64,000 nucleotides of DNA, from assembly GCF_003991565.1 (NCBI RefSeq), contig NZ_CP032819.1, forward strand, positions 1,178,001 to 1,242,000. The letters are read 5' to 3'. The notes beneath the pieces were generated by a model. The model was not told the origin of the DNA, ran no database searches, and saw nothing but the letters and a program-made list of their open reading frames with translations. Both the position numbers and the translations under genes were made by a program. Shown here piece by piece: positions 1 to 64,000 of this stretch. Source of the DNA: Butyricimonas faecalis. GTDB lineage: Bacteria; Bacteroidota; Bacteroidia; Bacteroidales; Marinifilaceae. Numbering within the stretch: position 1 is the first letter of the stretch; the number at the start of each line of letters is the position of its first letter.

Positions 1-154
1 GCAAAGCAACCGTGGTGAGCATGGCCCACACGAAGGTCATTGTCTTAAAATACCCGTCACTTGCCGCCAACAGAGAACCTAGTAATACACCCGATAGGGA
101 TAAAGGTAATGTTCTTAACCGAAAACTCGTGATATATGCCCGAACTTTAGACAT
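1..154 (-). CDS. menA: 1,4-dihydroxy-2-naphthoate octaprenyltransferase, N-terminal part (runs off the left edge)
   Basis: The first 51 residues of a membrane protein are visible. After a short basic start they contain FRLRTLPLSLSGVLLGS, which matches the opening of MenA-type UbiA prenyltransferases (an arginine, R-T-L-P, then a small-residue first membrane helix). MenA attaches the polyprenyl tail to dihydroxynaphthoate in the inner membrane during menaquinone synthesis, the expected quinone for an anaerobic Bacteroidota. The catalytic DxxxD motifs lie outside the window, so the call rests on the N-terminus alone; another UbiA-family enzyme is possible. The start ATG at 152-154 is the first in frame. 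The upstream spacer to cvfB holds a GC-rich palindromic repeat. Confidence 0.7.
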   Translation of the reverse strand, partial: MSKVRAYITSFRLRTLPLSLSGVLLGSLLAASDGYFKTMTFVWAMLTTVAL

Positions 155-189
155 TTTCTATTACTTAAATCTATTTTTAGCTTTTCAAC

Positions 190-226
190 TACCCCCTCTA
201 ACTCCCCCTTACACAGGGGGAGAATA
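190..226. repeat. GC-rich palindromic intergenic repeat, copy 1
   Basis: CTCCCCC (202-208) and GGGGGAG (216-222) form a perfect 7-bp stem around TTACACA, preceded by ACCCCCTCTAA. A related element occurs in inverted orientation at 25479-25514, with the same loop letters and the same C-rich left flank. Two related copies in separate intergenic regions suggest a dispersed REP-like family. Confidence 0.6.
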
Positions 227-259
227 CGCTGCATGAAAACACTGGAGGTAATTTTTAAT

Positions 260-1099
260 TTATTTTTTCAATTTCAGTTCTTTCTCCTCGATAATCACCT
301 TGTGCTGTTTGAATAAGCCGCCAACCGTCTTTTTGTAATTCTTTTTGCTACACCCAAAAAGACGGTATATTTCATCCGGGTTACTCTTATCCGATACGGC
401 TAAAGAGCCCCCGTTCTCTTCCAGCTTTTTCAATATCAAGGCTGCAAGACGATCAATTTGTTCATGACCATCATTCTTTTGTAGAATACAATCGATTTTC
501 CCGTCTTCCCGAATCGTCTTAATGTAACCGGTCAAGTGTTGGCCAATGGATATGGGTTGAAATATCTCGTTACGATAGATAATAGCCTCGTGGCTGTTAT
601 TAACGATGACACTATACCCTAAATCCGTACGCCGGGCAACGATTAACTCAACCTCCTGTCCCAGTTTGTAATCTGCCGGGGTTTTATCGAGGAAACGATT
701 TAACCTCGTGGAAGCGACAATTCGGTCTGTCGTTTTGTCCACATAGACATAAACCAGGTATTCACGTCCCACCACCATCTCTTCCCGTTGTTCCCGGAAA
801 GGAACCAGCAAATCCTTACGCAATCCCCAGTCCAGAAAGGCACCCACTCGACTCGTTCCCACCACTTTCATCAAAGCAAAATCACCCACGACAGCCTTAG
901 GTATTGTCATCGTGGCAATCACCCGATCTTCCGAGTCAAAATAAATGAAAACATTTAATTCGTCACCTTCCTTACATTCGGCCGGAGCTGTTTCTTTGGG
1001 TAACAAAATCTCCCCCCAATACTCTCCTCCATCCAAATAAACACCAAAATCCACGATCTTAACGACCTTCAATATGTTGTATTCGCCTAACTTTATCAT
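260..1099 (-). CDS. cvfB: CvfB/YitL-like S1-domain RNA-binding protein
   Basis: This 279-residue protein opens with an S1-like beta-barrel segment (GEYNILKVVKIVDFGVYLD), followed by a second S1 module near residues 70-140 (FALMKVVGTSRVGAFLDWGLRKDLLVP) and a third near 145-210, then a winged-helix-like C-terminus (DEIYRLFGCSKKNYKKTVGGLFKQ). This order is that of CvfB (conserved virulence factor B, YitL), a cytoplasmic RNA-binding family linked to post-transcriptional control in Firmicutes. The RNA targets in Bacteroidota are not known to me. Length fits the family (about 280-300). It ends 105 bp upstream of menA, and a clean -7 box lies just upstream, so it starts its own transcript. Confidence 0.75.
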   Translation of the reverse strand: MIKLGEYNILKVVKIVDFGVYLDGGEYWGEILLPKETAPAECKEGDELNVFIYFDSEDRVIATMTIPKAVVGDFALMKVVGTSRVGAFLDWGLRKDLLVPFREQREEMVVGREYLVYVYVDKTTDRIVASTRLNRFLDKTPADYKLGQEVELIVARRTDLGYSVIVNNSHEAIIYRNEIFQPISIGQHLTGYIKTIREDGKIDCILQKNDGHEQIDRLAALILKKLEENGGSLAVSDKSNPDEIYRLFGCSKKNYKKTVGGLFKQHKVIIEEKELKLKK

Positions 1100-1116
1100 A
1101 TTCTGTTATTTTGATG

Positions 1117-1124
1117 CAAAGATA
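1117..1124 (-). promoter_or_regulatory. -7 promoter box of the cvfB-like gene
   Basis: The minus strand reads TATCTTTG, a perfect match to the Bacteroidota TAnnTTTG element, 18 bp upstream of the start codon. It predicts a very short leader. No clear -33 element is seen. Confidence 0.6.
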
Positions 1125-1153
1125 GGAATAATTTTAGATTTAAAATCACTACA

Positions 1154-4100
1154 TCATTTAAAAGCTTTCTCCGATAATCCCGGTCCATTTAACTTCAACT
1201 GATCAAAATACTCCGGTACCGGACGGCCCATTAATTTATCAACATAGATTTTAGCCAGATATTGAGATAACATGAAACCATGTCCCCGCATACCGACAAA
1301 CAGACCTAACTCGGGATCAACGATATAGCGAGGCTCCGTGTAATAACCTGACCACGTGGCTTGTATACTTACTCCCGCCAACTCGGGCACCCAATCCACG
1401 AAGAATTCACTGACAATTTCCATGAACTCCTTCGTATTCAAGATCAAATTTTTATCCGTCCTCAACGCATCCACCCGCGGAGAAGCACAACCGATAATCT
1501 GTCCTGTGTGGAGTAGTTGTTGCCCATAAACAGCGGAGAACCCTTTATATTCCTGCCGATCTATCAACATATCCAAACTATCACCGTTTTTTCCCAGCAT
1601 AGGTAAACGACGAGTGATAAACGCCTGATGGCGTACCGGGTACAATCCTGCATGAATTCCCAATCCCTCGCATATCTTTCCAGCCCCGGCTCCCAAGGCA
1701 TTCACGAATATCTCCGTACGGAATTCTACGTATTTCTTATCATGTGTCAATACTAATATACTATATGTCGATCCCTCTTTCATTACTTCCAGCACCTTGC
1801 AATCTTCCACGATCCGTCCCCCGGCTGAAACACCCATATTACGAATTAAATCAACCACTTTACCGGGTGTTGCCTGCCAGCAATCATTGGTAATCAAAGC
1901 TCCCAAGTAACGCTTGGACTTCGTGCTGAAATAAGGAGAAATCTCCTTGTGGAAGTTCTTCGGGTCAACCATAAAAGCATCCGACCACGCACGACTTGCA
2001 TCCAAAGCATTAAACGTGGATTCATCATGAGCCAAATTAATATAGCGTGTCGTCTTGTAATCAATATTTGATATTTTCTGTAATTCTTTAAATATGGCAT
2101 GATTATGCTCTGCAATTTCAGCTAGCTCCGGTAAAGAGAAGGCCGTACGACCTCCCCCGATATTTCTCCAAGAAGAACCTCTATCCGCGTTCACCAGCAC
2201 AGGATTCAAACCGGCATCAGACATATAGCGGAACAAAGCACTTCCGGCAATACCCCCTCCGGCGATCAATGCCCCAATCTCAATCTTCTTAAAATCTGTC
2301 CGATTAGCCACTCGATGTTCGTCGCCCCGTTTCGGCGGGTACAATTCACCCAAATTCAACTGGTTAGACAAAGGTGCTCTAGGCGTAGCATCACCCACGA
2401 TCTCGATTCCTTTCGCACGCAAAGCTAATTTCAATCGAGGAATACAACGTTTACCCCGACAAGGTCCCATCCCCAAGCGGGTTGTATGTTTTATCTCGTC
2501 AATCGAGATAAAGGTACGATCACCCACGACTTTCAGGACATCATCTAAAGTAACATCATCACAATGACAAATAAACGTGGCTCCCGGCTGATCTTTCAAC
2601 AACGGTTCCAAATCCAACGGTTCGGGATAGTTCTCCTTCACCACGAAACCTCTCACCTTCACTAAATCTTCCCCATGAACATTCAAGGCTTTCACTCGAG
2701 CAATATTCGTTTTATTCGGCTTATGCAGCACCTTTTCGATAAGCCCCTCTCCCAATCTTTCTCCATAGTTATTCACCAAGTAAACTACCTCTTTCTCATT
2801 TACCTCGTATTCTATCGGCAGAAACAAGTTGTCTTTCCGCAAATCATAACCGAAGATAGCCAATCCCGGACATTGGTAGACACACTCCATACACCCGATA
2901 CATTTATCGTAATCCACGTGAGGCACAGTAGAAGTCGAACTTTTGGTTATAGCCCCGTGAGGACAGGCAAAAGAACAGGGGTTACATGCAAAACCATATA
3001 AACAATCCATTTGCACAAATCCCCGTTTATGCATACGCTCCGCTTCCGGCAAACAGGGTGTTTCTAGAATCCGAACCGGATGTTGTTGCGAATCAATATA
3101 TTCTTTAGAAACGACCAAATAATCATCATAAGTCACCCTAGCCCCTAAATCCATCAATATCTCAATGGCCGTCTGCTTTCCACGCAACACGGCACTCGTT
3201 CCCTCTCCTATTCTCACGGCATCACCTGCGGCATAACAATGATCTCCAAAGACAGCCTTCCCTTTCATCAACAATTGATTATCAGGTATTAATCCCGTAC
3301 ATATATTGATAACATCTATCCCATTCAATATTCTTTCTGTACCGGGGATCGATTTAAAGTTCTCACACTCGGCAATAACCGCTCCTGTGATGCCCGTGTG
3401 ATCAGCATTCGGAATCGCTTTCAATAACACGTGAGATGTCATGATCGGTATTGCCAAACGACGAACCCGGTTGGCTTGTACAGGAAAACCTCCTTCTTTA
3501 GGCATACCCTCAATAATCGCCTTCACGTGGGCTCCAGCCTGCATCAACTGGTAGGAGGTCAGATAACCGATATTTCCGGCCCCCACGGTCAAGACGTTTT
3601 TCCCTAACAACGTGAGTTCGTTATTCATCATTTTCTGAACGACAGCCGCCGTGTACACCCCGGGTAGATCATCGTTTTCGAAGGCTGGCATGAAGGGTAC
3701 GGCACCCGTGGCCACAACCAGATAATCAGCATCCACGAAAAACACGGTATCTGTTTCCAAATTTTTCACGGCCACTCGTTTTCCCTCCAGAATATCCCAA
3801 ACGGTAGAATTCAGATAAATCCCCTCCATATTCTCCTCTGCCAATGTTTTGGCAATATCAAATCCACGCATTCCACCGAAACGTTTTTCTTTCTCAAAAA
3901 AGAAAAACTGGTGGGTCTGCATATTAAACTGTCCGCCAATTTTATCATTATTATCAATAACAATATTATCTATGCCATACTTCTCGAACTCTTCCCGTAC
4001 GGCTAATCCTGCTGGCCCAGCACCCACGATTACCACCGTGGTACGAAGTACTTTCCGGATATCAATCCGGTGTTCAGCGTGTTGTTCAGCCATTTTCCCT

Positions 4101-4333
4101 TGGGCGAACTCCCGTACCTCTTTCACACCATCCACTTTTGTCACGCAAATGCGCCGTACTTTACCATCCACCAGCATCTCACAGGCCCCACACTTCCCGA
4201 TACCGCAAGCCAGAGAACGCCCCCGACCATCCAGACTGTGACTATGCACAGGGTATCCGGCTTGATGTAAAGCCGACGCAATAGTAAAACCTTTTTCTCC
4301 GTCGATTTGTTTCCCGTTAAAAGTGAAAATCAC
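1154..4333 (-). CDS. Fused 2Fe-2S / FAD-NAD / 4Fe-4S / BFD / FAD amine-oxidase-type oxidoreductase (HcnABC-like fusion)
   Basis: In one 1059-residue chain: a 2Fe-2S domain (residues about 1-80, Cys43, Cys48, Cys51, Cys63); an FAD/NAD disulfide-oxidoreductase-like domain with a dinucleotide motif VIVGAGPAGLA near 100; cysteine clusters for 4Fe-4S centres (FACNPCSFACPHG, then CIGCMECVYQCP); a BFD-type 2Fe-2S segment (CHCDD...GPCRGKRC); and a C-terminal DAO-type flavin domain starting LIAGGGIAGSALF. Separate HcnA, HcnB and HcnC subunits, and the related octopine/nopaline oxidases and dye-linked proline or sarcosine enzymes, carry the same modules. By family logic the DAO domain would oxidise a C-N bond and pass electrons through the iron-sulfur centres. 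The substrate cannot be read from sequence. There are no operon partners; it stands alone between cvfB and a small hypothetical gene. Confidence 0.7.
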   Translation of the reverse strand: MIFTFNGKQIDGEKGFTIASALHQAGYPVHSHSLDGRGRSLACGIGKCGACEMLVDGKVRRICVTKVDGVKEVREFAQGKMAEQHAEHRIDIRKVLRTTVVIVGAGPAGLAVREEFEKYGIDNIVIDNNDKIGGQFNMQTHQFFFFEKEKRFGGMRGFDIAKTLAEENMEGIYLNSTVWDILEGKRVAVKNLETDTVFFVDADYLVVATGAVPFMPAFENDDLPGVYTAAVVQKMMNNELTLLGKNVLTVGAGNIGYLTSYQLMQAGAHVKAIIEGMPKEGGFPVQANRVRRLAIPIMTSHVLLKAIPNADHTGITGAVIAECENFKSIPGTERILNGIDVINICTGLIPDNQLLMKGKAVFGDHCYAAGDAVRIGEGTSAVLRGKQTAIEILMDLGARVTYDDYLVVSKEYIDSQQHPVRILETPCLPEAERMHKRGFVQMDCLYGFACNPCSFACPHGAITKSSTSTVPHVDYDKCIGCMECVYQCPGLAIFGYDLRKDNLFLPIEYEVNEKEVVYLVNNYGERLGEGLIEKVLHKPNKTNIARVKALNVHGEDLVKVRGFVVKENYPEPLDLEPLLKDQPGATFICHCDDVTLDDVLKVVGDRTFISIDEIKHTTRLGMGPCRGKRCIPRLKLALRAKGIEIVGDATPRAPLSNQLNLGELYPPKRGDEHRVANRTDFKKIEIGALIAGGGIAGSALFRYMSDAGLNPVLVNADRGSSWRNIGGGRTAFSLPELAEIAEHNHAIFKELQKISNIDYKTTRYINLAHDESTFNALDASRAWSDAFMVDPKNFHKEISPYFSTKSKRYLGALITNDCWQATPGKVVDLIRNMGVSAGGRIVEDCKVLEVMKEGSTYSILVLTHDKKYVEFRTEIFVNALGAGAGKICEGLGIHAGLYPVRHQAFITRRLPMLGKNGDSLDMLIDRQEYKGFSAVYGQQLLHTGQIIGCASPRVDALRTDKNLILNTKEFMEIVSEFFVDWVPELAGVSIQATWSGYYTEPRYIVDPELGLFVGMRGHGFMLSQYLAKIYVDKLMGRPVPEYFDQLKLNGPGLSEKAFK

Positions 4334-4448
4334 TTTATCTCGTTTCGGAACATCTAGAATCGGGTGCGCATTAATCTTCGATATAAGTTATATATTTATT
4401 AATTAGGTTATTAGATTCTTTTGCAATATAACCGATCCGAGACAAAAA

Positions 4449-4470
4449 AAAGCTGACAAAAGTCAGCTTT
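4449..4470 (-). terminator. Rho-independent terminator after the 141-residue hypothetical gene
   Basis: A 9-bp perfect stem, AAAGCTGAC (4449-4457) with GTCAGCTTT (4462-4470), has a 4-nt loop and is followed on the minus strand by a run of T. It lies 24 bp past the stop of the gene ending at 4495 and separates it from the oxidoreductase gene. Confidence 0.85.
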
Positions 4471-4494
4471 CAAGGTTTATCGTTTTTTTAACAT

Positions 4495-4920
4495 TCAATT
4501 CTTTTCCCTCGTGAAGGTGAATTTCCCCTCGATCCCCTGGCCATCCTTACTCACCCCAATGATCGTATCGTCATCTACCAAGATGCCAAACCAACTATCC
4601 AACTCGTACTCTATCTCATGTTCGGAATGAATAATATCAAACTCCTCGGCATCCAATTTTACCTTGTGTTCTTCAAGCCTTCCCACTAAAAACTCCTGCA
4701 ACATATATCCATCCTCTCCATCAAGTTTATCCGTAAAAATAATTCTCCCTGATAAATCATTCCCTTCCTGCTTCAGGAATAATTCACCCTCGGCCACCCC
4801 GTAGCCATAATCCTCTTTATATTTCCATTTACCTGTTAAATCCACCTTGCTAATTTTAGATTTTAGATTCCAACCACTCATTAATTTTAGATTTCTATCC
4901 ACGAAATACTCGTTTTTCAA
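4495..4920 (-). CDS. Hypothetical small acidic beta-rich protein
   Basis: I do not recognise this 141-residue protein. Its core (from about residue 27, DLTGKWKYKEDYGYG, to the end) has alternating hydrophobic and charged residues with glycine turns, as in small lipocalin-like or calycin beta barrels (TGxW start, L.G.I.F, W.G.L, G.FTFTR). No signal peptide is seen. The first 26 codons read through heptameric A/T-rich repeat DNA like that in many nearby spacers (LKSKISK comes from this repeat), so the real start may be Met15 or a later codon. It is followed by a strong terminator and preceded by 47 bp of the same repeat, with mazG upstream on the same strand. Confidence 0.6.
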   Translation of the reverse strand: MKNEYFVDRNLKLMSGWNLKSKISKVDLTGKWKYKEDYGYGVAEGELFLKQEGNDLSGRIIFTDKLDGEDGYMLQEFLVGRLEEHKVKLDAEEFDIIHSEHEIEYELDSWFGILVDDDTIIGVSKDGQGIEGKFTFTREKN

Positions 4921-4953
4921 TCATAAATCGTAATTCATAAATCATAAATTAAT
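4919..4953. repeat. Heptameric A/T-rich spacer repeat
   Basis: AATCATA, AATCGTA, ATTCATA and AATCATA follow one another with a 7-bp step. The unit is the reverse complement of TATGATT, found in the 12745-12821 tract. An almost identical run is at 24060-24093. Confidence 0.7.
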
Positions 4954-4967
4954 ACATTTTTTTCATG

Positions 4968-5759
4968 CTAAGCTTTTTCCATTGCTTTTGCCTCATTCCA
5001 ATATTCGTCCATTTCCTCCAAAGTCATTTCCGAGAGTTTACGATTTGTTTCATGGGCTTTTTCTTCCACGTAAGAAAAACGACGAATAAATTTCTTGTTG
5101 GACTTTTCCAAGGCATTTTCCGGATTTATACCGTATAGCCTTGCCGCATTAATCATGGCAAACATGAAATCACCGAATTCTTCTTCCATACGCATCTGAT
5201 CCTTCCGGGCAACCTCAACTTCCAATTCTCCTAACTCCTCCCGTACTTTTTGCCACACATCCTCTTTCTGTTTCCAATCAAACCCAATTCCTCTCACCTT
5301 ATCTTGAATGCGGTATGCTTTCACTAAAGCCGGAAGAGTATCCGGAACTCCTTCCAGAACTTTATTATGACGTCCCTTCTCTTTCAACTTTAATTGTTCC
5401 CAATTACGCAACACGTCATTCTCGTCCTCGACCTTCACCTCCCCGTAAATATGCGGGTGACGATAACGCAACTTGGCACAGATCTCGTTCAATACATCTG
5501 TCATATCAAATTGTTCCTGTTCCTTTCCGATCAATGCATAAAACACGATATGCATGATCAGATCTCCCAACTCCTTTTTCACCTCCTGCATATCATTTTT
5601 CAGAATTGCATCTCCCAATTCATAGACTTCTTCCACGGACAACGTCCGCAAAGACTCCATCGTCTGTTTATGATCCCAAGGACACTTTTCCCTCAAGGTT
5701 TCCATTATATCCAAGAGCTCGGCAAAAGCTTCTTTCTGTTTTGTAAAATCTTTCTCCAT
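4968..5759 (-). CDS. mazG: Nucleoside triphosphate pyrophosphohydrolase MazG
   Basis: MazG hydrolyses (d)NTPs to monophosphates and pyrophosphate and is thought to clear aberrant nucleotides and modulate ppGpp levels. The 263 residues match the two-domain form. The first domain has LREKCPWDHKQT and the metal-binding helix SVEEVYELGDAI, then ELGDLIMHIVFYA. The second repeats the pattern (REELGELEVEV, EEEFGDFMFAMINAARL), where the glutamate and aspartate residues bind magnesium. The C-terminus (KFIRRFSYVE) is typical. It is transcribed away from phoH; the divergent spacer is only about 100 bp. Confidence 0.93.
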   Translation of the reverse strand: MEKDFTKQKEAFAELLDIMETLREKCPWDHKQTMESLRTLSVEEVYELGDAILKNDMQEVKKELGDLIMHIVFYALIGKEQEQFDMTDVLNEICAKLRYRHPHIYGEVKVEDENDVLRNWEQLKLKEKGRHNKVLEGVPDTLPALVKAYRIQDKVRGIGFDWKQKEDVWQKVREELGELEVEVARKDQMRMEEEFGDFMFAMINAARLYGINPENALEKSNKKFIRRFSYVEEKAHETNRKLSEMTLEEMDEYWNEAKAMEKA

Positions 5760-5821
5760 AACAAACTCTACTCTCGTGAAAAATTTTCAATTCCCAACTT
5801 TCAATTTTCAATTGTTTTCCC

Positions 5822-5829
5822 TACTTTGC
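5822..5829 (+). promoter_or_regulatory. Probable -7 box of phoH-purC
   Basis: TACTTTGC lies 33 bp upstream of the likely phoH ATG. It matches the Bacteroidota -7 element apart from one missing spacer base. It lies within the longer upstream open frame, which supports the later start chosen for phoH. Confidence 0.4.
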
Positions 5830-5862
5830 ACCTGCAAAAATAAGGCTTTTATTTTAAGTTTC

Positions 5863-6810
5863 ATGATAGAGAGAAGAATAAGTATTGGAAACATTGATCC
5901 TATTGACTTTTACGGCATTAACAATGCAAAATTCATCACGTTGAAAGAATTTTTCCCCAAGTTAAAAATCACTGCCAGGGGCGATGAGATCATTATTCAA
6001 GGAGAAGAAAGCGACATTGATGTCCTTGTTTCCAAAATTAATGCTCTTCTGGAACATTATAATAAATATAATATGCTCACGATCGCTAATCTGAAAAGAA
6101 TTATTCTGGAAGACGAGATCGTGGAAGACCCCGAGGACCCGGCCTCAATCATTGTTTTCGGGAACAATGGGAAAATCATACGGGCTAGAACGCCGAACCA
6201 ACGTAAACTCGTCGATTTAGCAAGAATAAATGACCTTCTTTTTGCCACGGGGCCCGCAGGTTCCGGTAAAACCTACACGGCAATTGCTCTAGCGGTTAAA
6301 GCATTACGCAACAAAGAGGTCAAACGAATCATTCTAAGTCGTCCGGCTGTAGAGGCCGGCGAAAGCCTCGGATTTCTGCCCGGGGATATGAAAGAGAAAG
6401 TTGACCCTTACTTACAGCCTTTGTACGATGCGCTTTCTGACATGATTCCTTCAAAAAAATTGAGTGAATACCTCGAAACGGAAATCATTCAAATTGCCCC
6501 CTTGGCATACATGAGAGGACGGACGCTTAATGATGCATTCGTGATTCTTGATGAAGCTCAAAACACAACGAGAAATCAGTTAAAGATGTTCCTAACCCGC
6601 ATGGGTGTTAACGCTAAATTCGTGATCACCGGGGATATGAGCCAAATTGACCTTCCCAAACAAAGTGATTCCGGATTAATTCATGCCTTCAAATTGCTAC
6701 ATCATATAAAAGGCATTGCATTTGTCGAATTCGACAACAGCGACATCGTTCGCCACAGGTTGGTGAAAGAGATTGTAAACGCTTACAACAACGAAGAAAA
6801 AACTAAATAA
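5863..6810 (+). CDS. phoH: PhoH family ATPase
   Basis: PhoH/YbeZ is a cytoplasmic ATPase related to superfamily 1 helicases, usually tied to RNA metabolism with YbeY. Here it has a KH-like N-terminal part, Walker A GPAGSGKT and Walker B VILDEAQN, with TRMGVNAKFVITGD and SGLIHA further on. From the ATG at 5863 the protein has 315 residues, the usual size. The frame stays open upstream to 5776, but the added residues (FQFPTFNFQL) come from repeat-like spacer DNA that also holds the promoter box, so the internal ATG is preferred. purC follows after 21 bp, so the two are probably co-transcribed. Confidence 0.93.
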   Translation: MIERRISIGNIDPIDFYGINNAKFITLKEFFPKLKITARGDEIIIQGEESDIDVLVSKINALLEHYNKYNMLTIANLKRIILEDEIVEDPEDPASIIVFGNNGKIIRARTPNQRKLVDLARINDLLFATGPAGSGKTYTAIALAVKALRNKEVKRIILSRPAVEAGESLGFLPGDMKEKVDPYLQPLYDALSDMIPSKKLSEYLETEIIQIAPLAYMRGRTLNDAFVILDEAQNTTRNQLKMFLTRMGVNAKFVITGDMSQIDLPKQSDSGLIHAFKLLHHIKGIAFVEFDNSDIVRHRLVKEIVNAYNNEEKTK

Positions 6811-6831
6811 CGGATATTTAAAGCAAATAAC

Positions 6832-7782
6832 ATGGAAGCGATTGTAAAAACAAATTTCAAATTCCCGGGACAGAAAGATGAATACGTCGGTAAGGTACGC
6901 GACGTGTATAACATCAATGACGAATACCTCGTTATGTTGGTATCCGACAGAATTTCCGCTTTCGACGTGGTACTCCCGAAAGGAATACCTTACAAAGGAC
7001 AAATATTGAACCAAATTGCCGCTAAATTCTTGGACGCAACTTCTGATATCGTTCCGAACTGGAAAATAGCAACACCCGATCCGATGGTAACCGTTGGTCA
7101 CAAATGCGAACCGTTCAAAGTAGAAATGGTTATTCGCGGTTATCTGGCCGGAAGTGCATGGAGAGAATATAAAGCAGGAAAGAGAACTCTTTGCGGGTTA
7201 CCTTTACCGGAAGGGATGGTTGAAAACCAAAAATTCCCAACCCCACTCATAACCCCCACCACCAAAGCGATGGAAGGACACGATGAAAATATCTCTAAGG
7301 AAGAGATCATCTCTTCAGGGTTAATAAGTAAAGAAGACTACGAAACCATTGAGAAATATACGCTTGCCCTATTCCAAAGAGGAACAGAAATTGCAGCCAA
7401 AATGGGATTAATTCTAGTAGATACGAAATACGAATTCGGAAAGAAAGATGGGAAGATCTATTTGATTGATGAAATCCACACCCCGGATTCTTCTCGCTAC
7501 TTCTATGCTGATGGTTATGAAGAACGCTTGGCTAAAGGAGAAAGACAACGTCAATTATCTAAAGAGTTCGTTCGCGAATGGTTAATGGAAAATGGATTCC
7601 AAGGAAAAGAAGGTCAAACCATTCCGGAAATGACCCCCGAAGTGGTAGCTAATATCACGAACCGTTATATAGAATTATACGAACATATCACGGGAACGAA
7701 ATTCGAGAAGGCCGATTGTACGAATATTCTTGAACGCATCGAGAAGAATGTGAATGAATGTTTGGCTAGCTTATCAAAATAA
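6832..7782 (+). CDS. purC: Phosphoribosylaminoimidazole-succinocarboxamide synthase
   Basis: PurC joins aspartate to CAIR with ATP in purine synthesis. The protein has 316 residues, the longer form common in Bacteroidota. It shows GKVRDVY near residue 20, [17 protein letters not shown], the conserved [17 protein letters not shown], and [14 protein letters not shown], which contribute to nucleotide and SAICAR binding. It begins 21 bp after phoH and needs no separate promoter. Its natural 3' end appears to have been altered: the next 1.9 kb is a group II intron, so the hairpin at 9717-9751, which could have ended purC transcripts too, is now far away. Confidence 0.96.
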
Positions 7783-7841
7783 TAATCGAGTAGGAGGAAA
7801 ACGAAGCAGTTTTCTTCCTACTTTCGTTTTCCGACCTCTCA

Positions 7842-7876
7842 CACCACCGTACGTGCGGTTCCGCATACGGCGGTTC
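7842..7876 (-). ncRNA. Group II intron domain V
   Basis: The minus strand folds as CCGCCGTATGCGG...CCGCACGTACGGTGG, the short conserved catalytic hairpin of group II introns, directly after the reverse transcriptase stop codon. It carries CCGC at its 5' strand, compatible with the CGC triad described for class C introns rather than AGC. Confidence 0.8.
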
Positions 7877-9283
7877 CTATTTTGGATACCAATCGAGATA
7901 CGACCCTATTAAAGTAGCATACCCTGCGGAGCGTAGTTTATTGTTATCTATCGCCCTTTTTAGAATAGGGCTATCAGCTATTCGCCAATAGCCCTTGCGA
8001 GTATTTCCCCATTCGTATGCTTGATATTTATTGATACCACATATGATGAGGTTTGCCACTTTTGTCTTGGCTTTCTTCCAAGCTTTCCATATACACATGC
8101 GGATTCTACGCCTTAGCCATTCGTCTGTTACAAGCAAGAGACGCTTCATATTGGCAAGGTGATAATAGCCAACCCAACCTCTTATGTATTCTTTCAGCTT
8201 TTGCTTTCTCTTGGCATATCCCCATCCGTTGCTGCGACTTGTCAGTTCTTTCAATTTTGACTTCATCTTGTCCTTGGACTTGGGATGCACCGTGAGTTGG
8301 CATTTGCCTTTCATCACATAGAAGGAGTAGCCGAGGTATTTCGCTCCGCGCACATACGACACTACGGTCTTTTCCTTGTTGACTTTGAGATATAGAACAT
8401 TTTCTATAAATCGGGTTATAGACTCCTTCACTCGCATTGCAGCCCTTTTTGACTTGCAGAATATCATCGAGTCGTCAGCATAACGCACAAAGGGGAGTCC
8501 TCTGCGTTCGAGTTCTTTATCCAATTCGTTGAGCATGATGTTACTCAACAACGGACTTAGCGGTCCTCCTTGGGGAGTTCCTTCCTCGCTCGCTTCAAAC
8601 AATCCTTTGTTCATTACACCACTTCGGAGATATTTGTGTATAAGGCTGACTACTCTGCCGTCTTTTATCGTACGGCTGAGGATTTCTATGAGCTTGCTAT
8701 GGCTCACGGTGTCGAAGAAGCGTTCAAGGTCGAGGTCTACTACATAGGTGTAGCCCTCGTTGATTATCCTTTGCGCTCCACGCAGTGCATCATGGCATCC
8801 TCTTCCCGGACGGAAGCCGTAGCTTGTCTTGGAGAATTGGTTCTCATAGATGGGAGTCAGTACTTGGTTGATGGCTTGTTGCACCACACGGTCTACAACC
8901 GTAGGTATTCCCAACAGGCGCATCTTGCCGTTGTCTTTGGGTATTTCTACCCTTTTCACTGGGTTCGGACGGTAAGAGCCGTCCATCAAGGAACGGATGA
9001 GCACATCCTTGTTGGTCATGAGCCATGGGAGCAACTGCTCACATGACATCTTGTCGATACCACCACAGCCTTTGTTTCTCATAACAGCCTTGTAAGCTCG
9101 GTTGAGATTCGTAGGACTGAGGATTTGCTCGAAAAGGTGTTCCTTGTAGAATGGTACTTCCACGATGTTGTCTTCACACATCCACATGAAGGTCTGCACT
9201 CCCCCATACCATTCGGTTTCCGACCTATCTCTTTGGGGGCAGCCATTAACTTGGGATAATGTTTTCTGCATTCTTTCCTTCAT
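7877..9283 (-). CDS. ltrA: Group IIC intron reverse transcriptase/maturase
   Basis: This 468-residue protein splices its own intron and copies it into DNA. It contains the RT blocks RVEIPKDNGKMRLLGIPTVV (112-131), QFSKTSYGFRPGRGCHDAL (149-167), VVDLDLERFFDTV, GTPQGGPLSPLLSNI and the catalytic YADD (268-271). The maturase X domain follows (YIRGWVGYYHLAN), then RRRIRMCIWKAWKKAKT and NTRKGYWR. There is no C-terminal HNH endonuclease, as in class C enzymes such as GsI-IIC. No frameshift is seen. The N-terminal 40 residues are longer than in many relatives, so a start at about Met34 is possible. Confidence 0.95.
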   Translation of the reverse strand: MKERMQKTLSQVNGCPQRDRSETEWYGGVQTFMWMCEDNIVEVPFYKEHLFEQILSPTNLNRAYKAVMRNKGCGGIDKMSCEQLLPWLMTNKDVLIRSLMDGSYRPNPVKRVEIPKDNGKMRLLGIPTVVDRVVQQAINQVLTPIYENQFSKTSYGFRPGRGCHDALRGAQRIINEGYTYVVDLDLERFFDTVSHSKLIEILSRTIKDGRVVSLIHKYLRSGVMNKGLFEASEEGTPQGGPLSPLLSNIMLNELDKELERRGLPFVRYADDSMIFCKSKRAAMRVKESITRFIENVLYLKVNKEKTVVSYVRGAKYLGYSFYVMKGKCQLTVHPKSKDKMKSKLKELTSRSNGWGYAKRKQKLKEYIRGWVGYYHLANMKRLLLVTDEWLRRRIRMCIWKAWKKAKTKVANLIICGINKYQAYEWGNTRKGYWRIADSPILKRAIDNNKLRSAGYATLIGSYLDWYPK

Positions 9284-9716
9284 AAGGTATGTTTCAATTA
9301 CTATCGTTTAATTGTTAGGTTCAGCCCTTCATGCAATGTTATCGATTATTGCAATACTATGGCATCTGCTGACTTCTCACGGCAAGCTTTACTCCGCTTC
9401 TTTCGTAAAAAAAAAAACTATTTGAAGCGTCCGTGAGACCTCCTCGGATAAGAGCATTGTCTTTCCATCTTATACCCACTTCATTTACACCGACCGTTCC
9501 GAATAGCTATAGGGCTTTGGCTTGTCGTGCAGCCTTACCCACGGTCATATGCCTTATATGAAGTTTCTGTCCGTTAGGTCAGATGTTTGCCGCCGGCTTC
9601 TTTCAGATTTCACCTCACGATGAACACCCTTGCCTTGGGCTATGTAATTCCCGCTATTAGGGCTTACTCGGGACTTGCACCCGTTAGACAATGCTCATGC
9701 CGAGCATACACCAATA

Positions 9717-9751
9717 AATACCGGTCACGAATATTGCTCGTGACCGGTATT
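9717..9751 (-). terminator. Terminator of dacB and insertion target of the intron
   Basis: AATACCGGTCACGA (9717-9730) pairs with TCGTGACCGGTATT (9738-9751), a 14-bp perfect stem with a 7-nt loop and an A/T-rich continuation on each strand. It lies 29 bp past the dacB stop codon, and the intron begins 6 bp beyond the stem. It may once have served purC in the other direction. Confidence 0.9.
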
Positions 9752-9779
9752 TTATACACTAGGAATTTACTGAATATCC

Positions 9780-11156
9780 CTATTTATCTGCCACTTCTTT
9801 CAATAAATCACGCATACACTCCTGTACTTTCACGGGGTCGCCCACGTAATTATTCACAAGAATTGTAAAAGCTAATGTTTCTCCTTGTCGCGTTTTTAAA
9901 TACCCGGCAAGCGCCCGAACCCCGGACATAGAGCCCGTTTTGGCCACGACATTCCCTCGTAAAACCGGATGATCGGAATAAATTCGCAAGCTCCAATCCA
10001 CGTTTCCCCGCGGTAATGACAAAACAAAGGCATCACTTAAATACCTTCTTGCCCAAATCAATACATCCGTAAATACCTCTGCAGGGACGGCATTTGCCGG
10101 AGATAAACCACTGGCATCTTTCAACGTAATACCACATGAATCTATCCCCATATCACTTAATTCAGCCTTTACCGTTTTCGCATAATCTGTCGGACTGATT
10201 AATTCTCCTAATGCCTCGGCGAAAAGATTGACACTATTTTTATTTGTATAGTAAACGATATCTTTCAAAAAAGGAGAAACCATCGTCAGCAAGGCATGAC
10301 GCTCTCCCTCTTTTATTTTTTGTTTATCCAACACGATTCCTTTCCCTTTCAATCGTTTTTCCAGTTCAGCCCTGAAACAAGCATCCGGATGGTGCATCGC
10401 ACCCTTCACCGCAAAAGAAGAACGATTAACCAGAATAGTCCCTTGAATTAACAACGTCACAGCTTCCGGTCCCCCGTATATCCACGCGTCATTTCCATGC
10501 TTGGCGGAAGCCATCACTTCGTTCCGTAATTTTACTCCCGGAACAGCAGGAACAACAGACACGATTTTGGTTTGAGTACCCGACTTTCCAGACTTCAAGG
10601 TGATCGTGTAGGTATTATCCCGATAATTAAATGAATGGTAGAGAGCCCCGTAATAATTTGCCACGTCTTCCCATGGCCAAGACCCCGGAATACGGGCCGG
10701 CTCTCCTTCAGTTTCTATAATAATATTTCCATGAATCCGTTGGATTCCCAAGTTCTCCACCTTAGAAACAAGACTATCCATGAAGCCAGCTTGGGGAAAA
10801 TATTTCGAATCCAATGTCGGATCACCTCCTGCCTGAATAACAATGTTTCCCAAGAGTGCGCCATTTTCAATCCTCCCAGTATAGAAAACCTTTGTTGTAT
10901 AGGTTAGAGAATCTCCTTCCCGTTTTAATGCCAATGCAGAAGAAAGTAATTTAATCACGGAAGCCGGACGCAATGCCATCCCCGGATTATGCTCGTACAC
11001 CACCTGCCCCGTTTCTACGTTTTTCACACAAACCCCTATTGCTGCATGTTTCACTTCATCCCTTCCCCACAGATTTCGTTCGTCTATTCGAGTCTGCCCT
11101 AACGCAGAGACCATAGAAATCAGCATGAAAAAAAGCAGCCAGCCGGATTTCATCAT
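9780..11156 (-). CDS. dacB: D-alanyl-D-alanine carboxypeptidase/endopeptidase, PBP4 type (peptidase S13)
   Basis: DacB trims or opens peptidoglycan peptides in the periplasm. The 458 residues start with a signal peptide (GWLLFFMLISMVSALG). The three active-site motifs are present: SVIK (Ser66, Lys69), SVN in YTNKNSVNLFAEAL near 305, and KTG in VVAKTGSMSG near 412. The long segment between the first two motifs is the usual S13 insertion. The first 4 bases overlap the end of xseB (ATGA), so translation is coupled, and transcription ends at the strong hairpin 29 bp downstream. Confidence 0.93.
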   Translation of the reverse strand: MMKSGWLLFFMLISMVSALGQTRIDERNLWGRDEVKHAAIGVCVKNVETGQVVYEHNPGMALRPASVIKLLSSALALKREGDSLTYTTKVFYTGRIENGALLGNIVIQAGGDPTLDSKYFPQAGFMDSLVSKVENLGIQRIHGNIIIETEGEPARIPGSWPWEDVANYYGALYHSFNYRDNTYTITLKSGKSGTQTKIVSVVPAVPGVKLRNEVMASAKHGNDAWIYGGPEAVTLLIQGTILVNRSSFAVKGAMHHPDACFRAELEKRLKGKGIVLDKQKIKEGERHALLTMVSPFLKDIVYYTNKNSVNLFAEALGELISPTDYAKTVKAELSDMGIDSCGITLKDASGLSPANAVPAEVFTDVLIWARRYLSDAFVLSLPRGNVDWSLRIYSDHPVLRGNVVAKTGSMSGVRALAGYLKTRQGETLAFTILVNNYVGDPVKVQECMRDLLKEVADK

Positions 11157-11350
11157 TCGGTAATTGATTTCAACACATTGTTTACATCCTCTTCCGTCCG
11201 GTGTAATTTGCTCTTACAAAATTCAACAAGCACCGCCATCCGTTTCACCTTTTCACTCAACTCATCCACATCCAACTTGTTTTCTTCCAACAGCTTTACC
11301 AAACTTTCAATCTCTTCCATCGCGGATTTATAGGTCAACTTATCTTCCAT
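11153..11350 (-). CDS. xseB: Exodeoxyribonuclease VII small subunit
   Basis: This 65-residue protein has the family pattern TYKSAMEEIESLVKLLEENKLDVDELSEKVKRM, a two-helix hairpin. Several copies coat the XseA subunit in the enzyme that degrades single-stranded DNA to oligonucleotides. It sits 11 bp after xseA and overlaps dacB by 4 bp, so xseA, xseB and dacB form one unit. Confidence 0.93.
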   Translation of the reverse strand: MEDKLTYKSAMEEIESLVKLLEENKLDVDELSEKVKRMAVLVEFCKSKLHRTEEDVNNVLKSITE

Positions 11351-11361
11351 AACCGATTGTA

Positions 11362-12741
11362 TTAGATGTTTGTTTCAATATCTTTAATTTCACTTCGAAT
11401 AATTCCCCTGAATAATTCAGTTTCAAGCACATCCCCTTTCTTTACAGCCTCCGTTTCTCGAACTGCCTTTCCGTTAACACGCGTAATCGAGAATCCCTTC
11501 TCCAGTATATTTTTCGGGTCGACATACTTCATTTTAGTTTCTGCCAGCTCCAGAAAATAACGGTTAGCCGTAAACAGTTCTGTTATTTTACGCCCTACCG
11601 TCTTTTGTATATCTTCCAACCGATTCCTCCGGCGTTCCAATAATGTCCCGACTTTCCCTTCCACCTTCATTTTTAATTGGTCCAGCCCATTGATCCGCTC
11701 TTGTACAAAAAGCCTTGAGGCATGTTCTACTCTCCGGGATGATAAAGCCAGATGATTTGTCTGCCCCTCCAGAAAGAGACGGGTAAACTGCTTGAACTCC
11801 GTGATTCGTACCACCTGACGAGTTTTTTCTTCCTGCAATATCCTTTTGGTTTCTCTCACCAAGATTTCCTTTGCCTCTTCCAACTCACCATCCGCTTCAG
11901 AAAAGCATTCGATCAGAAAAGCTGCTGCAGCTGTCGGGGTTTTCACACTCCGATAAGCCACCCGGTCCACGATCGTCTCATCACGTTCATGCCCGATTCC
12001 GGCAAGAATAGGGATAGGGAACTGCGCTACGTTGGCAGCCAACTCGTAAGAATCAAAACTACCCAAATCCGTTTGTGAACCTCCCCCTCGAATAATTACC
12101 ACCACATCAAAAAGTGATTCAAATTCGTAAATCCTTTCCAACGCGGCAATGATTGACTCGGTCGTTTTCTCTCCCTGCATAATGGCAGGAAATAATTTGG
12201 TATGGAAAGCGTACCCGTAAGCATTGCGATGCAACTGATCCACGAAATCACCATATCCGGCAGCTGTAGGAGAAGATATTATAGCCACGGTCTTCGGTAA
12301 CATCGGAAATTCCAGTTCCCGATTCATATCAATCACCCCCTCCTGGGTTAATCGATCAATAATCTCCTTCCGTTTCCGCTCCAGGTCTCCAATCGTAAAC
12401 GTGGGATCAATATCTTTTATATTCAAGGAATACCCATACAATTCATGAAAAACGATCTCAACACGAACCAGTACCTTGATCCCTTTCTGTAAAGATTTTC
12501 CCGTGGTAGTTTCAAAATAAGGTTTTAGCATCCGATAGGTAAACGCCCATATCGTAGCACGAGCCGTGGCAATCACCGCATCATCTTCCTCTCTCTTCTC
12601 CACCAATTCCAGATAACAATGTCCGGATCGATTCTCTTTCACATCAGCAATCTCGGCTATCACCAAAAAACTATCCGGGAAACGGTTCTTTAATTCCCGT
12701 TTTACCAAACAATTCAATTGGTATAATCCGATAGGCTCCAT
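11362..12741 (-). CDS. xseA: Exodeoxyribonuclease VII large subunit
   Basis: XseA is the catalytic subunit of exonuclease VII. The 459 residues hold an N-terminal OB fold (about 1-100), the catalytic core with FPMLPKTVAIISSPTAAGYGDF, VVIIRGGGSQTDL and PILAGIGHERDETIVDRVA, a long helical segment (about 280-400) for binding XseB, and the C-terminal YVDPKNILEKGFSITRVNG. Length and motif order are normal. The region upstream is an 11-unit heptamer tract with no evident promoter, and engB lies beyond it on the same strand. Confidence 0.95.
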   Translation of the reverse strand: MEPIGLYQLNCLVKRELKNRFPDSFLVIAEIADVKENRSGHCYLELVEKREEDDAVIATARATIWAFTYRMLKPYFETTTGKSLQKGIKVLVRVEIVFHELYGYSLNIKDIDPTFTIGDLERKRKEIIDRLTQEGVIDMNRELEFPMLPKTVAIISSPTAAGYGDFVDQLHRNAYGYAFHTKLFPAIMQGEKTTESIIAALERIYEFESLFDVVVIIRGGGSQTDLGSFDSYELAANVAQFPIPILAGIGHERDETIVDRVAYRSVKTPTAAAAFLIECFSEADGELEEAKEILVRETKRILQEEKTRQVVRITEFKQFTRLFLEGQTNHLALSSRRVEHASRLFVQERINGLDQLKMKVEGKVGTLLERRRNRLEDIQKTVGRKITELFTANRYFLELAETKMKYVDPKNILEKGFSITRVNGKAVRETEAVKKGDVLETELFRGIIRSEIKDIETNI

Positions 12742-12744
12742 GCT

Positions 12745-12821
12745 GATTTAAGATTTATGATTTATGATTTATGATTTATGATTTGGGATTTGGGATTTAC
12801 GATTTATGATTTATGATTTCA
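12745..12821. repeat. Tandem array of eleven 7-bp units (GATTTAT type)
   Basis: Eleven consecutive heptamers start at 12745: GATTTAA, then five units in register of GATTTAT or GATTTGG, then GATTTGG, GATTTAC, two GATTTAT and GATTTCA. The step is exactly 7 bp for 77 bp. It fills nearly the whole spacer between engB and xseA. Confidence 0.9.
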
Positions 12822-12832
12822 AAAATCTAAAA

Positions 12833-13438
12833 TTATTCTAGTTTCAATTTGTTCAACTCAGAAATATAGGACAATAGTTCCACACGTCCCAATTTTGTTT
12901 CGGCAGAAGTAATAAACGCCATGGGCATACTTTCCCAGGTATCTTTCATCTTTTCCTGATACTTGGCAATACAATTCATCCGTTCCGTGGTTGTCAACTT
13001 ATCTGCCTTCGTAAAGACCATCACAAAAGGAACCCCGTTCTCACCCAACCACTCCATGAAATCGAGATCAATCTTCAACGGATCATGTCGGCTGTCTATC
13101 AACACGAAAAGACACACCATATTCTCCCGTTTTAATATATAATTCTTTATCATGGAACTGAATTGTCCTCGCTGAGATTTAGATGTTCTAGCATACCCGT
13201 ATCCCGGTAAATCCACCAGATACCATTCATTATTAATCAAAAAATGATTGATCAATTGAGTTTTTCCCGGACTAGCAGATGTCTTGGCCAATTTGCTATA
13301 ATTTGTCAGCATATTGATCAATGAAGACTTTCCCACGTTCGATCTCCCAATAAACGCGTATTCGTGTCTATCCGGTGCCGGACATTTCTTCACATCCGTG
13401 TTACTTATCACAAAACTGGCACTCTTAATTTCCATCAT
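12833..13438 (-). CDS. engB: Ribosome biogenesis GTP-binding protein EngB/YsxC
   Basis: EngB is a small TRAFAC GTPase needed for 50S subunit assembly. The 201 residues show G1 [11 protein letters not shown], the switch and G3 region DLPGYGYA, G4 TKAD and G5 SA in TSAETKLGR. Size fits the family (about 200). It lies downstream of the deaD terminator and upstream of xseA across the heptamer tract. Confidence 0.95.
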
Positions 13439-13461
13439 TTTTCAATTTGAATATATAATCA

Positions 13462-13508
13462 TTGAACACGAGAAAATGTAAAGCAAACTTTACACTTTCC
13501 CTGTTCAA
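13462..13508 (-). terminator. Nested hairpin terminator after the DEAD-box helicase gene
   Basis: TGTAAAG (13477-13483) pairs with CTTTACA (13488-13494) around a 4-nt loop, followed on the minus strand by TTTT. An outer arm TTGAACA (13462-13468) with TGTTCAA (13502-13508) encloses it. It lies 16 bp past the helicase stop. Confidence 0.7.
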
Positions 13509-13523
13509 ATGTACAATTATTTT

Positions 13524-15353
13524 CTAGCCGCGAGAAGAGGATCTGTTGAAATTTCTCGGTTTTTTCGGATCACTTCCCGGTCTTCCCCTTCTCTTTCCAC
13601 CGCTCTTTTCTTCCCGGCGTCCGCCGCCCCGGTGATCTTTCTTGTCCCGGTCACGACGTTCCCGTCTTCCAGAAAACTCGCCTCGACTTCGGTCATCCCG
13701 ACGACGCCCTTTGTCACGCGTAGGAATAGCCTTTATCTCCAATGGAATACCATTAAAGAGGACCTTACTGAAATCTACAGCAAAATCAGGGGCACTCTCC
13801 TCGTCGATCTCGAATTTTGTATCTGTATCAAAAATACGGATACCTCCGACACCAATACCCCGACGGCGAGAATATTTATTAATCAAACCCATCAGATCAC
13901 GAGGGGTCAACCCGTCTTCCCGACCGACATTCAGCATAAACGTGCTGTACGCGGTTTCTTCTCCACGTCCCCGACGATCACGTCGATCTCCCCGATCACC
14001 ACGTTCAGAACGACCTCCCCGGTCATCATCACTGATGTTCAAATCGGCTGTATTCTTGTATTTCTTCAGTAACTTACCGAACTCGTAGGATACCAAATGT
14101 TGGATCAACTCTTCCTTCGATAGTTCAGCAAATTTTTCATACACCTCAGGAGCATACCGATCAATATCCTCCTGATCCTCTGATGCTAAAATCTTGTCTG
14201 CATAAAACATCAATTGTGCCCGACAAATCTCTTCTCCTACCGGAACTTGCTTGTACTCGAACTTCTTCTTCAAGATACCTTCAATCCGGCGTAATTTTCC
14301 TTTCTCTTTCGAGTGAATAATGGCGATGGAAATACCTTCCTTTCCGGCACGTCCCGTTCTACCGCTACGATGCGTATAGCTCTCCACGTCTTCCGGCAAA
14401 TTGTAGTTGATCACGTGTGTCAAACAATCCACGTCCAACCCGCGGGCAGCCACATCCGTTGCCACCAATACTTTCAATCGTTTCGCCCGGAAAGCGTTCA
14501 TCACGTTATCCCGTTGCGCTTGGCTCAGATCCCCGTGTAATGCATCGCAATCAATCCCGTCACGCTGCAAATGCTTCGCTATATCTTGCGCATCATTCTT
14601 CGTACGAGTAAAAATAATAGCATACATACTGGGGGAGCAATCCACAATTCGGCGTAGCGTTTCGTAACAATCTTTCGCACGAACCATATAATATTGGTGA
14701 GATACCGTATCCGCACCCTGATTTTTCTTACCCACGGAAATCTCCTTCTGGTTCACCAGATAATTCCGGGCAATCCGTTCTACCTCTTTAGGCATTGTTG
14801 CCGAAAACAGGTACGTATTTTTATCCTTAGGCGTGTTACTCAAGATAAAATCCAAGTCTTCCTGGAATCCCATGTTCAACATCTCATCGGCCTCATCCAG
14901 CACGACGGCAAACACGGTCTCGATATTCAACGCTTTCCGGTTCAACAAGTCGACCAAACGTCCCGGAGTAGCCACAACCACGTGTACCCCTTTTTGCAGT
15001 TCCTTCATTTGTCTCCTTATGTCCGTTCCCCCGTACACACAGGTCACACGAATATCCGGAAGGTACTTTGAATAGTTCTTCAAATCACTCCCGATCTGCA
15101 TACACAACTCACGTGTGGGACTCAGAACCAGTACCTGCACACTATTCCATTCCGGATTAATTTTCTGTAATAACGGCAATCCGAAAGCCGCTGTTTTTCC
15201 CGTTCCGGTCTGGGCTAACACAACCAAATCATTTTCTTCGCCCAAAATAACAGGGATAGCCTTCTCTTGTACCGGACTCGGTGTTTCAAACCCTAAATCT
15301 GCAATTCCTTTAAGAATGTCCCCGTCTAATCCTAATTCTCTAAATTTTTCCAT
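13524..15353 (-). CDS. DEAD-box ATP-dependent RNA helicase with C-terminal RGG-like tail
   Basis: The 609-residue protein contains the RNA helicase core: Q motif FETPSPVQEKAIP, AQTGTGKT, PTRELCMQ, TPGR, DEAD in VVLDEADEMLN, SAT, and in the second lobe ARGLDV and HRSGRTGRAG. A DbpA-type RNA-binding domain follows (about 460-540, STFMLNVGREDGLTPRDLMGLI), then a tail rich in arginine, glycine and aspartate. This layout is that of DeaD/CsdA, which unwinds structured RNA in ribosome assembly and cold growth. It is downstream of ftsZ2 across a 180-bp spacer of A/T-rich repeats and has its own terminator. Confidence 0.92.
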   Translation of the reverse strand: MEKFRELGLDGDILKGIADLGFETPSPVQEKAIPVILGEENDLVVLAQTGTGKTAAFGLPLLQKINPEWNSVQVLVLSPTRELCMQIGSDLKNYSKYLPDIRVTCVYGGTDIRRQMKELQKGVHVVVATPGRLVDLLNRKALNIETVFAVVLDEADEMLNMGFQEDLDFILSNTPKDKNTYLFSATMPKEVERIARNYLVNQKEISVGKKNQGADTVSHQYYMVRAKDCYETLRRIVDCSPSMYAIIFTRTKNDAQDIAKHLQRDGIDCDALHGDLSQAQRDNVMNAFRAKRLKVLVATDVAARGLDVDCLTHVINYNLPEDVESYTHRSGRTGRAGKEGISIAIIHSKEKGKLRRIEGILKKKFEYKQVPVGEEICRAQLMFYADKILASEDQEDIDRYAPEVYEKFAELSKEELIQHLVSYEFGKLLKKYKNTADLNISDDDRGGRSERGDRGDRRDRRGRGEETAYSTFMLNVGREDGLTPRDLMGLINKYSRRRGIGVGGIRIFDTDTKFEIDEESAPDFAVDFSKVLFNGIPLEIKAIPTRDKGRRRDDRSRGEFSGRRERRDRDKKDHRGGGRREEKSGGKRRGRPGSDPKKPRNFNRSSSRG

Positions 15354-15361
15354 TAAACTGT

Positions 15362-15533
15362 TTTAAATTACACTCGTAATTTCTGATCTCCGATTCTTGA
15401 TTTCTGATCTAAAGGTTGCTCAAACAACCTTTCCTAAGCTTCTAATTTCTAACGGAATTTTATTCAAATTCCTCCTCAAAAATCATCTTATGATTTTCCA
15501 ATCCAAAATCAAAAATCCCCAAATCTAAAATTA
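15362..15533. repeat. Degenerate heptameric A/T-rich spacer
   Basis: The spacer between ftsZ2 and the helicase gene repeats words such as TTTCTGATCT, CGATTCTTGATTTCTGAT and AATCCAAAATCAAAAATCC, degenerate forms of the GATTTAT heptamer family. No coding frame or clear promoter is seen. Confidence 0.45.
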
Positions 15534-16748
15534 TCAAAGTCTGTCTATTTTTAAATGTCTCCGAGTATACGCCGGAGTCGTTGCCAATTCTTCTACTTTT
15601 TCGGGTGACAAATCCGGTTGAAGCACCACTTCCGATTCTTTTAAAATGACCTGTACGTAATCTTTTACCCCGTCTTTGATTTTCTTCGTACGAGCGGCAT
15701 CCTCCGCCGTTTCCGAAGCATCTTTCACGGAAGAAGCTACTCCTTTCAAGGGTTTCGTGAACGTGTTTTCCACGTCCTCCATGGGGAAGCCGGTAGCAAT
15801 CACCGTCACGGAAATTGCATCTTCCAGCGCCTCATCGGTTCCCACACCCCAAATAATAGCTGCATTATCACCTACTTCCTTGATCACGTAATTCGTGATT
15901 TCACTCATCTCATCCATCGTAATTTCATCCGTCCCGGATGTAATATTCAACAAGATGTCACTGGCTCCCAATATATCGCTCTTGTTCAGCAGAGGGCTAT
16001 TCAAAGCCTCGGCAATCACCCGCTTAGCCCGGTCTTCACCGGAAGCTTTTGCCGCTCCCATAATAGCAATTCCGCTATCTGTCATCACCGTTCTCACATC
16101 GGCAAAGTCGACGTTTATATATCCCGGCAACGTGATAATCTCCGCGATACCCTTGGCAGCAATATTCAACACGTCGTTAGCTTTGGCAAATGCACTCGAC
16201 AATGTTTGCGATCCGAATATCCGTTGTATCTTCTCATTATCTATGATAATCAAAGAGTCCACATGTTCTTTTAATCTTTTTACCCCTTCACGAGCCTGGT
16301 CCAACCGTTTCGGCCCTTCGAAGCGGGAAGGTATCGTCACGATACCCACCGTCAGAATACCCATATCCTTGGCTATCTTGGCAATTACGGGTGCCGCACC
16401 GGTTCCGGTTCCTCCTCCCATTGCCGCCGTGATAAACACCATCTTCGTATTGGTACTCAACAACGCTTTTATATCATCAATACTCTCGTTAGCTGCAGCC
16501 TCTCCGATCTCCGGTCGATTCCCCGCTCCCCGTCCTTCAGTCAGGGTCTTCCCCAATTGAATAATGGTCGGAATAGGACTATGTTCCAATATTTGCGAAT
16601 CGGTATTACACAACACGAAATCCACGTCACAAATCCCTTGCTTGTACATGTATTCCACGGCATTACCGCCACCACCTCCGACTCCGATCACTTTAATAAT
16701 CGGGGTAGTAATCTCAAACTGGTTAAAATTTATCAATCCGTCTACCAT
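15534..16748 (-). CDS. ftsZ: Cell division protein FtsZ, second paralogue (canonical C-terminal peptide)
   Basis: This 404-residue tubulin-like GTPase keeps the full core: VGGGGGNAVEYM, the tubulin signature GGGTGTGAAPVIAK, and the T7 synergy loop NVDFADV that completes the neighbour's active site. It should polymerise. The linker after the core is short, and it ends PAYTRRHLKIDRL, close to the conserved C-terminal peptide that binds FtsA. It is clearly homologous to the upstream ftsZ over the core but differs at many positions, so it is an old duplicate and not an assembly artefact. The 12-bp gap to the upstream copy makes co-transcription near certain. Confidence 0.93.
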   Translation of the reverse strand: MVDGLINFNQFEITTPIIKVIGVGGGGGNAVEYMYKQGICDVDFVLCNTDSQILEHSPIPTIIQLGKTLTEGRGAGNRPEIGEAAANESIDDIKALLSTNTKMVFITAAMGGGTGTGAAPVIAKIAKDMGILTVGIVTIPSRFEGPKRLDQAREGVKRLKEHVDSLIIIDNEKIQRIFGSQTLSSAFAKANDVLNIAAKGIAEIITLPGYINVDFADVRTVMTDSGIAIMGAAKASGEDRAKRVIAEALNSPLLNKSDILGASDILLNITSGTDEITMDEMSEITNYVIKEVGDNAAIIWGVGTDEALEDAISVTVIATGFPMEDVENTFTKPLKGVASSVKDASETAEDAARTKKIKDGVKDYVQVILKESEVVLQPDLSPEKVEELATTPAYTRRHLKIDRL

Positions 16749-16760
16749 GATCGTCCATTA

Positions 16761-18131
16761 TTACATTTGTGAATCCCTATTCATATCTTCATTGAACATA
16801 TTTCCTAGCTTACGCTTGAACCAGCTATCCACATCCGGTACCTCGTTCTTTCCTCGTTTGCGTCCGTTCTCCAGTTCAAACTCCCGGTCATACTCCTCAA
16901 TTCGTTTCCGGTGAATCTCCTCTTCCCGAACCGGTTCATCGTCATCATCATCGTCAAACACGATAGCCCGTTGACGTTTTCCGACATCCCGCCGCTGTTT
17001 TTCCCGCTGTTGGCGTAACCGACGACTCTCTTCCAACCTTTGCTTACGCGCACGCTCCTCTTCTTCCAACTTTCGGGCATCCACCGTCTGCATTTCCAAA
17101 TCTTCCACCGTTTCCACCTTAAAAGAAATATTCGTCTTTTTCCTCTCAATCGGAGAACCGTTAAACCCAGTAGCAATCACGGCCACGTGCAATTCGTCAC
17201 CCAGAGCATCGTCCTTACCGGCACCCCAGATCACGTCCACATCGTTCCCGACCAACTCTTTCACGTAATCGGTAATCAAGGTAATCTCGTCCATCGTGAT
17301 CTCCTTACTACCGTACAGCATGTTCAACAATATATTAGATGCCCCCCGAATATCATTACTATTCAGCAAGGGCGATTCCAATGCCATCTTCACAGCCTCC
17401 AACGCACGATTCTCTCCAACCGATTCTCCGGCACCCATCAGCGCCACCCCACTATTCCGCATCACCACTTCCACGTCAGCGAAGTCCACGTTCACGAATC
17501 CCTTCAACGTGATGATCTCCGCGATGCTCTTCGCTGCGATGGTCAACACGTTATCCGCCATCTCAAATGCTTTCGACAACTTCAAATCCCCGTACATATC
17601 CCGCAACTTCTCGTTACAGATAATCAACAGGGCATCCACGTAATTCGACAACTCGTCAACGCCCTCCATCGCTTGCTCCACCCGCTTCCGTCCCTCAAAA
17701 CTAAAAGGGATCGTCACGATGCCGATGGTCAGAATACCTAACTCGCGAGCTTGCTTGGCAATAATAGGTGCAGCGCCTGTCCCGGTTCCACCCCCCATAC
17801 CTGCCGTGATAAACACCATTTTCGTGTTACGCTCCAATATCGTTTTGATATAATCCAGACTTTCAATGGCCGACTGTTTGCCGCGCTCCGGCAAACTTCC
17901 TGCTCCACGCCCCTCGGTAAGCTCCTTACCGATCTGAATACGATTTTTCACGGGACTAATCCGCAACGCTTGTATATCCGTGTTACACACCACGAACTCT
18001 ACGCCTCGAATCCCCTGACGACACATGTGGTTCACGGCATTACTACCGCCTCCACCCACTCCGATCACCTTGATAATCGATTCTTCCTGTAGTGGAATAT
18101 TCACAACCAATAAATCATCTTCATTAAGCAT
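16761..18131 (-). CDS. ftsZ: Cell division protein FtsZ, first paralogue (long charged linker, divergent tail)
   Basis: The 456-residue protein has the same intact GTPase core (VGGGGSNAVNHM, GGGTGTGAAPIIAK, NVDFADV). After it comes a long linker rich in Arg, Glu and Gln with a run of aspartates (about residues 330-425). It ends PDVDSWFKRKLGNMF followed by 10 more residues, which departs from the PAYxRR type of tail present in the second copy. The tryptophan-phenylalanine amphipathic end might bind a different partner or the membrane; this is inference. It lies 21 bp after ftsA in the standard dcw position, so it is the positional equivalent of ftsZ in other bacteria. Confidence 0.93.
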   Translation of the reverse strand: MLNEDDLLVVNIPLQEESIIKVIGVGGGGSNAVNHMCRQGIRGVEFVVCNTDIQALRISPVKNRIQIGKELTEGRGAGSLPERGKQSAIESLDYIKTILERNTKMVFITAGMGGGTGTGAAPIIAKQARELGILTIGIVTIPFSFEGRKRVEQAMEGVDELSNYVDALLIICNEKLRDMYGDLKLSKAFEMADNVLTIAAKSIAEIITLKGFVNVDFADVEVVMRNSGVALMGAGESVGENRALEAVKMALESPLLNSNDIRGASNILLNMLYGSKEITMDEITLITDYVKELVGNDVDVIWGAGKDDALGDELHVAVIATGFNGSPIERKKTNISFKVETVEDLEMQTVDARKLEEEERARKQRLEESRRLRQQREKQRRDVGKRQRAIVFDDDDDDEPVREEEIHRKRIEEYDREFELENGRKRGKNEVPDVDSWFKRKLGNMFNEDMNRDSQM

Positions 18132-18152
18132 AGCTGAAAGGTCTTATATCAT

Positions 18153-19319
18153 TTATTCTCTAAAAAAATTACTAAACCATCCGCCGGACTTGGGTTTCTT
18201 CACCTCTCGGCGTTCACACTGCAACAACCCAAAAGCCGTAAAATATGCCGGGTTCTTCAAACTAGTTTCCCGATCTGCTTTAACACTCGTCACCTTTGCA
18301 AAGCCAACCGAATGTCCCGATAACTTGGACAACAACACTTCGATCCCCGCCACCTGACAACCACTTCCGGTCAACAAAATCCCTTCATCCAAATCTTCGT
18401 AACAACCACTTTCCTGCATCTGAAAAATAGCTCCTTCCAACAATTCCTCCAAACGGGATTGCTCCACGTGTACCAGATCGTGGCTATCAATACAATATTT
18501 CGTATCGGGAATCATGATTTTCCGATTCTTACACGATGCTCGCAACGCCATGCCGAACTCTTCTTTCAGCTTGCGTGCCTTTTCCATGTCATTAATCGAA
18601 AATGCAGTATTAATATCCCGGTCTATCGTGCTACATCCCAATGGCAATTCTTCATCAAAATAAACCAACCCGTCTTGGAAGACCTGTACGTTGATACTAT
18701 CTGCCCCCAGATCAAGCAAAGCAAAATTCAACATATCCGATCCTGCCGTAATCAAAGCCTTTTGCGCGGCTCCGGCCATCGAATAAAAATCAACTTTGTC
18801 AACCCCTAAATTAGCAAACATATCCCTCAAATCCCTCAATTCACTACTCCTCGCCACGTACACGTGATAATGAACATCCAACCGCTTCGCCATAACCCCC
18901 ATCGGGTTCACCTCGCTCTCCTTATCCACGTAATAAGCGAACGGAACGACATCCACCACTTCCTCGTCACCGGCCCCCACCACGCTCCGACACTTCTTCT
19001 CCATCTCCTGCAAATCCCCTTGGTCTATACTCTTCGGACGGGAAAACTTAATATTTTCCCGATCTTCAATCTGTTTCACCCACGCCCCGCTTAAAGCGAC
19101 ATTCAAAGCATCAATATGAACCTCATACTCGCTCTTAAAGCGATCCAACAAACGCTGGATACACGCTTTTGCCCGAAGCTTATCAACAATTTTGCCTCGT
19201 TTAACTCCTTGTGAGGCAATACTTATGATACCGACCAAACGACAATCACTCCCGGACTTTTCTCCGAGAGCCATCACCATTTTTTCAGACCCCATATCCA
19301 AAGAAGCTACAAACCCCAT
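18153..19319 (-). CDS. ftsA: Cell division protein FtsA
   Basis: FtsA is the actin-like protein that ties FtsZ filaments to the membrane and recruits later division proteins. From the ATG at 19317-19319 the protein has 388 residues, beginning MGFVASLDMGSEKMVMALGEK (nucleotide-binding phosphate-1 loop). It contains the 1C/SHS2 region (about 80-160), FALLDLGADSINVQVF (phosphate 2) and LTGSGCQVAGIEVLL (adenosine motif). It ends SGGWFSNFFRE, an amphipathic membrane-targeting helix. An upstream in-frame ATG at 19367 would overlap ftsQ and add non-conserved residues, so the later start is preferred. Confidence 0.93.
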   Translation of the reverse strand: MGFVASLDMGSEKMVMALGEKSGSDCRLVGIISIASQGVKRGKIVDKLRAKACIQRLLDRFKSEYEVHIDALNVALSGAWVKQIEDRENIKFSRPKSIDQGDLQEMEKKCRSVVGAGDEEVVDVVPFAYYVDKESEVNPMGVMAKRLDVHYHVYVARSSELRDLRDMFANLGVDKVDFYSMAGAAQKALITAGSDMLNFALLDLGADSINVQVFQDGLVYFDEELPLGCSTIDRDINTAFSINDMEKARKLKEEFGMALRASCKNRKIMIPDTKYCIDSHDLVHVEQSRLEELLEGAIFQMQESGCYEDLDEGILLTGSGCQVAGIEVLLSKLSGHSVGFAKVTSVKADRETSLKNPAYFTAFGLLQCERREVKKPKSGGWFSNFFRE

Positions 19320-19335
19320 AATAATATCTAATATT

Positions 19336-20061
19336 TCATTTTCTAACACAAACAACCTGGTTGTCAAACTTCAAATTGATCTCTTTGTAACGGTTCCACC
19401 CTTTCTTTGTGATCCCGTCCTTCAGAAACGACATTAATTTTTCCAACCTCGCCTCGCAATCATCCACCTTTCCCAACACGATCCGGAAATCCCCCACTTT
19501 AGGAATCATCACAACATCCTCGTTCGACCTCACGACCAATTGTTCGATATATGCATCCCAAAATGGTTCATTCTTCAATTTCATCGCGAAAGGACCCAGT
19601 TTCTCGCAAGCGAATTTTTTATTTATATCACCGGTTGCAACAACAACCCTGGAAGTAAACTTAGAAGACAACGGCATCACTCTCCCGTCACGATCCACAT
19701 AATACCCTTCACCTGTTAGTACTCTCAAAATAGGTTCACGTTGCTGGATATTTACATGAATATAACCGTCTAAACTGTAGTAAACCTGAGCCGATTTAAT
19801 CATCGGATTCTTGACAAGCACCCTTTCCAAACTATCTTTATTTACCGCCAATATACTTTTGTCCATAATGTCTCCGTATCCCTTCTTTATCGCCTTCATA
19901 ACATCCTCCTCATCGACAAACACGTTAACATCCGTATGATTGACAGCCACCCGTACCCCTCTACATGTTACCTCCCCCGATTTTGTCGCCACAAAGGTAA
20001 GCACAATTATCAGGTATACAAGCAAAATGCAAGATAATATGTAAGGTAAAATGCGTTTCAT
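19336..20061 (-). CDS. ftsQ: Cell division protein FtsQ/DivIB
   Basis: The 241-residue protein has one N-terminal membrane helix (residues 5-26, ILPYILSCILLVYLIIVLTF), then a POTRA-like domain with HTDVNVFVDEEDVMKAIKKGYG and ERVLVKNPMIKSAQVYY, then the beta domain with YYVDRDGRVMPLSSKF. FtsQ links FtsA/FtsZ to the FtsL-FtsW-FtsI synthase in the periplasm. Length is typical for Bacteroidota. It sits between murC and ftsA as in other dcw clusters. Confidence 0.88.
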   Translation of the reverse strand: MKRILPYILSCILLVYLIIVLTFVATKSGEVTCRGVRVAVNHTDVNVFVDEEDVMKAIKKGYGDIMDKSILAVNKDSLERVLVKNPMIKSAQVYYSLDGYIHVNIQQREPILRVLTGEGYYVDRDGRVMPLSSKFTSRVVVATGDINKKFACEKLGPFAMKLKNEPFWDAYIEQLVVRSNEDVVMIPKVGDFRIVLGKVDDCEARLEKLMSFLKDGITKKGWNRYKEINLKFDNQVVCVRK

Positions 20062-20104
20062 TCTATTTTTAGGCTATAAATAAAGTTTCTCGTTTCAAAT
20101 AACA

Positions 20105-20186
20105 GGTTGAATCAAATTTCTTTCTACCGGTTGCACCCAACCTGTAACTTGCAACTTGCAGAACCGCAGGTTCAACCTGCAACCCG
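20105..20186. repeat. Heptameric spacer repeat of the YAACYTG type
   Basis: CAACCTG, TAACTTG, CAACTTG follow one another, with CAGGTTG, CAGGTTC and AACCTGCAACCCG around them in both orientations. The same unit occurs at 38716-38751. It differs in sequence from the A/T heptamers but shares the 7-bp step. Confidence 0.6.
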
Positions 20187-20188
20187 GA

Positions 20189-21556
20189 TCAACAATCCGG
20201 ATGATTAAACATCTCCGTAAAAACCGGAATAAACCGGTCTATATCTCCGGCTCCCACTGTCATAAAAATCCCCTCCTTCACGTTTTCCTTCACGTACTCC
20301 GGGAACTCTTCCTTCGTCACCCGTACAAATGGAACAGTCAACCGATCGGCAATCAATTTCGACGTCACACCCGGAATCGGTTGCTCCCGTGCGGGATAAA
20401 TATCCAGCAAGATCACTTGATCTGCAAGATTCAAACTCTTTGCGAATTCCGGGTAAAAATCATTTGTACGCGAGTACAGATGAGGCTGAAAGGCCACCGT
20501 CAACCTCTTAGCCGGCCACATCTCCCGAATGGAAGAAAGAGACGCCTCGATCTCTCGCGGGTGATGAGCGTAATCATCAATATAAATCAAGCGGTCACTC
20601 TTCGCGTGTATGTCAAATCTTCGGGAAACTCCTTTAAATAAAGGTAAAGCCTCTCGAATCTCTTCCGGTGTCACCCCCACACTCAAAGCCACCGTGATTG
20701 CAGCCGTAGCGTTCTCCACGTTCACCCGCCCGGGGAAACACATCCTCAAATCCTTTATCTCCAAATCTTTCCCGATATAATCAAACAAGTAGCTCCCATT
20801 ATCCACCCGCAACCGATCGGCATAATAATCCGTTTTCTCCCCGGCAGCATAATGCCCGGTAATCGTTCTTTTCTTCAATTCCAACCCCTTACGCAAAAAC
20901 AACTTTCCTCGTGTCTGCAAGGCAAATTCCTCGAAAGCCTCGATCAAATGTTCGCGCGTTCCGTATATATCCAGATGATCCGCATCCATAGCCGTAATCA
21001 CTGCAATTTCCGGATGCAGATGCAAAAAGGAACGATCGTATTCGTCCGCCTCGATCACCACGTAATCCGAATCCTTATCGATCAACAAATTCGTACCGAA
21101 ATTCGAGGATATTCCCCCTAGGAAAGCACTGCATCCCACGTGTGAATGATGCAACAAAAAAGCCAACATGGTCGTGGTTGTCGTCTTCCCATGCGTTCCT
21201 GCAACGCAAAGCGCTTTCTTGCTGCGAGACAAAAATCCCAACACCTCAGCCCGCTTATGTAAAGCATATCCGTTATCCCGGAAAAAACTAAGAATACGAT
21301 TTTCCTTCGGTACCGCCGGGGTGTATACCACCAACGTATGCTCTTTATCCTGAAAAACCTCCCGGATATTCTTTACCTCATCCTCGTAAGTAATCTCAAA
21401 CCCTTCCTCATCTGTCATTTTCCGTGTCAATGGCGACGGCGTCCGGTCATACCCCGCCACCTCGTACCCCATCACTTTAAAATAACGGGCCAATGCACTC
21501 ATCCCAATTCCCCCAATACCCACAAAATATACCGCCTTTATATTCTTAATCTCCAT
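20189..21556 (-). CDS. murC: UDP-N-acetylmuramate-L-alanine ligase
   Basis: MurC adds L-alanine to UDP-MurNAc in the cytoplasm. The 455 residues show VYFVGIGGIGMSALAR at the N-terminus, the ATP loop AGTHGKTTTTTML, the central-domain EADEYDRSFLHLHP and DADHLDIYG, and the C-terminal YIDDYAHHPREI with FQPHLYSRT. Length and motifs are standard. It is between murG and ftsQ. Confidence 0.96.
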   Translation of the reverse strand: MEIKNIKAVYFVGIGGIGMSALARYFKVMGYEVAGYDRTPSPLTRKMTDEEGFEITYEDEVKNIREVFQDKEHTLVVYTPAVPKENRILSFFRDNGYALHKRAEVLGFLSRSKKALCVAGTHGKTTTTTMLAFLLHHSHVGCSAFLGGISSNFGTNLLIDKDSDYVVIEADEYDRSFLHLHPEIAVITAMDADHLDIYGTREHLIEAFEEFALQTRGKLFLRKGLELKKRTITGHYAAGEKTDYYADRLRVDNGSYLFDYIGKDLEIKDLRMCFPGRVNVENATAAITVALSVGVTPEEIREALPLFKGVSRRFDIHAKSDRLIYIDDYAHHPREIEASLSSIREMWPAKRLTVAFQPHLYSRTNDFYPEFAKSLNLADQVILLDIYPAREQPIPGVTSKLIADRLTVPFVRVTKEEFPEYVKENVKEGIFMTVGAGDIDRFIPVFTEMFNHPDC

Positions 21557-21564
21557 AGTATGAA

Positions 21565-21628
21565 TTTAAAATTTAAAATTTAAAATTTAAAATGGCAGAC
21601 CATTCAATTCTAAATTTTACATTCTACA
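21565..21628. repeat. AATTTAA heptamer run between murG and murC
   Basis: Four successive AATTTAA heptamers are followed by related words (ATTCTAAATTTTACATTCTAC). This is another member of the 7-bp-periodic spacers of the cluster. Confidence 0.7.
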
Positions 21629-21630
21629 CT

Positions 21631-22725
21631 TTACATTATTTTCAAAATTTCCCTAGCAATCACTTCATCCGAATTCTTCATCGCTAGTGTCAAGATATGA
21701 TCTGATAAACTCTTCCGTTCTCCGTCATCCTGCAACAAGCGCTCCATCACTTCACCCAAACGCTCCACCACTTCGGCATCCTTCACCATCACGGCAGCTT
21801 GTTTGTTCACCAGTGCCATGGCATTCTTTGTTTGGTGATCTTCTGCCACGTTAGGCGATGGTACCAACACAGCGGCTTTCCCCAGCAAACACAACTCCGA
21901 GATTGTTCCCGCACCCGCTCGCGCTACCACCAGGTCAGCACAAGCATATGCCAAATCCATCCGTTTCAAAAATGGCATAAACTTCACGTTTTCCGGCATA
22001 CGCCCCTTCAATTGCTCTTCCAGCTCCTTGTGATAATAACTTCCGCATTGCCAAATCACCTGCACGTTCTTCCACCCCGCAATCTTCTCCAACCACCTCA
22101 CCATAGCCTTGTTAATCGACCCGGCACCCAGACTACCTCCGGTAATCAGCACCGTCTTCTTATTCGCATCCAACCCGTAGAAAGCAATTCCCTCTGCCCG
22201 TTCATTCGCGGCATTCAATAAATCCTTCCGCACCGGATTTCCTGTAAATATGATCTTTTCTTTCGGGAAAAAACGTTCCATTCCCTCGTAAGCTACACAA
22301 ATCTTGGCTGCCTTCTTTGCCAGCAACTTATTCGTCACTCCGGCATAAGAATTCTGCTCTTGCAACACCAACGGAATACCGGCATTCGCGGCCACTTTTC
22401 CTATCGGTCCGCTGGCATACCCACCAACGCCTACCACGACATCCGGTTTAAACTCCTGCACCACACGCTTCGCTTTCTTCAAACTCCGCCACAAATTCCA
22501 CAGCACTTTCAAATTACTCAACGTTAACTTACGCTGTAGTCCTCTCACCGGTAATCCCACGATCTTATACCCGGCTTCCGGCACTTTCTCCATCTCCATT
22601 TTCCCCTCTGCCCCCACGAACAGAATCTCTATATCCTTATCCAAGCGTTTTAGCGCATTCGCAATAGAAAGGGCAGGAAATATATGTCCTCCCGTTCCGC
22701 CTCCACTAATAATAACTTTTTTCAT
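21631..22725 (-). CDS. murG: UDP-GlcNAc:lipid I N-acetylglucosaminyltransferase
   Basis: MurG makes lipid II at the inner face of the membrane. The 364 residues begin KKVIISGGGTGGHIFPALSIA, the first glycine-rich loop. VVGVGGYASGP, VLITGGSLGAGSINKA and ARAGAGTISELCLLGKAAVLVPSP follow, as in GT28 enzymes. The start at 22725 is 19 bp past the ftsW stop. Nothing is unusual. Confidence 0.96.
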   Translation of the reverse strand: MKKVIISGGGTGGHIFPALSIANALKRLDKDIEILFVGAEGKMEMEKVPEAGYKIVGLPVRGLQRKLTLSNLKVLWNLWRSLKKAKRVVQEFKPDVVVGVGGYASGPIGKVAANAGIPLVLQEQNSYAGVTNKLLAKKAAKICVAYEGMERFFPKEKIIFTGNPVRKDLLNAANERAEGIAFYGLDANKKTVLITGGSLGAGSINKAMVRWLEKIAGWKNVQVIWQCGSYYHKELEEQLKGRMPENVKFMPFLKRMDLAYACADLVVARAGAGTISELCLLGKAAVLVPSPNVAEDHQTKNAMALVNKQAAVMVKDAEVVERLGEVMERLLQDDGERKSLSDHILTLAMKNSDEVIAREILKIM

Positions 22726-22744
22726 ATCTCAAATATCTTCATGT

Positions 22745-23971
22745 TCAATTTTCCTCGTTCTCATCTTCCTCGTTTATACCTTGAGCAGCCATCTTTAGTT
22801 TCTCCTTCTCTTCCCGTTCTCCCTCTTCCGAGAAAGTATGACTGACACTCAGGATCATCCCGAAAGAGGCACTTGTGAACAACAGGGAAGTACCTCCCAT
22901 ACTCACCAGCGGTAACGGCTGTCCGGTCACGGGGAAAAGTCCCACACAAACCCCCATGTTAATCAATGCCTGAAAAACAATACACAAACCTAATCCGGTC
23001 ACCAGAATTGCCGGGAACATCCTTGTACAACGTCGCACGATCACCCCCACCCGGTACAAAATAATCAAGTAAAGCAACATCACAATCCCGGCACCAACCA
23101 GCCCGTACTCCTCGACAATTATCGCAAATATAAAATCCGAATACGGGTGAGGCAAGAAATTCCGCTGCACGCTATTTCCCGGTCCCAAGCCCATCAATCC
23201 CCCCTTTGCCACGGCAATCTTTGCCTGATCCGACTGGTACGAATCGTCACTATCCGTCTCGCTCGGGTTCACGAAATGCTCGATACGACTCTTCACTGTC
23301 AGTAAACGCCCCGCTGACTTTAAATGCTTTTCCGGAACGATAAAAACAACCGCCAGCATCAAAATCACCAGTCCCACGATTACCCCGATCAACTTCACGT
23401 AAGTTTTCCAATATAAACGCCCGACAAACAACATCACCAGACAAACCCCGCCCAGTAACGCCGATGTCGAGAAATTCTCCATAAAAATCAAGAACAGCAC
23501 CGGCACCACCAATGTCATCCGCCACAACACATTATCACTGCAACACTCCTCCGTCTGTTCAAAAGCTATCGCACGGGCACAGTACATAATAATCCCCAAT
23601 TTTGCCATCTCCGAAGGTTGAAACGTAAACCCGATTCCCGGAATAGTCACCCAACGCCCCGCGTCATTCAACGTCGTCCCCGCAAACTTCGCCCACAACA
23701 GGAATATAAACGACATACCCAGCACGATCTTGGCAAATGAAAGGAAGTACTTGTAATGGAACGACTGTAACGTCAGAATCACCACCATACACCCGAACAT
23801 CAAAAACAACTGCTTAATCAAATAATAACTGGTATTCCCTCCCCGCACACGAAATGCCAGACTCCCCGTCGAGGAATACACCACGATCAAAGAAGCCAGC
23901 ATCAAACCGATAACCACGTACCACAACGTCCGATCCCCCTTAAATACCACTTTATTCTTTAGATTCAACAT
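22745..23971 (-). CDS. ftsW: Lipid II polymerase FtsW (SEDS family)
   Basis: FtsW polymerises septal glycan strands with its partner FtsI. The 408 residues have about ten membrane helices, starting LWYVVIGLMLASLIVVYSS, with the SEDS features GRWVTIPGIGFTFQPSEMAKLG, the loop GLMGLGPGNSVQRNFLPHPYSDFIFAIIVEEYG and VCVGLFPVTGQPLPLVSMGGTS. A short charged cytoplasmic tail follows. In this position, between murD and murG, it is FtsW and not RodA. Confidence 0.94.
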   Translation of the reverse strand: MLNLKNKVVFKGDRTLWYVVIGLMLASLIVVYSSTGSLAFRVRGGNTSYYLIKQLFLMFGCMVVILTLQSFHYKYFLSFAKIVLGMSFIFLLWAKFAGTTLNDAGRWVTIPGIGFTFQPSEMAKLGIIMYCARAIAFEQTEECCSDNVLWRMTLVVPVLFLIFMENFSTSALLGGVCLVMLFVGRLYWKTYVKLIGVIVGLVILMLAVVFIVPEKHLKSAGRLLTVKSRIEHFVNPSETDSDDSYQSDQAKIAVAKGGLMGLGPGNSVQRNFLPHPYSDFIFAIIVEEYGLVGAGIVMLLYLIILYRVGVIVRRCTRMFPAILVTGLGLCIVFQALINMGVCVGLFPVTGQPLPLVSMGGTSLLFTSASFGMILSVSHTFSEEGEREEKEKLKMAAQGINEEDENEEN

Positions 23972-23974
23972 ACT

Positions 23975-24093
23975 GATTTCTTGATTTTAGATTTATGATT
24001 TTAGATTCCAATCAGCTTACTAATTTTAGATTTATGACTTTCCCTCCATAAGATCGTTTTAATCGTAAATCGTAATTCATAAATCATAAATTA
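23975..24093. repeat. A/T-rich heptameric spacer between murD and ftsW
   Basis: GATTTTAGATTTATGATTTTAG and, at 24060-24093, AATCGTA AATCGTA ATTCATA AATCATA AATTAAT repeat with a 7-bp step. The last part is nearly identical to 4919-4953, 19 kb away. Confidence 0.7.
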
Positions 24094-24095
24094 AT

Positions 24096-25433
24096 TCATT
24101 TTAGGCTTTTCACCTTCTCCTTAAACATCTCCCCTCTATTCTCGTAATTCTTAAACAAGTCGAAACTAGCACAACAAGGAGAAAGCAATACCACATCCCC
24201 TTTTTCTGCCCGGCGATAAGCCACTTCCATCGTTTCATCGAGACTATGAGTATCCACCACTTCGCAAATCGGCGAGAACGATTCTATCAACTTTTTATTA
24301 TCCACTCCCATACAAATCAACAACTTCACCTTCTCTTTCACCAAATCAAACAACGCGCTATAATCATTCCCTTTATCCGTTCCCCCGGCAATCCAAACCA
24401 CCGGAGCGTGCATACTATCCAAAGCATACCAAGCCGAATCCACGTTTGTTGCCTTCGAATCATTTATGTAAGTAACTCCATTCACCACGTCCACCGTTTC
24501 CAGACGATGTTCCACCTGCGGGAAAGTTGTCAATCCTTTTCTCAGATCCTCGTCACTCACCCCTGCCTTCAATGCAGCCAGTATTGCTGCCATAGCGTTA
24601 TACACGTTATGCCGTCCCTGGATCGTAATCTCCTGTTTGGCAATACGGAACTCCCGATTGCCCCACCGAGCCACTACCGTGTTCCCATCCATGTAAGCGT
24701 TTACCCCTACACAATCCGTGTAAGTAAACCCGACAGCCTCCGGTACGACATCTCCCCGTTCCACTCTCTCTCGCACCACTTCACAATCATAACCATATAT
24801 AAACAAATCCTCCTTCCGCATATTATTCAATATCCGGAACTTTGAATTCGCGTAATTCTCAAATTTATAGTCATACCTATCCAAGTGATCCGGTGTAATA
24901 TTTGTCAATATGGCCGTGTCACAACGAAACTGGAACATTCCGTCCAACTGGAAACTTGACAACTCCACCACGTAAACCCGGTGTAAATCGTCAGCCACTT
25001 GTGCCGCCAGACTATTCCCCACGTTTCCGGCCAGTCCCACGTCATACCCAGCTTTCTCCAATATATGATACAACAACAAGGTCGTTGTCGTCTTCCCATT
25101 ACTTCCCGTAATACAATACATCTTCGCGTCCGTGTGTCGCCCCGCGAACTCAATCTCGGAAATCACCTCGATTCCTTTTTCCCTCAACCCCACGATCATC
25201 GGTAATTTATCCGGGATACCCGGACTTTTCACCACCAAATCCGCGGTGAAAATACGTTCTTCCGAGTGTTGTCCCTCTTCATACTCCACGCCCAATTCTT
25301 CCAACATGCGTTTATACTTGTCAGCCAATTTTCCCTTGTCCGACAAAAAAACCTCATATCCTAACTTCTTTCCTAACTTAGCAGCTCCCGCTCCACTTTC
25401 TCCTCCACCTAAAATAACCAAACGTTTCATCAT
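24096..25433 (-). CDS. murD: UDP-N-acetylmuramoylalanine-D-glutamate ligase
   Basis: MurD adds D-glutamate to the peptide stem. The 445 residues begin KRLVILGGGESGAGAAKLGKK, then the ATP loop ITGSNGKTTTTLLLYH, LTNITPDHLDRY, VTYINDSKATNVDSAW and VVWIAGGTDKGNDYS, and end with LLSPCCASFDLFKNYENRGEMF. All are family signatures and the length is normal. Confidence 0.96.
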   Translation of the reverse strand: MMKRLVILGGGESGAGAAKLGKKLGYEVFLSDKGKLADKYKRMLEELGVEYEEGQHSEERIFTADLVVKSPGIPDKLPMIVGLREKGIEVISEIEFAGRHTDAKMYCITGSNGKTTTTLLLYHILEKAGYDVGLAGNVGNSLAAQVADDLHRVYVVELSSFQLDGMFQFRCDTAILTNITPDHLDRYDYKFENYANSKFRILNNMRKEDLFIYGYDCEVVRERVERGDVVPEAVGFTYTDCVGVNAYMDGNTVVARWGNREFRIAKQEITIQGRHNVYNAMAAILAALKAGVSDEDLRKGLTTFPQVEHRLETVDVVNGVTYINDSKATNVDSAWYALDSMHAPVVWIAGGTDKGNDYSALFDLVKEKVKLLICMGVDNKKLIESFSPICEVVDTHSLDETMEVAYRRAEKGDVVLLSPCCASFDLFKNYENRGEMFKEKVKSLK

Positions 25434-25478
25434 TTTAGATTTTAAATTTCAGATTTTAGATTGAACCTTCTTGCGTCC

Positions 25479-25514
25479 GTTTCCCCTCCTGTGTAAGGAG
25501 GGGCTAGGGGAGGT
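25479..25514. repeat. GC-rich palindromic intergenic repeat, copy 2 (inverted)
   Basis: CCCCTCCT (25483-25490) pairs with AGGAGGGG (25496-25503) around GTGTA, followed by CTAGGGGAGGT. Reverse complemented it aligns with the element at 190-226. It lies between mraY and murD, flanked by A/T-rich heptamer DNA. Confidence 0.6.
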
Positions 25515-25558
25515 AGTTCTTCATTCTAAACTCTACATTCTAAATTTTAAATTTCTTC

Positions 25559-26809
25559 TTATCGTATCTTCAACGTCACAATCGTTATCACCGCCAAGGC
25601 GATTCCCACGATCCAAAAACGTGTCACAATCTTCGGTTCCGGGATCCCCTTCTTCTGGAAATGGTGATGCAACGGGGACATCAGGAATATCCGTCGCCCC
25701 TCTCCGAACTTCTTCTTGGTGTACTTAAAATAGCTGACTTGCATCATCACCGACAAATTCTCCACCAGGAAAATACCACACAGGATCGGGATCAACAACT
25801 CCTTATGAATCATAATAGCAAACACGGCAATAATTCCTCCTAACGACAAACTCCCCGTGTCACCCATAAACACTTGAGCCGGGAATGAATTGTACCATAG
25901 GAACCCGATTGTTGCCCCGATAAATGCGGCGATAAACACCACTAGCTCTCCCGAATGCGGGATATACATGATATTCAGGTAATCCGCGTACACCATATTA
26001 CCCGACACGTATGCCAAAATACCCAGCGTCGCCCCCACGATAGCCGAGGTTCCTGTTGCCAGCCCGTCCAATCCGTCTGTCAGATTCGCCCCGTTCGACA
26101 CCGCCGTGACAATTATGATCGTGATAATAATAAACACGATCCAACCGATCTCCTCTGCATAGTCCCCGAAAAGCGCCCCGAACCAAGCGTAATCAAACTC
26201 GTTATTCTTGAAAAAAGGAATCGTCGTCTTGGTCGATTTAATATCTTTCGTCAAAACCATGTGGCTATTCTCGGCCACGAATCCCTCGTCCACCGTACTG
26301 GTTACCACTCCAACCTCCGAAATGGATACTTTCTCCCGGATCAATACGTCATCGCTCACATAAAGAGTTACCCCCACGATCAGTCCCAACCCGACCTGGC
26401 CAATCACCTTGAAACGTCCTTTTAAACCCTCCTTGTGCTTTCGGAACACCTTGATATAATCATCCAAAAAACCGATCAAGCCTAACCAGATCGTCGAAAC
26501 AATCATCAACTGAATATACACGTTATCCAACCGGGCAAACAATATTACCGGTACTAAAATGGCCAGCAGGATAATCACGCCTCCCATCGTAGGTGTTCCT
26601 TTTTTCTGCATTTGTCCCTCCAATCCTAAATCTCGGATCTCCTCACCAACCTGTTGTTTCTGCAAAATACGGATAATACGCTTCCCCACCACCGTGGCGA
26701 TCAACAACGACAAAATCACGGCGCAAGCAGACCGGAACGTGATATATTGAAACATCCCCGCCCCCGGGAAATCAAACTGTTCTAAATAATCAAAGATATG
26801 ATAAAACAT
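25559..26809 (-). CDS. mraY: Phospho-N-acetylmuramoyl-pentapeptide transferase
   Basis: MraY transfers phospho-MurNAc-pentapeptide to undecaprenyl phosphate, making lipid I. The 416-residue membrane protein shows [30 protein letters not shown], the catalytic region [15 protein letters not shown], and [13 protein letters not shown] with [11 protein letters not shown] near the C-terminus. An extra segment of about 50 residues (about 160-215, with [15 protein letters not shown]) precedes the GLDGLA motif; this insertion is usual in Bacteroidota MraY. It starts 3 bp after murE. Confidence 0.95.
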
Positions 26810-26812
26810 GAC

Positions 26813-28261
26813 CTACAACTTAAATATTTCCTTAATAACCTCTTTATCGTCAAAATGATGTTTCACGCCCTTTATCTCTTGGTAATCCTCATGTCCCTTT
26901 CCGGCCACCAGTACAATGTCCCCCTTCTTCGCCAACATCAACGCCGCACGAATTGCCTCCTTCCGATCCGTAATTGCCAACACCCGGCTCTCTGCCTCTT
27001 CCGGAACTCCGGCACGCATATCCTCGATAATCGCGGCAGGTTCCTCGCTTCGCGGGTTGTCGGACGTTAAAATCACCCGATCGCTCAACCGACAAGCCAC
27101 CTCCGCCATCTCCGGTCGTTTCGTCCGGTCCCGATCTCCCCCTGCACCAACCACCGTGATCACGGTCCCATCCTTCTTCAGTTCCCCGATCGTTGACAAC
27201 ACATTCTCCAACGCATCCGGTGTATGCGCGTAATCCACGATAGCCATCACCCCCTCGTTAGACAAAATCGTCTCGAAACGTCCGGACACCGGCACCAGCA
27301 TACTCATCACGGGCAACAACTCCTCTTTCTCGAACCCTAATAACCGGGCACTCGCATATACAGCCAACAAATTATAAGCATTGAAATCCCCTACAAACCT
27401 AGTCCACACCTCACTGCCATCCAGCAACAACAACGTTCCATCCAAATGCCGTTCCAGCGTCTTGCAGTTAAAATCCGCCATTCGCTTGCAGGAATATGTA
27501 TATTTACGGGCCACCGTATTCTGCAACATCACCATGCCGTTCTTGTCATCCCCGTTCGTCAACGCGAAAGCCTTCTTCGGCAGACGATCAAAAAATGCCT
27601 TTTTCGCTTCGATATACGCTTTAAAAGTTTTGTGATAATCCAAATGATCATGTGTGATATTCGAGAAAATCGCCCCGTCAAAATCCAACCCGCTAATCCG
27701 CCTTTGGTCAATGGCATGCGAACTCACCTCCATAAAACAATACTCACATCCGGCATCCACCATCCGCCCCATCAGTTCGTTAATCTCCATCGCGTCCGGT
27801 GTCGTGTGAGTAGCGTGTACCCTCTCGTCACCGATATAATTACACACCGTCGACAAAAGTCCGGCTTTCTTTCCCAGCAAGCGCACCAGCTCGTACAACA
27901 ATGTCGCCGTCGTCGTCTTTCCGTTCGTCCCGGTCACCCCAACCACCTTCATCCGGCGGGAAGGATTCCCGTAAAAATTAGAAGCCATTATCCCCAATGC
28001 CTCCGAAGAATTAGCCGTCTTCACGTAAACCACCCCCTCTTTCAACTCTTCCGGCACCACTTCACAGACAACCGCCACGGCTCCCGCCGCCACCGCTTTC
28101 CCGATATACTCGTGTCCATCCGCACTAACCCCTTTCTGGGCAACAAACAAATCCCCCTTTTCGACTTTTCTCGAATCGAAGTGTATCATCTTAACCTCTA
28201 CCTCCGGTCTCCCTTGCACGATCTCATAGGTAACCCCGTCTAACAGTTCTTTCAAATTCAT
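26813..28261 (-). CDS. murE: UDP-MurNAc-tripeptide synthetase (meso-diaminopimelate type)
   Basis: MurE adds the third amino acid of the peptide stem. The 482 residues include VTGTNGKTTTATLLYEL, EVSSHAIDQRRI, SNITHDHLDYHKTF, VDYAHTPDALENVL and TSDNPRSEEP. The DNPR motif marks specificity for meso-diaminopimelate over lysine. The gene is between ftsI and mraY, with 69 bp of A/T heptamers upstream. Confidence 0.96.
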   Translation of the reverse strand: MNLKELLDGVTYEIVQGRPEVEVKMIHFDSRKVEKGDLFVAQKGVSADGHEYIGKAVAAGAVAVVCEVVPEELKEGVVYVKTANSSEALGIMASNFYGNPSRRMKVVGVTGTNGKTTTATLLYELVRLLGKKAGLLSTVCNYIGDERVHATHTTPDAMEINELMGRMVDAGCEYCFMEVSSHAIDQRRISGLDFDGAIFSNITHDHLDYHKTFKAYIEAKKAFFDRLPKKAFALTNGDDKNGMVMLQNTVARKYTYSCKRMADFNCKTLERHLDGTLLLLDGSEVWTRFVGDFNAYNLLAVYASARLLGFEKEELLPVMSMLVPVSGRFETILSNEGVMAIVDYAHTPDALENVLSTIGELKKDGTVITVVGAGGDRDRTKRPEMAEVACRLSDRVILTSDNPRSEEPAAIIEDMRAGVPEEAESRVLAITDRKEAIRAALMLAKKGDIVLVAGKGHEDYQEIKGVKHHFDDKEVIKEIFKL

Positions 28262-28264
28262 CTC

Positions 28265-28330
28265 GACTTATTCATTTTAAATTTTAGATTTTAAATTCTA
28301 AACTCTAAATTTTAAATTCTAAATTCTTTA
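28265..28330. repeat. A/T-rich heptameric spacer between ftsI and murE
   Basis: Words such as AAATTTT, AGATTTT, AAATTCT, AAACTCT, AAATTTT, AAATTCT and AAATTCT follow with a 7-bp step over almost the whole spacer. Confidence 0.75.
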
Positions 28331-30448
28331 TTATCTCAATTCTATATGTACATAACTTCCCCTTTTTACCTTCCCGCCCGGAGTCAACGATTGCTGGCTC
28401 ACGGTACCAACGCCACTCACTCCAACCTTCAATCCACTATTCTCCAACAGATATAAAGCATCCCTCAGCCCCATTCCCTTCACGTTCGGCACCAACGTCA
28501 TATCCACATTCCGGGCTTTTAGAACGAACTCCGTTCCTTCCTTATCCCGCGAAGTCATCACCCAATCGGCACGCCCCACCTTGTCCTCTGTCACGTTAAT
28601 CCCCAACTCGTCATATATCTCCAAAAAATCACTCTTTAATCCATTCTGACTGATCGGCAACGTCTCATCCTTCTCCTCCTCGCCCTCGTTATAATCTCCC
28701 ATCAACGATGCCATCGTGTAAACCTTATCGGCAATTTCCTTGAACACGCTACCCGAAACTACATTCCCGTAGTACCCCACCGACTGCGACGGGTTATCCA
28801 CCACCACGATACACGAGTACACCGGCTTATCCGCCGGAAAATACCCCACGAAACTAGCCCGATACTTCGGTTCCGAATTATACCCTTTCGACCCGGCAGC
28901 CACCTTCGCTGTTCCTGTTTTCCCCGCAATCTTGCAGGCTGCATTCTTCAAATTCTTCGCAGAGCCATTCTCGACAACCCCTTCCATCATCTGTTTCATA
29001 TAAGCAACCGTCTGCCGGCTACAAATATGACTGCTCACCACCTCCGGCTCGAACCGTTCCACCACCCGACTTCCGTTACGAATCTCCTTCACGATACGCG
29101 GTTTCATTCTCTTCCCGTCATTCGCCAGGGCGTTATAAAAAGCCAACACCTGCAAGGGCGTGATCTTTAATTCATATCCAAAACTCATCCAACGCAGTGT
29201 GGTACCACTCCACGTCTTATCCCCCGGATATTTGATATAAGGCTCCGCCTCTCCGACCAGCTCGATACCCACCTTTTTGTTCAAGCCCATCGCGTACCAC
29301 CGGTTCACGAACTTCTCCGGTTGTTGCCTGTAATGCTCGTATACCAATTCTGTAATACCGTTCAATGAACGCTCAAAAATCCCCTGCACGGTTACCTTAC
29401 CAATCGGACGCCTAGACTCTCGCAACGTCACTCCGTTATGCGTGTAAACACCATCTCCCAAGTCAATGGTGTCCCCCGGGTGAACATACCCGTCTTCCAA
29501 CAAAGCCACCATCGTCGCCGCCTTGATCACCGACCCCGGTTCCGCGGCATCCCCGATGGCGTTATTCAACACCTCCCGATACCCCGTTGCCGTCTTCGAC
29601 ACGTTCGCAATGGCCTTTATGTCACCCGTCTTCACGTCCATCAAAATAGCCGTACCTGCACTAGCCTTATAATGCTCCAACTGCCGGGTCAAAGCCCCCT
29701 GCACAATATCTTGACACTCCACGTTAATCGTCGTTACCACGTCATTTCCGTCCACGGGATCATCCACCGTCACCGACACCCACCGTCCCGACATCATCTG
29801 CCGGATACTCCGTCCCGGTTCTCCCCGCAACTGATTCTCGAAAGCCCCCTCAATCCCCACGCGGCCCTCAAAACTACCGTCCTTCGCCTCGTTCAGATAC
29901 CCGATCGTCCGGTAGGCCAGATCCCGGTGCGGTTGCAAACGCACATTCTCCCGTTCCAAAATCAAACCACTCCGTGTACCCCTCTCCCGAAAAATAGGAA
30001 ATTTCTTAACCTCCAACAAGTCGGTGTAAGAAACTTTCTTCTTGTTCACAAGCAAATAACGATTCGGCTTCGCCCCGTACTTCCCTTGCCACAACTTCTT
30101 CCGGTACTCCGCCGTCGGGGCATCTTTAAAGAAACGGGACAACATCATCGACAAACTATCCACCTTCTTCCGGAACAACGTGTCCGGAATCGCCTTACAA
30201 TCCAGCCTCAACGAATAATAAGGAACCGAACTCGCCAAAATACGCCCATCATCCGCGTATATATTTCCCCGGTTCGGTGCAACTTCAAAATCCTTAAATG
30301 ACACCGAACGCCCCATCTTCCTCCACTTATCTCCTTCCCATATTTGCACGTGCAGAGCCTTTATTACGATCAGGGCAGCAATCACCATCACGATCAGGTA
30401 CACAAGCCCCAACCGTCCGGCCAATTCATGTTTTATAGATGCTGCCAT
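28331..30448 (-). CDS. ftsI: Septal peptidoglycan transpeptidase FtsI (PBP3) with PASTA domain
   Basis: FtsI cross-links septal peptidoglycan with FtsW. The 705-residue protein has a membrane helix (residues 15-35), the PBP dimerisation domain with APNRGNIYADDGRILA, and a transpeptidase domain with SVIK in EPGSVIKAATM, SLN in RSLNGITELV, and KTG in AGKTGTAKV. A single PASTA domain ends the protein (about 640-705, VPNVKGMGLRDALYLLENSGL). PASTA at the end of FtsI is common in Bacteroidota. ftsL lies upstream. Confidence 0.95.
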   Translation of the reverse strand: MAASIKHELAGRLGLVYLIVMVIAALIVIKALHVQIWEGDKWRKMGRSVSFKDFEVAPNRGNIYADDGRILASSVPYYSLRLDCKAIPDTLFRKKVDSLSMMLSRFFKDAPTAEYRKKLWQGKYGAKPNRYLLVNKKKVSYTDLLEVKKFPIFRERGTRSGLILERENVRLQPHRDLAYRTIGYLNEAKDGSFEGRVGIEGAFENQLRGEPGRSIRQMMSGRWVSVTVDDPVDGNDVVTTINVECQDIVQGALTRQLEHYKASAGTAILMDVKTGDIKAIANVSKTATGYREVLNNAIGDAAEPGSVIKAATMVALLEDGYVHPGDTIDLGDGVYTHNGVTLRESRRPIGKVTVQGIFERSLNGITELVYEHYRQQPEKFVNRWYAMGLNKKVGIELVGEAEPYIKYPGDKTWSGTTLRWMSFGYELKITPLQVLAFYNALANDGKRMKPRIVKEIRNGSRVVERFEPEVVSSHICSRQTVAYMKQMMEGVVENGSAKNLKNAACKIAGKTGTAKVAAGSKGYNSEPKYRASFVGYFPADKPVYSCIVVVDNPSQSVGYYGNVVSGSVFKEIADKVYTMASLMGDYNEGEEEKDETLPISQNGLKSDFLEIYDELGINVTEDKVGRADWVMTSRDKEGTEFVLKARNVDMTLVPNVKGMGLRDALYLLENSGLKVGVSGVGTVSQQSLTPGGKVKRGSYVHIELR

Positions 30449-30565
30449 ATTTAAGTTAAAAATTAAAAGTTAAAAACTAAAAGCTCGTTCTCCATCGTAA
30501 AATCATTTAGCCTTTAACCTGTTACTTATATAGTATTCACTGTTTTCACCTTTTATCGCCCCACA

Positions 30566-30943
30566 TCACCTCTTGATTTTGGTCGGCGGTTCCTTACTCT
30601 GCACCAAATCCAACCCGGCCTCCTGAATCCGCCTCTCCACCTCCGAGGGAACGCTGATTCGCATCAACTCCGAGGCTGTCGTAATCGATTCAAAGCGCAA
30701 CTCACTCAACTCCTTCTCCATCCTCACCTTTTTCATATACAATTTCTCTGTCGCGTACCCGTTAGCGATATAAACGATTCCCAAAAAAGTCAGGAAAAGA
30801 ATAAACCCGATGTTCTTACGCAACACCGTGTCTGCCAACAAACGTCCGTCCAGCAACTCCTTCATCGAATCCCCGAGCACCTCCTTCTGTTCCTGCAACG
30901 GTGGCACGAAATCCTTTACCTTTTTCTTCTTAAACCAGACCAT
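30566..30943 (-). CDS. ftsL: FtsL-like division protein
   Basis: The 125-residue protein has a charged N-terminal region, one membrane helix (about residues 46-63, GFILFLTFLGIVYIANG) and a periplasmic helix likely to form a coiled coil (KLYMKKVRMEKELSELRFESITTASELM). The layout and its place between rsmH and ftsI are those of the Bacteroidota FtsL family. It would hold FtsQ, FtsB-like protein, FtsW and FtsI together. Sequence similarity to proteobacterial FtsL is weak; the call leans on topology and position. Confidence 0.85.
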   Translation of the reverse strand: MVWFKKKKVKDFVPPLQEQKEVLGDSMKELLDGRLLADTVLRKNIGFILFLTFLGIVYIANGYATEKLYMKKVRMEKELSELRFESITTASELMRISVPSEVERRIQEAGLDLVQSKEPPTKIKR

Positions 30944-30958
30944 TTAATTCATTAAAAT

Positions 30959-31855
30959 TTATTCTCGTTTTTCCGCAATCCGCAATTTCGCACTTCTCGC
31001 TCTCGGATTTTTCTCAATCTCCTCTTCCGATGGCACGATCACCTTCCGGTTCACCAACTCGAAATTCCGTTTCACATGCCCATAAAAATCCTTTTCAACC
31101 TTTCCCTCGAAATTACCGCTCTTCAAAAAATTCTTCACGATCCGATCTTCCAACGAGTGGTAAGTAATCACCACCAGCCGTCCCCCGGGACGTAACGCCC
31201 GTTCCGCCTCCTTCAACATATCCTCCAGCGCCTCCAACTCCCCGTTCACCTCTATACGCAAAGCCTGATACACCTGTGCCAAATACTTCTTCTCCTTCTG
31301 TTTCGGCACACAAGGAGCGATTACCTGTAAAAACTCCTCCGAGCGAGTAATCATTTTCTCCGCCCGGGCCTTTACAATCAGGTCTACCAACCGCTTCGCG
31401 TTATCCACCTCCCCGTAATTCCGGAAAATACGCGTCAAATCCTCCTCGCTATATGTATTCAGAATATCTGTAGCCTTCAAGCGACTCCGCTGATTCATCC
31501 GCATATCCAACTCCGCATCAAATCGGAAAGAAAACCCACGGCCTGCCTCGTCAAATTCATGCGACGACACGCCCAAATCGGCCAAAATCCCGTCTGCCTC
31601 GTCGTACCCGCAATACCGCAAGAAATTGCGCAGATACCTGAAGTTATGATTCACAAAAATAAACCTATCGTCATCCGGCACGTTCGCCAGCGCGTCAGCA
31701 TCCTGATCGAAACCGATCAAACAACCATCTTTCAATCGCTTTAAAATTTCCCTCGAATGACCACCGCCACCGAAAGTCAAATCAAGATACACCCCATCCG
31801 GGTCAATATTCAAACCTGAAACGGACTCTTCCAACAATACTGGCACGTGATACAT
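30959..31855 (-). CDS. rsmH: 16S rRNA (cytosine1402-N4)-methyltransferase
   Basis: RsmH (MraW) methylates C1402 in the 30S decoding site using S-adenosylmethionine. The 298 residues begin MYHVPVLLEESVSGLN, then LDLTFGGGGHSREIL (SAM loop), GILADLGVSSHEFD, RGFSFRFDAELDMRMNQ and a C-terminal PGGRLVVITYHSLEDRIVK. All are family markers. It is the second gene of the dcw cluster, 69 bp after mraZ. Confidence 0.96.
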   Translation of the reverse strand: MYHVPVLLEESVSGLNIDPDGVYLDLTFGGGGHSREILKRLKDGCLIGFDQDADALANVPDDDRFIFVNHNFRYLRNFLRYCGYDEADGILADLGVSSHEFDEAGRGFSFRFDAELDMRMNQRSRLKATDILNTYSEEDLTRIFRNYGEVDNAKRLVDLIVKARAEKMITRSEEFLQVIAPCVPKQKEKKYLAQVYQALRIEVNGELEALEDMLKEAERALRPGGRLVVITYHSLEDRIVKNFLKSGNFEGKVEKDFYGHVKRNFELVNRKVIVPSEEEIEKNPRARSAKLRIAEKRE

Positions 31856-31924
31856 GGCGTTACAAATTTAAAGTTAAAACAAAATCTATAAATATCTCGT
31901 CACTAATCAATTAACCCTCCAATT

Positions 31925-32371
31925 CTACAAACCTATTTGCGATGTCAAAAGTACAAATTCATCCGTATCCATCGCACTCTCTTCGTACTTTATTTTCCCC
32001 CAAATCTCGATTTTTGAATCCTGCCCTACCATCACGATCTCATCCTTCTCCATACCGATGCCATCCAGCATCTTGCGTGGAATCAATATACGTCCGTTAC
32101 CATCCAACTCCACCTCTTGCGCTCCCCGGAAAAACTCTCGGAAAAAACGCACTTGTTCCCGATTAAACTGGCTCAACTTCTCTCTCAACCCCGCTATCAA
32201 CTTCAACCACTCGTCTTTCGGGTAAACGTCAATACATTCATCAAAAATATTCCGCCGCATCACAAACGACACCTCACCCGCCGCCTGCATTTCCTTACGA
32301 AAAACAGCCGGAACAACTACTCGTCCTTTGCTATCTGGCTTGCATGTGTAATCTCCGATAAACGACAACAT
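31925..32371 (-). CDS. mraZ: Transcriptional regulator MraZ
   Basis: MraZ represses or tunes its own dcw operon and forms rings with two AbrB-like beta-barrel halves per chain. The 148 residues show both halves: FIGDYTCKPDSKGRVVVPAVFRKE (about 3-25) and the second one around EVELDGNGRILIPRKML (about 88-104). It is the first gene of the cluster and lies downstream of an evident MraZ operator. Confidence 0.94.
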   Translation of the reverse strand: MLSFIGDYTCKPDSKGRVVVPAVFRKEMQAAGEVSFVMRRNIFDECIDVYPKDEWLKLIAGLREKLSQFNREQVRFFREFFRGAQEVELDGNGRILIPRKMLDGIGMEKDEIVMVGQDSKIEIWGKIKYEESAMDTDEFVLLTSQIGL

Positions 32372-32401
32372 ATTGCTCTCCTAATTTGTGATGTAAAGTT
32401 A

Positions 32402-32409
32402 CAAAATTA
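32402..32409 (-). promoter_or_regulatory. -7 box of the mraZ promoter
   Basis: The minus strand reads TAATTTTG, a perfect TAnnTTTG match, 31 bp upstream of the mraZ ATG and only 2 bp from the nearest MraZ repeat. It is the likely main start of the dcw transcript. Confidence 0.7.
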
Positions 32410-32411
32410 TT

Positions 32412-32437
32412 TCCCACTTCAAACCACTTTACCCCAC
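32412..32437 (-). promoter_or_regulatory. MraZ operator (three GTGG repeats, 10-bp period)
   Basis: On the minus strand GTGGGG (32432-32437), GTGGTT (32422-32427) and GTGGGA (32412-32417) lie exactly 10 bp apart, each preceded by AA. MraZ is known to bind repeated GTGG/TGGG boxes with 10-bp spacing upstream of its own gene. The repeats cover the -33 region of the adjoining promoter, so binding should block initiation. Confidence 0.8.
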
Positions 32438-32685
32438 TTTTTCATCACAACACCAACAACACACTAAAGATCAATTACATATATTTTACATACTTTGCAT
32501 TCGGAAAACCACCATACATGATCAAATGAAGAAAAGATCAACTCCTCAGACAAACATCCAATAATCACACGACAACAACCCATCAAAGACACTCGTGAAC
32601 GTCTTTGATACGGCAATGATTCGTCTTTAATCCCTAAGAACATCGAATAGACAACGGGAATACACCGCGTGTTATTCTGAAAAGT
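32438..32685. other. Noncoding spacer between mraZ and pabC
   Basis: There is no credible gene here. ATCAAAGAC (32582-32590) and GTCTTTGAT (32601-32609) form a 9-bp stem with a 10-nt loop but no T run; it could end pabC transcripts. A plus-strand TACTTTGC at 32491-32498 resembles a promoter but leads only to a 12-codon frame. Confidence 0.4.
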
Positions 32686-33285
32686 TTACTTCATGATATT
32701 TACCACAGGCACACGAATTGCATCTTCCAATCCAATCATGGCATTCACGAGCAACACCCGCTGAAAATGCCCAATATCCTCCACCCGAATCGGACGCGCT
32801 TGAATTCTCCCCACATCTAATAAACTCTGCCGCCGAGTCCCTTCAAGCAAACAAGTATCCGGCGTGTAAAGTCCCCCTCCCGCATCTTCGAACACCACAT
32901 TCGTAAAAGAAGTATCCGTTATCCATCCATCCCGCACGATTAGCACATCATCACACGCCCCGCGTTGTTCCAACAAACGAGCAAGTACAGAACGATTTGT
33001 CGACTTGTACCGGTAATCCACCCCATCCCCGTTCACCAGCCGTAAACTCCCGATCCGTCTCATCACGTAAGGCTGAAAACACACCTCTCGCACCTCCGAA
33101 TCATACACCACCCGACACTTCACTACCCCGGAACACATCTCGGTCGGGACAACCATCCCCCCCACCTCCCACGCGAGAGATTTTCCAAAAAAAGCCTTGG
33201 CCGTAGCCTTTGCTCTTCGTTCGTGGGCATCCAAATTACAAAACTGCCCGTTCAACACCTTGATCGTTTCTATGAAACTCTCCAT
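32686..33285 (-). CDS. pabC: Aminotransferase class IV, probable 4-amino-4-deoxychorismate lyase
   Basis: PabC removes pyruvate from aminodeoxychorismate to give p-aminobenzoate for folate. From the ATG at 33283-33285 the protein has 199 residues: MESFIETIKVLNGQFCNLDAHERRA with the usual R, YKSTNRSVLA (the lysine expected to hold PLP), DVLIVRDGWITDTSFTNVVF and YTPDTCLLEGTRRQSLLD. The open frame reaches back to 33423 inside pabB, but the added residues are not conserved. It follows pabB by 16 bp. The family includes branched-chain and D-amino acid transaminases; the pabB neighbour decides the role. Confidence 0.85.
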   Translation of the reverse strand: MESFIETIKVLNGQFCNLDAHERRAKATAKAFFGKSLAWEVGGMVVPTEMCSGVVKCRVVYDSEVREVCFQPYVMRRIGSLRLVNGDGVDYRYKSTNRSVLARLLEQRGACDDVLIVRDGWITDTSFTNVVFEDAGGGLYTPDTCLLEGTRRQSLLDVGRIQARPIRVEDIGHFQRVLLVNAMIGLEDAIRVPVVNIMK

Positions 33286-33301
33286 AACAATTCTCTTGAA
33301 A

Positions 33302-34303
33302 TTACTTACTATCCCCGTTTCCAAACGGCAGATATACCTTGGCCAATACCTCCTCGTACTCCGCCCGACAATCACTGTTAATCGTGATCCCCCCGCCGCT
33401 ACGAAAATAGTAGTGCCCATCACGCTCCTCTATATAGCGAATCATCACCGCCGAATCCAACTTCTTCCCGTCAAAATACCCGAAAACTCCCGTGTAAAAG
33501 CCTCTCCGTTCACCTTCCGCCCGAGCAATAATATGTAATGTCGATGGTTTCGGTGCCCCGGAAATAGACCCGGCAGGCAACATCCCGAAGACCACGTCCC
33601 CCAAGCGAGAATAATAATCCCCCGTCAACCTCCCCGTCACCTCTGAACTCACCTGAAGAATCTCCCCCCGGCTTACCTGCAAACGATCAATATACCGGAA
33701 ACGCCGCACGCCCACGTGTTCCGCTACCCGGTTAAGATCGTTCCGTATCAAATCCACGATTGTGTTGTGCTCCGAACGCTCCTTATAATCCTCCAAAATC
33801 ACCCGCTCCGCGTCGGGCACGGAGGCATCAATTGTTCCTTTCATCGGGTAAGAGGAGATCATTCCTTCGTCCACCCGCACGAAAATTTCCGGTGAAAAAC
33901 AGACAAACCGACCCGGAACCAGCAAACGATAGGGAGATCGGGCTCGGTGGAAAATCTCTTCCAACGTCCAATCGGTATCCAACCTCGTTGCCACCGTCAA
34001 ATTCAACAGAAAAGAATCACCGCGAGCCAGTCCTTCCCGTACCACGGCAAACTTCTCCCGGTAGACTTCATACGCCACCGGATTCAGAGAAAACATCTTT
34101 TCCGACACCTTTCCCGACGTTCCTTCTTCCGCGGGAGAATTGGTGACACCCCCGGCTTCAAAAAGAATTTCTTGTTGTCCCAACGGATCGGACACGAAAA
34201 AGCCCTCCGATAACTCGAAATCAACTCCAAACAAAAATGGTTGCCGCCGGCTTCCCGCCTCGTTCATGCAAGCCCGGACCTCGTTAGCTGTAATCATATT
34301 CAT
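33302..34303 (-). CDS. pabB: Aminodeoxychorismate synthase component I
   Basis: PabB uses ammonia from PabA to aminate chorismate. The 333 residues are the short, catalytic-domain form, with YPMKGTIDASVPDAERVIL, ERSEHNTIVDLIRNDLNRVA, LQVSSEVTGRL, GSISGAPKPSTLHII and FYTGVFGYFDGKKLDSAVMIR. The start overlaps the plsC-like gene by 4 bp, so the two are translationally coupled even though their products are unrelated. The glutaminase partner pabA is 2 kb upstream on the other strand. Confidence 0.93.
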   Translation of the reverse strand: MNMITANEVRACMNEAGSRRQPFLFGVDFELSEGFFVSDPLGQQEILFEAGGVTNSPAEEGTSGKVSEKMFSLNPVAYEVYREKFAVVREGLARGDSFLLNLTVATRLDTDWTLEEIFHRARSPYRLLVPGRFVCFSPEIFVRVDEGMISSYPMKGTIDASVPDAERVILEDYKERSEHNTIVDLIRNDLNRVAEHVGVRRFRYIDRLQVSRGEILQVSSEVTGRLTGDYYSRLGDVVFGMLPAGSISGAPKPSTLHIIARAEGERRGFYTGVFGYFDGKKLDSAVMIRYIEERDGHYYFRSGGGITINSDCRAEYEEVLAKVYLPFGNGDSK

Positions 34304-35073
34304 ACTCCCAAAGACGGTCCGTGACCCCGTCCCCTCACGTAAAAGAAATGTTTCAAAAATAAAGGTTGCTCCTCGCCCGGAGCATTATAAAAACTCTCCA
34401 AAAAACGATTAAACGGCTGCCGCCCCTCCGCAGCATAACGCACGGCATCGTCAGTAATATCCTCAAAAGTAATCAGCACATCACGCCGAGGCACGAAAAA
34501 CAACAAATTCGCCAGCACGTAAAAAATCCCCTTCAAATAAGTCCATGCAAAATTCGGAGAACTCCCCGTCTTAGCCCTTGACCACATACTCCCCCACAAT
34601 CCCCGGATGCGTACCCCCACGACACGAGCACCCTCCGGCAGTTGATGACACACCTGCCAAGCCCCCTGCTTGTTCCCCACACGCTCCAACCCGCTATTCG
34701 TCAACTGTCCGGCCGGGTAAAGCAACACGTTATGCCCCGCCGCCAAAGCGTCAATGACCACCCGATTCAACCCGGCCACAATTTCCACTCCCCGACGACT
34801 CTTTTCCAAATCCGGCACACGCACCGCATGCATCAAGTGTAGCACCTGCGCAACTACCGGAATTTTAAAATACCCCTCCGTCACCAACGGAGACACATCC
34901 ACGTAACGTAATAACTGAGAACAAACAATCTGAGGATCGACAGATGCCTGATGATTCGGCAAAAACAACGTTGCCCGTTTCTCGGTCAACAATTCCACCC
35001 CCTCAAGGCGCACCCGGTAGCGAGCACTCAATACTCCCCGGTAAAAGGCCGCCAATACCTGTTTATAACCCAT
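34300..35073 (-). CDS. plsC: PlsC-like lysophospholipid acyltransferase
   Basis: The 257-residue protein carries the catalytic NHxxxxD motif in LFLPNHQASVDPQIV (about residues 35-45). The usual third motif (FPEGTRS) is replaced by YPAGQLTNSG, so the substrate-binding loop is unusual. The family acylates lysophospholipids or lysophosphatidate at the inner membrane. It is 2 bp from an LplT-like transporter, the pairing known from lysophospholipid uptake and repair (LplT with Aas), which favours lysophospholipid reacylation over de novo synthesis. That role is inferred from context. Confidence 0.82.
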   Translation of the reverse strand: MGYKQVLAAFYRGVLSARYRVRLEGVELLTEKRATLFLPNHQASVDPQIVCSQLLRYVDVSPLVTEGYFKIPVVAQVLHLMHAVRVPDLEKSRRGVEIVAGLNRVVIDALAAGHNVLLYPAGQLTNSGLERVGNKQGAWQVCHQLPEGARVVGVRIRGLWGSMWSRAKTGSSPNFAWTYLKGIFYVLANLLFFVPRRDVLITFEDITDDAVRYAAEGRQPFNRFLESFYNAPGEEQPLFLKHFFYVRGRGHGPSLGV

Positions 35074-35075
35074 AT

Positions 35076-36308
35076 CTAATTCTTTAATCGAAACTTCTTA
35101 AACCTTACTCTCATCTCCTCCACGCACGAAAACAAAACAACCGTAATCGCAAATGTAAGCACGGCTAGAAAAACAAACACGTACTTCGTGTCAAAAAACA
35201 TGGTCATTCCCCCGAAACACCCCGACGCTATCAACATAAACAAAAAAGTAATCAGATTCGAATAAGCCAGCATATCTCCCAGTTCCCGTCCCTTCACGTT
35301 CGCCTGAATCCAAGCATCCAGCGGCACCTTGAACATTCCACTGAAAAATGCGGCAAGGAACACAAGCACCCCAAACGTCACCCCATGAGCGTCAAAAACG
35401 AATATCGTCAGCAAGGTCAATCCCGTTGTAATCCCTCCATAAGGAACCAAGCCCAACTCCACGTCCCGGCGAGACAATACCCCGGCAAGATAACATCCCG
35501 CCCCAATACCTACGGCGGCCAACGACATGACGATACCCGTCTCCGAATCGTTCATTCCCAAATCCGAACGACAATACACGATAAGCACCATCTGGACCAT
35601 AGAGCCAATAAACCAAAACGTGGCAAGCCCCACGACCACCAGGTTCAGTCCCTTGAACGCCAGTGCCCGTACAAACATATCCTTCACAAACTTCACAGGA
35701 TTCAGCGTCTCATGGCTCTCTTTCATCGGTTCGCTTTCGTCTGCCCGAATTGTCAGACTCGACAACCAGCCGAACAATGCCACCCCGAACAGGATCACGC
35801 ACAAGACGGGGAGCGTCACGCTCTCCGACAAAAAGGCAGCCATCAACGTCCCGGTCAGAATACCCACGAAAGCGAACATCTCCATGGCCCCCGAGCCATA
35901 GGAAATCCCCTCTTCACCCCCGATGTCACGAATCAACCCGTACTTCGAAGGAGAAAACAGCGCACTCTGTAATCCCATCAACAAAATAGACGACAACACA
36001 AGTCCCGTCGAGTGCATCAAAAACCCGACCGAGGCCACAACCATGATCAACATCTCGGCAAACTTTGCCCAAACCACAATCTTTCGCTTTTTATATACCT
36101 TTGCCAACCGTCCCGCCAACGGGGAAAACAATAAATACGGGATCACCAATGCCGCCGATGCCAATGTCACGACCATCGACTCGTTCTCCTTGCCCACCCA
36201 TGCAATACAAATAAAGCACGCTAACGTTTTCAGGAAATTATCATTCAAAACTCCCAAATAGTTCGTGAAAAACAAGGAAAACCAATTCTTTTTCTTCGCC
36301 ATAATCAC
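35076..36308 (-). CDS. lplT: MFS transporter, LplT-like lysophospholipid flippase
   Basis: The 410-residue membrane protein has about twelve helices and opens WFSLFFTNYLGVLNDNFLKTLACF, with LLFSPLAGRLAKVYKKRKIVVWAKFAEM and GLQSALFSPSKYGLI, characteristic of the LplT branch of the major facilitator superfamily. LplT moves lysophospholipids from the outer to the inner leaflet for reacylation. The following acyltransferase gene fits this. A perfect -7 box lies upstream. ATG codons at 36308 and 36302 are both possible starts. Confidence 0.85.
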   Translation of the reverse strand: MIMAKKKNWFSLFFTNYLGVLNDNFLKTLACFICIAWVGKENESMVVTLASAALVIPYLLFSPLAGRLAKVYKKRKIVVWAKFAEMLIMVVASVGFLMHSTGLVLSSILLMGLQSALFSPSKYGLIRDIGGEEGISYGSGAMEMFAFVGILTGTLMAAFLSESVTLPVLCVILFGVALFGWLSSLTIRADESEPMKESHETLNPVKFVKDMFVRALAFKGLNLVVVGLATFWFIGSMVQMVLIVYCRSDLGMNDSETGIVMSLAAVGIGAGCYLAGVLSRRDVELGLVPYGGITTGLTLLTIFVFDAHGVTFGVLVFLAAFFSGMFKVPLDAWIQANVKGRELGDMLAYSNLITFLFMLIASGCFGGMTMFFDTKYVFVFLAVLTFAITVVLFSCVEEMRVRFKKFRLKN

Positions 36309-36333
36309 AACTTATACGATAAAAGTCAACAGC

Positions 36334-36341
36334 CAAAAGTA
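36334..36341 (-). promoter_or_regulatory. -7 box of the lplT-plsC-pabB-pabC unit
   Basis: The minus strand reads TACTTTTG, 25 bp before the lplT ATG. A mirror-image box for pabA lies 21 bp away, so the two transcripts start back to back. Confidence 0.65.
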
Positions 36342-36362
36342 GTTTATTTTCCCTCGATTTCC

Positions 36363-36370
36363 TACTTTTG
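36363..36370 (+). promoter_or_regulatory. -7 box of pabA
   Basis: TACTTTTG, a perfect match, lies 43 bp upstream of the pabA ATG and is divergent from the lplT promoter. Confidence 0.65.
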
Positions 36371-36413
36371 CGGGCGAAAAACAGGTTACAAACCTTATAA
36401 AGAACGTCTCGAA

Positions 36414-37001
36414 ATGCAGAATTCAACATTAAAAAATATACTTGTTATTGACAATCACGACTCGTTCGTTTACAACCTTGTTCAAATCCTTCGGGAGAAT
36501 GAACACTGTCAATTCGACATTGTTCAGAACGACCGAATCGACTTTTCCTCTCTCGATCGCTACGACAAACTTCTACTATCCCCCGGACCGGGCATTCCTG
36601 CCGAAGCCGGAGATCTCCTCGCCCTCATCGAGCATTGCAAAACGACCCATGATATTCTCGGTGTATGCCTCGGTCATCAAGCCATTGCCGAAGCCTTCGG
36701 TGCCAGCCTACAACAACTAGCTCATCCCAAGCACGGTCACGAAAGCCGTCTCACGATCGTGGATCACACGGATATTCTCTACCACGGTCTCCACCTTCCC
36801 GTACAAGTGGGACGCTACCATTCGTGGATTGTCAATCCACACACCCTCCCGTCGTGCTTCCACATCAGTGCTTTTGACGAAGAAGGCCATATTATGTCCT
36901 TCTACCATACAACCCTTCCCATCCACGCTGTTCAATATCACCCAGAATCCATCATCACCCGTCAAGGCCGACAGATGATAAACAATTGGATAAACAAATA
37001 A
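36414..37001 (+). CDS. pabA: Aminodeoxychorismate/anthranilate synthase glutaminase component
   Basis: This class I glutamine amidotransferase supplies ammonia to PabB. The 195 residues show LVIDNHDSFVYNLVQIL at the start, LLSPGPGIPAEAG (oxyanion region), the nucleophile in ILGVCLGHQAIAEAFG (Cys near 82), and HAVQYHPESI with the catalytic His and Glu. The chain is intact. Sequence alone cannot separate PabA from TrpG; nearby pabB and pabC and the lack of trp genes here favour folate synthesis. Confidence 0.87.
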   Translation: MQNSTLKNILVIDNHDSFVYNLVQILRENEHCQFDIVQNDRIDFSSLDRYDKLLLSPGPGIPAEAGDLLALIEHCKTTHDILGVCLGHQAIAEAFGASLQQLAHPKHGHESRLTIVDHTDILYHGLHLPVQVGRYHSWIVNPHTLPSCFHISAFDEEGHIMSFYHTTLPIHAVQYHPESIITRQGRQMINNWINK

Positions 37002-37014
37002 ATTAAAAAAAAGA

Positions 37015-38655
37015 TTATAAAGTTTCTTTCCTCCCCATATACAGAGGCTTTGACGCCGACTTTCCCCGATCGAAACCGAACCAGAACTCTTCCTTTTCAC
37101 CGGGCAGATGATACACCCGCATCACACTCTCGTATTTCCCCATCACGTTTACTACATCTTTCGGTATCTCGTTACTCCAAGGCTTCAGCCGTTTGCTGGG
37201 CTCTTTGGCAAAAGGAATTCCTGCCACGATCCATGCCACCGAAATATCTGTCAGAAACATCGGGTATCGTTCTTCACAGAATTCGTACAACAACGCCCCT
37301 CGTCGCTCCAAACTAAGCGGTTGTTCCAACAACTCTTGCTTCTCCATCCAAGACAAGAAATCCGACAAAAAACGTTCATCATGTTTGATTAACTTACGAG
37401 TCACCCCCTGCCATGCCAAAGCATTATAAAAACCATCAATCAAACGAGACAACAACCGGGCTTGACGCAAATCCTCCACCGACATCGCTTCCGTCTGCAA
37501 CACCTCATACGGAACGTCCGGAGAATAGACAATTCCCAAAGCCCCGGCTTCCGCACGCATCGCCGTTCCGGGCAATAACTTCAATAACTCCAACTGAATC
37601 TCTTCCGTTCCGAAACCGGCCAACACCCGCACATCCTCAATCATCTGTTTCAAAGAATATAGCGGTAACCCGGCAATCAGATCCGCATGTACCACCAAAT
37701 TAGGCAACGACGCCAAATAAGATAACCCATTCAAAGCCTCCTGCAAATCACCGAGTCTCCGACAAGCCTGCAATACATTCTCCCGCAAACTCTGAATCCC
37801 CGCTTCCAAATGCAGTAACCCCGCGGGCAACTCCCGCAACAATGCCTTTACCTCGTCGGAAAGCAACGCCGGATGAATCTCCAAATGGAAATGCATGCCC
37901 GGAGCAAACTCCCGGAACAACTCCAACAAACTGATTGCTCTTCGGGAAGACCCGTTAAAAGTACGATCCAGTAACCGAATATCCCGAATACCATGATCCC
38001 GAATAACAGTCAGGCGCTCCCGAATACGCTCCACGGACAACGCCCGCACAGGTTTCTCCGCCCCGCTCACGCAAAAAGCACAGGTATTAAAACATCCCCT
38101 TGTCGTTTCCAACTGCACGAATGGCTTTGTCCAATCGAAAAAACGACTATGTTCCGGTATCATCAATCGGTCAAACTCCATCACCCTCGCCAATCCACCG
38201 TCATGATACACTCCCTCCACGTCTAACCAACACAGCCCCACAACCTCATTCCACCGGGAAGGACAATCGTACACCCTCAGCCACTCATGAAATCCCAGCT
38301 CACCCTCTCCCCGAAACACGCAAGCCACGTGCCGATTGCGACGCAAATACTCCTCATTATCCCCCAGCATCTCCGGTCCGCCGAATATAATGGTACATTC
38401 CGGCAACAAGGCCTTCACCCGGGCCGTGATCTTTAACAACACCTCATGCGTGAACAACCACGCTGTTGCTGCTAGCACATCCGGCCGGGCCGCCACGATC
38501 TCGGCCACCACACTTCCCACGTTCGAATTGATCGTCGCTGAAACCTTCCGCCATTCTACATCCCCCTCCTTTCCTTCCACCTGAGCATGAATTGCCGGAA
38601 GGGCCAATGATGAATGAGCATACGAAGAATTCAAATCCAACCAAAGAAGTACCAT
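37015..38655 (-). CDS. B12-binding domain radical SAM protein
   Basis: The 546-residue protein starts with a cobalamin-binding-like Rossmann domain (about 1-130, ALPAIHAQVEGKEGDVEW...IIFGGPEMLGDNEEYLR). The radical SAM barrel follows, with the iron-sulfur motif in TTRGCFNTCAFCVSG (CxxxCxxC). A C-terminal helical region ends the chain, as in a common bacterial family of unknown substrate. Such enzymes often methylate or rearrange unreactive carbons. It converges on pabA with only 13 bp between the stops and has no operon partner. Confidence 0.85.
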   Translation of the reverse strand: MVLLWLDLNSSYAHSSLALPAIHAQVEGKEGDVEWRKVSATINSNVGSVVAEIVAARPDVLAATAWLFTHEVLLKITARVKALLPECTIIFGGPEMLGDNEEYLRRNRHVACVFRGEGELGFHEWLRVYDCPSRWNEVVGLCWLDVEGVYHDGGLARVMEFDRLMIPEHSRFFDWTKPFVQLETTRGCFNTCAFCVSGAEKPVRALSVERIRERLTVIRDHGIRDIRLLDRTFNGSSRRAISLLELFREFAPGMHFHLEIHPALLSDEVKALLRELPAGLLHLEAGIQSLRENVLQACRRLGDLQEALNGLSYLASLPNLVVHADLIAGLPLYSLKQMIEDVRVLAGFGTEEIQLELLKLLPGTAMRAEAGALGIVYSPDVPYEVLQTEAMSVEDLRQARLLSRLIDGFYNALAWQGVTRKLIKHDERFLSDFLSWMEKQELLEQPLSLERRGALLYEFCEERYPMFLTDISVAWIVAGIPFAKEPSKRLKPWSNEIPKDVVNVMGKYESVMRVYHLPGEKEEFWFGFDRGKSASKPLYMGRKETL

Positions 38656-38674
38656 AACGAATTAAAATTTAAGT

Positions 38675-38706
38675 AAGTGGTAACCATCTTTCAATAGCTA
38701 CCACTT
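38675..38706 (-). terminator. Possible hairpin terminator after the MscS gene
   Basis: AAGTGGTA (38675-38682) and TACCACTT (38699-38706) form an 8-bp perfect stem with a 16-nt loop. On the minus strand it is followed by ACTTAAATTTT. Confidence 0.45.
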
Positions 38707-38711
38707 CTATT

Positions 38712-38752
38712 TAAATAACTTGTAACCTGTAACCCGTTAACTTGCAACGACA
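38712..38752. repeat. Heptameric spacer repeat of the TAACYTG type
   Basis: TAACTTG, TAACCTG, TAACCCG, TTAACTT and GCAACG run in 7-bp steps. It is related to the tract at 20105-20186. Confidence 0.6.
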
Positions 38753-38757
38753 GAAAC

Positions 38758-39606
38758 CTATTCTGTCTTCCCATGCAAATGCACGTCCAATTGCGGGAAC
38801 GGGATATTCAGATTTTCCTCGGCAAACGTCTTATACACCTTCTCGTTCATATCAAAATAAACACCCCAGTAATCCTCGGACTTTACCCAAGCTCGAACCA
38901 CGATATTGACAGAACTCTCACCCAAAGAAGTCAAGGCAATAAAATAAGCCGGGTCTTTCAATACACGCCCATCCGCATCCAGCAAACGAGCAATCACACT
39001 CTTCGCTTTCGTGTAATCATCCCCATAAGCAATACCGAATTCCCAATCCACACGGCGGGTAGCTTCTTTAGAATAATTTTTCATTAATCCCGTGGACAAA
39101 CCGCCATTCGGGATAATAATAATCTTATTATCGGGAGTCGCCAGAATGGTGTTAAATATCTGGATCTCCCTCACCGTACCGCACTGTCCCTGTGCCTCGA
39201 TCGTGTCACCAACCTTAAACGGCTTGAACAATAGAATCATTACCCCTCCGGCAAAATTCTGCAACGTACCGCTCAAAGCCATGCCGATAGCAACACCGGC
39301 AGATGCAAAAAGGGCAATAAACGAGCTAGTCTCAATGCCAAGCACCCCAATCACTACGATAATCAACAACAGTGTTAACGAGATACTCACCAAACTCTTC
39401 ACGAAGGTAGACAAAGAGGCCTCCACGTGACGTTTTTCCAATATTTTCGCCAACAAATTATTTAATCGCCGAACAATCCAACGCCCCACGAGGAACACCA
39501 CGATTGCCAACAAAATCTTAGAACCGACCGATACACCCAAATCGATCATCTTAGTTAAAAACACATCTAATGACACATTAGAAGTACTTGTAAACAATTC
39601 TTCCAT
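38758..39606 (-). CDS. mscS: Small-conductance mechanosensitive channel (MscS family)
   Basis: MscS channels open under membrane tension and release solutes on osmotic down-shock. From the ATG at 39604-39606 the protein has 282 residues, starting MEELFTSTSNVSLD. It has three membrane helices, the third being the pore helix FIALFASAGVAIGMALSGTLQNFAGGV, then the MscS core with PFKVGDTIEAQGQCGTVREIQIFNT and IIIPNGGLS, and the alpha-beta end domain. The longer open frame to 39666 overlaps the upstream gene. No extra domains. Confidence 0.92.
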   Translation of the reverse strand: MEELFTSTSNVSLDVFLTKMIDLGVSVGSKILLAIVVFLVGRWIVRRLNNLLAKILEKRHVEASLSTFVKSLVSISLTLLLIIVVIGVLGIETSSFIALFASAGVAIGMALSGTLQNFAGGVMILLFKPFKVGDTIEAQGQCGTVREIQIFNTILATPDNKIIIIPNGGLSTGLMKNYSKEATRRVDWEFGIAYGDDYTKAKSVIARLLDADGRVLKDPAYFIALTSLGESSVNIVVRAWVKSEDYWGVYFDMNEKVYKTFAEENLNIPFPQLDVHLHGKTE

Positions 39607-39629
39607 ATACCAAAATTTATAATTAAAGA

Positions 39630-40223
39630 TTAACAATTTGCATTCATTTCCAATACTAAGTGGCACATTTTCCGGACATCCGGCAAGAAACGATCGAACA
39701 GTTCCTGCAACCGCTCCTGATTCCTCTCGAAAAAGACGATAGCCGCCCCGGGGTCAATTCTTAGATTCTTGTACTCCACCATAATTCCCAGCGAACGCTC
39801 GATCCCGGAAAGGGAAGCGTAACGCACCAGCCGATTCGTCAGGATAAAATGCCAAAGAAATCCCTTGAAACGTTCCGGCAAATAACGATAGTTCAATATT
39901 AATGCCCCATAAAACCCCCAAGCAAACCGTCTCAACGACCGCCCAGAATAATGTCGGAAATTCCTTGCTAATAAATGATCGAAATAAATATCCGTCAAAA
40001 CACCGGAATAACGTCCGAAATCAGCTCGCAACATATCTATTGCCTCTCGAACCACGGGATGATGATCCGTGTAATCATCAATCTCCCGGTGTAACAGAAT
40101 ACCCTTCCGAAAACCTAACGGATAATTTTCGTAAGCCCGTCCTTTAACAGCATCTCCAACAAAGTTTCCAATCTGTACTCTCCGGTCATCTCCCGAGAGA
40201 AATATATGCGCCAAATAATTCAT
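39630..40223 (-). CDS. acpH: Acyl carrier protein phosphodiesterase
   Basis: AcpH removes the phosphopantetheine arm from holo-ACP. The 197 residues begin MNYLAHIFLSGDDRRVQIGNFVGDAVKG, then LHREIDDYTDHHPVV and DIYFDHLLARNF, the histidine and aspartate metal-binding pattern of this HD-like family. It lies 23 bp upstream of the MscS gene, and a -7 box lies upstream. Confidence 0.87.
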   Translation of the reverse strand: MNYLAHIFLSGDDRRVQIGNFVGDAVKGRAYENYPLGFRKGILLHREIDDYTDHHPVVREAIDMLRADFGRYSGVLTDIYFDHLLARNFRHYSGRSLRRFAWGFYGALILNYRYLPERFKGFLWHFILTNRLVRYASLSGIERSLGIMVEYKNLRIDPGAAIVFFERNQERLQELFDRFLPDVRKMCHLVLEMNANC

Positions 40224-40294
40224 TTGCTAGTTTACGTATCTCTCCTATAACAAATACCAAGTCTTTCAGTCTCTTTTTAACACCAATTCAGAAA

Positions 40295-40302
40295 CAAAAA
40301 TA
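40295..40302 (-). promoter_or_regulatory. Possible -7 box of acpH-mscS
   Basis: The minus strand reads TATTTTTG, a perfect TAnnTTTG match, about 70 bp before the acpH ATG. Confidence 0.45.
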
Positions 40303-40334
40303 CGAAAAAAAACAACCCATTCTTCCGAATTCCC

Positions 40335-40342
40335 TATCTTTG
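40335..40342 (+). promoter_or_regulatory. -7 box of the NlpC/P60 lipoprotein gene
   Basis: TATCTTTG, a perfect match, lies 26 bp upstream of the ATG. Confidence 0.65.
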
Positions 40343-40368
40343 TTGACATTATTGGCAACTAATAGATT

Positions 40369-40899
40369 ATGAACAGAACATTTAAATTTAATACATTATA
40401 CATTGGCATTCTTTTATTGACCATCGTCTTTTCGTCCTGCACCTCATCCAAACAACTCGCCATTCAAAAAAGCAAAACCGCACAGCTATCCCGCAAACTG
40501 GGATTCACCGTGAACCGGAAAGACGATCTTCCCCTGTTGGAAGAGGTCAGTCGATGGTTAGGAACTCCTTACCGATATGGAGGGACTACCCGTGCAGGGG
40601 TTGATTGTTCAGGATTCGTGGGGGCCGTGTATCAAAATGTCTATCACAAATCCCTGCAACGTGCAGTCGTTAATATCTATAATAAAGATTGTCAGCGTAT
40701 CGGGAAACGCCGTTTGAAACCGGGAGATCTTGTCTTTTTCAATTTTTCCAAGCGGAAAAAAAGAACCCTTAACCACATAGGCATCTACCTTAAAAAGGGC
40801 TACTTTGCTCATGCAAGCACATCAAAAGGTGTTATGATCAACCATTTGAGCGAAAATTATTACAAAAAAGGATGGCGTAAATCCGGCAGGGTATGGTAA
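40369..40899 (+). CDS. NlpC/P60 (C40) cell wall hydrolase lipoprotein
   Basis: The 176-residue protein has a lipoprotein signal (hydrophobic 10-23, lipobox FSSC with Cys24), so it is anchored to a membrane outside the cytoplasm. The C40 peptidase domain follows, with the nucleophile in RAGVDCSGFVGAVY (Cys80) and the catalytic His in LNHIGIYL (His136). Such enzymes cut the gamma-D-glutamyl-diaminopimelate bond of peptidoglycan, similar to E. coli Spr/MepS. It abuts the stop of the oppositely oriented CoA-disulfide reductase gene. Confidence 0.92.
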   Translation: MNRTFKFNTLYIGILLLTIVFSSCTSSKQLAIQKSKTAQLSRKLGFTVNRKDDLPLLEEVSRWLGTPYRYGGTTRAGVDCSGFVGAVYQNVYHKSLQRAVVNIYNKDCQRIGKRRLKPGDLVFFNFSKRKKRTLNHIGIYLKKGYFAHASTSKGVMINHLSENYYKKGWRKSGRVW

Positions 40900-42564
40900 T
40901 TACCCTGCCGAACATTGTTCTGCCATCGCTGTAGAATACGTTCTATATCCCCCATTCAAATTTACCACATCGTAACCATATTGCATCAATATACGGGTAG
41001 CGATATACCCTCTCAATCCAATCGCACAGAACACCACGATTGTCCGATCCTTTGGCAAATTCTGGTATTTCCCCCGTGAACCATCCAAGGGAATATTCAC
41101 GGCACCCTTTATACTTCCCCTGCCAAACTCCTCGGGGGTACGCACGTCCACCAACATCACTTTGGAGTGGTCCATATCTTTCAACTCCCGCCAACTGATT
41201 ATCTTCACCTTTCCACTCAACACATTATCCGCCACAAACCCGGCCATATTCACCGGGTCTTTCGCGGACGAGTAAGGGGGTGCATAAGCCTGTTCCAATT
41301 CCATCAAATCATAAATTGTTCCTCCATTCCGAATCACGGCAGACATCATCTCCAACCGCTTGTCGACCCCGTCAACTCCCACGGCTTGAGCTCCTAGTAA
41401 CTTTCCATTTTCCGGAGAGAAATTAATCTTTATATCCATCATTACCGCCCCCGGATAATACCCGGCATGAGATGCTCCATGCACGATCACCTCCTTATAA
41501 GGCATTTGCAGGCGATCAAGCATTTTAGCAGACAACCCTGTTGCCCCAACAGTCAAGTCGAAAACCTTAGCTATTGCCGTACCGATAGAGCCTTTATATT
41601 TTTGATGATTACCGTTCACCACGTTATCGGCACAAATACGCCCCTGCCTGTTGGCCGGTCCAGCCAAAAACGCCAAAGCAGGGCGACCGCTCAGCGGGTT
41701 CGGGAACTCGATAGCATCTCCCACGGCATAAATATCCGGATGGGAAGTTTGCAAAAACTCGTTTACCTTAATTCCCCCCGTCTCCCCGATCTCTAACCCA
41801 GCCTCCCGTGCCAGTTTTACATCCGGGCGTACCCCGATAGAAAGCAACACGATATCCACCCGCAACACCAATCCGCTTTTCAGCACCACGTCGATACCGT
41901 CCTCCGCAGGATGAAACGCAATCACCGCCTCCTGCAAATGCAGCCCGACACTTTTGGACTTAAAATGCTGGTGTATCACAGTAGCAATCTCATAATCCAC
42001 CGGAGTCATCACTTGATCTGCCATTTCCACAACCGACACTTGAATGCCACACTCGTGCAAATTCTCAGCCATCTCCAAACCGATAAACCCGGCCCCTACG
42101 ATCAAGGCATATTTCACATCATGTTCCTCGATATACTCTTTCACCCGATCCGTATCGTTCACATTACGCATGGTAAAAATCCCTTCCATATCAATCCCTT
42201 CCAGTGGAGGACGCACCGGAGCCGCTCCCGGCGACAAGATCAATTTATCATACGTCTCTTCATAAAGCCCTCCTAAGGCCAAATTATGTACCATGATCGT
42301 TTTCTTTTCCGGGTTTACACGTTTCACTTCCGAACGTACCCGAGCCTCTATATTAAAACGAGCGGCAAAACTTTCGGGAGTTTGCACGAAAAGCTTCTCT
42401 CGCTGGTAAATCAACTCACCAATATAATAAGGTAAACCGCAATTGGCATAAGAGATATAATCACCTCTCTCAAACATAATAATTTCAGCACTTTCATCGA
42501 GCCTACGCAAACGGGCTGCCGTCGAGGCTCCTCCCGCCACACCACCAACAATCAAATATTTCAT
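40900..42564 (-). CDS. CoA-disulfide/persulfide reductase with C-terminal rhodanese domain
   Basis: The 554-residue flavoprotein has an FAD-binding start (KYLIVGGVAGGASTAARLRRL), the redox-active Cys42 in SYANCGLPYYIGE, an NADH loop (YALIVGAGFIGLEMAENL), IYAVGDAIEF and a dimerisation domain. From about 455 on, a rhodanese domain has its sulfur-carrying cysteine in VVFCAIGLRGY. This CoADR-Rhd fusion reduces CoA disulfide or CoA persulfide with NAD(P)H and handles sulfane sulfur. An ArsR regulator gene lies 86 bp upstream on the same strand, so they probably form a sulfur-responsive unit. Confidence 0.9.
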   Translation of the reverse strand: MKYLIVGGVAGGASTAARLRRLDESAEIIMFERGDYISYANCGLPYYIGELIYQREKLFVQTPESFAARFNIEARVRSEVKRVNPEKKTIMVHNLALGGLYEETYDKLILSPGAAPVRPPLEGIDMEGIFTMRNVNDTDRVKEYIEEHDVKYALIVGAGFIGLEMAENLHECGIQVSVVEMADQVMTPVDYEIATVIHQHFKSKSVGLHLQEAVIAFHPAEDGIDVVLKSGLVLRVDIVLLSIGVRPDVKLAREAGLEIGETGGIKVNEFLQTSHPDIYAVGDAIEFPNPLSGRPALAFLAGPANRQGRICADNVVNGNHQKYKGSIGTAIAKVFDLTVGATGLSAKMLDRLQMPYKEVIVHGASHAGYYPGAVMMDIKINFSPENGKLLGAQAVGVDGVDKRLEMMSAVIRNGGTIYDLMELEQAYAPPYSSAKDPVNMAGFVADNVLSGKVKIISWRELKDMDHSKVMLVDVRTPEEFGRGSIKGAVNIPLDGSRGKYQNLPKDRTIVVFCAIGLRGYIATRILMQYGYDVVNLNGGYRTYSTAMAEQCSAG

Positions 42565-42650
42565 ACACGCTTAGATTTTAGGGGTTAATATATTCTTCCA
42601 TTATTTCTTCAAATGTGATACTTAAAGCACCTCCAGCAAGGCTCACAGCC

Positions 42651-42947
42651 TTACTTCATGCATTTCATCATGCAACGCATAGCCTCCGTGATATGATCAC
42701 TTACCATACGATAAAAAGCATTACGCCCCTCTCGCCGGATCGACAAAATTCCCTTTGCCTGCATATCGGTCAGGTGGTGCGAAATCAACGCCTGACTGCA
42801 TCCCATCCGATCACATATATCCGATACGCTCATCTCCCCGTTTTTCGAGAGCAAGCATATAATCTTCAATCGATTCGGGTGTGCCACCGCTTTCAATACG
42901 TAGGCCAGCTTTTCCAACTCTTCTCGCGTAAAACATTCTGTTTTCAT
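42651..42947 (-). CDS. ArsR/SmtB family transcriptional regulator
   Basis: From the ATG at 42945-42947, preceded by AAAGGAGAAT, the protein has 98 residues. It has the winged helix-turn-helix VLKAVAHPNRLKIICLLSKNGEMSVSDICDRMGCSQALISHHLTDM in shorter pieces, with ALISHHL as recognition helix. It is cysteine-rich (Cys5, one in IICLL, two in ICDRMGC, and a C-terminal CMMKC). Members of this family that sense persulfides use paired cysteines. The downstream CoA-disulfide reductase-rhodanese gene suggests this role. A frame extending to 43013 adds unlikely residues. Confidence 0.87.
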   Translation of the reverse strand: MKTECFTREELEKLAYVLKAVAHPNRLKIICLLSKNGEMSVSDICDRMGCSQALISHHLTDMQAKGILSIRREGRNAFYRMVSDHITEAMRCMMKCMK

Positions 42948-42967
42948 ATTCTCCTTTTTCGTACATA

Positions 42968-43003
42968 CAAATATATAAACATACATTTGAATATATGATG
43001 CCA
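42968..43003 (-). promoter_or_regulatory. Possible operator upstream of arsR
   Basis: The minus strand has AAATGTATGT and TTTGTATGT separated by about 10 A/T bases. A/T-rich repeated half-sites just upstream of an ArsR gene fit self-regulation, but the symmetry is weak. Confidence 0.3.
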
Positions 43004-43106
43004 TAAAGAACATTTAACACTCTTCATTTCCTCAAATACCTCTCCATCTTCAAAATTTCTACAAAATTCCCGCCTAACTTTGTTAAAGTTATTTCATTAA
43101 AATCTG

Positions 43107-43114
43107 TAATTTTG
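43107..43114 (+). promoter_or_regulatory. -7 box of the EamA gene
   Basis: TAATTTTG, a perfect match, lies 24 bp upstream of the ATG at 43139. Confidence 0.65.
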
Positions 43115-43138
43115 CAACCAACAAATGATTATTAACTT

Positions 43139-43555
43139 ATGTGGAAATATTACGCATTATTATCAGCCCTCTTTGCTGCATTAACAGCAATATTCGCAAA
43201 GATCGGAGTAAAAGACATAAATTCAGATCTGGCAACAGCTATCCGTACTTCAATTATTCTAATAATAACCTGGGGTATCGTGTTGTTCGGTTCACACCTG
43301 GGAGAAATAAAAGACATCAGCCGTCACACTTGGGTATTCCTGATTCTTTCCGGGATAGCAACCGGACTCTCATGGCTCTTTTATTTCAAAGCATTGCAAA
43401 GCGGAGAAGTATCACGTGTTGCCCCAATAGATAAATTAAGCGTGGTCATCACCATTTTCCTCTCTTTCTTTTTATTGAAAGAACCTGTTAGTTTAAAGGT
43501 CATTATCGGCGCTTTACTCATCACGGGCGGAAGTGTTATCATGCTCATCAAATGA
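43139..43555 (+). CDS. Single-domain EamA-type transporter
   Basis: The 138-residue membrane protein has five hydrophobic helices, from WKYYALLSALFAALTAIFAKIGV to VIIGALLITGGSVIMLI. LSWLFYFKALQSGEVSRVAPIDKLSVVIT is the signature end of one EamA repeat. Full-length DMT transporters have two such repeats; this half-size form should dimerise. The substrate is unknown. The gene ends just before a pseudogene fragment on the other strand. Confidence 0.85.
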   Translation: MWKYYALLSALFAALTAIFAKIGVKDINSDLATAIRTSIILIITWGIVLFGSHLGEIKDISRHTWVFLILSGIATGLSWLFYFKALQSGEVSRVAPIDKLSVVITIFLSFFLLKEPVSLKVIIGALLITGGSVIMLIK

Positions 43556-43564
43556 AACCACTGA

Positions 43565-43747
43565 TCATTGAAATTCCCATTCTTCATAGAATAGAGGAAA
43601 GGTATAGGTGGATAAGGATTTCAATAAATCATTGTAAATAGTATAATCGCCCACCTCTATTTGTGGGTCTTTAATCACGGCATTCAAATAGACGGTTTGC
43701 TTATCTCCGGTACGTGGATATATTTTTTCATCATAACTTGATTCGTT
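43565..43747 (-). pseudogene. Fragment of a Vat/CatB-like xenobiotic acetyltransferase
   Basis: Reading from 43747 to 43565 gives about 60 residues without an ATG after an upstream stop: IYPRTGDKQTVYLNAVIKD, PQIEVGDYTIYND, then LLKSLSTYTFPLFYEEWEF and a stop. The first two parts match the N-terminus of hexapeptide-repeat acetyltransferases (streptogramin Vat, CatB type), which normally continue into a left-handed beta-helix. Here the frame jumps to unrelated sequence after YND. The start codon and the whole catalytic part are missing, so it is a remnant. Confidence 0.6.
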
Positions 43748-43814
43748 TTAATCGTGTTTACTTTTCAGATAAATAATAAAATCCTTGTACTATTTCTCTC
43801 TGTGTCATTTTTAA

Positions 43815-45860
43815 TTAATCGAATAATGGTGTTTTGTTCCGACTATATGTCAGCGTTAAACGGTGCATTGCTCTCGTCACTGCCACGTATAGCATACTCC
43901 TATCGATCTCTGAATGATAATTTTTATCATCCACCTGCGGGATAATCACCTCATCGAATTCCAAGCCCTTGGCTATATGTGCAGAGGTGATAACGATACC
44001 CTGTACAAAAGCAGTACTTTGATTCGACAGGAAATGAATATCGGGAATTTGTAATTTATCTGCCATCTCACGTGCTTGCGATTCGGTTTTACAGACAATT
44101 CCTAGCGATTTATAAGTGGATGCCTGATAGGTGGCAATTAACTCTTTAATGGAAGATAGTTCTTCCTTCTCATTATTATATCGTAGTACCCGTGGTTTTT
44201 CTCCATGTCGTGCGACAGGTTCAAGATTGGTATTTGTCCGTATCCTCTGTGCGAAATCAGTGATCTCATAAGTAGAACGGTAACTTTTACATAGCTTCAT
44301 CACTTCGCCCGTGACAAGAGCTTTCTGAATCATATCCGCAGTAGACGAGCCGTAAGGATTAACCGACTGGCTGGCATCACCCAACAACGTTTTCCGACAA
44401 GGAAATAGCTTTTGTATCACCTTGTACTGGATGGGAGAATAATCTTGCATTTCATCTACCAGCAAATGTTTGACACTATTCTTTGTTCCACCTTCCAAAA
44501 CAATATGTAGATACGCCAATGGTGCTAAGTCAGAATATTCAAGTGTGCGATTCTTCCGCATTTTAAACAGTTCCGGCTTCCCCGTCCATGCAAAGAAATC
44601 TTTATAGACTTGCAGGTCATTCCCTCCAGCAAACATTCGCTTGATCTCTTTCTTTAGGAAATTCCGCTCCACAGTCGTCACCGTGAAAGCGTACTGTACT
44701 TTCATCATATCGAGAATATAATCCGTCATAGCCTCGAACCGCTGGCGCATAGGATAGCGGTGGAAACGGTGGAATTGCTCTTTAATAAATTCGGCCGGGA
44801 TGGTAATGCGTTTGGTTAACTTCACATCTTCTGCTCTAAAATAGTGGTTTTCCATGTGCAGAATGAAACGATCCAGACTTGCGATAAAATCGAAAGATGA
44901 TTTATATTCGATTCGCTCGATAAAGTCCGGAGTTGGTTTTGTCAGCAATTCATCCACTTGCTCGAAAAAACTCTGGTATTTGTGATTCAGCACTTCGGAA
45001 AGTATCTGTTCCATGCTGATTTCAGGTACGTTCTTTTCGCCCAGTTCGGGTAAAACGTTAGAGATGTAATCGGCAAACACCTTATTCGGAGAAACGATCA
45101 ATATGTCTTTTGAAGAGATACTGCCCTGAAAAGCATACAGCAAGTAGGCGATGCGGTGCAGGGCTATGGATGTTTTGCCGGAACCCGCTACTCCCTGAAT
45201 GATGAGTGTTCGGGCTTCCTCATTACGGATAATCCGGTTTTGCTCTCGCTGGATGGTAGCAACGATGTTCTTCATCTTATCATCTGCATTAGAACTTAGT
45301 TCCTTTTGCAGAATATCATCGTGGACGGTCAGCGCACTTTCGATCATGAATTCCATCTTTCCAGCCCGAATCCGGTATTGCCGTTTCAATGAAATATCCC
45401 CTTTTATCTCTCCCGATGGGGATTGATAAGATGCTTCGCCCAGTTCATGATCGTAGAACATGCTCGAAATAGGAGCCCGCCAATCGTAAATCACGGTTGT
45501 CCGGCTTTCAGTATCATGAAAGGTATGTATGCCGATATAAACAGGGATTACCGGACGGTTCTCACTCTTCTCTTGAAAGTCTATTCGTCCGAAATAGGGA
45601 ATATCCACCATTCTGGCAAGCCGTTGGCGTTTGTCAATTACACTTTCACCTATGGCAAAATGATTCAAAATACTTTCACGCATGGAGCGAATCTCATGCG
45701 GATCGATATCTTTATTACTCCAAAGGTAGTCTTTGTACTCCGCCAATACATCTACATGATCTTTTACAGACACATCGGTGTGGCTGATTATCTGCTTCAA
45801 CCGATTGATTATTTGATGTAAATAGCCTCTTTCTTGTTTCTCTGTTTGATTGAATATCAT
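43815..45860 (-). CDS. helD: HelD-like superfamily 1 DNA helicase (UvrD/Rep type)
   Basis: The 681-residue protein has an N-terminal coiled coil (about 1-80), then Walker A IQGVAGSGKTSIALHRIAYLLY, Walker B LVDEMQDYSPIQY, motif III LLGDASQSVNPYG, and motifs V-VI near VITSAHIAKGLEFDEV and LYVAVTRAMHRL. This fits the HelD/helicase IV group, some of which release stalled RNA polymerase and others unwind DNA. There is no nuclease domain. It has its own -7 box. It is the last chromosomal gene before the element. Confidence 0.9.
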   Translation of the reverse strand: MIFNQTEKQERGYLHQIINRLKQIISHTDVSVKDHVDVLAEYKDYLWSNKDIDPHEIRSMRESILNHFAIGESVIDKRQRLARMVDIPYFGRIDFQEKSENRPVIPVYIGIHTFHDTESRTTVIYDWRAPISSMFYDHELGEASYQSPSGEIKGDISLKRQYRIRAGKMEFMIESALTVHDDILQKELSSNADDKMKNIVATIQREQNRIIRNEEARTLIIQGVAGSGKTSIALHRIAYLLYAFQGSISSKDILIVSPNKVFADYISNVLPELGEKNVPEISMEQILSEVLNHKYQSFFEQVDELLTKPTPDFIERIEYKSSFDFIASLDRFILHMENHYFRAEDVKLTKRITIPAEFIKEQFHRFHRYPMRQRFEAMTDYILDMMKVQYAFTVTTVERNFLKKEIKRMFAGGNDLQVYKDFFAWTGKPELFKMRKNRTLEYSDLAPLAYLHIVLEGGTKNSVKHLLVDEMQDYSPIQYKVIQKLFPCRKTLLGDASQSVNPYGSSTADMIQKALVTGEVMKLCKSYRSTYEITDFAQRIRTNTNLEPVARHGEKPRVLRYNNEKEELSSIKELIATYQASTYKSLGIVCKTESQAREMADKLQIPDIHFLSNQSTAFVQGIVITSAHIAKGLEFDEVIIPQVDDKNYHSEIDRSMLYVAVTRAMHRLTLTYSRNKTPLFD

Positions 45861-45904
45861 AATAATTTGTTGCTAAAGGATGACAATAGAGTCAAAACGG
45901 TTCG

Positions 45905-45912
45905 CAAAATTA
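45905..45912 (-). promoter_or_regulatory. -7 box of the HelD-like gene
   Basis: The minus strand reads TAATTTTG, a perfect match, 45 bp upstream of the ATG. Confidence 0.6.
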
Positions 45913-45967
45913 CTGCAATACAATAGGATAGAAAATAGCTATTTATAGCTATGTATCTATAAGTTTT

Positions 45968-45977
45968 GTATCTTTGC
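45968..45977 (+). other. Candidate attachment-site core of the conjugative element (also a -7-like box)
   Basis: GTATCTTTGC matches the GTANNTTTGC core reported for CTnDOT-family integration. It lies between the last chromosomal gene and the first element-like DNA. Two TAGCTAT copies 11 bp apart precede it (about 45936-45955). The same bases contain TATCTTTG, a promoter box, so the match may be only a promoter. Downstream is a 15-codon frame (45981-46028) and then a terminator at 46139. Confidence 0.35.
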
Positions 45978-46138
45978 AATATGAAGTTACGAAAAGAGTG
46001 TAATTCATTGGAAATGAGCGTAGGTTAATTGCTCATGATAGTAATAGGTTACGATTTAGTTAGTTATCTACTGCATCATCTTTCTGCGCGTTGCGTAACC
46101 TTCAAAGAACTCTTCATATGCAAAAGTAACAATAAAAC

Positions 46139-46171
46139 GGGAGATTTTGAAATGAATCTCCCTAATTTTTT
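46139..46171 (+). terminator. Rho-independent terminator near the element end
   Basis: GGGAGATT (46139-46146) pairs with AATCTCCC (46155-46162), an 8-bp perfect stem with an 8-nt loop followed by TAATTTTTTTT. It would end any plus-strand transcript begun near 45980 and insulates the element. Confidence 0.85.
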
Positions 46172-46279
46172 TTCTATCTCATACAAGTTTTTCCGTAAAA
46201 GCTGTTTTATCCGTCGGCACACCATCGCCCAAAAGAATTTTGGATGAACGTATGCCGACTGCCGCATAAGCGGAGAAAA

Positions 46280-46329
46280 GGGCTTTGCCTCACGCCTAAA
46301 CAACAGTTTAGACTGATGATGCAAGGCCC
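46280..46329. repeat. Two-tier hairpin A
   Basis: An outer stem GGGCTTTGC (46280-46288) with GCAAGGCCC (46321-46329) (one G-T pair) encloses a perfect inner hairpin CTAAAC (46296-46301) AACA GTTTAG (46306-46311). Confidence 0.65.
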
Positions 46330-46467
46330 ATTTCTTTTGTGCTTATGCCAGAGAGGTGCTTTTACGGGTTCGCAGACGATTTCTTTTTCGCTGTTCCTTT
46401 GAGCCGTAAGCGGAAAGCCGTGTCTGACCGCCCGATCCATAAATGGAACAAGCCGTTATGCACGGCA

Positions 46468-46554
46468 GGCAAACCGGGAAGAATGATTTTATATGTCCGA
46501 CCGGACACGCTCGGCCAGACATATAAAATCATACTTCCTTGCCGGTGGTTTGCC
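46468..46554. repeat. Long inverted repeat B
   Basis: ATGATTTTATATGTC (46483-46497) is exactly complementary to GACATATAAAATCAT (46518-46532). The pairing extends outward through GGAAG/CTTCC and GGCAAACC (46468-46475)/GGTTTGCC (46547-46554). About 28 bp of arm surround a 20-nt GC-rich loop. There is no T run, so it is not a simple terminator. Confidence 0.85.
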
Positions 46555-46743
46555 CGGTTTCACGCTTCCGGCTATGTCCCTTTTTTTCCTTTTGGGGATT
46601 TCTTTTTTTCACAGATTTCTCTTTTGAAGTTTTCCTGTCTAATCTGCCTCCACTTCCGTTTACCTCCATTTTCGCGTCTTTCAGTGACGCCGCATCAGGC
46701 AGTCATTTCCGTTCTGGGCGCAAAGGTAATTCCGGGATTGGAC

Positions 46744-46826
46744 GGGAATGCAAGGTCAAGCCTCCTGTTTTCGGCAAAAATCTCCAGCCCTGCGGGTAGT
46801 ATTTTTCCCGAAAAACCTTGCATCCC
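46744..46826. repeat. Nested inverted repeat C
   Basis: Outer arms GGGAATGCAAGG (46744-46755) and CCTTGCATCCC (46816-46826) enclose TTTTCGGCAAAAAT (46768-46781) and ATTTTTCCCGAAAA (46801-46814), around a CCCTGCGGG core. The arms are imperfect but line up in register. Confidence 0.7.
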
Positions 46827-46992
46827 CTAATCCCTACCTTTTCAAGCACCCGAAACGAAAACGACCGATGCGACAGAAAGACGCATAAAAAAAATGTCGG
46901 ATAAACGAGAGGCAGATAAGATAGTTTGAAACTCAACTCCCTCAGCTCTTGAATCCGCATTAAAAAATAAAAAAATCAAAAACAGCGAAGAT

Positions 46993-47208
46993 ATGACGGC
47001 AACGGCAAATTTCAGACAAATGGCACAGTACATAGGGCTTGCGATATGCGGCTTGATGGTGCGCACCGCCTTCGGGGTGTTCGGCATCCTTTGGGGCATC
47101 ATTAGAGAGATTGTAAACGGAGTGTTCCGAGTGGCGATAGGCGTAATCGTGGCTATCCTTTCCGCAACCGCCTTCTTCGGTTTCATCCTTTGGTTATTCA
47201 CCCTTTAA
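46993..47208 (+). CDS. Small membrane protein of the element
   Basis: I do not recognise this 71-residue protein. It has a short polar start (MTATANFRQMAQYIG) and two hydrophobic helices, about 17-40 (LMVRTAFGVFGILWGII) and 47-70 (VAIGVIVAILSATAFFGFILWLF). It is the first gene of the plus-strand cluster and ends 11 bp before the next gene. An inner-membrane accessory role in the element is likely. Confidence 0.7.
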   Translation: MTATANFRQMAQYIGLAICGLMVRTAFGVFGILWGIIREIVNGVFRVAIGVIVAILSATAFFGFILWLFTL

Positions 47209-47219
47209 CCCTTACCGAC

Positions 47220-47441
47220 ATGGCAAAGAGAAGCAGCAAAACGGCAGCGCAGCAGTGCAGATACTACGAGGTGGACAATATCTTCGTGTATATGGTTGAA
47301 ACGTACATCAACGGCAACATATCCGTGTTCCGTGAACTCTACCGAGAACTGAACAAGGACGCACGGAGGGACTTTACAGACTTCCTTTTGAGCGAGGTGC
47401 AGCCGACCTATTGGAGAGAGATACTGAAACAGACCATCTAA
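47220..47441 (+). CDS. Small hypothetical protein of the element
   Basis: This 73-residue protein begins MAKRSSKTAAQQCRYYEVDNIF and is otherwise helical (FVYMVETYINGNISVFRELYRELNKDARRDF). I do not recognise a family. The ATG at 47220 is chosen because the frame upstream (from 47190) overlaps the previous gene. The next gene follows 12 bp later, behind a leader that is repeated before the gene at 48066. Confidence 0.7.
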   Translation: MAKRSSKTAAQQCRYYEVDNIFVYMVETYINGNISVFRELYRELNKDARRDFTDFLLSEVQPTYWREILKQTI

Positions 47442-47457
47442 AACGACAGCGATATGA
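47441..47457 (+). promoter_or_regulatory. Repeated translation-start leader, copy 1
   Basis: AAACGACAGCGATATGA includes the start codon of the gene at 47454. The identical 17 bases recur at 48053-48069 at the start of the PcfK-like gene. Confidence 0.6.
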
Positions 47458-48050
47458 GAACGATAACAAGGACATACGACCTTTTCCAATTAGCTGAACT
47501 CTCCGCAGCAGCGAGAGATACCGCATACAACGAATGGTTGCGCACCTTTGAATACGGTTGGGACAGCGACAACCGCAACACGCTGGAAGCATTTGAAAGT
47601 GTGTTCAAGGTCAAAGTGAACGATTGGAGTTACGACACGTGCCGTTATTCCTACCGCTTCACCTCACGTTACAGCGGAGAGGAAGAGGAACTCTGCGGCA
47701 TACGGCTTCTGAAATACATCGTCAATAACTATTGGCATACCCTATTCAAGCCGAAAGCCTACTACCTCAAAGGCAATTACAAGAAAAGGCGCAAAAGCAG
47801 GGTATTCACGGACAACTGTTGCGTACTGACAGGCTATTGCGCAGACGAGGACATCCTGCGACCCATCTACGACTTTCTGAAAGCCCCCGACACCCGAACC
47901 ACTCTGTACGACCTCATGGACAAGTGCCTTGACAGCTTCTTCAAGTCGTGCCGTGACGATATGGAATTTCAGTGCAGCGAGGAGAGTTTCGAGGAGAGTT
48001 GCGCAGCCAACGACTACGAGTTTTTGGGAAACGGAAAAATGTATAACTGA
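47454..48050 (+). CDS. Hypothetical protein of the element (phage-type YxLxELs family)
   Basis: This 198-residue acidic protein begins TYDLFQLAELSAAARDTAYNEWLRTFEYGWD. Its opening pattern (Y-L-F-ELs-A-A-A) resembles phage and plasmid proteins of unknown function that start YELFELSEEAK. The rest has many aromatic and cysteine residues (ECQCSEESFEE-like C-terminal stretch, VFTDNCCVLTGYCADEDI). No catalytic motif is evident. It is in the co-directed cluster of small element genes, 16 bp before a PcfK-like gene. Confidence 0.7.
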   Translation: MRTITRTYDLFQLAELSAAARDTAYNEWLRTFEYGWDSDNRNTLEAFESVFKVKVNDWSYDTCRYSYRFTSRYSGEEEELCGIRLLKYIVNNYWHTLFKPKAYYLKGNYKKRRKSRVFTDNCCVLTGYCADEDILRPIYDFLKAPDTRTTLYDLMDKCLDSFFKSCRDDMEFQCSEESFEESCAANDYEFLGNGKMYN

Positions 48051-48065
48051 TAAAACGACAGCGAT

Positions 48066-48488
48066 ATGAAAGGAACAGACCATTTCAAGAGAACGATACA
48101 GATGTATTTGGAGCAGCGTGCAGCGGAGGATGCGCTCTTTGCGAAGAACTACCGCAACCCTGCCAAGAACATAGACGATTGCGTCACCTACATTCTCAAC
48201 TACGTGCAGCGGAGCGGTTGCAACGGCTTCACGGACGGGGAGATATTCGGGCAAGCCGTCCACTACTATGACGAGAACGAGATAGAGGTAGGCAAGCCTA
48301 TCCAATGCCAAGTGGCGGTGAACCACGTTGTGGAACTCACGGCAGAGGAAAAGGCGGAAGCACGGCAGAACGCAGTCCGCAGATACCAAGAGGAAGAACT
48401 CCGCAAGTTGCAAAACCGCAGCAAGCCGAGAACCGCCACCAAAGCGACCGCACAAGAAGTACAACAACCCAACCTATTCAATTTCTGA
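48066..48488 (+). CDS. PcfK-like protein
   Basis: The 140-residue protein contains KGTDHFKRTIQMYLEQRAAEDALFAKNYRNPAKNID in pieces, the pattern of PcfK-like proteins (named from pheromone plasmid pCF10) that accompany tra operons in Bacteroidota elements. It ends with a lysine-alanine tail. A PcfJ-like gene follows at once (2 bp), the usual pair. The biochemical role is unknown. Its start uses the same 17-base leader as the gene two places back. Confidence 0.82.
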   Translation: MKGTDHFKRTIQMYLEQRAAEDALFAKNYRNPAKNIDDCVTYILNYVQRSGCNGFTDGEIFGQAVHYYDENEIEVGKPIQCQVAVNHVVELTAEEKAEARQNAVRRYQEEELRKLQNRSKPRTATKATAQEVQQPNLFNF

Positions 48489-48490
48489 TT

Positions 48491-49780
48491 ATGAAACCGA
48501 GAACACCCATACAGCAGGAAGTCGCACGATTGAGCGAGCGACTGCCGAAATTGACCGCCATACAGAGGGCATACGCTTTCCGCCATTGCTTCAAGCATTA
48601 CGCCATCAAGAGGGCGGACGGCACGAACATCTGCACCGAGTGCGGACATTCGTGGAGGAGTGAACACGACCTTGCGGACACCGTTTGCGGATGCACCTGC
48701 CCGCATTGCGGCATGGAGTTGGAAGCGTTGCGCACCCGAAAGAGCGTGTTCAGCGAGAACGAGTATTTCTCCATCGTCACCACCTGCAAGCAGTATCAAG
48801 TTATACGCTTCTTTTTCGTCAAGTCCCGATACAAGGCAGGACAGGCAGCCGAGTATTCCATTTATGAAGTGGTGCAAAGGTGGATTTCGCCAAAAGGTAC
48901 AACTACCACCGTTGCCCGACTGCGTGGAATGTCCATACTTTACTATGACCTATGGGCGGAATACAGCGACATGGAAGTACGCAAGAACAACAAACTACGT
49001 GCATACGATATAAACCCCGTCTGCACCTATCCCCGACAGCGTTTCATACCCGAACTGAAACGCAACGGCTTCAATGGCGAGTACCACAACATACTGCCTT
49101 ACGACCTTTTCACGGCTATCCTTTCCGACAGCCGAGCCGAAACGCTGTTGAAGGCAGGGCAATACCCCATGTTGCGCCACTACATCCGCAGTTCCTTTGA
49201 CATGGAGAGGTATTGGGCATCCATAAAGATATGTATCCGCAACGGCTACACCATTGCTGACGGCTCCATGTGGCGTGACACCATAGACCTCCTGCGGCAT
49301 TTCGGCAAGGACACGAACAGCCCGAAATACGTCTGCCCTGCCGACCTCAAAGCCGAACACGACAGACTTATGCACAAGCGCAACAAGGAGATAGAGCGCA
49401 AGAAATTGGAAGAACGCATCCGCCAAGCGAAGAAACACGAGAAGGCATACCGCAAACTCAAAGGCATATTCTTCGGCATTGCATTCACGGACGGCACTTT
49501 GCAGGTGCGTGTGTTGGAGAGCGTGGCGGAGTTTGCAGCGGAAGGGACGGAACTGCACCATTGCGTGTTTTCCAACTCCTATTTCCTTGAAAAGAACTCC
49601 CTTATCCTATCCGCCACCATTGACGGCAAGCGCATAGAAACGGTGGAGGTTTCCTTGAAGACATTGGAAGTGGTGCAAAGTCGTGGCTTGCACAATTCCA
49701 ATACCGAGTACCACGACCGCATTGTAAACCTTGTGAACAGCAATGTGAACCTTATCCGCCAGCGGATGGAAGTGGCATAG
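48491..49780 (+). CDS. PcfJ-like protein
   Basis: From the ATG at 48491 the protein has 429 residues. An N-terminal zinc-ribbon-like region has two Cys pairs (NICTECGHSW and CGCTCPHCGMEL). The C-terminal part, LHHCVFSNSYFLEKNSLILSATIDGKRIETVEVSLKTLEVVQSRGLHN in pieces, is the conserved PcfJ core. The family accompanies PcfK in conjugative elements of Firmicutes and Bacteroidota; its role is unknown. The frame runs upstream to 48305 within the pcfK gene, but those residues are of low complexity and not family-like. Confidence 0.85.
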   Translation: MKPRTPIQQEVARLSERLPKLTAIQRAYAFRHCFKHYAIKRADGTNICTECGHSWRSEHDLADTVCGCTCPHCGMELEALRTRKSVFSENEYFSIVTTCKQYQVIRFFFVKSRYKAGQAAEYSIYEVVQRWISPKGTTTTVARLRGMSILYYDLWAEYSDMEVRKNNKLRAYDINPVCTYPRQRFIPELKRNGFNGEYHNILPYDLFTAILSDSRAETLLKAGQYPMLRHYIRSSFDMERYWASIKICIRNGYTIADGSMWRDTIDLLRHFGKDTNSPKYVCPADLKAEHDRLMHKRNKEIERKKLEERIRQAKKHEKAYRKLKGIFFGIAFTDGTLQVRVLESVAEFAAEGTELHHCVFSNSYFLEKNSLILSATIDGKRIETVEVSLKTLEVVQSRGLHNSNTEYHDRIVNLVNSNVNLIRQRMEVA

Positions 49781-49804
49781 TATTAACCTATAAAACCCAA
49801 CAAA

Positions 49805-50062
49805 ATGGAAGTAAGAATTGAAAGCATGGTTTGTCTGTGGGACGATAAAATCCCCACGATGTTCCTTGAATTTGTGAACCTCCTCACTCTTGCAACGAGT
49901 GAGGAGCAGTTAAGACGGAGTGTAAAGGACTTTGCCGAGAAGCACGGACTTGACAGGTTTTTCCTTTACGGCTTCGGCTCCCACCATTTCTACCTGCACC
50001 AACGCTATACGAGTGACCCCGAAATGGTGATGCGCAACAGAGTTTTGTCAGTACATTTTTAA
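49805..50062 (+). CDS. Small hypothetical protein of the element
   Basis: This 85-residue protein (MEVRIESMVCLWDDKIPTMF, then LRRSVKDFAEKHGLDRFFLYGFG) is not recognised. It has a predicted helix and a C-terminal aromatic segment and no signal. It lies 24 bp after the PcfJ-like gene in the same cluster. Confidence 0.65.
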   Translation: MEVRIESMVCLWDDKIPTMFLEFVNLLTLATSEEQLRRSVKDFAEKHGLDRFFLYGFGSHHFYLHQRYTSDPEMVMRNRVLSVHF

Positions 50063-50082
50063 CCACTCTAAAATCAACGATT

Positions 50083-50316
50083 ATGGCAACACGAATGACC
50101 ATCAACGGTATAAGCACCTGCACCGAAGCAGGTACGGAGAAATATGAGCGTTTCCAATTAGGTATCGGCAGACGCAAGCGGACACTTGTGCAGTACGACT
50201 ACCGCCACCCCACAGACGGAGAGTTGTTCTCTTGTGTCAAACCCACATTGGACGAGTGCCGAGCCGCACGGGATAAGTGGCTCACGGCAAAGGATGGAAA
50301 GGAGGACAACCGATGA
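50083..50316 (+). CDS. DUF3873-type small protein
   Basis: The 77-residue protein MTINGISTCTEAGTEKYERF, LVQYDYRHPTDGELFSCVKP, TLDECRAARDKW fits a small conserved family of Bacteroidota conjugative elements, called DUF3873 from memory. Two Cys residues are conserved, and the function is unknown. It overlaps the next gene by 4 bp (ATGA). Confidence 0.72.
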   Translation: MATRMTINGISTCTEAGTEKYERFQLGIGRRKRTLVQYDYRHPTDGELFSCVKPTLDECRAARDKWLTAKDGKEDNR

Positions 50317-50558
50317 ACACAGCCTATCAAACGCTGATAGTGAAATTCAGCGAGCCTATCAAAGTATTGGACGGCATCTTTGACGATGCCGAAGCGTGGG
50401 GAGTTGATACCCTAAAAGGGTGGATAGACGACTACGAGAGCAGCAGGTTTACCGCCATCAACAGCCATACGGCAGTCATCACAAGCGAGTACAATATGGA
50501 GTGCCTGATGGAATGGTTGAAACGAAACACACCCATTGCCGAGATAACAGAATGTTAA
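50313..50558 (+). CDS. Small hypothetical protein of the element
   Basis: From the ATG at 50313, which overlaps the previous stop by 4 bp, the protein has 81 residues (MNTAYQTLIVKFSEPIKVLD, GWIDDYESSRFTAINSHTAV). It is not recognised. The acidic, helical sequence without membrane segments suggests a cytoplasmic protein translated with the DUF3873-type gene. Confidence 0.65.
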   Translation: MNTAYQTLIVKFSEPIKVLDGIFDDAEAWGVDTLKGWIDDYESSRFTAINSHTAVITSEYNMECLMEWLKRNTPIAEITEC

Positions 50559-50603
50559 ACAAGTTGGCGGTGTCCGCACCGCCAACCTAAAACCAAGAAA
50601 AGC

Positions 50604-50912
50604 ATGATAGCAAAGACGATTTTACAGCAGATAGGCGGCAGACGCTTTGTCGCCATGACGGGAAGCAAGGACTTCATAGACATGGGCAACGGCTTGCGCA
50701 TGAGCCTTGCAAGGAACAAGACGAGCGCGAACCGCCTTGACATCATCTACGATGCAGGATTAGACCTCTACAATATGCGTTTCTACCGCAAGACGTTCAG
50801 TAAAAAGACATTCGAGTGCAAGACAAAGGACATTGCAACGCACGATGGCATATACTGCGATATGCTGGAAGAAATGTTCACGATGGTAACGGGACTTTAC
50901 ACCCGTTTTTGA
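50604..50912 (+). CDS. Small hypothetical protein of the element (phage-type)
   Basis: This 102-residue protein (TILQQIGGRRFVAMTGSKDF, LRMSLARNKTSANRLDIIYD, MRFYRKT) resembles a small family seen in phages and plasmids, with the conserved G-G-R-F-V-A-M-T-G and N-R-L-D-I. Its role is unknown. An inverted repeat (50934-50975) follows. Confidence 0.68.
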   Translation: MIAKTILQQIGGRRFVAMTGSKDFIDMGNGLRMSLARNKTSANRLDIIYDAGLDLYNMRFYRKTFSKKTFECKTKDIATHDGIYCDMLEEMFTMVTGLYTRF

Positions 50913-50933
50913 GTGGCGACGGCGAAAGCCGCC

Positions 50934-50975
50934 CTACTTTCTTTCGGTGAGCATGATGGCGGACAAAGAAAGTAG
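50934..50975. repeat. Inverted repeat CTACTTTCTTT
   Basis: CTACTTTCTTT (50934-50944) and AAAGAAAGTAG (50965-50975) are perfect complements, 11 bp each, with a 20-nt loop. Just before it, CGGC GAAA GCCG makes a GNRA-capped mini-hairpin. There is no T run. Confidence 0.75.
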
Positions 50976-51029
50976 CAAAGAAACCGCTGTCCCAATCTAC
51001 GATAGTATTCACAAAAACAAGTTTCAATC

Positions 51030-51251
51030 ATGGAAGAAATCAGACAGAACGGAAAAATCATCCTGCACAGCGATGACGGAACAAGCATAAGGATGATTTT
51101 CAAAAACCTCACGGGGAGGAATTTTCAAGGTCAGGAATATGCGGAGTATATCCGGCATATCGCAATCGGGGAGATGGGATTTTCGCCCGGCATCATAGAG
51201 CATTGCAGGGACGGTGAGGTAATCGGCAAAGGAAAAATCCCGAATGTATGA
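51030..51251 (+). CDS. Small hypothetical protein of the element
   Basis: The 73-residue protein MEEIRQNGKIILHSDDGTSI, LTGRNFQGQEYAEYIRHIAI, MGFSPGIIEHCRDGEVIGKG is not recognised. It is the last of the co-directed small genes and ends 7 bp before a strong terminator. Confidence 0.62.
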   Translation: MEEIRQNGKIILHSDDGTSIRMIFKNLTGRNFQGQEYAEYIRHIAIGEMGFSPGIIEHCRDGEVIGKGKIPNV

Positions 51252-51258
51252 AAAGCGG

Positions 51259-51292
51259 AAACTCCGATGAAGTTGCGGCTTCATCGGAGTTT
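51259..51292 (+). terminator. Terminator of the plus-strand element cluster
   Basis: AAACTCCGATGAAG (51259-51272) pairs with CTTCATCGGAGTTT (51279-51292), 14 bp with a 6-nt loop, followed by TT. It closes the cluster and lies between it and the convergent metallopeptidase gene. Confidence 0.9.
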
Positions 51293-51301
51293 TTAATTTA
51301 G

Positions 51302-52285
51302 CTATATATCCCAATCAGGTTTTACAATTTTGGGATAACGTTGTTGTCTAACTGTTTTCAATTTCTCCATGTAAAATAAATAAATCTCCTTATATGAGCC
51401 AAAACCGGGCTGTTGCATATCCTCTTCGATAGACAAACCACCAAATACCAGCAACCATAATCTTAATGCAACACCTAAGTAGCCCCAAAGTGGATCCATT
51501 TCATGTAATTCCAGTTTAGTAACCAAATTTTCTATTCGGACATCCATATCTGGATGAGTTCCATCACCAGAAATAGAATCTTCGCTCATCAATAAAATGG
51601 CTGCTAATACAGTTGCGACACCTGCCTTATATGTATTTCCCCATGCAGAGTCATATTCAGTTTGAATAAAACTAATTGCCGTATCATCTGCGGCAATTTC
51701 ATCATCTATAGTATGGGGAAACGTCTGTTGTATTTGTGTATGACCTAAATAATTATGTGAAAATTCGTGGGCATATATAAATGCTATCGCAGCACAATAT
51801 ACACCATTTGTGTGACTTATAATATTTTCAAATTGCTGGGGATTACAGATGTTGGGTGTTACCCAATAAACATCCCTATTGAAGTTATGCAACAATTGCC
51901 GTCCTCTAAAAAAGCAATCATTAGCATACTCTACATCAATCAGATTGGGTTTATAACCATATTTGTTTATGCCAACAGCATCCATTATTGGAATATGTAT
52001 GACATTCTCAAAATAGGCATTAAGATAAATACATACAGACCATAAATACTGACAAAAGTTTTCGTTGATATAGATATGATTTAATCCATTGCTATCTTTT
52101 TTTATTTCCGCAACATCGCTAATAGCTTTTCCTTCCCTTATGAATGTAAATCGACGAGAAAAGTTATTGATATTGCAATCGTCTTTTATCGCATCTAACA
52201 GTTCAACAACTTTTTCAATACATTGAATAGCATCATCAGATAGCTGTTCAACAGGTAAATAATATATTTCTTTCGCTTCTTTCAT
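51302..52285 (-). CDS. Zinc metallopeptidase, possibly Lit/U49-like phage-exclusion type
   Basis: This 327-residue protein has the zinc site HEFSH (173-177) in FIYAHEFSHNYLGH, with Glu196 in DDEIAADDTAISFI as the likely third ligand. The HExxH...ExxAD pattern marks a gluzincin-type protease. Lit of E. coli (peptidase U49), which cleaves EF-Tu in infected cells, shares the HExxH pattern and size of about 300 residues; homology to Lit itself is an inference I cannot test. The gene is more A/T-rich than its neighbours and is a lone unit flanked by terminators with its own -7 box, as expected for cargo. There is no signal peptide, so it acts in the cytoplasm. Confidence 0.65.
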   Translation of the reverse strand: MKEAKEIYYLPVEQLSDDAIQCIEKVVELLDAIKDDCNINNFSRRFTFIREGKAISDVAEIKKDSNGLNHIYINENFCQYLWSVCIYLNAYFENVIHIPIMDAVGINKYGYKPNLIDVEYANDCFFRGRQLLHNFNRDVYWVTPNICNPQQFENIISHTNGVYCAAIAFIYAHEFSHNYLGHTQIQQTFPHTIDDEIAADDTAISFIQTEYDSAWGNTYKAGVATVLAAILLMSEDSISGDGTHPDMDVRIENLVTKLELHEMDPLWGYLGVALRLWLLVFGGLSIEEDMQQPGFGSYKEIYLFYMEKLKTVRQQRYPKIVKPDWDI

Positions 52286-52302
52286 TTTACAAATTTTACT
52301 TG

Positions 52303-52310
52303 CAAAGGTA
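52303..52310 (-). promoter_or_regulatory. -7 box of the metallopeptidase gene
   Basis: The minus strand reads TACCTTTG, a perfect TAnnTTTG match, 18 bp upstream of the ATG. Confidence 0.65.
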
Positions 52311-52335
52311 ATGTGTTAATTTGTATTAGACGCTA

Positions 52336-52370
52336 AAATTCCTTGCGATATTGTTTACCGCAAGGAATTT
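52336..52370 (-). terminator. Terminator of the transfer operon
   Basis: AAATTCCTTGCG (52336-52347) pairs with CGCAAGGAATTT (52359-52370), 12 bp with an 11-nt loop. It lies 9 bp past the lysozyme stop codon. There is no long T run, but the stem is strong. Confidence 0.8.
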
Positions 52371-52378
52371 CAGTCGTA

Positions 52379-52906
52379 TCACAGGATATACAGCAGCGCA
52401 AACTCCGCCTTTCTCCGTTTGAGCAGCATGGCGTGCCGTTTACCTTTGTAGTTGCAGAAAGCGATATATTCCCGGTAAATGTTCCTGTCGCCCGCCTCCA
52501 ATTTTCGGATCAGTGTGCTTTTGGGTATCTTCCCGCTCCCCAAAAGCCGGTATGGACCGACATTGTAGGCGAGCGTGGCAAGGAGCAGACTGTCACGCCC
52601 GAACTTGCGGAACATGGCGCAGAACTTCCGCAAGTCTTTCCGCAGGAGTGCGTCCGCCTGCCGCTTCGTCATGGTGCGTGCCGAATACCTTTCCCCCGGC
52701 TGCACCTGATGCCCCCAGCCCACGTATGGGTGGTGTTTCTCCGAGTGCCAGCCTTCAAAATACTTCGTACAGCGAACCGCCCGCTCGAAAGGCGGCAGGC
52801 GGTAGATTGACGCCTGCCCGTCCGTCCCCTTCTGACAGCTGTCCCGTGCGGACACGGAGCAGACCGCCAGAAGGGAACAGAGGATAGCCATGAATACACG
52901 CATCAT
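52379..52906 (-). CDS. GH24-type lysozyme, secreted
   Basis: The 175-residue protein has an N-terminal signal (MMRVFMAILCSLLAVCSVSA). The GH24 lysozyme pattern follows: FERAVRCTKYFEGWH (probable catalytic Glu51), YVGWGHQVQPGERYS and LLATLAYNVGPYRLLGSG. It would open peptidoglycan for the conjugation channel, as lytic enzymes do in other type IV systems. It is the last gene of the tra operon, overlaps traQ by 4 bp, and is followed by a terminator. Confidence 0.83.
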   Translation of the reverse strand: MMRVFMAILCSLLAVCSVSARDSCQKGTDGQASIYRLPPFERAVRCTKYFEGWHSEKHHPYVGWGHQVQPGERYSARTMTKRQADALLRKDLRKFCAMFRKFGRDSLLLATLAYNVGPYRLLGSGKIPKSTLIRKLEAGDRNIYREYIAFCNYKGKRHAMLLKRRKAEFALLYIL

Positions 52907-53409
52907 CGTGTAAGGGGTTTGAAGTTTCCGATTGGGACAATAGAGATAGCCCCGTCATCCTTCACGTTGCGATTGTTGAAGTCAAATTCCAATTCGTAGG
53001 AGTTGCTGAAATTATCTTCCACCACTACGATGAAGTTGTGCACCTCGTCACCTTGCGCCGTGTAGTACAGCCGGAACTTCTCGTTTTCGAGCAGGTAGCG
53101 GTCGTTGGGCAGGAACGTAATGCCGTTGTCCATTTTCAATGTTCCTTCTCCCTCGAATTGGAAATACCGGATGGTATATAGGGTGTTGGCGTAATCGCCC
53201 GTCTTTTTCAACTCACAGCGGATTTCCACCGTCTGCCCCTTCGTTACCTTGTTAGGCACGGGCATGGTTTCCACTGTGAAGGGATAGGATTGCTGGATGT
53301 CCATGTCATCGTCACACGATGCGAGCGTGAGCAACATGGCGGCGAACAGGCAGAGTGCCAACGCCTTGAAGATGGATGTTCTCTTGTTCTTGTTGTTCAG
53401 TATGTTCAT
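52903..53409 (-). CDS. traQ: Conjugative transposon protein TraQ
   Basis: The 168-residue protein has a lipoprotein-type signal ending TLASCDDDMDIQQSYPF. The rest is a beta-rich domain with FTVETMPVPNKVTKGQTVEIRCELKKTG, matching TraQ of CTnDOT-type elements (DUF3872). It lies between traP and the lysozyme gene, the usual order. Its exact role in transfer is unknown. Confidence 0.85.
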   Translation of the reverse strand: MNILNNKNKRTSIFKALALCLFAAMLLTLASCDDDMDIQQSYPFTVETMPVPNKVTKGQTVEIRCELKKTGDYANTLYTIRYFQFEGEGTLKMDNGITFLPNDRYLLENEKFRLYYTAQGDEVHNFIVVVEDNFSNSYELEFDFNNRNVKDDGAISIVPIGNFKPLTR

Positions 53410-53427
53410 TGTTCTTTGATTTTTAAG

Positions 53428-54312
53428 TTATTGTTCATTTTTTGCTGTCAGTTGCAGATACTCGTTCAAGTCCTTGTAACCGTCATGGAGTGCGGAACGG
53501 TCGGTGACACGTCCGCCGTAATATCCTTTGAGGGCTTCCAGCGTCCTCCGTCCGGCTTCGTCACGGTCGAGGAAGCAGTCTATGCGCCCGTACCCGTCCA
53601 AGTGTTTCACCGCCTTACCCACGTTGGCAACGGAGTTCAGCACAAGGCTGTCGCTATTGCCGCCTATACCGAGTGCAGCAGCGGACAGAAAGTCCATGAA
53701 GCCCTCAAACACGCTGCATACGTCAGAGGCGGTATCTTTCGGTTTTATCAGTGACACATCTTTCGGTGGTACGCAACCCTTGAAGTAGCGGCTACGGATT
53801 TCATAGCCGCCAGCCACGTTCGGGAAACCGATTGCGAAATACCGCTTTCCACGCACGCCGTAGTTCAGGCGGCAGCAGTGGCGGGATGCAACGGCATAAG
53901 GGATGCCCCGTTCCGCCAGATACTCTGTTAATGGTGAGCGGAGCAGCGGGACGGCTTCCACTCCCTCAAAGGCAGGTTCGGACGGCTCCGGCAGGAACAA
54001 CGGCTTTTCCGATGCGACAAACGGCATACGGGCGGTTTCCGCTATGAATCTCGCCTGCGCCATGAAGTCGCCGCTTCGGGCAAACTCCCCGGCAAGCGTG
54101 AAGATGTCACCGCCCTTGCCCAAACCGAAATCGTACCAGAGCCGTTTCGCCACGTTCACGCGGAAAGAGGGCGTGCGCTCATTGCGGTACGGCGCGAGAT
54201 ACCACAGCTCGTTTCCGCTTCTCCGTACAGGCTCATGTCCCAGCCGTGCGAGAAAGTCCGCGAGGGATATTTGCCTCATGGTGTCTATATCCGTCCGTTC
54301 CATGCGGCGCAT
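53428..54312 (-). CDS. traP: Conjugative transposon protein TraP, primase-like
   Basis: TraP resembles DnaG-type primase. From the ATG at 54310-54312 the protein has 294 residues. The primase N-terminal motif is recognisable as SGNELWYLAPYRNERTPSFRV and YDFGLGKGGDIFTL, but the zinc-binding Cys/His residues of CHC2 fingers are absent. A TOPRIM domain follows (VFEGFMDFLSAAAL, FLDRDEAGRRTLEAL). It starts in a TGATG junction with the end of traO, so translation is coupled; Met28 is an alternative start. Confidence 0.85.
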   Translation of the reverse strand: MRRMERTDIDTMRQISLADFLARLGHEPVRRSGNELWYLAPYRNERTPSFRVNVAKRLWYDFGLGKGGDIFTLAGEFARSGDFMAQARFIAETARMPFVASEKPLFLPEPSEPAFEGVEAVPLLRSPLTEYLAERGIPYAVASRHCCRLNYGVRGKRYFAIGFPNVAGGYEIRSRYFKGCVPPKDVSLIKPKDTASDVCSVFEGFMDFLSAAALGIGGNSDSLVLNSVANVGKAVKHLDGYGRIDCFLDRDEAGRRTLEALKGYYGGRVTDRSALHDGYKDLNEYLQLTAKNEQ

Positions 54313-54887
54313 CAGTTGATGATGAACTTGATGCCGACCCCGAACTGCGTGTGGAACTTTCGTGTGTCGCCACCCCACAGGCAACGCTCCCGGAGATTGG
54401 CGAGCAGGGCGATACGGTCAGCCACGTAAAACTCCACGTCCAGCGTCAGCGCACCGCCATAGATGAAGGCGTCCCGGTTATGCAGGGTCGAGCCGTCTTG
54501 CAGCACCTTTTCGCCCCAATTCACCGATTCATATCCGACGAGAGCCGAAGCCCCCGCATAGACGAACATGATTTTACGGGCATCGGAAAGTATCTTGAAA
54601 TAGTAGCCGCCTTCCGCCGTGAACTGCACCACAGGTATGGCGGTATCCTTGTACGGGTTGTTCTTCAGGAGATACTCACCTCCGAACATCCATTTGTTGC
54701 CCTTCTTCGTGTAGGTGGAGAGAGCCGCCCCGAAACTGTACCCGCCGTCGTTGCCGCCGGGTTTGAAGCCGTCCGCCAGATTCGCCCTTACCTCGATGCC
54801 CTGCATTTTCGGCAGACATCGCTGGGCGTACGCCTGCCCCGTGAACAGGGCAAGCGACGCGATGATGATTGCGATGTACTTTCTCAT
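54312..54887 (-). CDS. traO: Conjugative transposon protein TraO
   Basis: The 191-residue protein has a signal peptide (KYIAIIIASLALFTGQAYA). A beta-barrel-like body follows with GGYSFGAALSTYTKKGNKWMFGGEYL and a last strand TQFGVGIKFIIN. TraO of CTnDOT is an outer-membrane-type protein of the transfer machinery. It starts 2 bp after traN and shares a base with the traP start. Confidence 0.86.
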   Translation of the reverse strand: MRKYIAIIIASLALFTGQAYAQRCLPKMQGIEVRANLADGFKPGGNDGGYSFGAALSTYTKKGNKWMFGGEYLLKNNPYKDTAIPVVQFTAEGGYYFKILSDARKIMFVYAGASALVGYESVNWGEKVLQDGSTLHNRDAFIYGGALTLDVEFYVADRIALLANLRERCLWGGDTRKFHTQFGVGIKFIIN

Positions 54888-54889
54888 GG

Positions 54890-55876
54890 TCAGCGCACTT
54901 GGAGTTCGTTGATGTTATTGGCACGCACCAAATCCTCATTCTCGATCACGAAAGACTGATGACGACCTCCGTTCTTCTCGTTCAGCTCCACCACGAGACA
55001 CTTGCCGTCGGGGATGGTGAACTTCGCCATCGTGAAGACCGTGCGTTCGCTTTTTTTGCCCGGCACGAGCGTGGCGTAGTTCTGCGCACGGAGCGGCAGG
55101 ATGATACGCTCCTGCACTGCGGTACGCTTCATCACCTTCTTGTCCACGATTTTCCATGTGATGTAGTCCACATCGAAAGGCACGTTGCTCTGGTTCCTGA
55201 TTTCCGTGTGGAAATACAGAAGCCCGTTGTGCGTGTAGATGCCTTTCAGAAGGTACTGGATGCCGAAACGCTTGCAGCCGATATGCTTCACCTCACGTTT
55301 GTTCTGCTTGTGGATGGACTTCATGATAAGGCGCACCAGCATGGGACTTTCACTGCCCAGCTCTTTCAGGTAGATTTCCTGCGCATTGTTCGGACGGTTC
55401 ACCGCCTCGCCGTCATGGATGAAGTCGCACATCTCCACGTTGAGCAGCAGCGGTTCGGTGGCATACTTCACGTTGAAGGTGTAAAAACTCCCGTCCTCCG
55501 TGATTACGGACATGTTGGTTTCGTTCGGGAAGTTCCTCACGGTAGCCTTCACGCGGATGACGTTCTCCGCACCTTCGGCTTTGCCCGCAATCAGGTCGGG
55601 CGAGCCTAAATCGACATAGCGCACTTCCGCCGGGAAGATGACATGCACGGTCTTGTCGTAGGTCACTTCCAAGCCGTGCGGGGGAACCATGCGGTCAAAA
55701 CCCAGCTTTCTCGTCAGACCGTGATACAGGTCGCCGTCCGCCTCCTTCTGCGGATAGACCTCCTTTGTCAAGGTCGGTTGTTCACTTCCGTTGCTTTGCC
55801 CAACGGTTACGTTTTCCTGCGCGTTGGCAGTTGCGATGCCCATAGCGAGGGCAAACATCATGATTACTTTTCTCAT
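54890..55876 (-). CDS. traN: Conjugative transposon protein TraN (VirB9-like)
   Basis: The 328-residue protein has a signal peptide (RKVIMMFALAMGIATANA). VTYDKTVHVIFPAEVRYVDLG, a VirB9-type start, and several beta domains follow, with FKVKYATEPLLLN-like strands. In Bacteroidota elements TraN is the periplasmic/outer-membrane core partner of TraM. It lies 46 bp after traM, with a plain A/T spacer. Confidence 0.87.
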   Translation of the reverse strand: MRKVIMMFALAMGIATANAQENVTVGQSNGSEQPTLTKEVYPQKEADGDLYHGLTRKLGFDRMVPPHGLEVTYDKTVHVIFPAEVRYVDLGSPDLIAGKAEGAENVIRVKATVRNFPNETNMSVITEDGSFYTFNVKYATEPLLLNVEMCDFIHDGEAVNRPNNAQEIYLKELGSESPMLVRLIMKSIHKQNKREVKHIGCKRFGIQYLLKGIYTHNGLLYFHTEIRNQSNVPFDVDYITWKIVDKKVMKRTAVQERIILPLRAQNYATLVPGKKSERTVFTMAKFTIPDGKCLVVELNEKNGGRHQSFVIENEDLVRANNINELQVR

Positions 55877-55922
55877 TACTTTGGATTTTTAGTGGTAAAT
55901 AAAAATTTGATTGATTGTTTTC

Positions 55923-57299
55923 TTAATTCACTTCCTGATAGAGCATGACCCTGTACCCGGCTTTCAGATGCACCTTGACGGTGCGCATCTTCTTGGCAAT
56001 GTACTGGCTCGTGCCTTGTATCAGCCCCTTGCCCAAGTCGGAGGCGAGCTGCGCCCCGGCATTGGTGGAGATGTTGATGCTGCTGCCGAGCGAGCCGCCC
56101 ATGTTGGCGGCAACCTCCCTGACGGCGTTCATCTCCATCGAGTTGGGGATGAATATGCCGGGCTGCCCGTCCGTGTCATAGACCTCCAACTCCACCGGGA
56201 TAATCGTACCGTCGTGTTCCAGAGAGGTGATTTCGATGCCGAGCCGTTCGCCCTGAATCTTGGCTGCGCCGACCACCACCGCATTACGGGGGATGATCCG
56301 GTCTGCTACCGCCATCGGCTCCAGCAAGCGCAACCTGACCGCCTGCCCGTCCGTCACGCTCTGCGTCCCATAGACATATGCCGGTATGGTGTTCCTGTCC
56401 GATACGGTCGTGACGCCCACCGCCGTGTTGAAACTGCGGTTGCGCTCCTGCGAGAAGGAAGCGACAAATTCGGCATTGCTCACGGGCTGTCCGAGCGAGG
56501 ACACCACCTGATGCGTCACCTGCCTGACGGGTTTTGCCGTGTTCTTTCCGGCTTTCTGCACGGGGGACGGCTCTGCGGTCTGTCCCGCTGCCGCCTGCGT
56601 GCCGTTCTGCCCGCCCATGTACTTCGCCGCCAGCTCGTAGGATTTTTCCATGAGTGCCACCTGCTCGTCCATCGTGGAGCTTCTCTCTTTTCCGCTTTCC
56701 AGTTCGGATTCGAGGGTGGCGATGCGTTCCAGCAGTTCGTCCATCTCCGCATTGTCGTTTTTCGGCTGCTCGTAGAAGTTGCCGAGCGTGGCATTGAGGT
56801 CACGGTAGGCGGCTGCCGAGGATTGGATGGTCTTCGGTGTGGGCTTCACGGCCTCTTCTGTTCCGCCGGGATTGGCAAGGTCGAAATCGCTGTCTCCATC
56901 CGCTGCCGCAGTTTCGCGGTCGAACAGGTCGCCCAACTGCTGCATGGCGCGGCTGCGGTTCTCCTGCCTTTCCTCCATTGCGCCCTGTTCGTAGGCTTTC
57001 GCCTTGTCACCGATAATCCGGCGGTTCTCCTTGTCCGCGTCGGGCATCTCGATGTTGTAGCCGCCTGTTCCCGGCTCCTGCTCTTTGCCGGAGGACGGGG
57101 CGAATATCAGCCACATCGCCCCGATGAATACCAGCACCATAGCGGGCAGCACTATCATTTTCTGACGTTTCAGCCGTTGGGCTTCGGTCAGCGGCTTGCG
57201 CTCCTTTTTCGGCTTCCCCTTGTTGTCGGGTGCAGCCGTGCTTTCGGACTTGCTCTCCGTCTTGTTCTCAATCTTCGTTTCGTTCTTCGTCTGTTCCAT
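55923..57299 (-). CDS. traM: Conjugative transposon protein TraM (VirB10-like)
   Basis: The 458-residue protein has a charged N-terminal tail, one membrane helix (about residues 48-68, KMIVLPAMVLVFIGAMWLIF), a helical periplasmic linker (residues 90-220) and a C-terminal beta domain. That domain has IPAYVYGTQSVTDGQAVRLRL, VEGAAKIQGERL-like strands and INISTNAGAQLASDLGKGLIQG. This is the VirB10 layout that spans both membranes. It overlaps the end of traL by 32 bp, an unusually long overlap. Confidence 0.87.
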   Translation of the reverse strand: MEQTKNETKIENKTESKSESTAAPDNKGKPKKERKPLTEAQRLKRQKMIVLPAMVLVFIGAMWLIFAPSSGKEQEPGTGGYNIEMPDADKENRRIIGDKAKAYEQGAMEERQENRSRAMQQLGDLFDRETAAADGDSDFDLANPGGTEEAVKPTPKTIQSSAAAYRDLNATLGNFYEQPKNDNAEMDELLERIATLESELESGKERSSTMDEQVALMEKSYELAAKYMGGQNGTQAAAGQTAEPSPVQKAGKNTAKPVRQVTHQVVSSLGQPVSNAEFVASFSQERNRSFNTAVGVTTVSDRNTIPAYVYGTQSVTDGQAVRLRLLEPMAVADRIIPRNAVVVGAAKIQGERLGIEITSLEHDGTIIPVELEVYDTDGQPGIFIPNSMEMNAVREVAANMGGSLGSSINISTNAGAQLASDLGKGLIQGTSQYIAKKMRTVKVHLKAGYRVMLYQEVN

Positions 57300-57588
57300 A
57301 TAAATAAGGTGTTACGTTATGATTGTTATCCGTCTTCACGGACAGTTCCACCTGTCCGGCATGGTCTGTCACCATCCGGCTGCCGTCATTCCTGCCGATG
57401 TCATACACGGCTTTGCCGAAGGTGTAGAGGGCAAGCGCGGAGAATGCGGCGAGCATCGCCAGCACGATGCGCCTGCGTGTCTTTGGCGGCAAGCCGTCCA
57501 GATAGCCCCTGAGCCTTGCCACCAGCATTTTCTTTTTGTCGTGGAGTTTCCAATATGCGCCCCAAAATGATTTCTTGATTTTCTTCAT
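57268..57588 (-). CDS. traL: Conjugative transposon protein TraL
   Basis: The 106-residue protein has a basic start (MKKIKKSFWGAYWKLHDKKK), a membrane helix (about 42-60, IVLAMLAAFSALALYTFG) and a short periplasmic tail. Its position between traK and traM and its small size identify TraL. The role is not known; it probably helps anchor the channel. Its last 32 bp overlap traM in another frame. Confidence 0.82.
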   Translation of the reverse strand: MKKIKKSFWGAYWKLHDKKKMLVARLRGYLDGLPPKTRRRIVLAMLAAFSALALYTFGKAVYDIGRNDGSRMVTDHAGQVELSVKTDNNHNVTPYLYGTDEERNED

Positions 57589-57594
57589 ATCCGT

Positions 57595-58218
57595 TTACCT
57601 TTTGATGGTTTGTAAATCCTTGTTCTCGATGATGGTGAATCCCTCGATGGTGAACCCGTTCGGGTTGTTGTCCGAACGGGACGAGTTCAAGAGGCGGCAC
57701 GTGGTCACGAGGCTGCGCTCGGTGACGTTGCTCTGCCGGATAATCTTCTGCGTGGCGTAGGTCACGGCACGGTAGGGATAGCCGTTGAAGTCGCATACCA
57801 CGCTGTCCACCTTCAGCACTTGGTTGATGTTCCCGGCGATGATGCGGTTGTAGTACCCCTTCTCGGCGAAGTCCGAATAGTAGTTGTACACGCTCTTGTC
57901 CGCCAGCAACAACGCACGCTTTACGTTGTGTTCTATCGCGCTCTTTTCGGGCGAGAGCGTGAAAAACAGTTCGTGGAAGCGGCGCACATGCTCCCTCGCT
58001 TCCGCCGGACGGTTCTGCGACAAGTCCTGCGAGAGTGCCAGCATCAGCGACTTGCCGTTGTCCAGCACATAGATCTTCTCACGCTGCCGTTCCGCGAAGC
58101 GGTAGGAACTCCACACGCTCCATACCGTTATCACGGCGCACAGCGAGAGGAAGACGATACCGAACAGGCGTATCTGCCTGAACGATGATTCGATGTTTTT
58201 GAGTGACTTGAATTCCAT
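57595..58218 (-). CDS. traK: Conjugative transposon protein TraK (VirB8-like)
   Basis: The 207-residue protein has a cytoplasmic start MEFKSLKNIESSFRQIRLFG, one membrane helix (about 19-36, IVFLSLCAVITVWSVWSSY) and a periplasmic domain with LDNGKSLMLALSQDLSQNRPAEAREHVRRFHELFF in pieces and SVYNYYSDFAEKGYYNRI. The layout is that of the VirB8-like assembly factors. It is separated from traJ by a 204-bp spacer holding five palindromic repeats, which breaks the tight packing of the operon. Confidence 0.87.
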   Translation of the reverse strand: MEFKSLKNIESSFRQIRLFGIVFLSLCAVITVWSVWSSYRFAERQREKIYVLDNGKSLMLALSQDLSQNRPAEAREHVRRFHELFFTLSPEKSAIEHNVKRALLLADKSVYNYYSDFAEKGYYNRIIAGNINQVLKVDSVVCDFNGYPYRAVTYATQKIIRQSNVTERSLVTTCRLLNSSRSDNNPNGFTIEGFTIIENKDLQTIKR

Positions 58219-58282
58219 TGTCTGATTTTATTTTTCGGTTCTTAATTCGTTATACAATAGGATTGGTATGCGGTCGTTTGCC

Positions 58283-58386
58283 ACATACGTATGTAACGGG
58301 TTACCACATACGTATGTAATGAGCCGCTGCATACGTATGTAACAGGCTGCTACATACGTATGTCATGACAGGCTACATACGTATGT
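58283..58386. repeat. Five palindromic 12-mers with a 23-bp period, between traJ and traK
   Basis: ACATACGTATGT, a perfect palindrome, occurs at 58283, 58306, 58352 and 58375; at 58329 it is GCATACGTATGT. The starts are exactly 23 bp apart, about 2.2 helical turns, so all sites lie on a similar face. The 11-bp spacers are only loosely alike (AACGGGTTACC, AATGAGCCGCT, AACAGGCTGCT, CATGACAGGCT). Confidence 0.95.
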
Positions 58387-58422
58387 TACTTTTATGCGGA
58401 TGCCTCTCCCGTAATTCAGCCT

Positions 58423-59427
58423 CTATTTCAGCAGTTTCCCGGCACGTCCGACCATGTTGCCTGCGGTAGCACCCGCCACGCTGCCCGCCATGCTTCCGGC
58501 TCGTCCTGCCGTCTGGTTCACGTTGCGACCGTAGCTTCCCATGCCTCCGGCTTGGATAATCCAGCCTGCCACCGTCGGGATGGTGAAGTAGCCGATGATG
58601 CCGATTATCATGAAGACGATGTACACCCCGTCGCTCGAATCCAGCGAGAAGTTCGGGTCAGCCTGCATCCGTTCGATGTCGCTTTGCAGCATCAACACCT
58701 GAATCTTGGCGAGTATGGTGCTGAATATGTCCGACACGGGCAGCCACAGATAGACCTGAATGTAGCGGCATATCCACTGCGTGAGCGTGCTTTGGAAGCC
58801 GTCCCACACCGATATGGCGAAGGCTATCGGACCGAGTATCGCCAGCACCACAAGGAAGAACGTGCGGATGGTGTCTATCACGAGGGCGGCGGCTTGGAAC
58901 ATCAGTTCCAGTATCTCGCGGAAGAAATCGCGGATGCCCTTCTTCATCTTGTACATCCCCCGGTCGATATACATCCCCGCCATCGTCACCATGTCGGAGG
59001 GCGACCAGCCCAATTCCTCCAGTTGCTTGTCAAACTCCTCGTTGGACACGAGGTAGGCGGTTTCGGGATTGCGCACCATCGCCTCGTATTCCAGCCTGTC
59101 CTTCTGCTCCCGGTACTTGTTCATGTCCAAAGTCTGCGTTTCGAGCAGTTTCGCCGTACCCTGCACGACGGGCGAGAGGACGCTGTTTATCGTGCCAAGC
59201 ACCACCGTAGGGAAGAACATGATGCACAGACCGACGGCAAAGGGGCGGAGCATCGGGAAGACGTCTATCGGTTCGGCTCTCGCCAACGACTGCCATACCC
59301 GGTAAGCGACATAGAAGAGCGCGCCCAGCCCGGCGATGCCTTTCGCCACGCCCGCCATGTCGGCGCACAGCGGCATCATCTGCTCGTAGAGCGAGCGGAG
59401 AATCTGGTGAAGGTTGTCGAACTCCAT
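58423..59427 (-). CDS. traJ: Conjugative transposon protein TraJ (VirB6-like)
   Basis: The 334-residue polytopic membrane protein contains MAGVAKGIAGLGALFYVAYRVWQSLA, FPMLRPFAVGLCIMFFPTVVLG, AILGPIAFAISVWDGFQSTLTQWICRYIQVYLWLPVSDIF in pieces and a glycine-alanine-rich tail. This is the VirB6 layout, forming the inner-membrane part of the DNA path. It starts 3 bp after traI. Downstream the operon is interrupted by the palindrome array. Confidence 0.88.
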   Translation of the reverse strand: MEFDNLHQILRSLYEQMMPLCADMAGVAKGIAGLGALFYVAYRVWQSLARAEPIDVFPMLRPFAVGLCIMFFPTVVLGTINSVLSPVVQGTAKLLETQTLDMNKYREQKDRLEYEAMVRNPETAYLVSNEEFDKQLEELGWSPSDMVTMAGMYIDRGMYKMKKGIRDFFREILELMFQAAALVIDTIRTFFLVVLAILGPIAFAISVWDGFQSTLTQWICRYIQVYLWLPVSDIFSTILAKIQVLMLQSDIERMQADPNFSLDSSDGVYIVFMIIGIIGYFTIPTVAGWIIQAGGMGSYGRNVNQTAGRAGSMAGSVAGATAGNMVGRAGKLLK

Positions 59428-59430
59428 AGG

Positions 59431-60060
59431 CTACCAGTATCTTTCGTTCATACTGCCGTACAGCCCCATGATGCGGTCGAGGTCGTTTTTCTTCTTCGCA
59501 CGCAGGTAGCTCACGCTGATGTTCTTGTTGGTGTAGTAGCTCACGAGGTTGCGGTAACGCTTCATCTTGGAGTGGCAGCGTTCCACCACGTCCATGCGCT
59601 CCTTGTCCGTCATGGAGAGCGTGATGATGTTCACCACGTTCTTCAGCTCCGTCAGCACGTCGTTTGATTCCTCCAGCAGCTTCGTGTAGCCGAAGGCGAT
59701 GGCTCCGAGTTCCTCCACCGTGAAGTTGTCGTCGCGCAGCATCTTCTGGAAGCTGGTCACGTAGATGTCCGTGATGTCGCCCACCATCAGGATGGTCTGC
59801 TGCACCTTGCGTGCGTCCTTGACCAGATTGTTCACCGATTTGAGGGCGTCGTAATACTTCTTGCCCTGCTCGTAGATTTTCACCGTTTCCTGAAAGTTGT
59901 TCACCATGTTCGTGGCGGTCTTCGAGGTATGGATGATGTTCTTCGAGGCGTTGATGATGCCCTGCGCCAGATTGCCCGGATCGCTCACGACCCATTGGGC
60001 GGAAGCCCTGCCCGCGAAAAGCAGGCACAGGCAGATGACGAATGTTATTCTTGTTCTCAT
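59431..60060 (-). CDS. traI: Conjugative transposon protein TraI (VirB5-like)
   Basis: The 209-residue protein has a signal peptide (RTRITFVICLCLLFAGRASA) and then is largely helical (QWVVSDPGNLAQGIINASKN, VNNFQETVKIYEQGKKYYDAL). The Q-W-V-V-x-D-P start and coiled helices match VirB5-type pilus tip or adhesin proteins of the DUF4141 family. It lies between the small lipoprotein gene and traJ. Confidence 0.86.
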   Translation of the reverse strand: MRTRITFVICLCLLFAGRASAQWVVSDPGNLAQGIINASKNIIHTSKTATNMVNNFQETVKIYEQGKKYYDALKSVNNLVKDARKVQQTILMVGDITDIYVTSFQKMLRDDNFTVEELGAIAFGYTKLLEESNDVLTELKNVVNIITLSMTDKERMDVVERCHSKMKRYRNLVSYYTNKNISVSYLRAKKKNDLDRIMGLYGSMNERYW

Positions 60061-60083
60061 GTTTCTTTGGATTTTAGCGGTTC

Positions 60084-60464
60084 TTATTTTTCTGCCGGAG
60101 TTTCCGGCTGCGGCTTCACACGCACGTAGTCCCCGTTGGGTGAGAAGGTCAGCACGTCGGTAGCCTCGTTATACGCCACGTCGATGCGGAATCCCGTGTT
60201 CATGAACAGGTTGCCGTTCTCCTCCTGCAAGAGGTAGGTTTCCGGCTTCAGCCTGCGGCGGATGCCGCTCCGCTTGAAAACCGTCACCTTGTAGGCTTCT
60301 CCCTCCTTGTAGATAAGCACGTCGGGTTTGCCCTCCACGCTTTCCCAGTTTCCGCACAGCAGGTCGCGGCGGTTCTCCGCCACGTCGCAGGATTGCAGCA
60401 CCATGACCGCCAGCCCGATTAAACACTTGCTGACTTGCAGCATCTTCATTCTTGATATGCTCAT
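60084..60464 (-). CDS. Small lipoprotein of the tra operon (DUF3876 type)
   Basis: The 126-residue protein has a signal with lipobox VLQSC (Cys26). A beta-rich domain follows (LLCGNWESVEGKPDVLIYKEG, AYKVTVFKRS, TYLLQEENGNLFMNTGFRID). The single-domain layout and place between traG and traI fit the family named DUF3876 in these elements; the name is from memory. The role is unknown. The short C-terminal segment VKPQPETPAEK is proline-rich. Confidence 0.75.
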   Translation of the reverse strand: MSISRMKMLQVSKCLIGLAVMVLQSCDVAENRRDLLCGNWESVEGKPDVLIYKEGEAYKVTVFKRSGIRRRLKPETYLLQEENGNLFMNTGFRIDVAYNEATDVLTFSPNGDYVRVKPQPETPAEK

Positions 60465-60513
60465 ACGCTTTTCTTTTTTTGTTGATAAATCTGTTTTACT
60501 GATTATTGATTAC

Positions 60514-63018
60514 TTATTGCTTGTTTCTCCGCCTTTCGGCAAGTTGCCGGATGGCGGCTTCGATGTCACCGCCCAATTGCTCTGCCAGACGGTACACCTC
60601 CACCTTTTCCGTTTCCTCGGTGGTGTACGCCAGATACTCTTCAGCACTGACCTCGGTGGCATAGACCGCCGACTGCGTGCCGCCCAAGCCTATCCACACC
60701 TCCTTGTAGAGCCGTGAGGGGTTGTTCGCCATGTTGATGGAGAGTATCTGCGACTTCTCCTTCTCCGTCAGTCCGAGCAACGCCTGAATCTGGTCGAACT
60801 TGTTCATGTACTTGCGCTGGTCGAGCAGGATTTTACAGTCCGAGTTGTTGATGATGCTCTCCTTGACGACGGGCGAGGAAATGATGTCGTCCACCTCCTG
60901 CGTCACCACGATTGCCTCACCGAAATACTTACGCACCGTCTTGTACATATAGCGCAGGTAGTCAGCCATATTTGCCGAAGAAAGAGCCTTCCAAGCCTCC
61001 TCCACGATAAGCTGCTTCCGCACCCCTTTCAGACGCCGCATCTTGTTGATGAAGGCTTCCATGATGATGATGGTCACTACCGGGAACAGTTCGCGGTTGT
61101 CCTTGATGGAGTCAATCTCGAAGACGATGAACCGTTTGCCCAGCAGGTCGATGTTCTCCGCCGAGTTGAGCAGGAAGTCATAGCGTCCGCCCCGGTAATA
61201 CTGCCGCATGGTGGTGAGCATGTTGTCGATGTTGAAGTCCTCCTTCTCCACCTTGATGTCACGCTCCGCCAGTTCCCGGCGGTAGTCGTCGCGCATGTAC
61301 TCGTAGAAGGTGTTGAACGAGGGGACGATGCTCCGGTCTGCCCTGATGCGCTCGATGTAGGCACTCACGGCACTGCCCAATTCCCCGCTTTCGGTTTTCG
61401 TCACCTTGTCGTCCTCCGACTTCCAGAGCGTCAGCAGCAGCGTCTTGATGCTGTCCTTCTTCTCCACGTCGAACACGTAGTCGTCGGTGTAGAACGGGTT
61501 GAAGCTGATGGGCTTCTCCTCCGTGTAGGTGAAATACACGCCGTCCGTGCCGCCCGTCTTGCGCCGTATCATCTCGCACAATCCCTGATAGGAGTTTCCC
61601 GTGTCCACCAATACCACATGCGCGCCCTGCTCGTAATATTGTCGCACGAGGTGGTTCATGAAGAACGACTTGCCACTGCCCGAAGGACCTAATACGAACT
61701 TGTTACGGTTGGTGGTGATGCCCCGCTTCATCGGCAGGTCACTGATGTCGAGGTGCAGCGGTTTTCCCGTGAGCCTGTCCACCATCTTGATGCCGAAGGG
61801 CGAGAGCGAACTGCGGTAGTTGGTTTCCTCCGTGAAGAGGCACACCGCCTGTTCGATGAAGGTATGGAAACTCTCTTCCGCCGGAAAGTCCGCCGCGTTG
61901 CCGGGCATAGCCGCCCAATAGAGTGTCGGGCAGTCGATGGTGTTGTGGCGAGGCACGCACTCCATGCTTGCCAGCTGGCTGCCCACGTCGTTCTTTATGT
62001 GTTTCAGCTCTTCCGCGTCGTCGCTCCACGCCATGACGTTGAAGTGCGCCCGCACCGAGGTCAGCCCGTAGGAGTGCGCCTCGTTCAGGTAGCGGTCTAT
62101 CCACTCGCGGTTGATGCTGTTGCTCCTCGAATAGCGCGAGAGCGACTGCATATTCCTTGCGGACTTCTCGAATTTTTGGAGGTTCTCCTCGCTGTTGTCG
62201 ATAATCACGTACTGGTTGTAGATGTGGTTGCAGGAGAGCAGCAGCCCCACCGGGGATGCGAAGGAGAGGCGGCAGTCCGAGCGGTCGGTGGAGAGTTTCT
62301 CATACCGGGTGTCGGTAGCCACCGTGCCGGGCAGATCCTCCGCGTCGGACAGGGTGTGCAGGCACAGGCGGTTGTCGCCGATGCGCATTTCCCGTGCCGA
62401 GAGGTCGATGTCCTGCAACGTGGCGTCGCCTTCGGGCATGAGCGAGAAGTAACGCTCTATCAGTCCGGCTTTGCCGTCCGTCCCCACAATCTCGTCGGTG
62501 GAGAGGCGGCGCAGCCTGACAAAGCCGCTGTCGTTGATGATACGCTCGAACTGTTCCGCAGCCTCCATGAACTTCGCGGCGGTTTCCTTGTCCAGCTCCT
62601 TCGGGATGATATGCCCACGGCACAGCGTGCTGAAATTGCTCTGCATCCGGTTACGCTCCTTCGTCGTCTTGGTCAGGTAGAGGTAGCACGTGTGCTTCAG
62701 GTACGGACGCTCGTTGAAGTGACGCTCGAAAGAGCGGCTTAAAAAGCTCATGTCGTCCTTGTGAAGTTCCGGCGTGTACTTCTCCTTGATGAACCAGTCC
62801 TGCTTGTGGACGACGGAGAAGTCCGGCAGCACCTTGATTGCCTTGCACCAGCAGCCGTGTATCGCCTCGTACTCCGCGCCCGTCACGGTGTAAAGCTCCG
62901 GCAGCTCCACCTCGAAAGCCACCGTGATGTCGGCGTCTTTGGAGATGATGCAGCCTTGTTCCACCGCCAATAGCGGGAACTTGTTTTCCAGTGTTGTCAT
63001 TTTGGATGTATTCCTCAT
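60514..63018 (-). CDS. traG: Conjugative transposon ATPase TraG (VirB4-like)
   Basis: TraG is the main ATPase of the secretion channel. From the ATG at 63016-63018, which overlaps traF by 4 bp (ATGA), the protein has 834 residues. The N-terminal VirB4 domain (TLENKFPLLAVEQGCIISKDAD, HKQDWFIKEKYTP) is followed by Walker A KFVLGPSGSGKSFFMNHLV, Walker B LIVEEAWKALSSANM and VVTQEVDDII. It drives pilus or channel assembly. Frame extension to 63204 falls inside traF and lacks family signal. Confidence 0.93.
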   Translation of the reverse strand: MRNTSKMTTLENKFPLLAVEQGCIISKDADITVAFEVELPELYTVTGAEYEAIHGCWCKAIKVLPDFSVVHKQDWFIKEKYTPELHKDDMSFLSRSFERHFNERPYLKHTCYLYLTKTTKERNRMQSNFSTLCRGHIIPKELDKETAAKFMEAAEQFERIINDSGFVRLRRLSTDEIVGTDGKAGLIERYFSLMPEGDATLQDIDLSAREMRIGDNRLCLHTLSDAEDLPGTVATDTRYEKLSTDRSDCRLSFASPVGLLLSCNHIYNQYVIIDNSEENLQKFEKSARNMQSLSRYSRSNSINREWIDRYLNEAHSYGLTSVRAHFNVMAWSDDAEELKHIKNDVGSQLASMECVPRHNTIDCPTLYWAAMPGNAADFPAEESFHTFIEQAVCLFTEETNYRSSLSPFGIKMVDRLTGKPLHLDISDLPMKRGITTNRNKFVLGPSGSGKSFFMNHLVRQYYEQGAHVVLVDTGNSYQGLCEMIRRKTGGTDGVYFTYTEEKPISFNPFYTDDYVFDVEKKDSIKTLLLTLWKSEDDKVTKTESGELGSAVSAYIERIRADRSIVPSFNTFYEYMRDDYRRELAERDIKVEKEDFNIDNMLTTMRQYYRGGRYDFLLNSAENIDLLGKRFIVFEIDSIKDNRELFPVVTIIIMEAFINKMRRLKGVRKQLIVEEAWKALSSANMADYLRYMYKTVRKYFGEAIVVTQEVDDIISSPVVKESIINNSDCKILLDQRKYMNKFDQIQALLGLTEKEKSQILSINMANNPSRLYKEVWIGLGGTQSAVYATEVSAEEYLAYTTEETEKVEVYRLAEQLGGDIEAAIRQLAERRRNKQ

Positions 63019-63347
63019 GTCGTTTCTTCCTTTCGTTTCCGTTTGAATAATCGGGTGATCCGCCGCCGGTTGATAAGGTATCGGGGATGGCTCCTTGTTG
63101 CCCCTAATTTCATAAGCCCGTGTTCGCCGTACCGGGCGTTCAGCGCGAAGGTCTGCCATACGAGGACGGAGGACGATGCCACGCCGAAGCCGATACATAC
63201 CCACTGGTCGATGCCGACCATGTAGAGGATGACGAACAGGACGAAGAGAGCCAGCAGACCTCCGCAGAAGATGAAGAGGTACTGAGCCTTCAAGCCCTTG
63301 AATTCTACCGGACGGCCGATACCCTTGTTTATCGGGTATTCAGCCAT
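63015..63347 (-). CDS. traF: Conjugative transposon protein TraF (VirB3-like)
   Basis: From the ATG at 63345-63347 the protein has 110 residues: AEYPINKGIGRPVEFKGLKA, two membrane helices (FIFCGGLLALFVLFVILYMVG and CIGFGVASSSVLVWQTFAL) and a basic C-terminus. Family DUF4133 of these elements is VirB3-like. The start is 10 bp after traE, and it overlaps traG by 4 bp. Confidence 0.88.
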   Translation of the reverse strand: MAEYPINKGIGRPVEFKGLKAQYLFIFCGGLLALFVLFVILYMVGIDQWVCIGFGVASSSVLVWQTFALNARYGEHGLMKLGATRSHPRYLINRRRITRLFKRKRKEETT

Positions 63348-63357
63348 ACATCGTTTA

Positions 63358-63669
63358 TTAAAGGAAGAATGAGCGCAGGATGGTGGCGGCGACAATCAGG
63401 AAGATGCACGCCCCGAACCACGAGGCGGCAGTCTTGGAGGTGTCGGGGTCGCCGGACGAGAATTTCCCATATACTTTCACGCCCCCGATAAGCCCGACTA
63501 CCGCGCCGATGGCGTAGATGAGTTTCGTGCCGGGGTCGAAGTACGAACTCACCATAGAGGTGGCTTCGTTGATGCCCGCGATGCCGTTTCCCTGTGCGAA
63601 GGCGGAGGCGGTTGCGGCAATCATAAGTGCCGCAGAGAGGATAAACTTTTGTCTGATGTTCTTGTTCAT
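63358..63669 (-). CDS. traE: Conjugative transposon protein TraE (VirB2-like)
   Basis: The 103-residue protein has a signal sequence (LSAALMIAATASAFAQGNG) and two hydrophobic helices (LIYAIGAVVGLIGGVKVYG and SWFGACIFLIVAATILRSFFL) separated by a short loop. This is the pilin-like VirB2 layout, family DUF4134. It should form the extracellular or periplasmic filament. Confidence 0.88.
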   Translation of the reverse strand: MNKNIRQKFILSAALMIAATASAFAQGNGIAGINEATSMVSSYFDPGTKLIYAIGAVVGLIGGVKVYGKFSSGDPDTSKTAASWFGACIFLIVAATILRSFFL

Positions 63670-63870
63670 AAACTGTTCTTGTTTTTGCCGTCAAAAGAGT
63701 GGATGGTCCTTTGTCGGGCAGTTGATACTCGGTTACTTTACTTTGGTTTAGTGGATTGCCCGTTTGTTTCTACGGACTTGGGTGTGTCCGTTGCGGACCG
63801 GCTGTACCTTGTACTGCCGTGCGCGTGGGTGATGCCGTCTTACGTTTTCATTTTCATTCTTTTTTACTCG

Positions 63871-64000
63871 TTATACATAGTTGCGGATGTCGAAGTCCTC
63901 AATATTGTCCGGGACTACAAAATCCTTTTTCGGTTTCTTCAGCCGGATTTCGATAAGCCCCTTGATGCGGATGCTCATTTCAGACGAGCCGGTCATCAGC
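63871..64000 (-). CDS. Possible TraD, C-terminal end (runs off the right edge)
   Basis: About 42 codons before a stop at 63871 read SEMSIRIKGLIEIRLKKPKK, DFVVPDNIEDFDIRNYV. The frame is open to the window edge, and it precedes traE at the place where traD or a DUF-type tra protein sits in CTnDOT. No motif allows a firmer name. The 200-bp spacer between it and traE shows no clear feature. Confidence 0.45.
   Translation of the reverse strand, partial: LMTGSSEMSIRIKGLIEIRLKKPKKDFVVPDNIEDFDIRNYV

Follow-up and report, generated by a model that had tools for sequence, protein, structure and literature searches.

The gap between traJ and traK in a conjugative transfer operon of Butyricimonas faecalis carries five copies of the palindrome RCATACGTATGT at an exact 23-bp period (Table 1), and there is good support for assigning it to a class of intergenic arrays of tandem hairpins found in the Bacteroidaceae and their relatives. 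The class comprises 21-23-bp units, most of them built around a palindrome, in which the sequence is free to differ between arrays and the period and self-complementarity are constant. Within the window, that is, the whole stretch of 64,000 nucleotides that was analysed, the array has the properties of this class: a period of 23, a position in the gap at 58219-58422 and a fold z of -4.2. By analogy, the array would appear to work most like the REP/BIME elements, as a tandem hairpin array that we infer, with a probability of roughly 45%, to act on the transcript between traJ and traK.

Table 1. Features of the array and its surroundings in the window, with the sequence families of arrays found in the corresponding gap of related elements
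Feature	Position	Strand	Basis or remark
Five-copy RCATACGTATGT array, 23-bp period	58283..58386	.	Motif matches; Tandem Repeats Finder; core conserved over spacers at four places
Degenerate sixth copy, one half-site GCATAC kept	58260..58271	-	In register, 23 bp past the fifth copy; half-site also in the other three places
traJ-traK intercistronic gap, 204 bp	58219..58422	-	ORF ends; about 31 bp in sister operons lacking the array
traK leader past the array, strongly conserved close to the start codon	58219..58259	-	Alignment of four places
traJ, 334 aa, upstream gene	58423..59427	-	PF07863 CtnDOT_TraJ, E 4e-17
traK, 207 aa, downstream gene	57595..58218	-	No Pfam match; named from relatives annotated traK in plasmid records
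Family RCATACGTATGT x5			Diverged relative ACTAACGTATGT in L369
Family GGTAGCTACC x2-3			L153, L300, L310
Family AAGTGNCACTT x3			L334, L335, L337, L338, L339
Family with a 22-bp repeat			L342
Family ACGSCGT x3			L391
Family with a weaker 22-bp repeat			L367, L368, L370

The operon belongs to the CTnDOT family, as indicated by the Pfam matches above cut-off, in order TraJ, TraL, TraM, TraO, TraQ, DUF4138 and DUF4141 (7/7). Its traJ-traK gap is the only long one, as an earlier note on this DNA had claimed, at 204 bp compared to 49 bp or less at the 12 other junctions between the traE-like and the lysozyme-like ORFs, with ORF ends picked by hand from the ORF list. The B. faecalis genome (G000) encodes six TraK homologues (C1:1235598, which lies in the window, 1307099, 1376153, 2630938 and 3564046, and C2:40313), so several related conjugative elements coexist in it, and only the window's TraK locus bears an array with RCATACGTATGT.

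The copies begin on the forward strand at positions 58283, 58306, 58329, 58352 and 58375, and the third carries a G at position 1; the five copies, the exact step and the single variant described in the earlier note are all reproduced. At up to two mismatches the window contains six matches to RCATACGTATGT, five in the array with at most one mismatch and one elsewhere with two, compared to a mean of 1.86 in 100 shuffles of the window, of which one reached six, the register not being required. Tandem Repeats Finder called the array with periods of 23 and 46, and the self-match of the gap at lag 23 (score 46) was equalled at any lag by none of 300 mononucleotide shuffles. Elsewhere in the 5-Mb genome, the core 10-mer CATACGTATG is present at just one place, which by eye resembles integrase coding sequence.

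Relatives were located by a scan of public genomes (at least 119 stretches), followed by tblastn of the tra proteins. Among the matches listed, the same array separates traJ from traK in Bacteroides finegoldii DSM 17565 (L063) and Xylanibacter muris (L078), and is also found in a rearranged remnant in Bacteroidaceae bacterium IMSAGC_004 (L090). The concern that the array might belong to a single genome, with neither core nor period conserved, is therefore put to rest by its presence in three other genomes. All four places bear five copies at a 23-bp step, one copy in B. finegoldii having a changed central base, and the variation in copy number asked about earlier is not seen for this core. Alignment of the four places reveals 3 variable columns of 60 in the cores compared to 19 of 55 in the spacers (Fisher p=7.7e-5); the cores are held while the interleaved spacers drift, which bears out the conserved cores and loose spacers claimed before. 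Likeness within each array is 93-100% among cores and 44-54% among spacers, and a CRISPR array, with its 24-48-bp repeats and unrelated spacers, is not supported, given the 12-bp core and the partly alike 11-bp spacers. In the IMSAGC_004 remnant (about 3600-4521 of L090), the array is retained, but traK breaks off some 56 residues in and runs into the end of traN. Ahead of the array stands a gene other than traJ, though its last codons match those of traJ.

The array is not a constant companion of its operon. Elements in two further genomes (G015 and G008) encode a TraK 100% identical and a TraJ 95% identical to those of the window; in both, the gap measures about 31 bp and holds no array, and the G008 element matches that of the window over much of its length, with few ORFs different. 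Because operons with 100% identical TraK can have this short gap, we infer that the array is an optional tuning element and not a core part of transfer. For the same reason, a role in the excised circle, whether as replication iterons, as a partition site or as a target for exclusion, which the earlier note had entertained, is very improbable: direct repeats about two helical turns apart may resemble iterons, but an operon with 100% TraK identity, set in an element with much the same genes, does without the array, as do most of the sister gaps read, and the array sits inside an operon and has similar counterparts in chromosomal gaps. No dedicated binder tracking the presence of the array was evident among the ORFs of the four elements compared. 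Of those ORFs, the only one common to X. muris and absent from both array-lacking elements is 376 aa in length and AAA-type by eye. It lies past the right end of the window (G000:C1, about 1248947-1253348), where two NTPase-like ORFs (by eye) of 1084 and 376 aa make up a cargo slot in the element; X. muris has the 376-aa ORF at 96% identity, and neither the G008 nor the G015 element has it.

The traJ-traK gap was then compared across a wider set of elements. TraK is present in 17 of 56 genomes of the family of B. faecalis and in 94 of 399 genomes of the family of X. muris, which we take to be labelled Bacteroidaceae after GTDB usage; NCBI places X. muris in the Prevotellaceae. From the latter family, the best-scoring 110 of the listed places were fetched. 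In total, 153 TraK loci were examined, 10 of which were dropped with the TraK start unaligned, and the 143 kept include the same place twice in two cases (L063/L302 and L078/L294). These loci yielded 85 unique gaps, 61 of at most 60 nt and 24 of 61-213 nt, so most gaps have no room for an array. Eighteen of the 24 long gaps were tested, the other six being near-copies or doubtful gap calls (L382, L346). The best self-match falls at lag 22 or 23 in 14 of these 18 representatives, which are not independent of one another, and 13 of them have a shuffle p of 0.05 or less; L368 stands at exactly 0.05, and L381 has lag 23 without significance. The exceptions are L334, with a lag of 45 (22+23), L343, which is not significant, and L161 and L149, each with a lag of 8.

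The arrays in the long gaps fall into about six sequence families (Table 1). The position and the period of about 22-23 bp recur across elements; the sequence does not. Two of the operons with the GGTAGCTACC array, L300 and L310, encode a TraK with 100% and 97% identity to that of the window, and a plasmid relative of the L153 region, 95.7% identical over the matched part (86% of the query), is without the array of L153. Since the runs that related elements carry at this spot are spelled differently but spaced almost alike, and such runs are common between genes in the related gut-bacterial genomes sampled, the spacing and symmetry seem to be what is kept, and not the spelling. Unrelated palindromes of nearly the same period in one gap, and their commonness in related genomes, go beyond what a reading of the single window offered.

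Presence or absence in near-identical operons, different sequences in the same gap and the many arrays per genome of some hosts are features that would also suit a neutral or selfish palindromic repeat, expanded by slippage and tolerated in the operon's only spacious gap. This explanation is nonetheless unlikely, as the cores are held while the spacers between them drift, the copy number is five at all four places, and no Y1 transposase was found in three array-rich genomes, two of them MAGs of unstated completeness.

An order-wide search for exact CATACGTATG pairs at 11-14 bp returned only 2 of 393 genomes, namely those of B. faecalis and X. muris. The core itself is therefore rare; what is common is the class. 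A scan for tandem repeats at lags of 14-40 in 1.72 Mb of five genomes yielded 70 repeats, 54 of which have a lag of 21-23. Only 4 of these 54 are coding, compared to 10 of the 16 at other lags; the median fold z is -5.8 compared to -1.0, and a fold z below -3 is reached by 42 of 54 compared to 3 of 16. As four of the five genomes (G439, G445, G446 and G447) had been picked for having matches, the fair sample is one of 400 kb from ten genomes selected for a TraK and long contigs, and not for arrays. In this sample, 16 of 19 tandem repeats have a lag of 21-23 (14 of exactly 22), with a fold z below -3 in 12 of the 16 and a median of -5.4, compared to 0.3 for the other three. In 100 kb of E. coli K-12, none of three tandem repeats has such a lag, and the same count (0/3) from 100 kb each of G008 and G015 indicates that array density varies. 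A stricter scan, limited to exact palindromic arrays with at least three copies, found seven in G447, which between them have four different cores at steps of 21-23 bp. It found none in 400 kb of Phocaeicola vulgatus, in 440 kb of the B. faecalis genome beyond the window or in the 200 kb from G008 and G015. Ten genomes were also searched for single motifs against a reversed-pattern control, and counts were raised in G446 (95 to 4), G452 (29 to 1), and G447 and G453 (17 to 1 each), and not in G445 (14 to 12). No description of such arrays in the Bacteroidaceae was found in the open-licence literature.

The class also has a preferred genomic setting. Of the 44 arrays that could be placed, 27 lie between convergent genes, which account for 21% of intergenic bases (p=9e-9); without the array-rich G446, tallied by hand, the figure is 14 of 25 (p=1.5e-4), and in the unselected set it is 6 of 16 compared to 16% of intergenic bases (p=0.03). 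Divergent gaps hold 4 of 44 arrays (p=0.004) and, in the unselected set, 3 of 16, which is not a significant depletion (p=0.30). These contexts rest on simple ORF calling, with two tra arrays called divergent moved by hand to tandem. Loci chosen by the CATACGTATG motif are 17 tandem, 12 convergent and 3 divergent, with 13 at contig edges.

In enterobacteria, intercistronic REP/BIME elements are thought to act by mRNA processing, protection or partial termination, and the array may act on the tra transcript in a similar way. Neighbouring copies would pair in the space separating the traJ and traK reading frames, giving hairpins at least about 12 bp long, these hairpins would direct the processing, protection or partial termination of the mRNA, and traK and the later genes would consequently be made in a different amount from the earlier genes. 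Such action at transcript ends is suggested by the combination of conserved stems and free loops, sequence-independent recurrence in one gap and the convergent bias. The contrast between core and spacer columns is that expected of stems and loops, the gap folds better than its shuffles as RNA (z -4.2), and in the two arrays with odd-length cores, the central base is G in some copies and C in adjacent ones, which favours pairing between copies. Other observations argue against action on the transcript. There is no consistent strand preference of folding, the sense strand being more stable in 13 of 20 tandem contexts with a mean difference of -0.7 kcal/mol; arrays form hairpins on both strands alike, and the gap folds equally well as DNA (z -4.7). 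Neighbouring copies in G446 display no covariation, and symmetry within its copies is in weak, non-significant excess (odds ratio 1.9, p=0.15). The shortness of most unique gaps and the absence of significant divergent depletion in the unselected set count on the same side. Permutation tests gave positive results for symmetry both within and between copies, but their nulls are biased by degenerate edge copies, and the tests carried no weight in the decision.

Some single copies carry symmetric double changes, as in GACTCGAGTC and ACTAACGTTAGT, which likewise argue against transcript action and would instead be in keeping with a dimer bound to double-stranded DNA. Were this a cooperative operator array, a homodimer of element or host origin would sit on each palindrome, the 21-23-bp step of about two turns would align the dimers, and different arrays would serve different proteins. 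The two-fold symmetry of each copy and the conservation of core over spacer are as such an array would have them, and the constant step is explained more easily by a protein footprint than by hairpins. An operator array is nevertheless a doubtful account, as near-identical TraK operons carry the RCATACGTATGT array, the GGTAGCTACC array or none, the sole co-occurring ORF among those compared is not an evident DNA-binding regulator, and the class favours convergent ends over promoters. The B. faecalis genome has no further intergenic core site, on which ground a host operator was rejected. A sigma-70-type scan of 57500-59500, whose model does not cover Bacteroides promoters, found no promoter-like site, which counts against an operator array, and the internal promoter suggested as one possibility in the earlier note is not supported. 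In common with operator arrays and iterons, the array has a conserved core, loose spacers and a constant helical step, but differs from them in having no evident link here to a promoter or replication gene and in a sequence that near-identical elements do not share.

The preferred reading, a hairpin array acting on the transcript, finds its closest model among the REP/BIME elements of enterobacteria and pseudomonads, including the GTAG-REPs with their RAYT. As far as the portion of the source cited here describes them, these are short, palindromic, self-complementary extragenic repeats that occur in clusters, mainly in gaps between unidirectional and convergent genes (PMC3733652), and in these respects the arrays are alike. 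The arrays described here differ in their head-to-tail arrangement, their fixed 21-23-bp step and their very many unrelated cores. GT[AG]G, invariant in GTAG-REPs, is present by eye at about 15 of 20 copies of the four tra arrays, the tag being absent from about 5 of these 20 and from several other cores of the class. The Y1 transposase (PF01797) has one match in the B. faecalis genome, two in G757 and none in G439, G446, G447, G617 and G008, with the completeness of G446 and G447 unstated. Given the inconstant tag and three array-rich genomes in which no Y1 transposase was found, a RAYT-driven REP is not supported, and the arrays are not filed as REPs of this type. No intrinsic terminator (GC-rich stem with a T run) was found in 57500-59500, in keeping with the earlier preference for a repeated site over a terminator, and the array itself is real.

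Uneven expression of such an operon has a precedent. The tra operon of CTnDOT is expressed discoordinately in dependence on RteR, a trans-acting small RNA, according to the portion of the source cited here (PMC7366714), and an operon of the same type can thus be expressed unevenly; that portion ascribes the effect to the small RNA, and no link to an intercistronic array is seen in it (PMC7366714). Searches with the gap itself gave no match to phages and plasmids (BLAST with the low-complexity filter on) and, for known RNA families, only two matches to one miRNA family far under the gathering score. The array pattern was not found in viral contigs, and GGTAGCTACC pairs there (18 stretches) were set aside by eye as chance or other repeats.

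A broader and more tentative proposal, which we hold to be improbable as it stands, is that the Bacteroidota possess pervasive extragenic arrays defined by a ruler of about 22 bp and two-fold symmetry rather than by sequence, that a putative 22-bp-measuring machinery builds or reads them at transcript ends, and that mobile-element operons gain and swap them at a single fixed site, the traJ|traK junction, thereby setting the ratio of early to late transfer proteins. Should the class be real and act at transcript ends, gut Bacteroidaceae would share a common feature, regulatory or insulating and nearly sequence-free, to which motif searches would be blind. Closely related operons that differ at the tra gap, having no array, the RCATACGTATGT array or another, form natural sets in which the effect of an array would be measurable, and the near-constant 22-bp period over unrelated sequences raises the question of what measures it.

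Several other repeats were encountered along the way. In the Bacteroides MAG G446 (L217-L234 and others), a dispersed element, in most cases made of four 22-bp units whose cores read CRTACGTAYG, has many occurrences among the matches listed and is often found at contig ends, so it probably breaks assemblies. In P. vulgatus ATCC 8482, a related array (L022, 3839-3914) fills the gap between convergent ORFs, 10 and 5 bp from the ORF ends, and its perfect palindrome of 26 bp, which is flanked at its two ends by runs of C and G, could, from its sequence, be a two-way terminator. Among the matches listed, the spacing differs in pairs from Colwellia, Thalassotalea, Variovorax and bacilli, which were put aside by eye as probably unrelated operators; those with the same core recur within a genus at fixed spacings of 31, 28 and 26 bp (Colwellia/Thalassotalea: L007, L014, L020, L030, L039 and similar places; Variovorax: L023, L026 and L040) and look like conserved operator pairs. 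The left half of the window contains several AT-rich 7-bp tandem repeats (AATCATA, TGATTTA and AATTTAA among them) at 4919-4949, 12744-12819, 21563-21593, 28274-28327 and other places.
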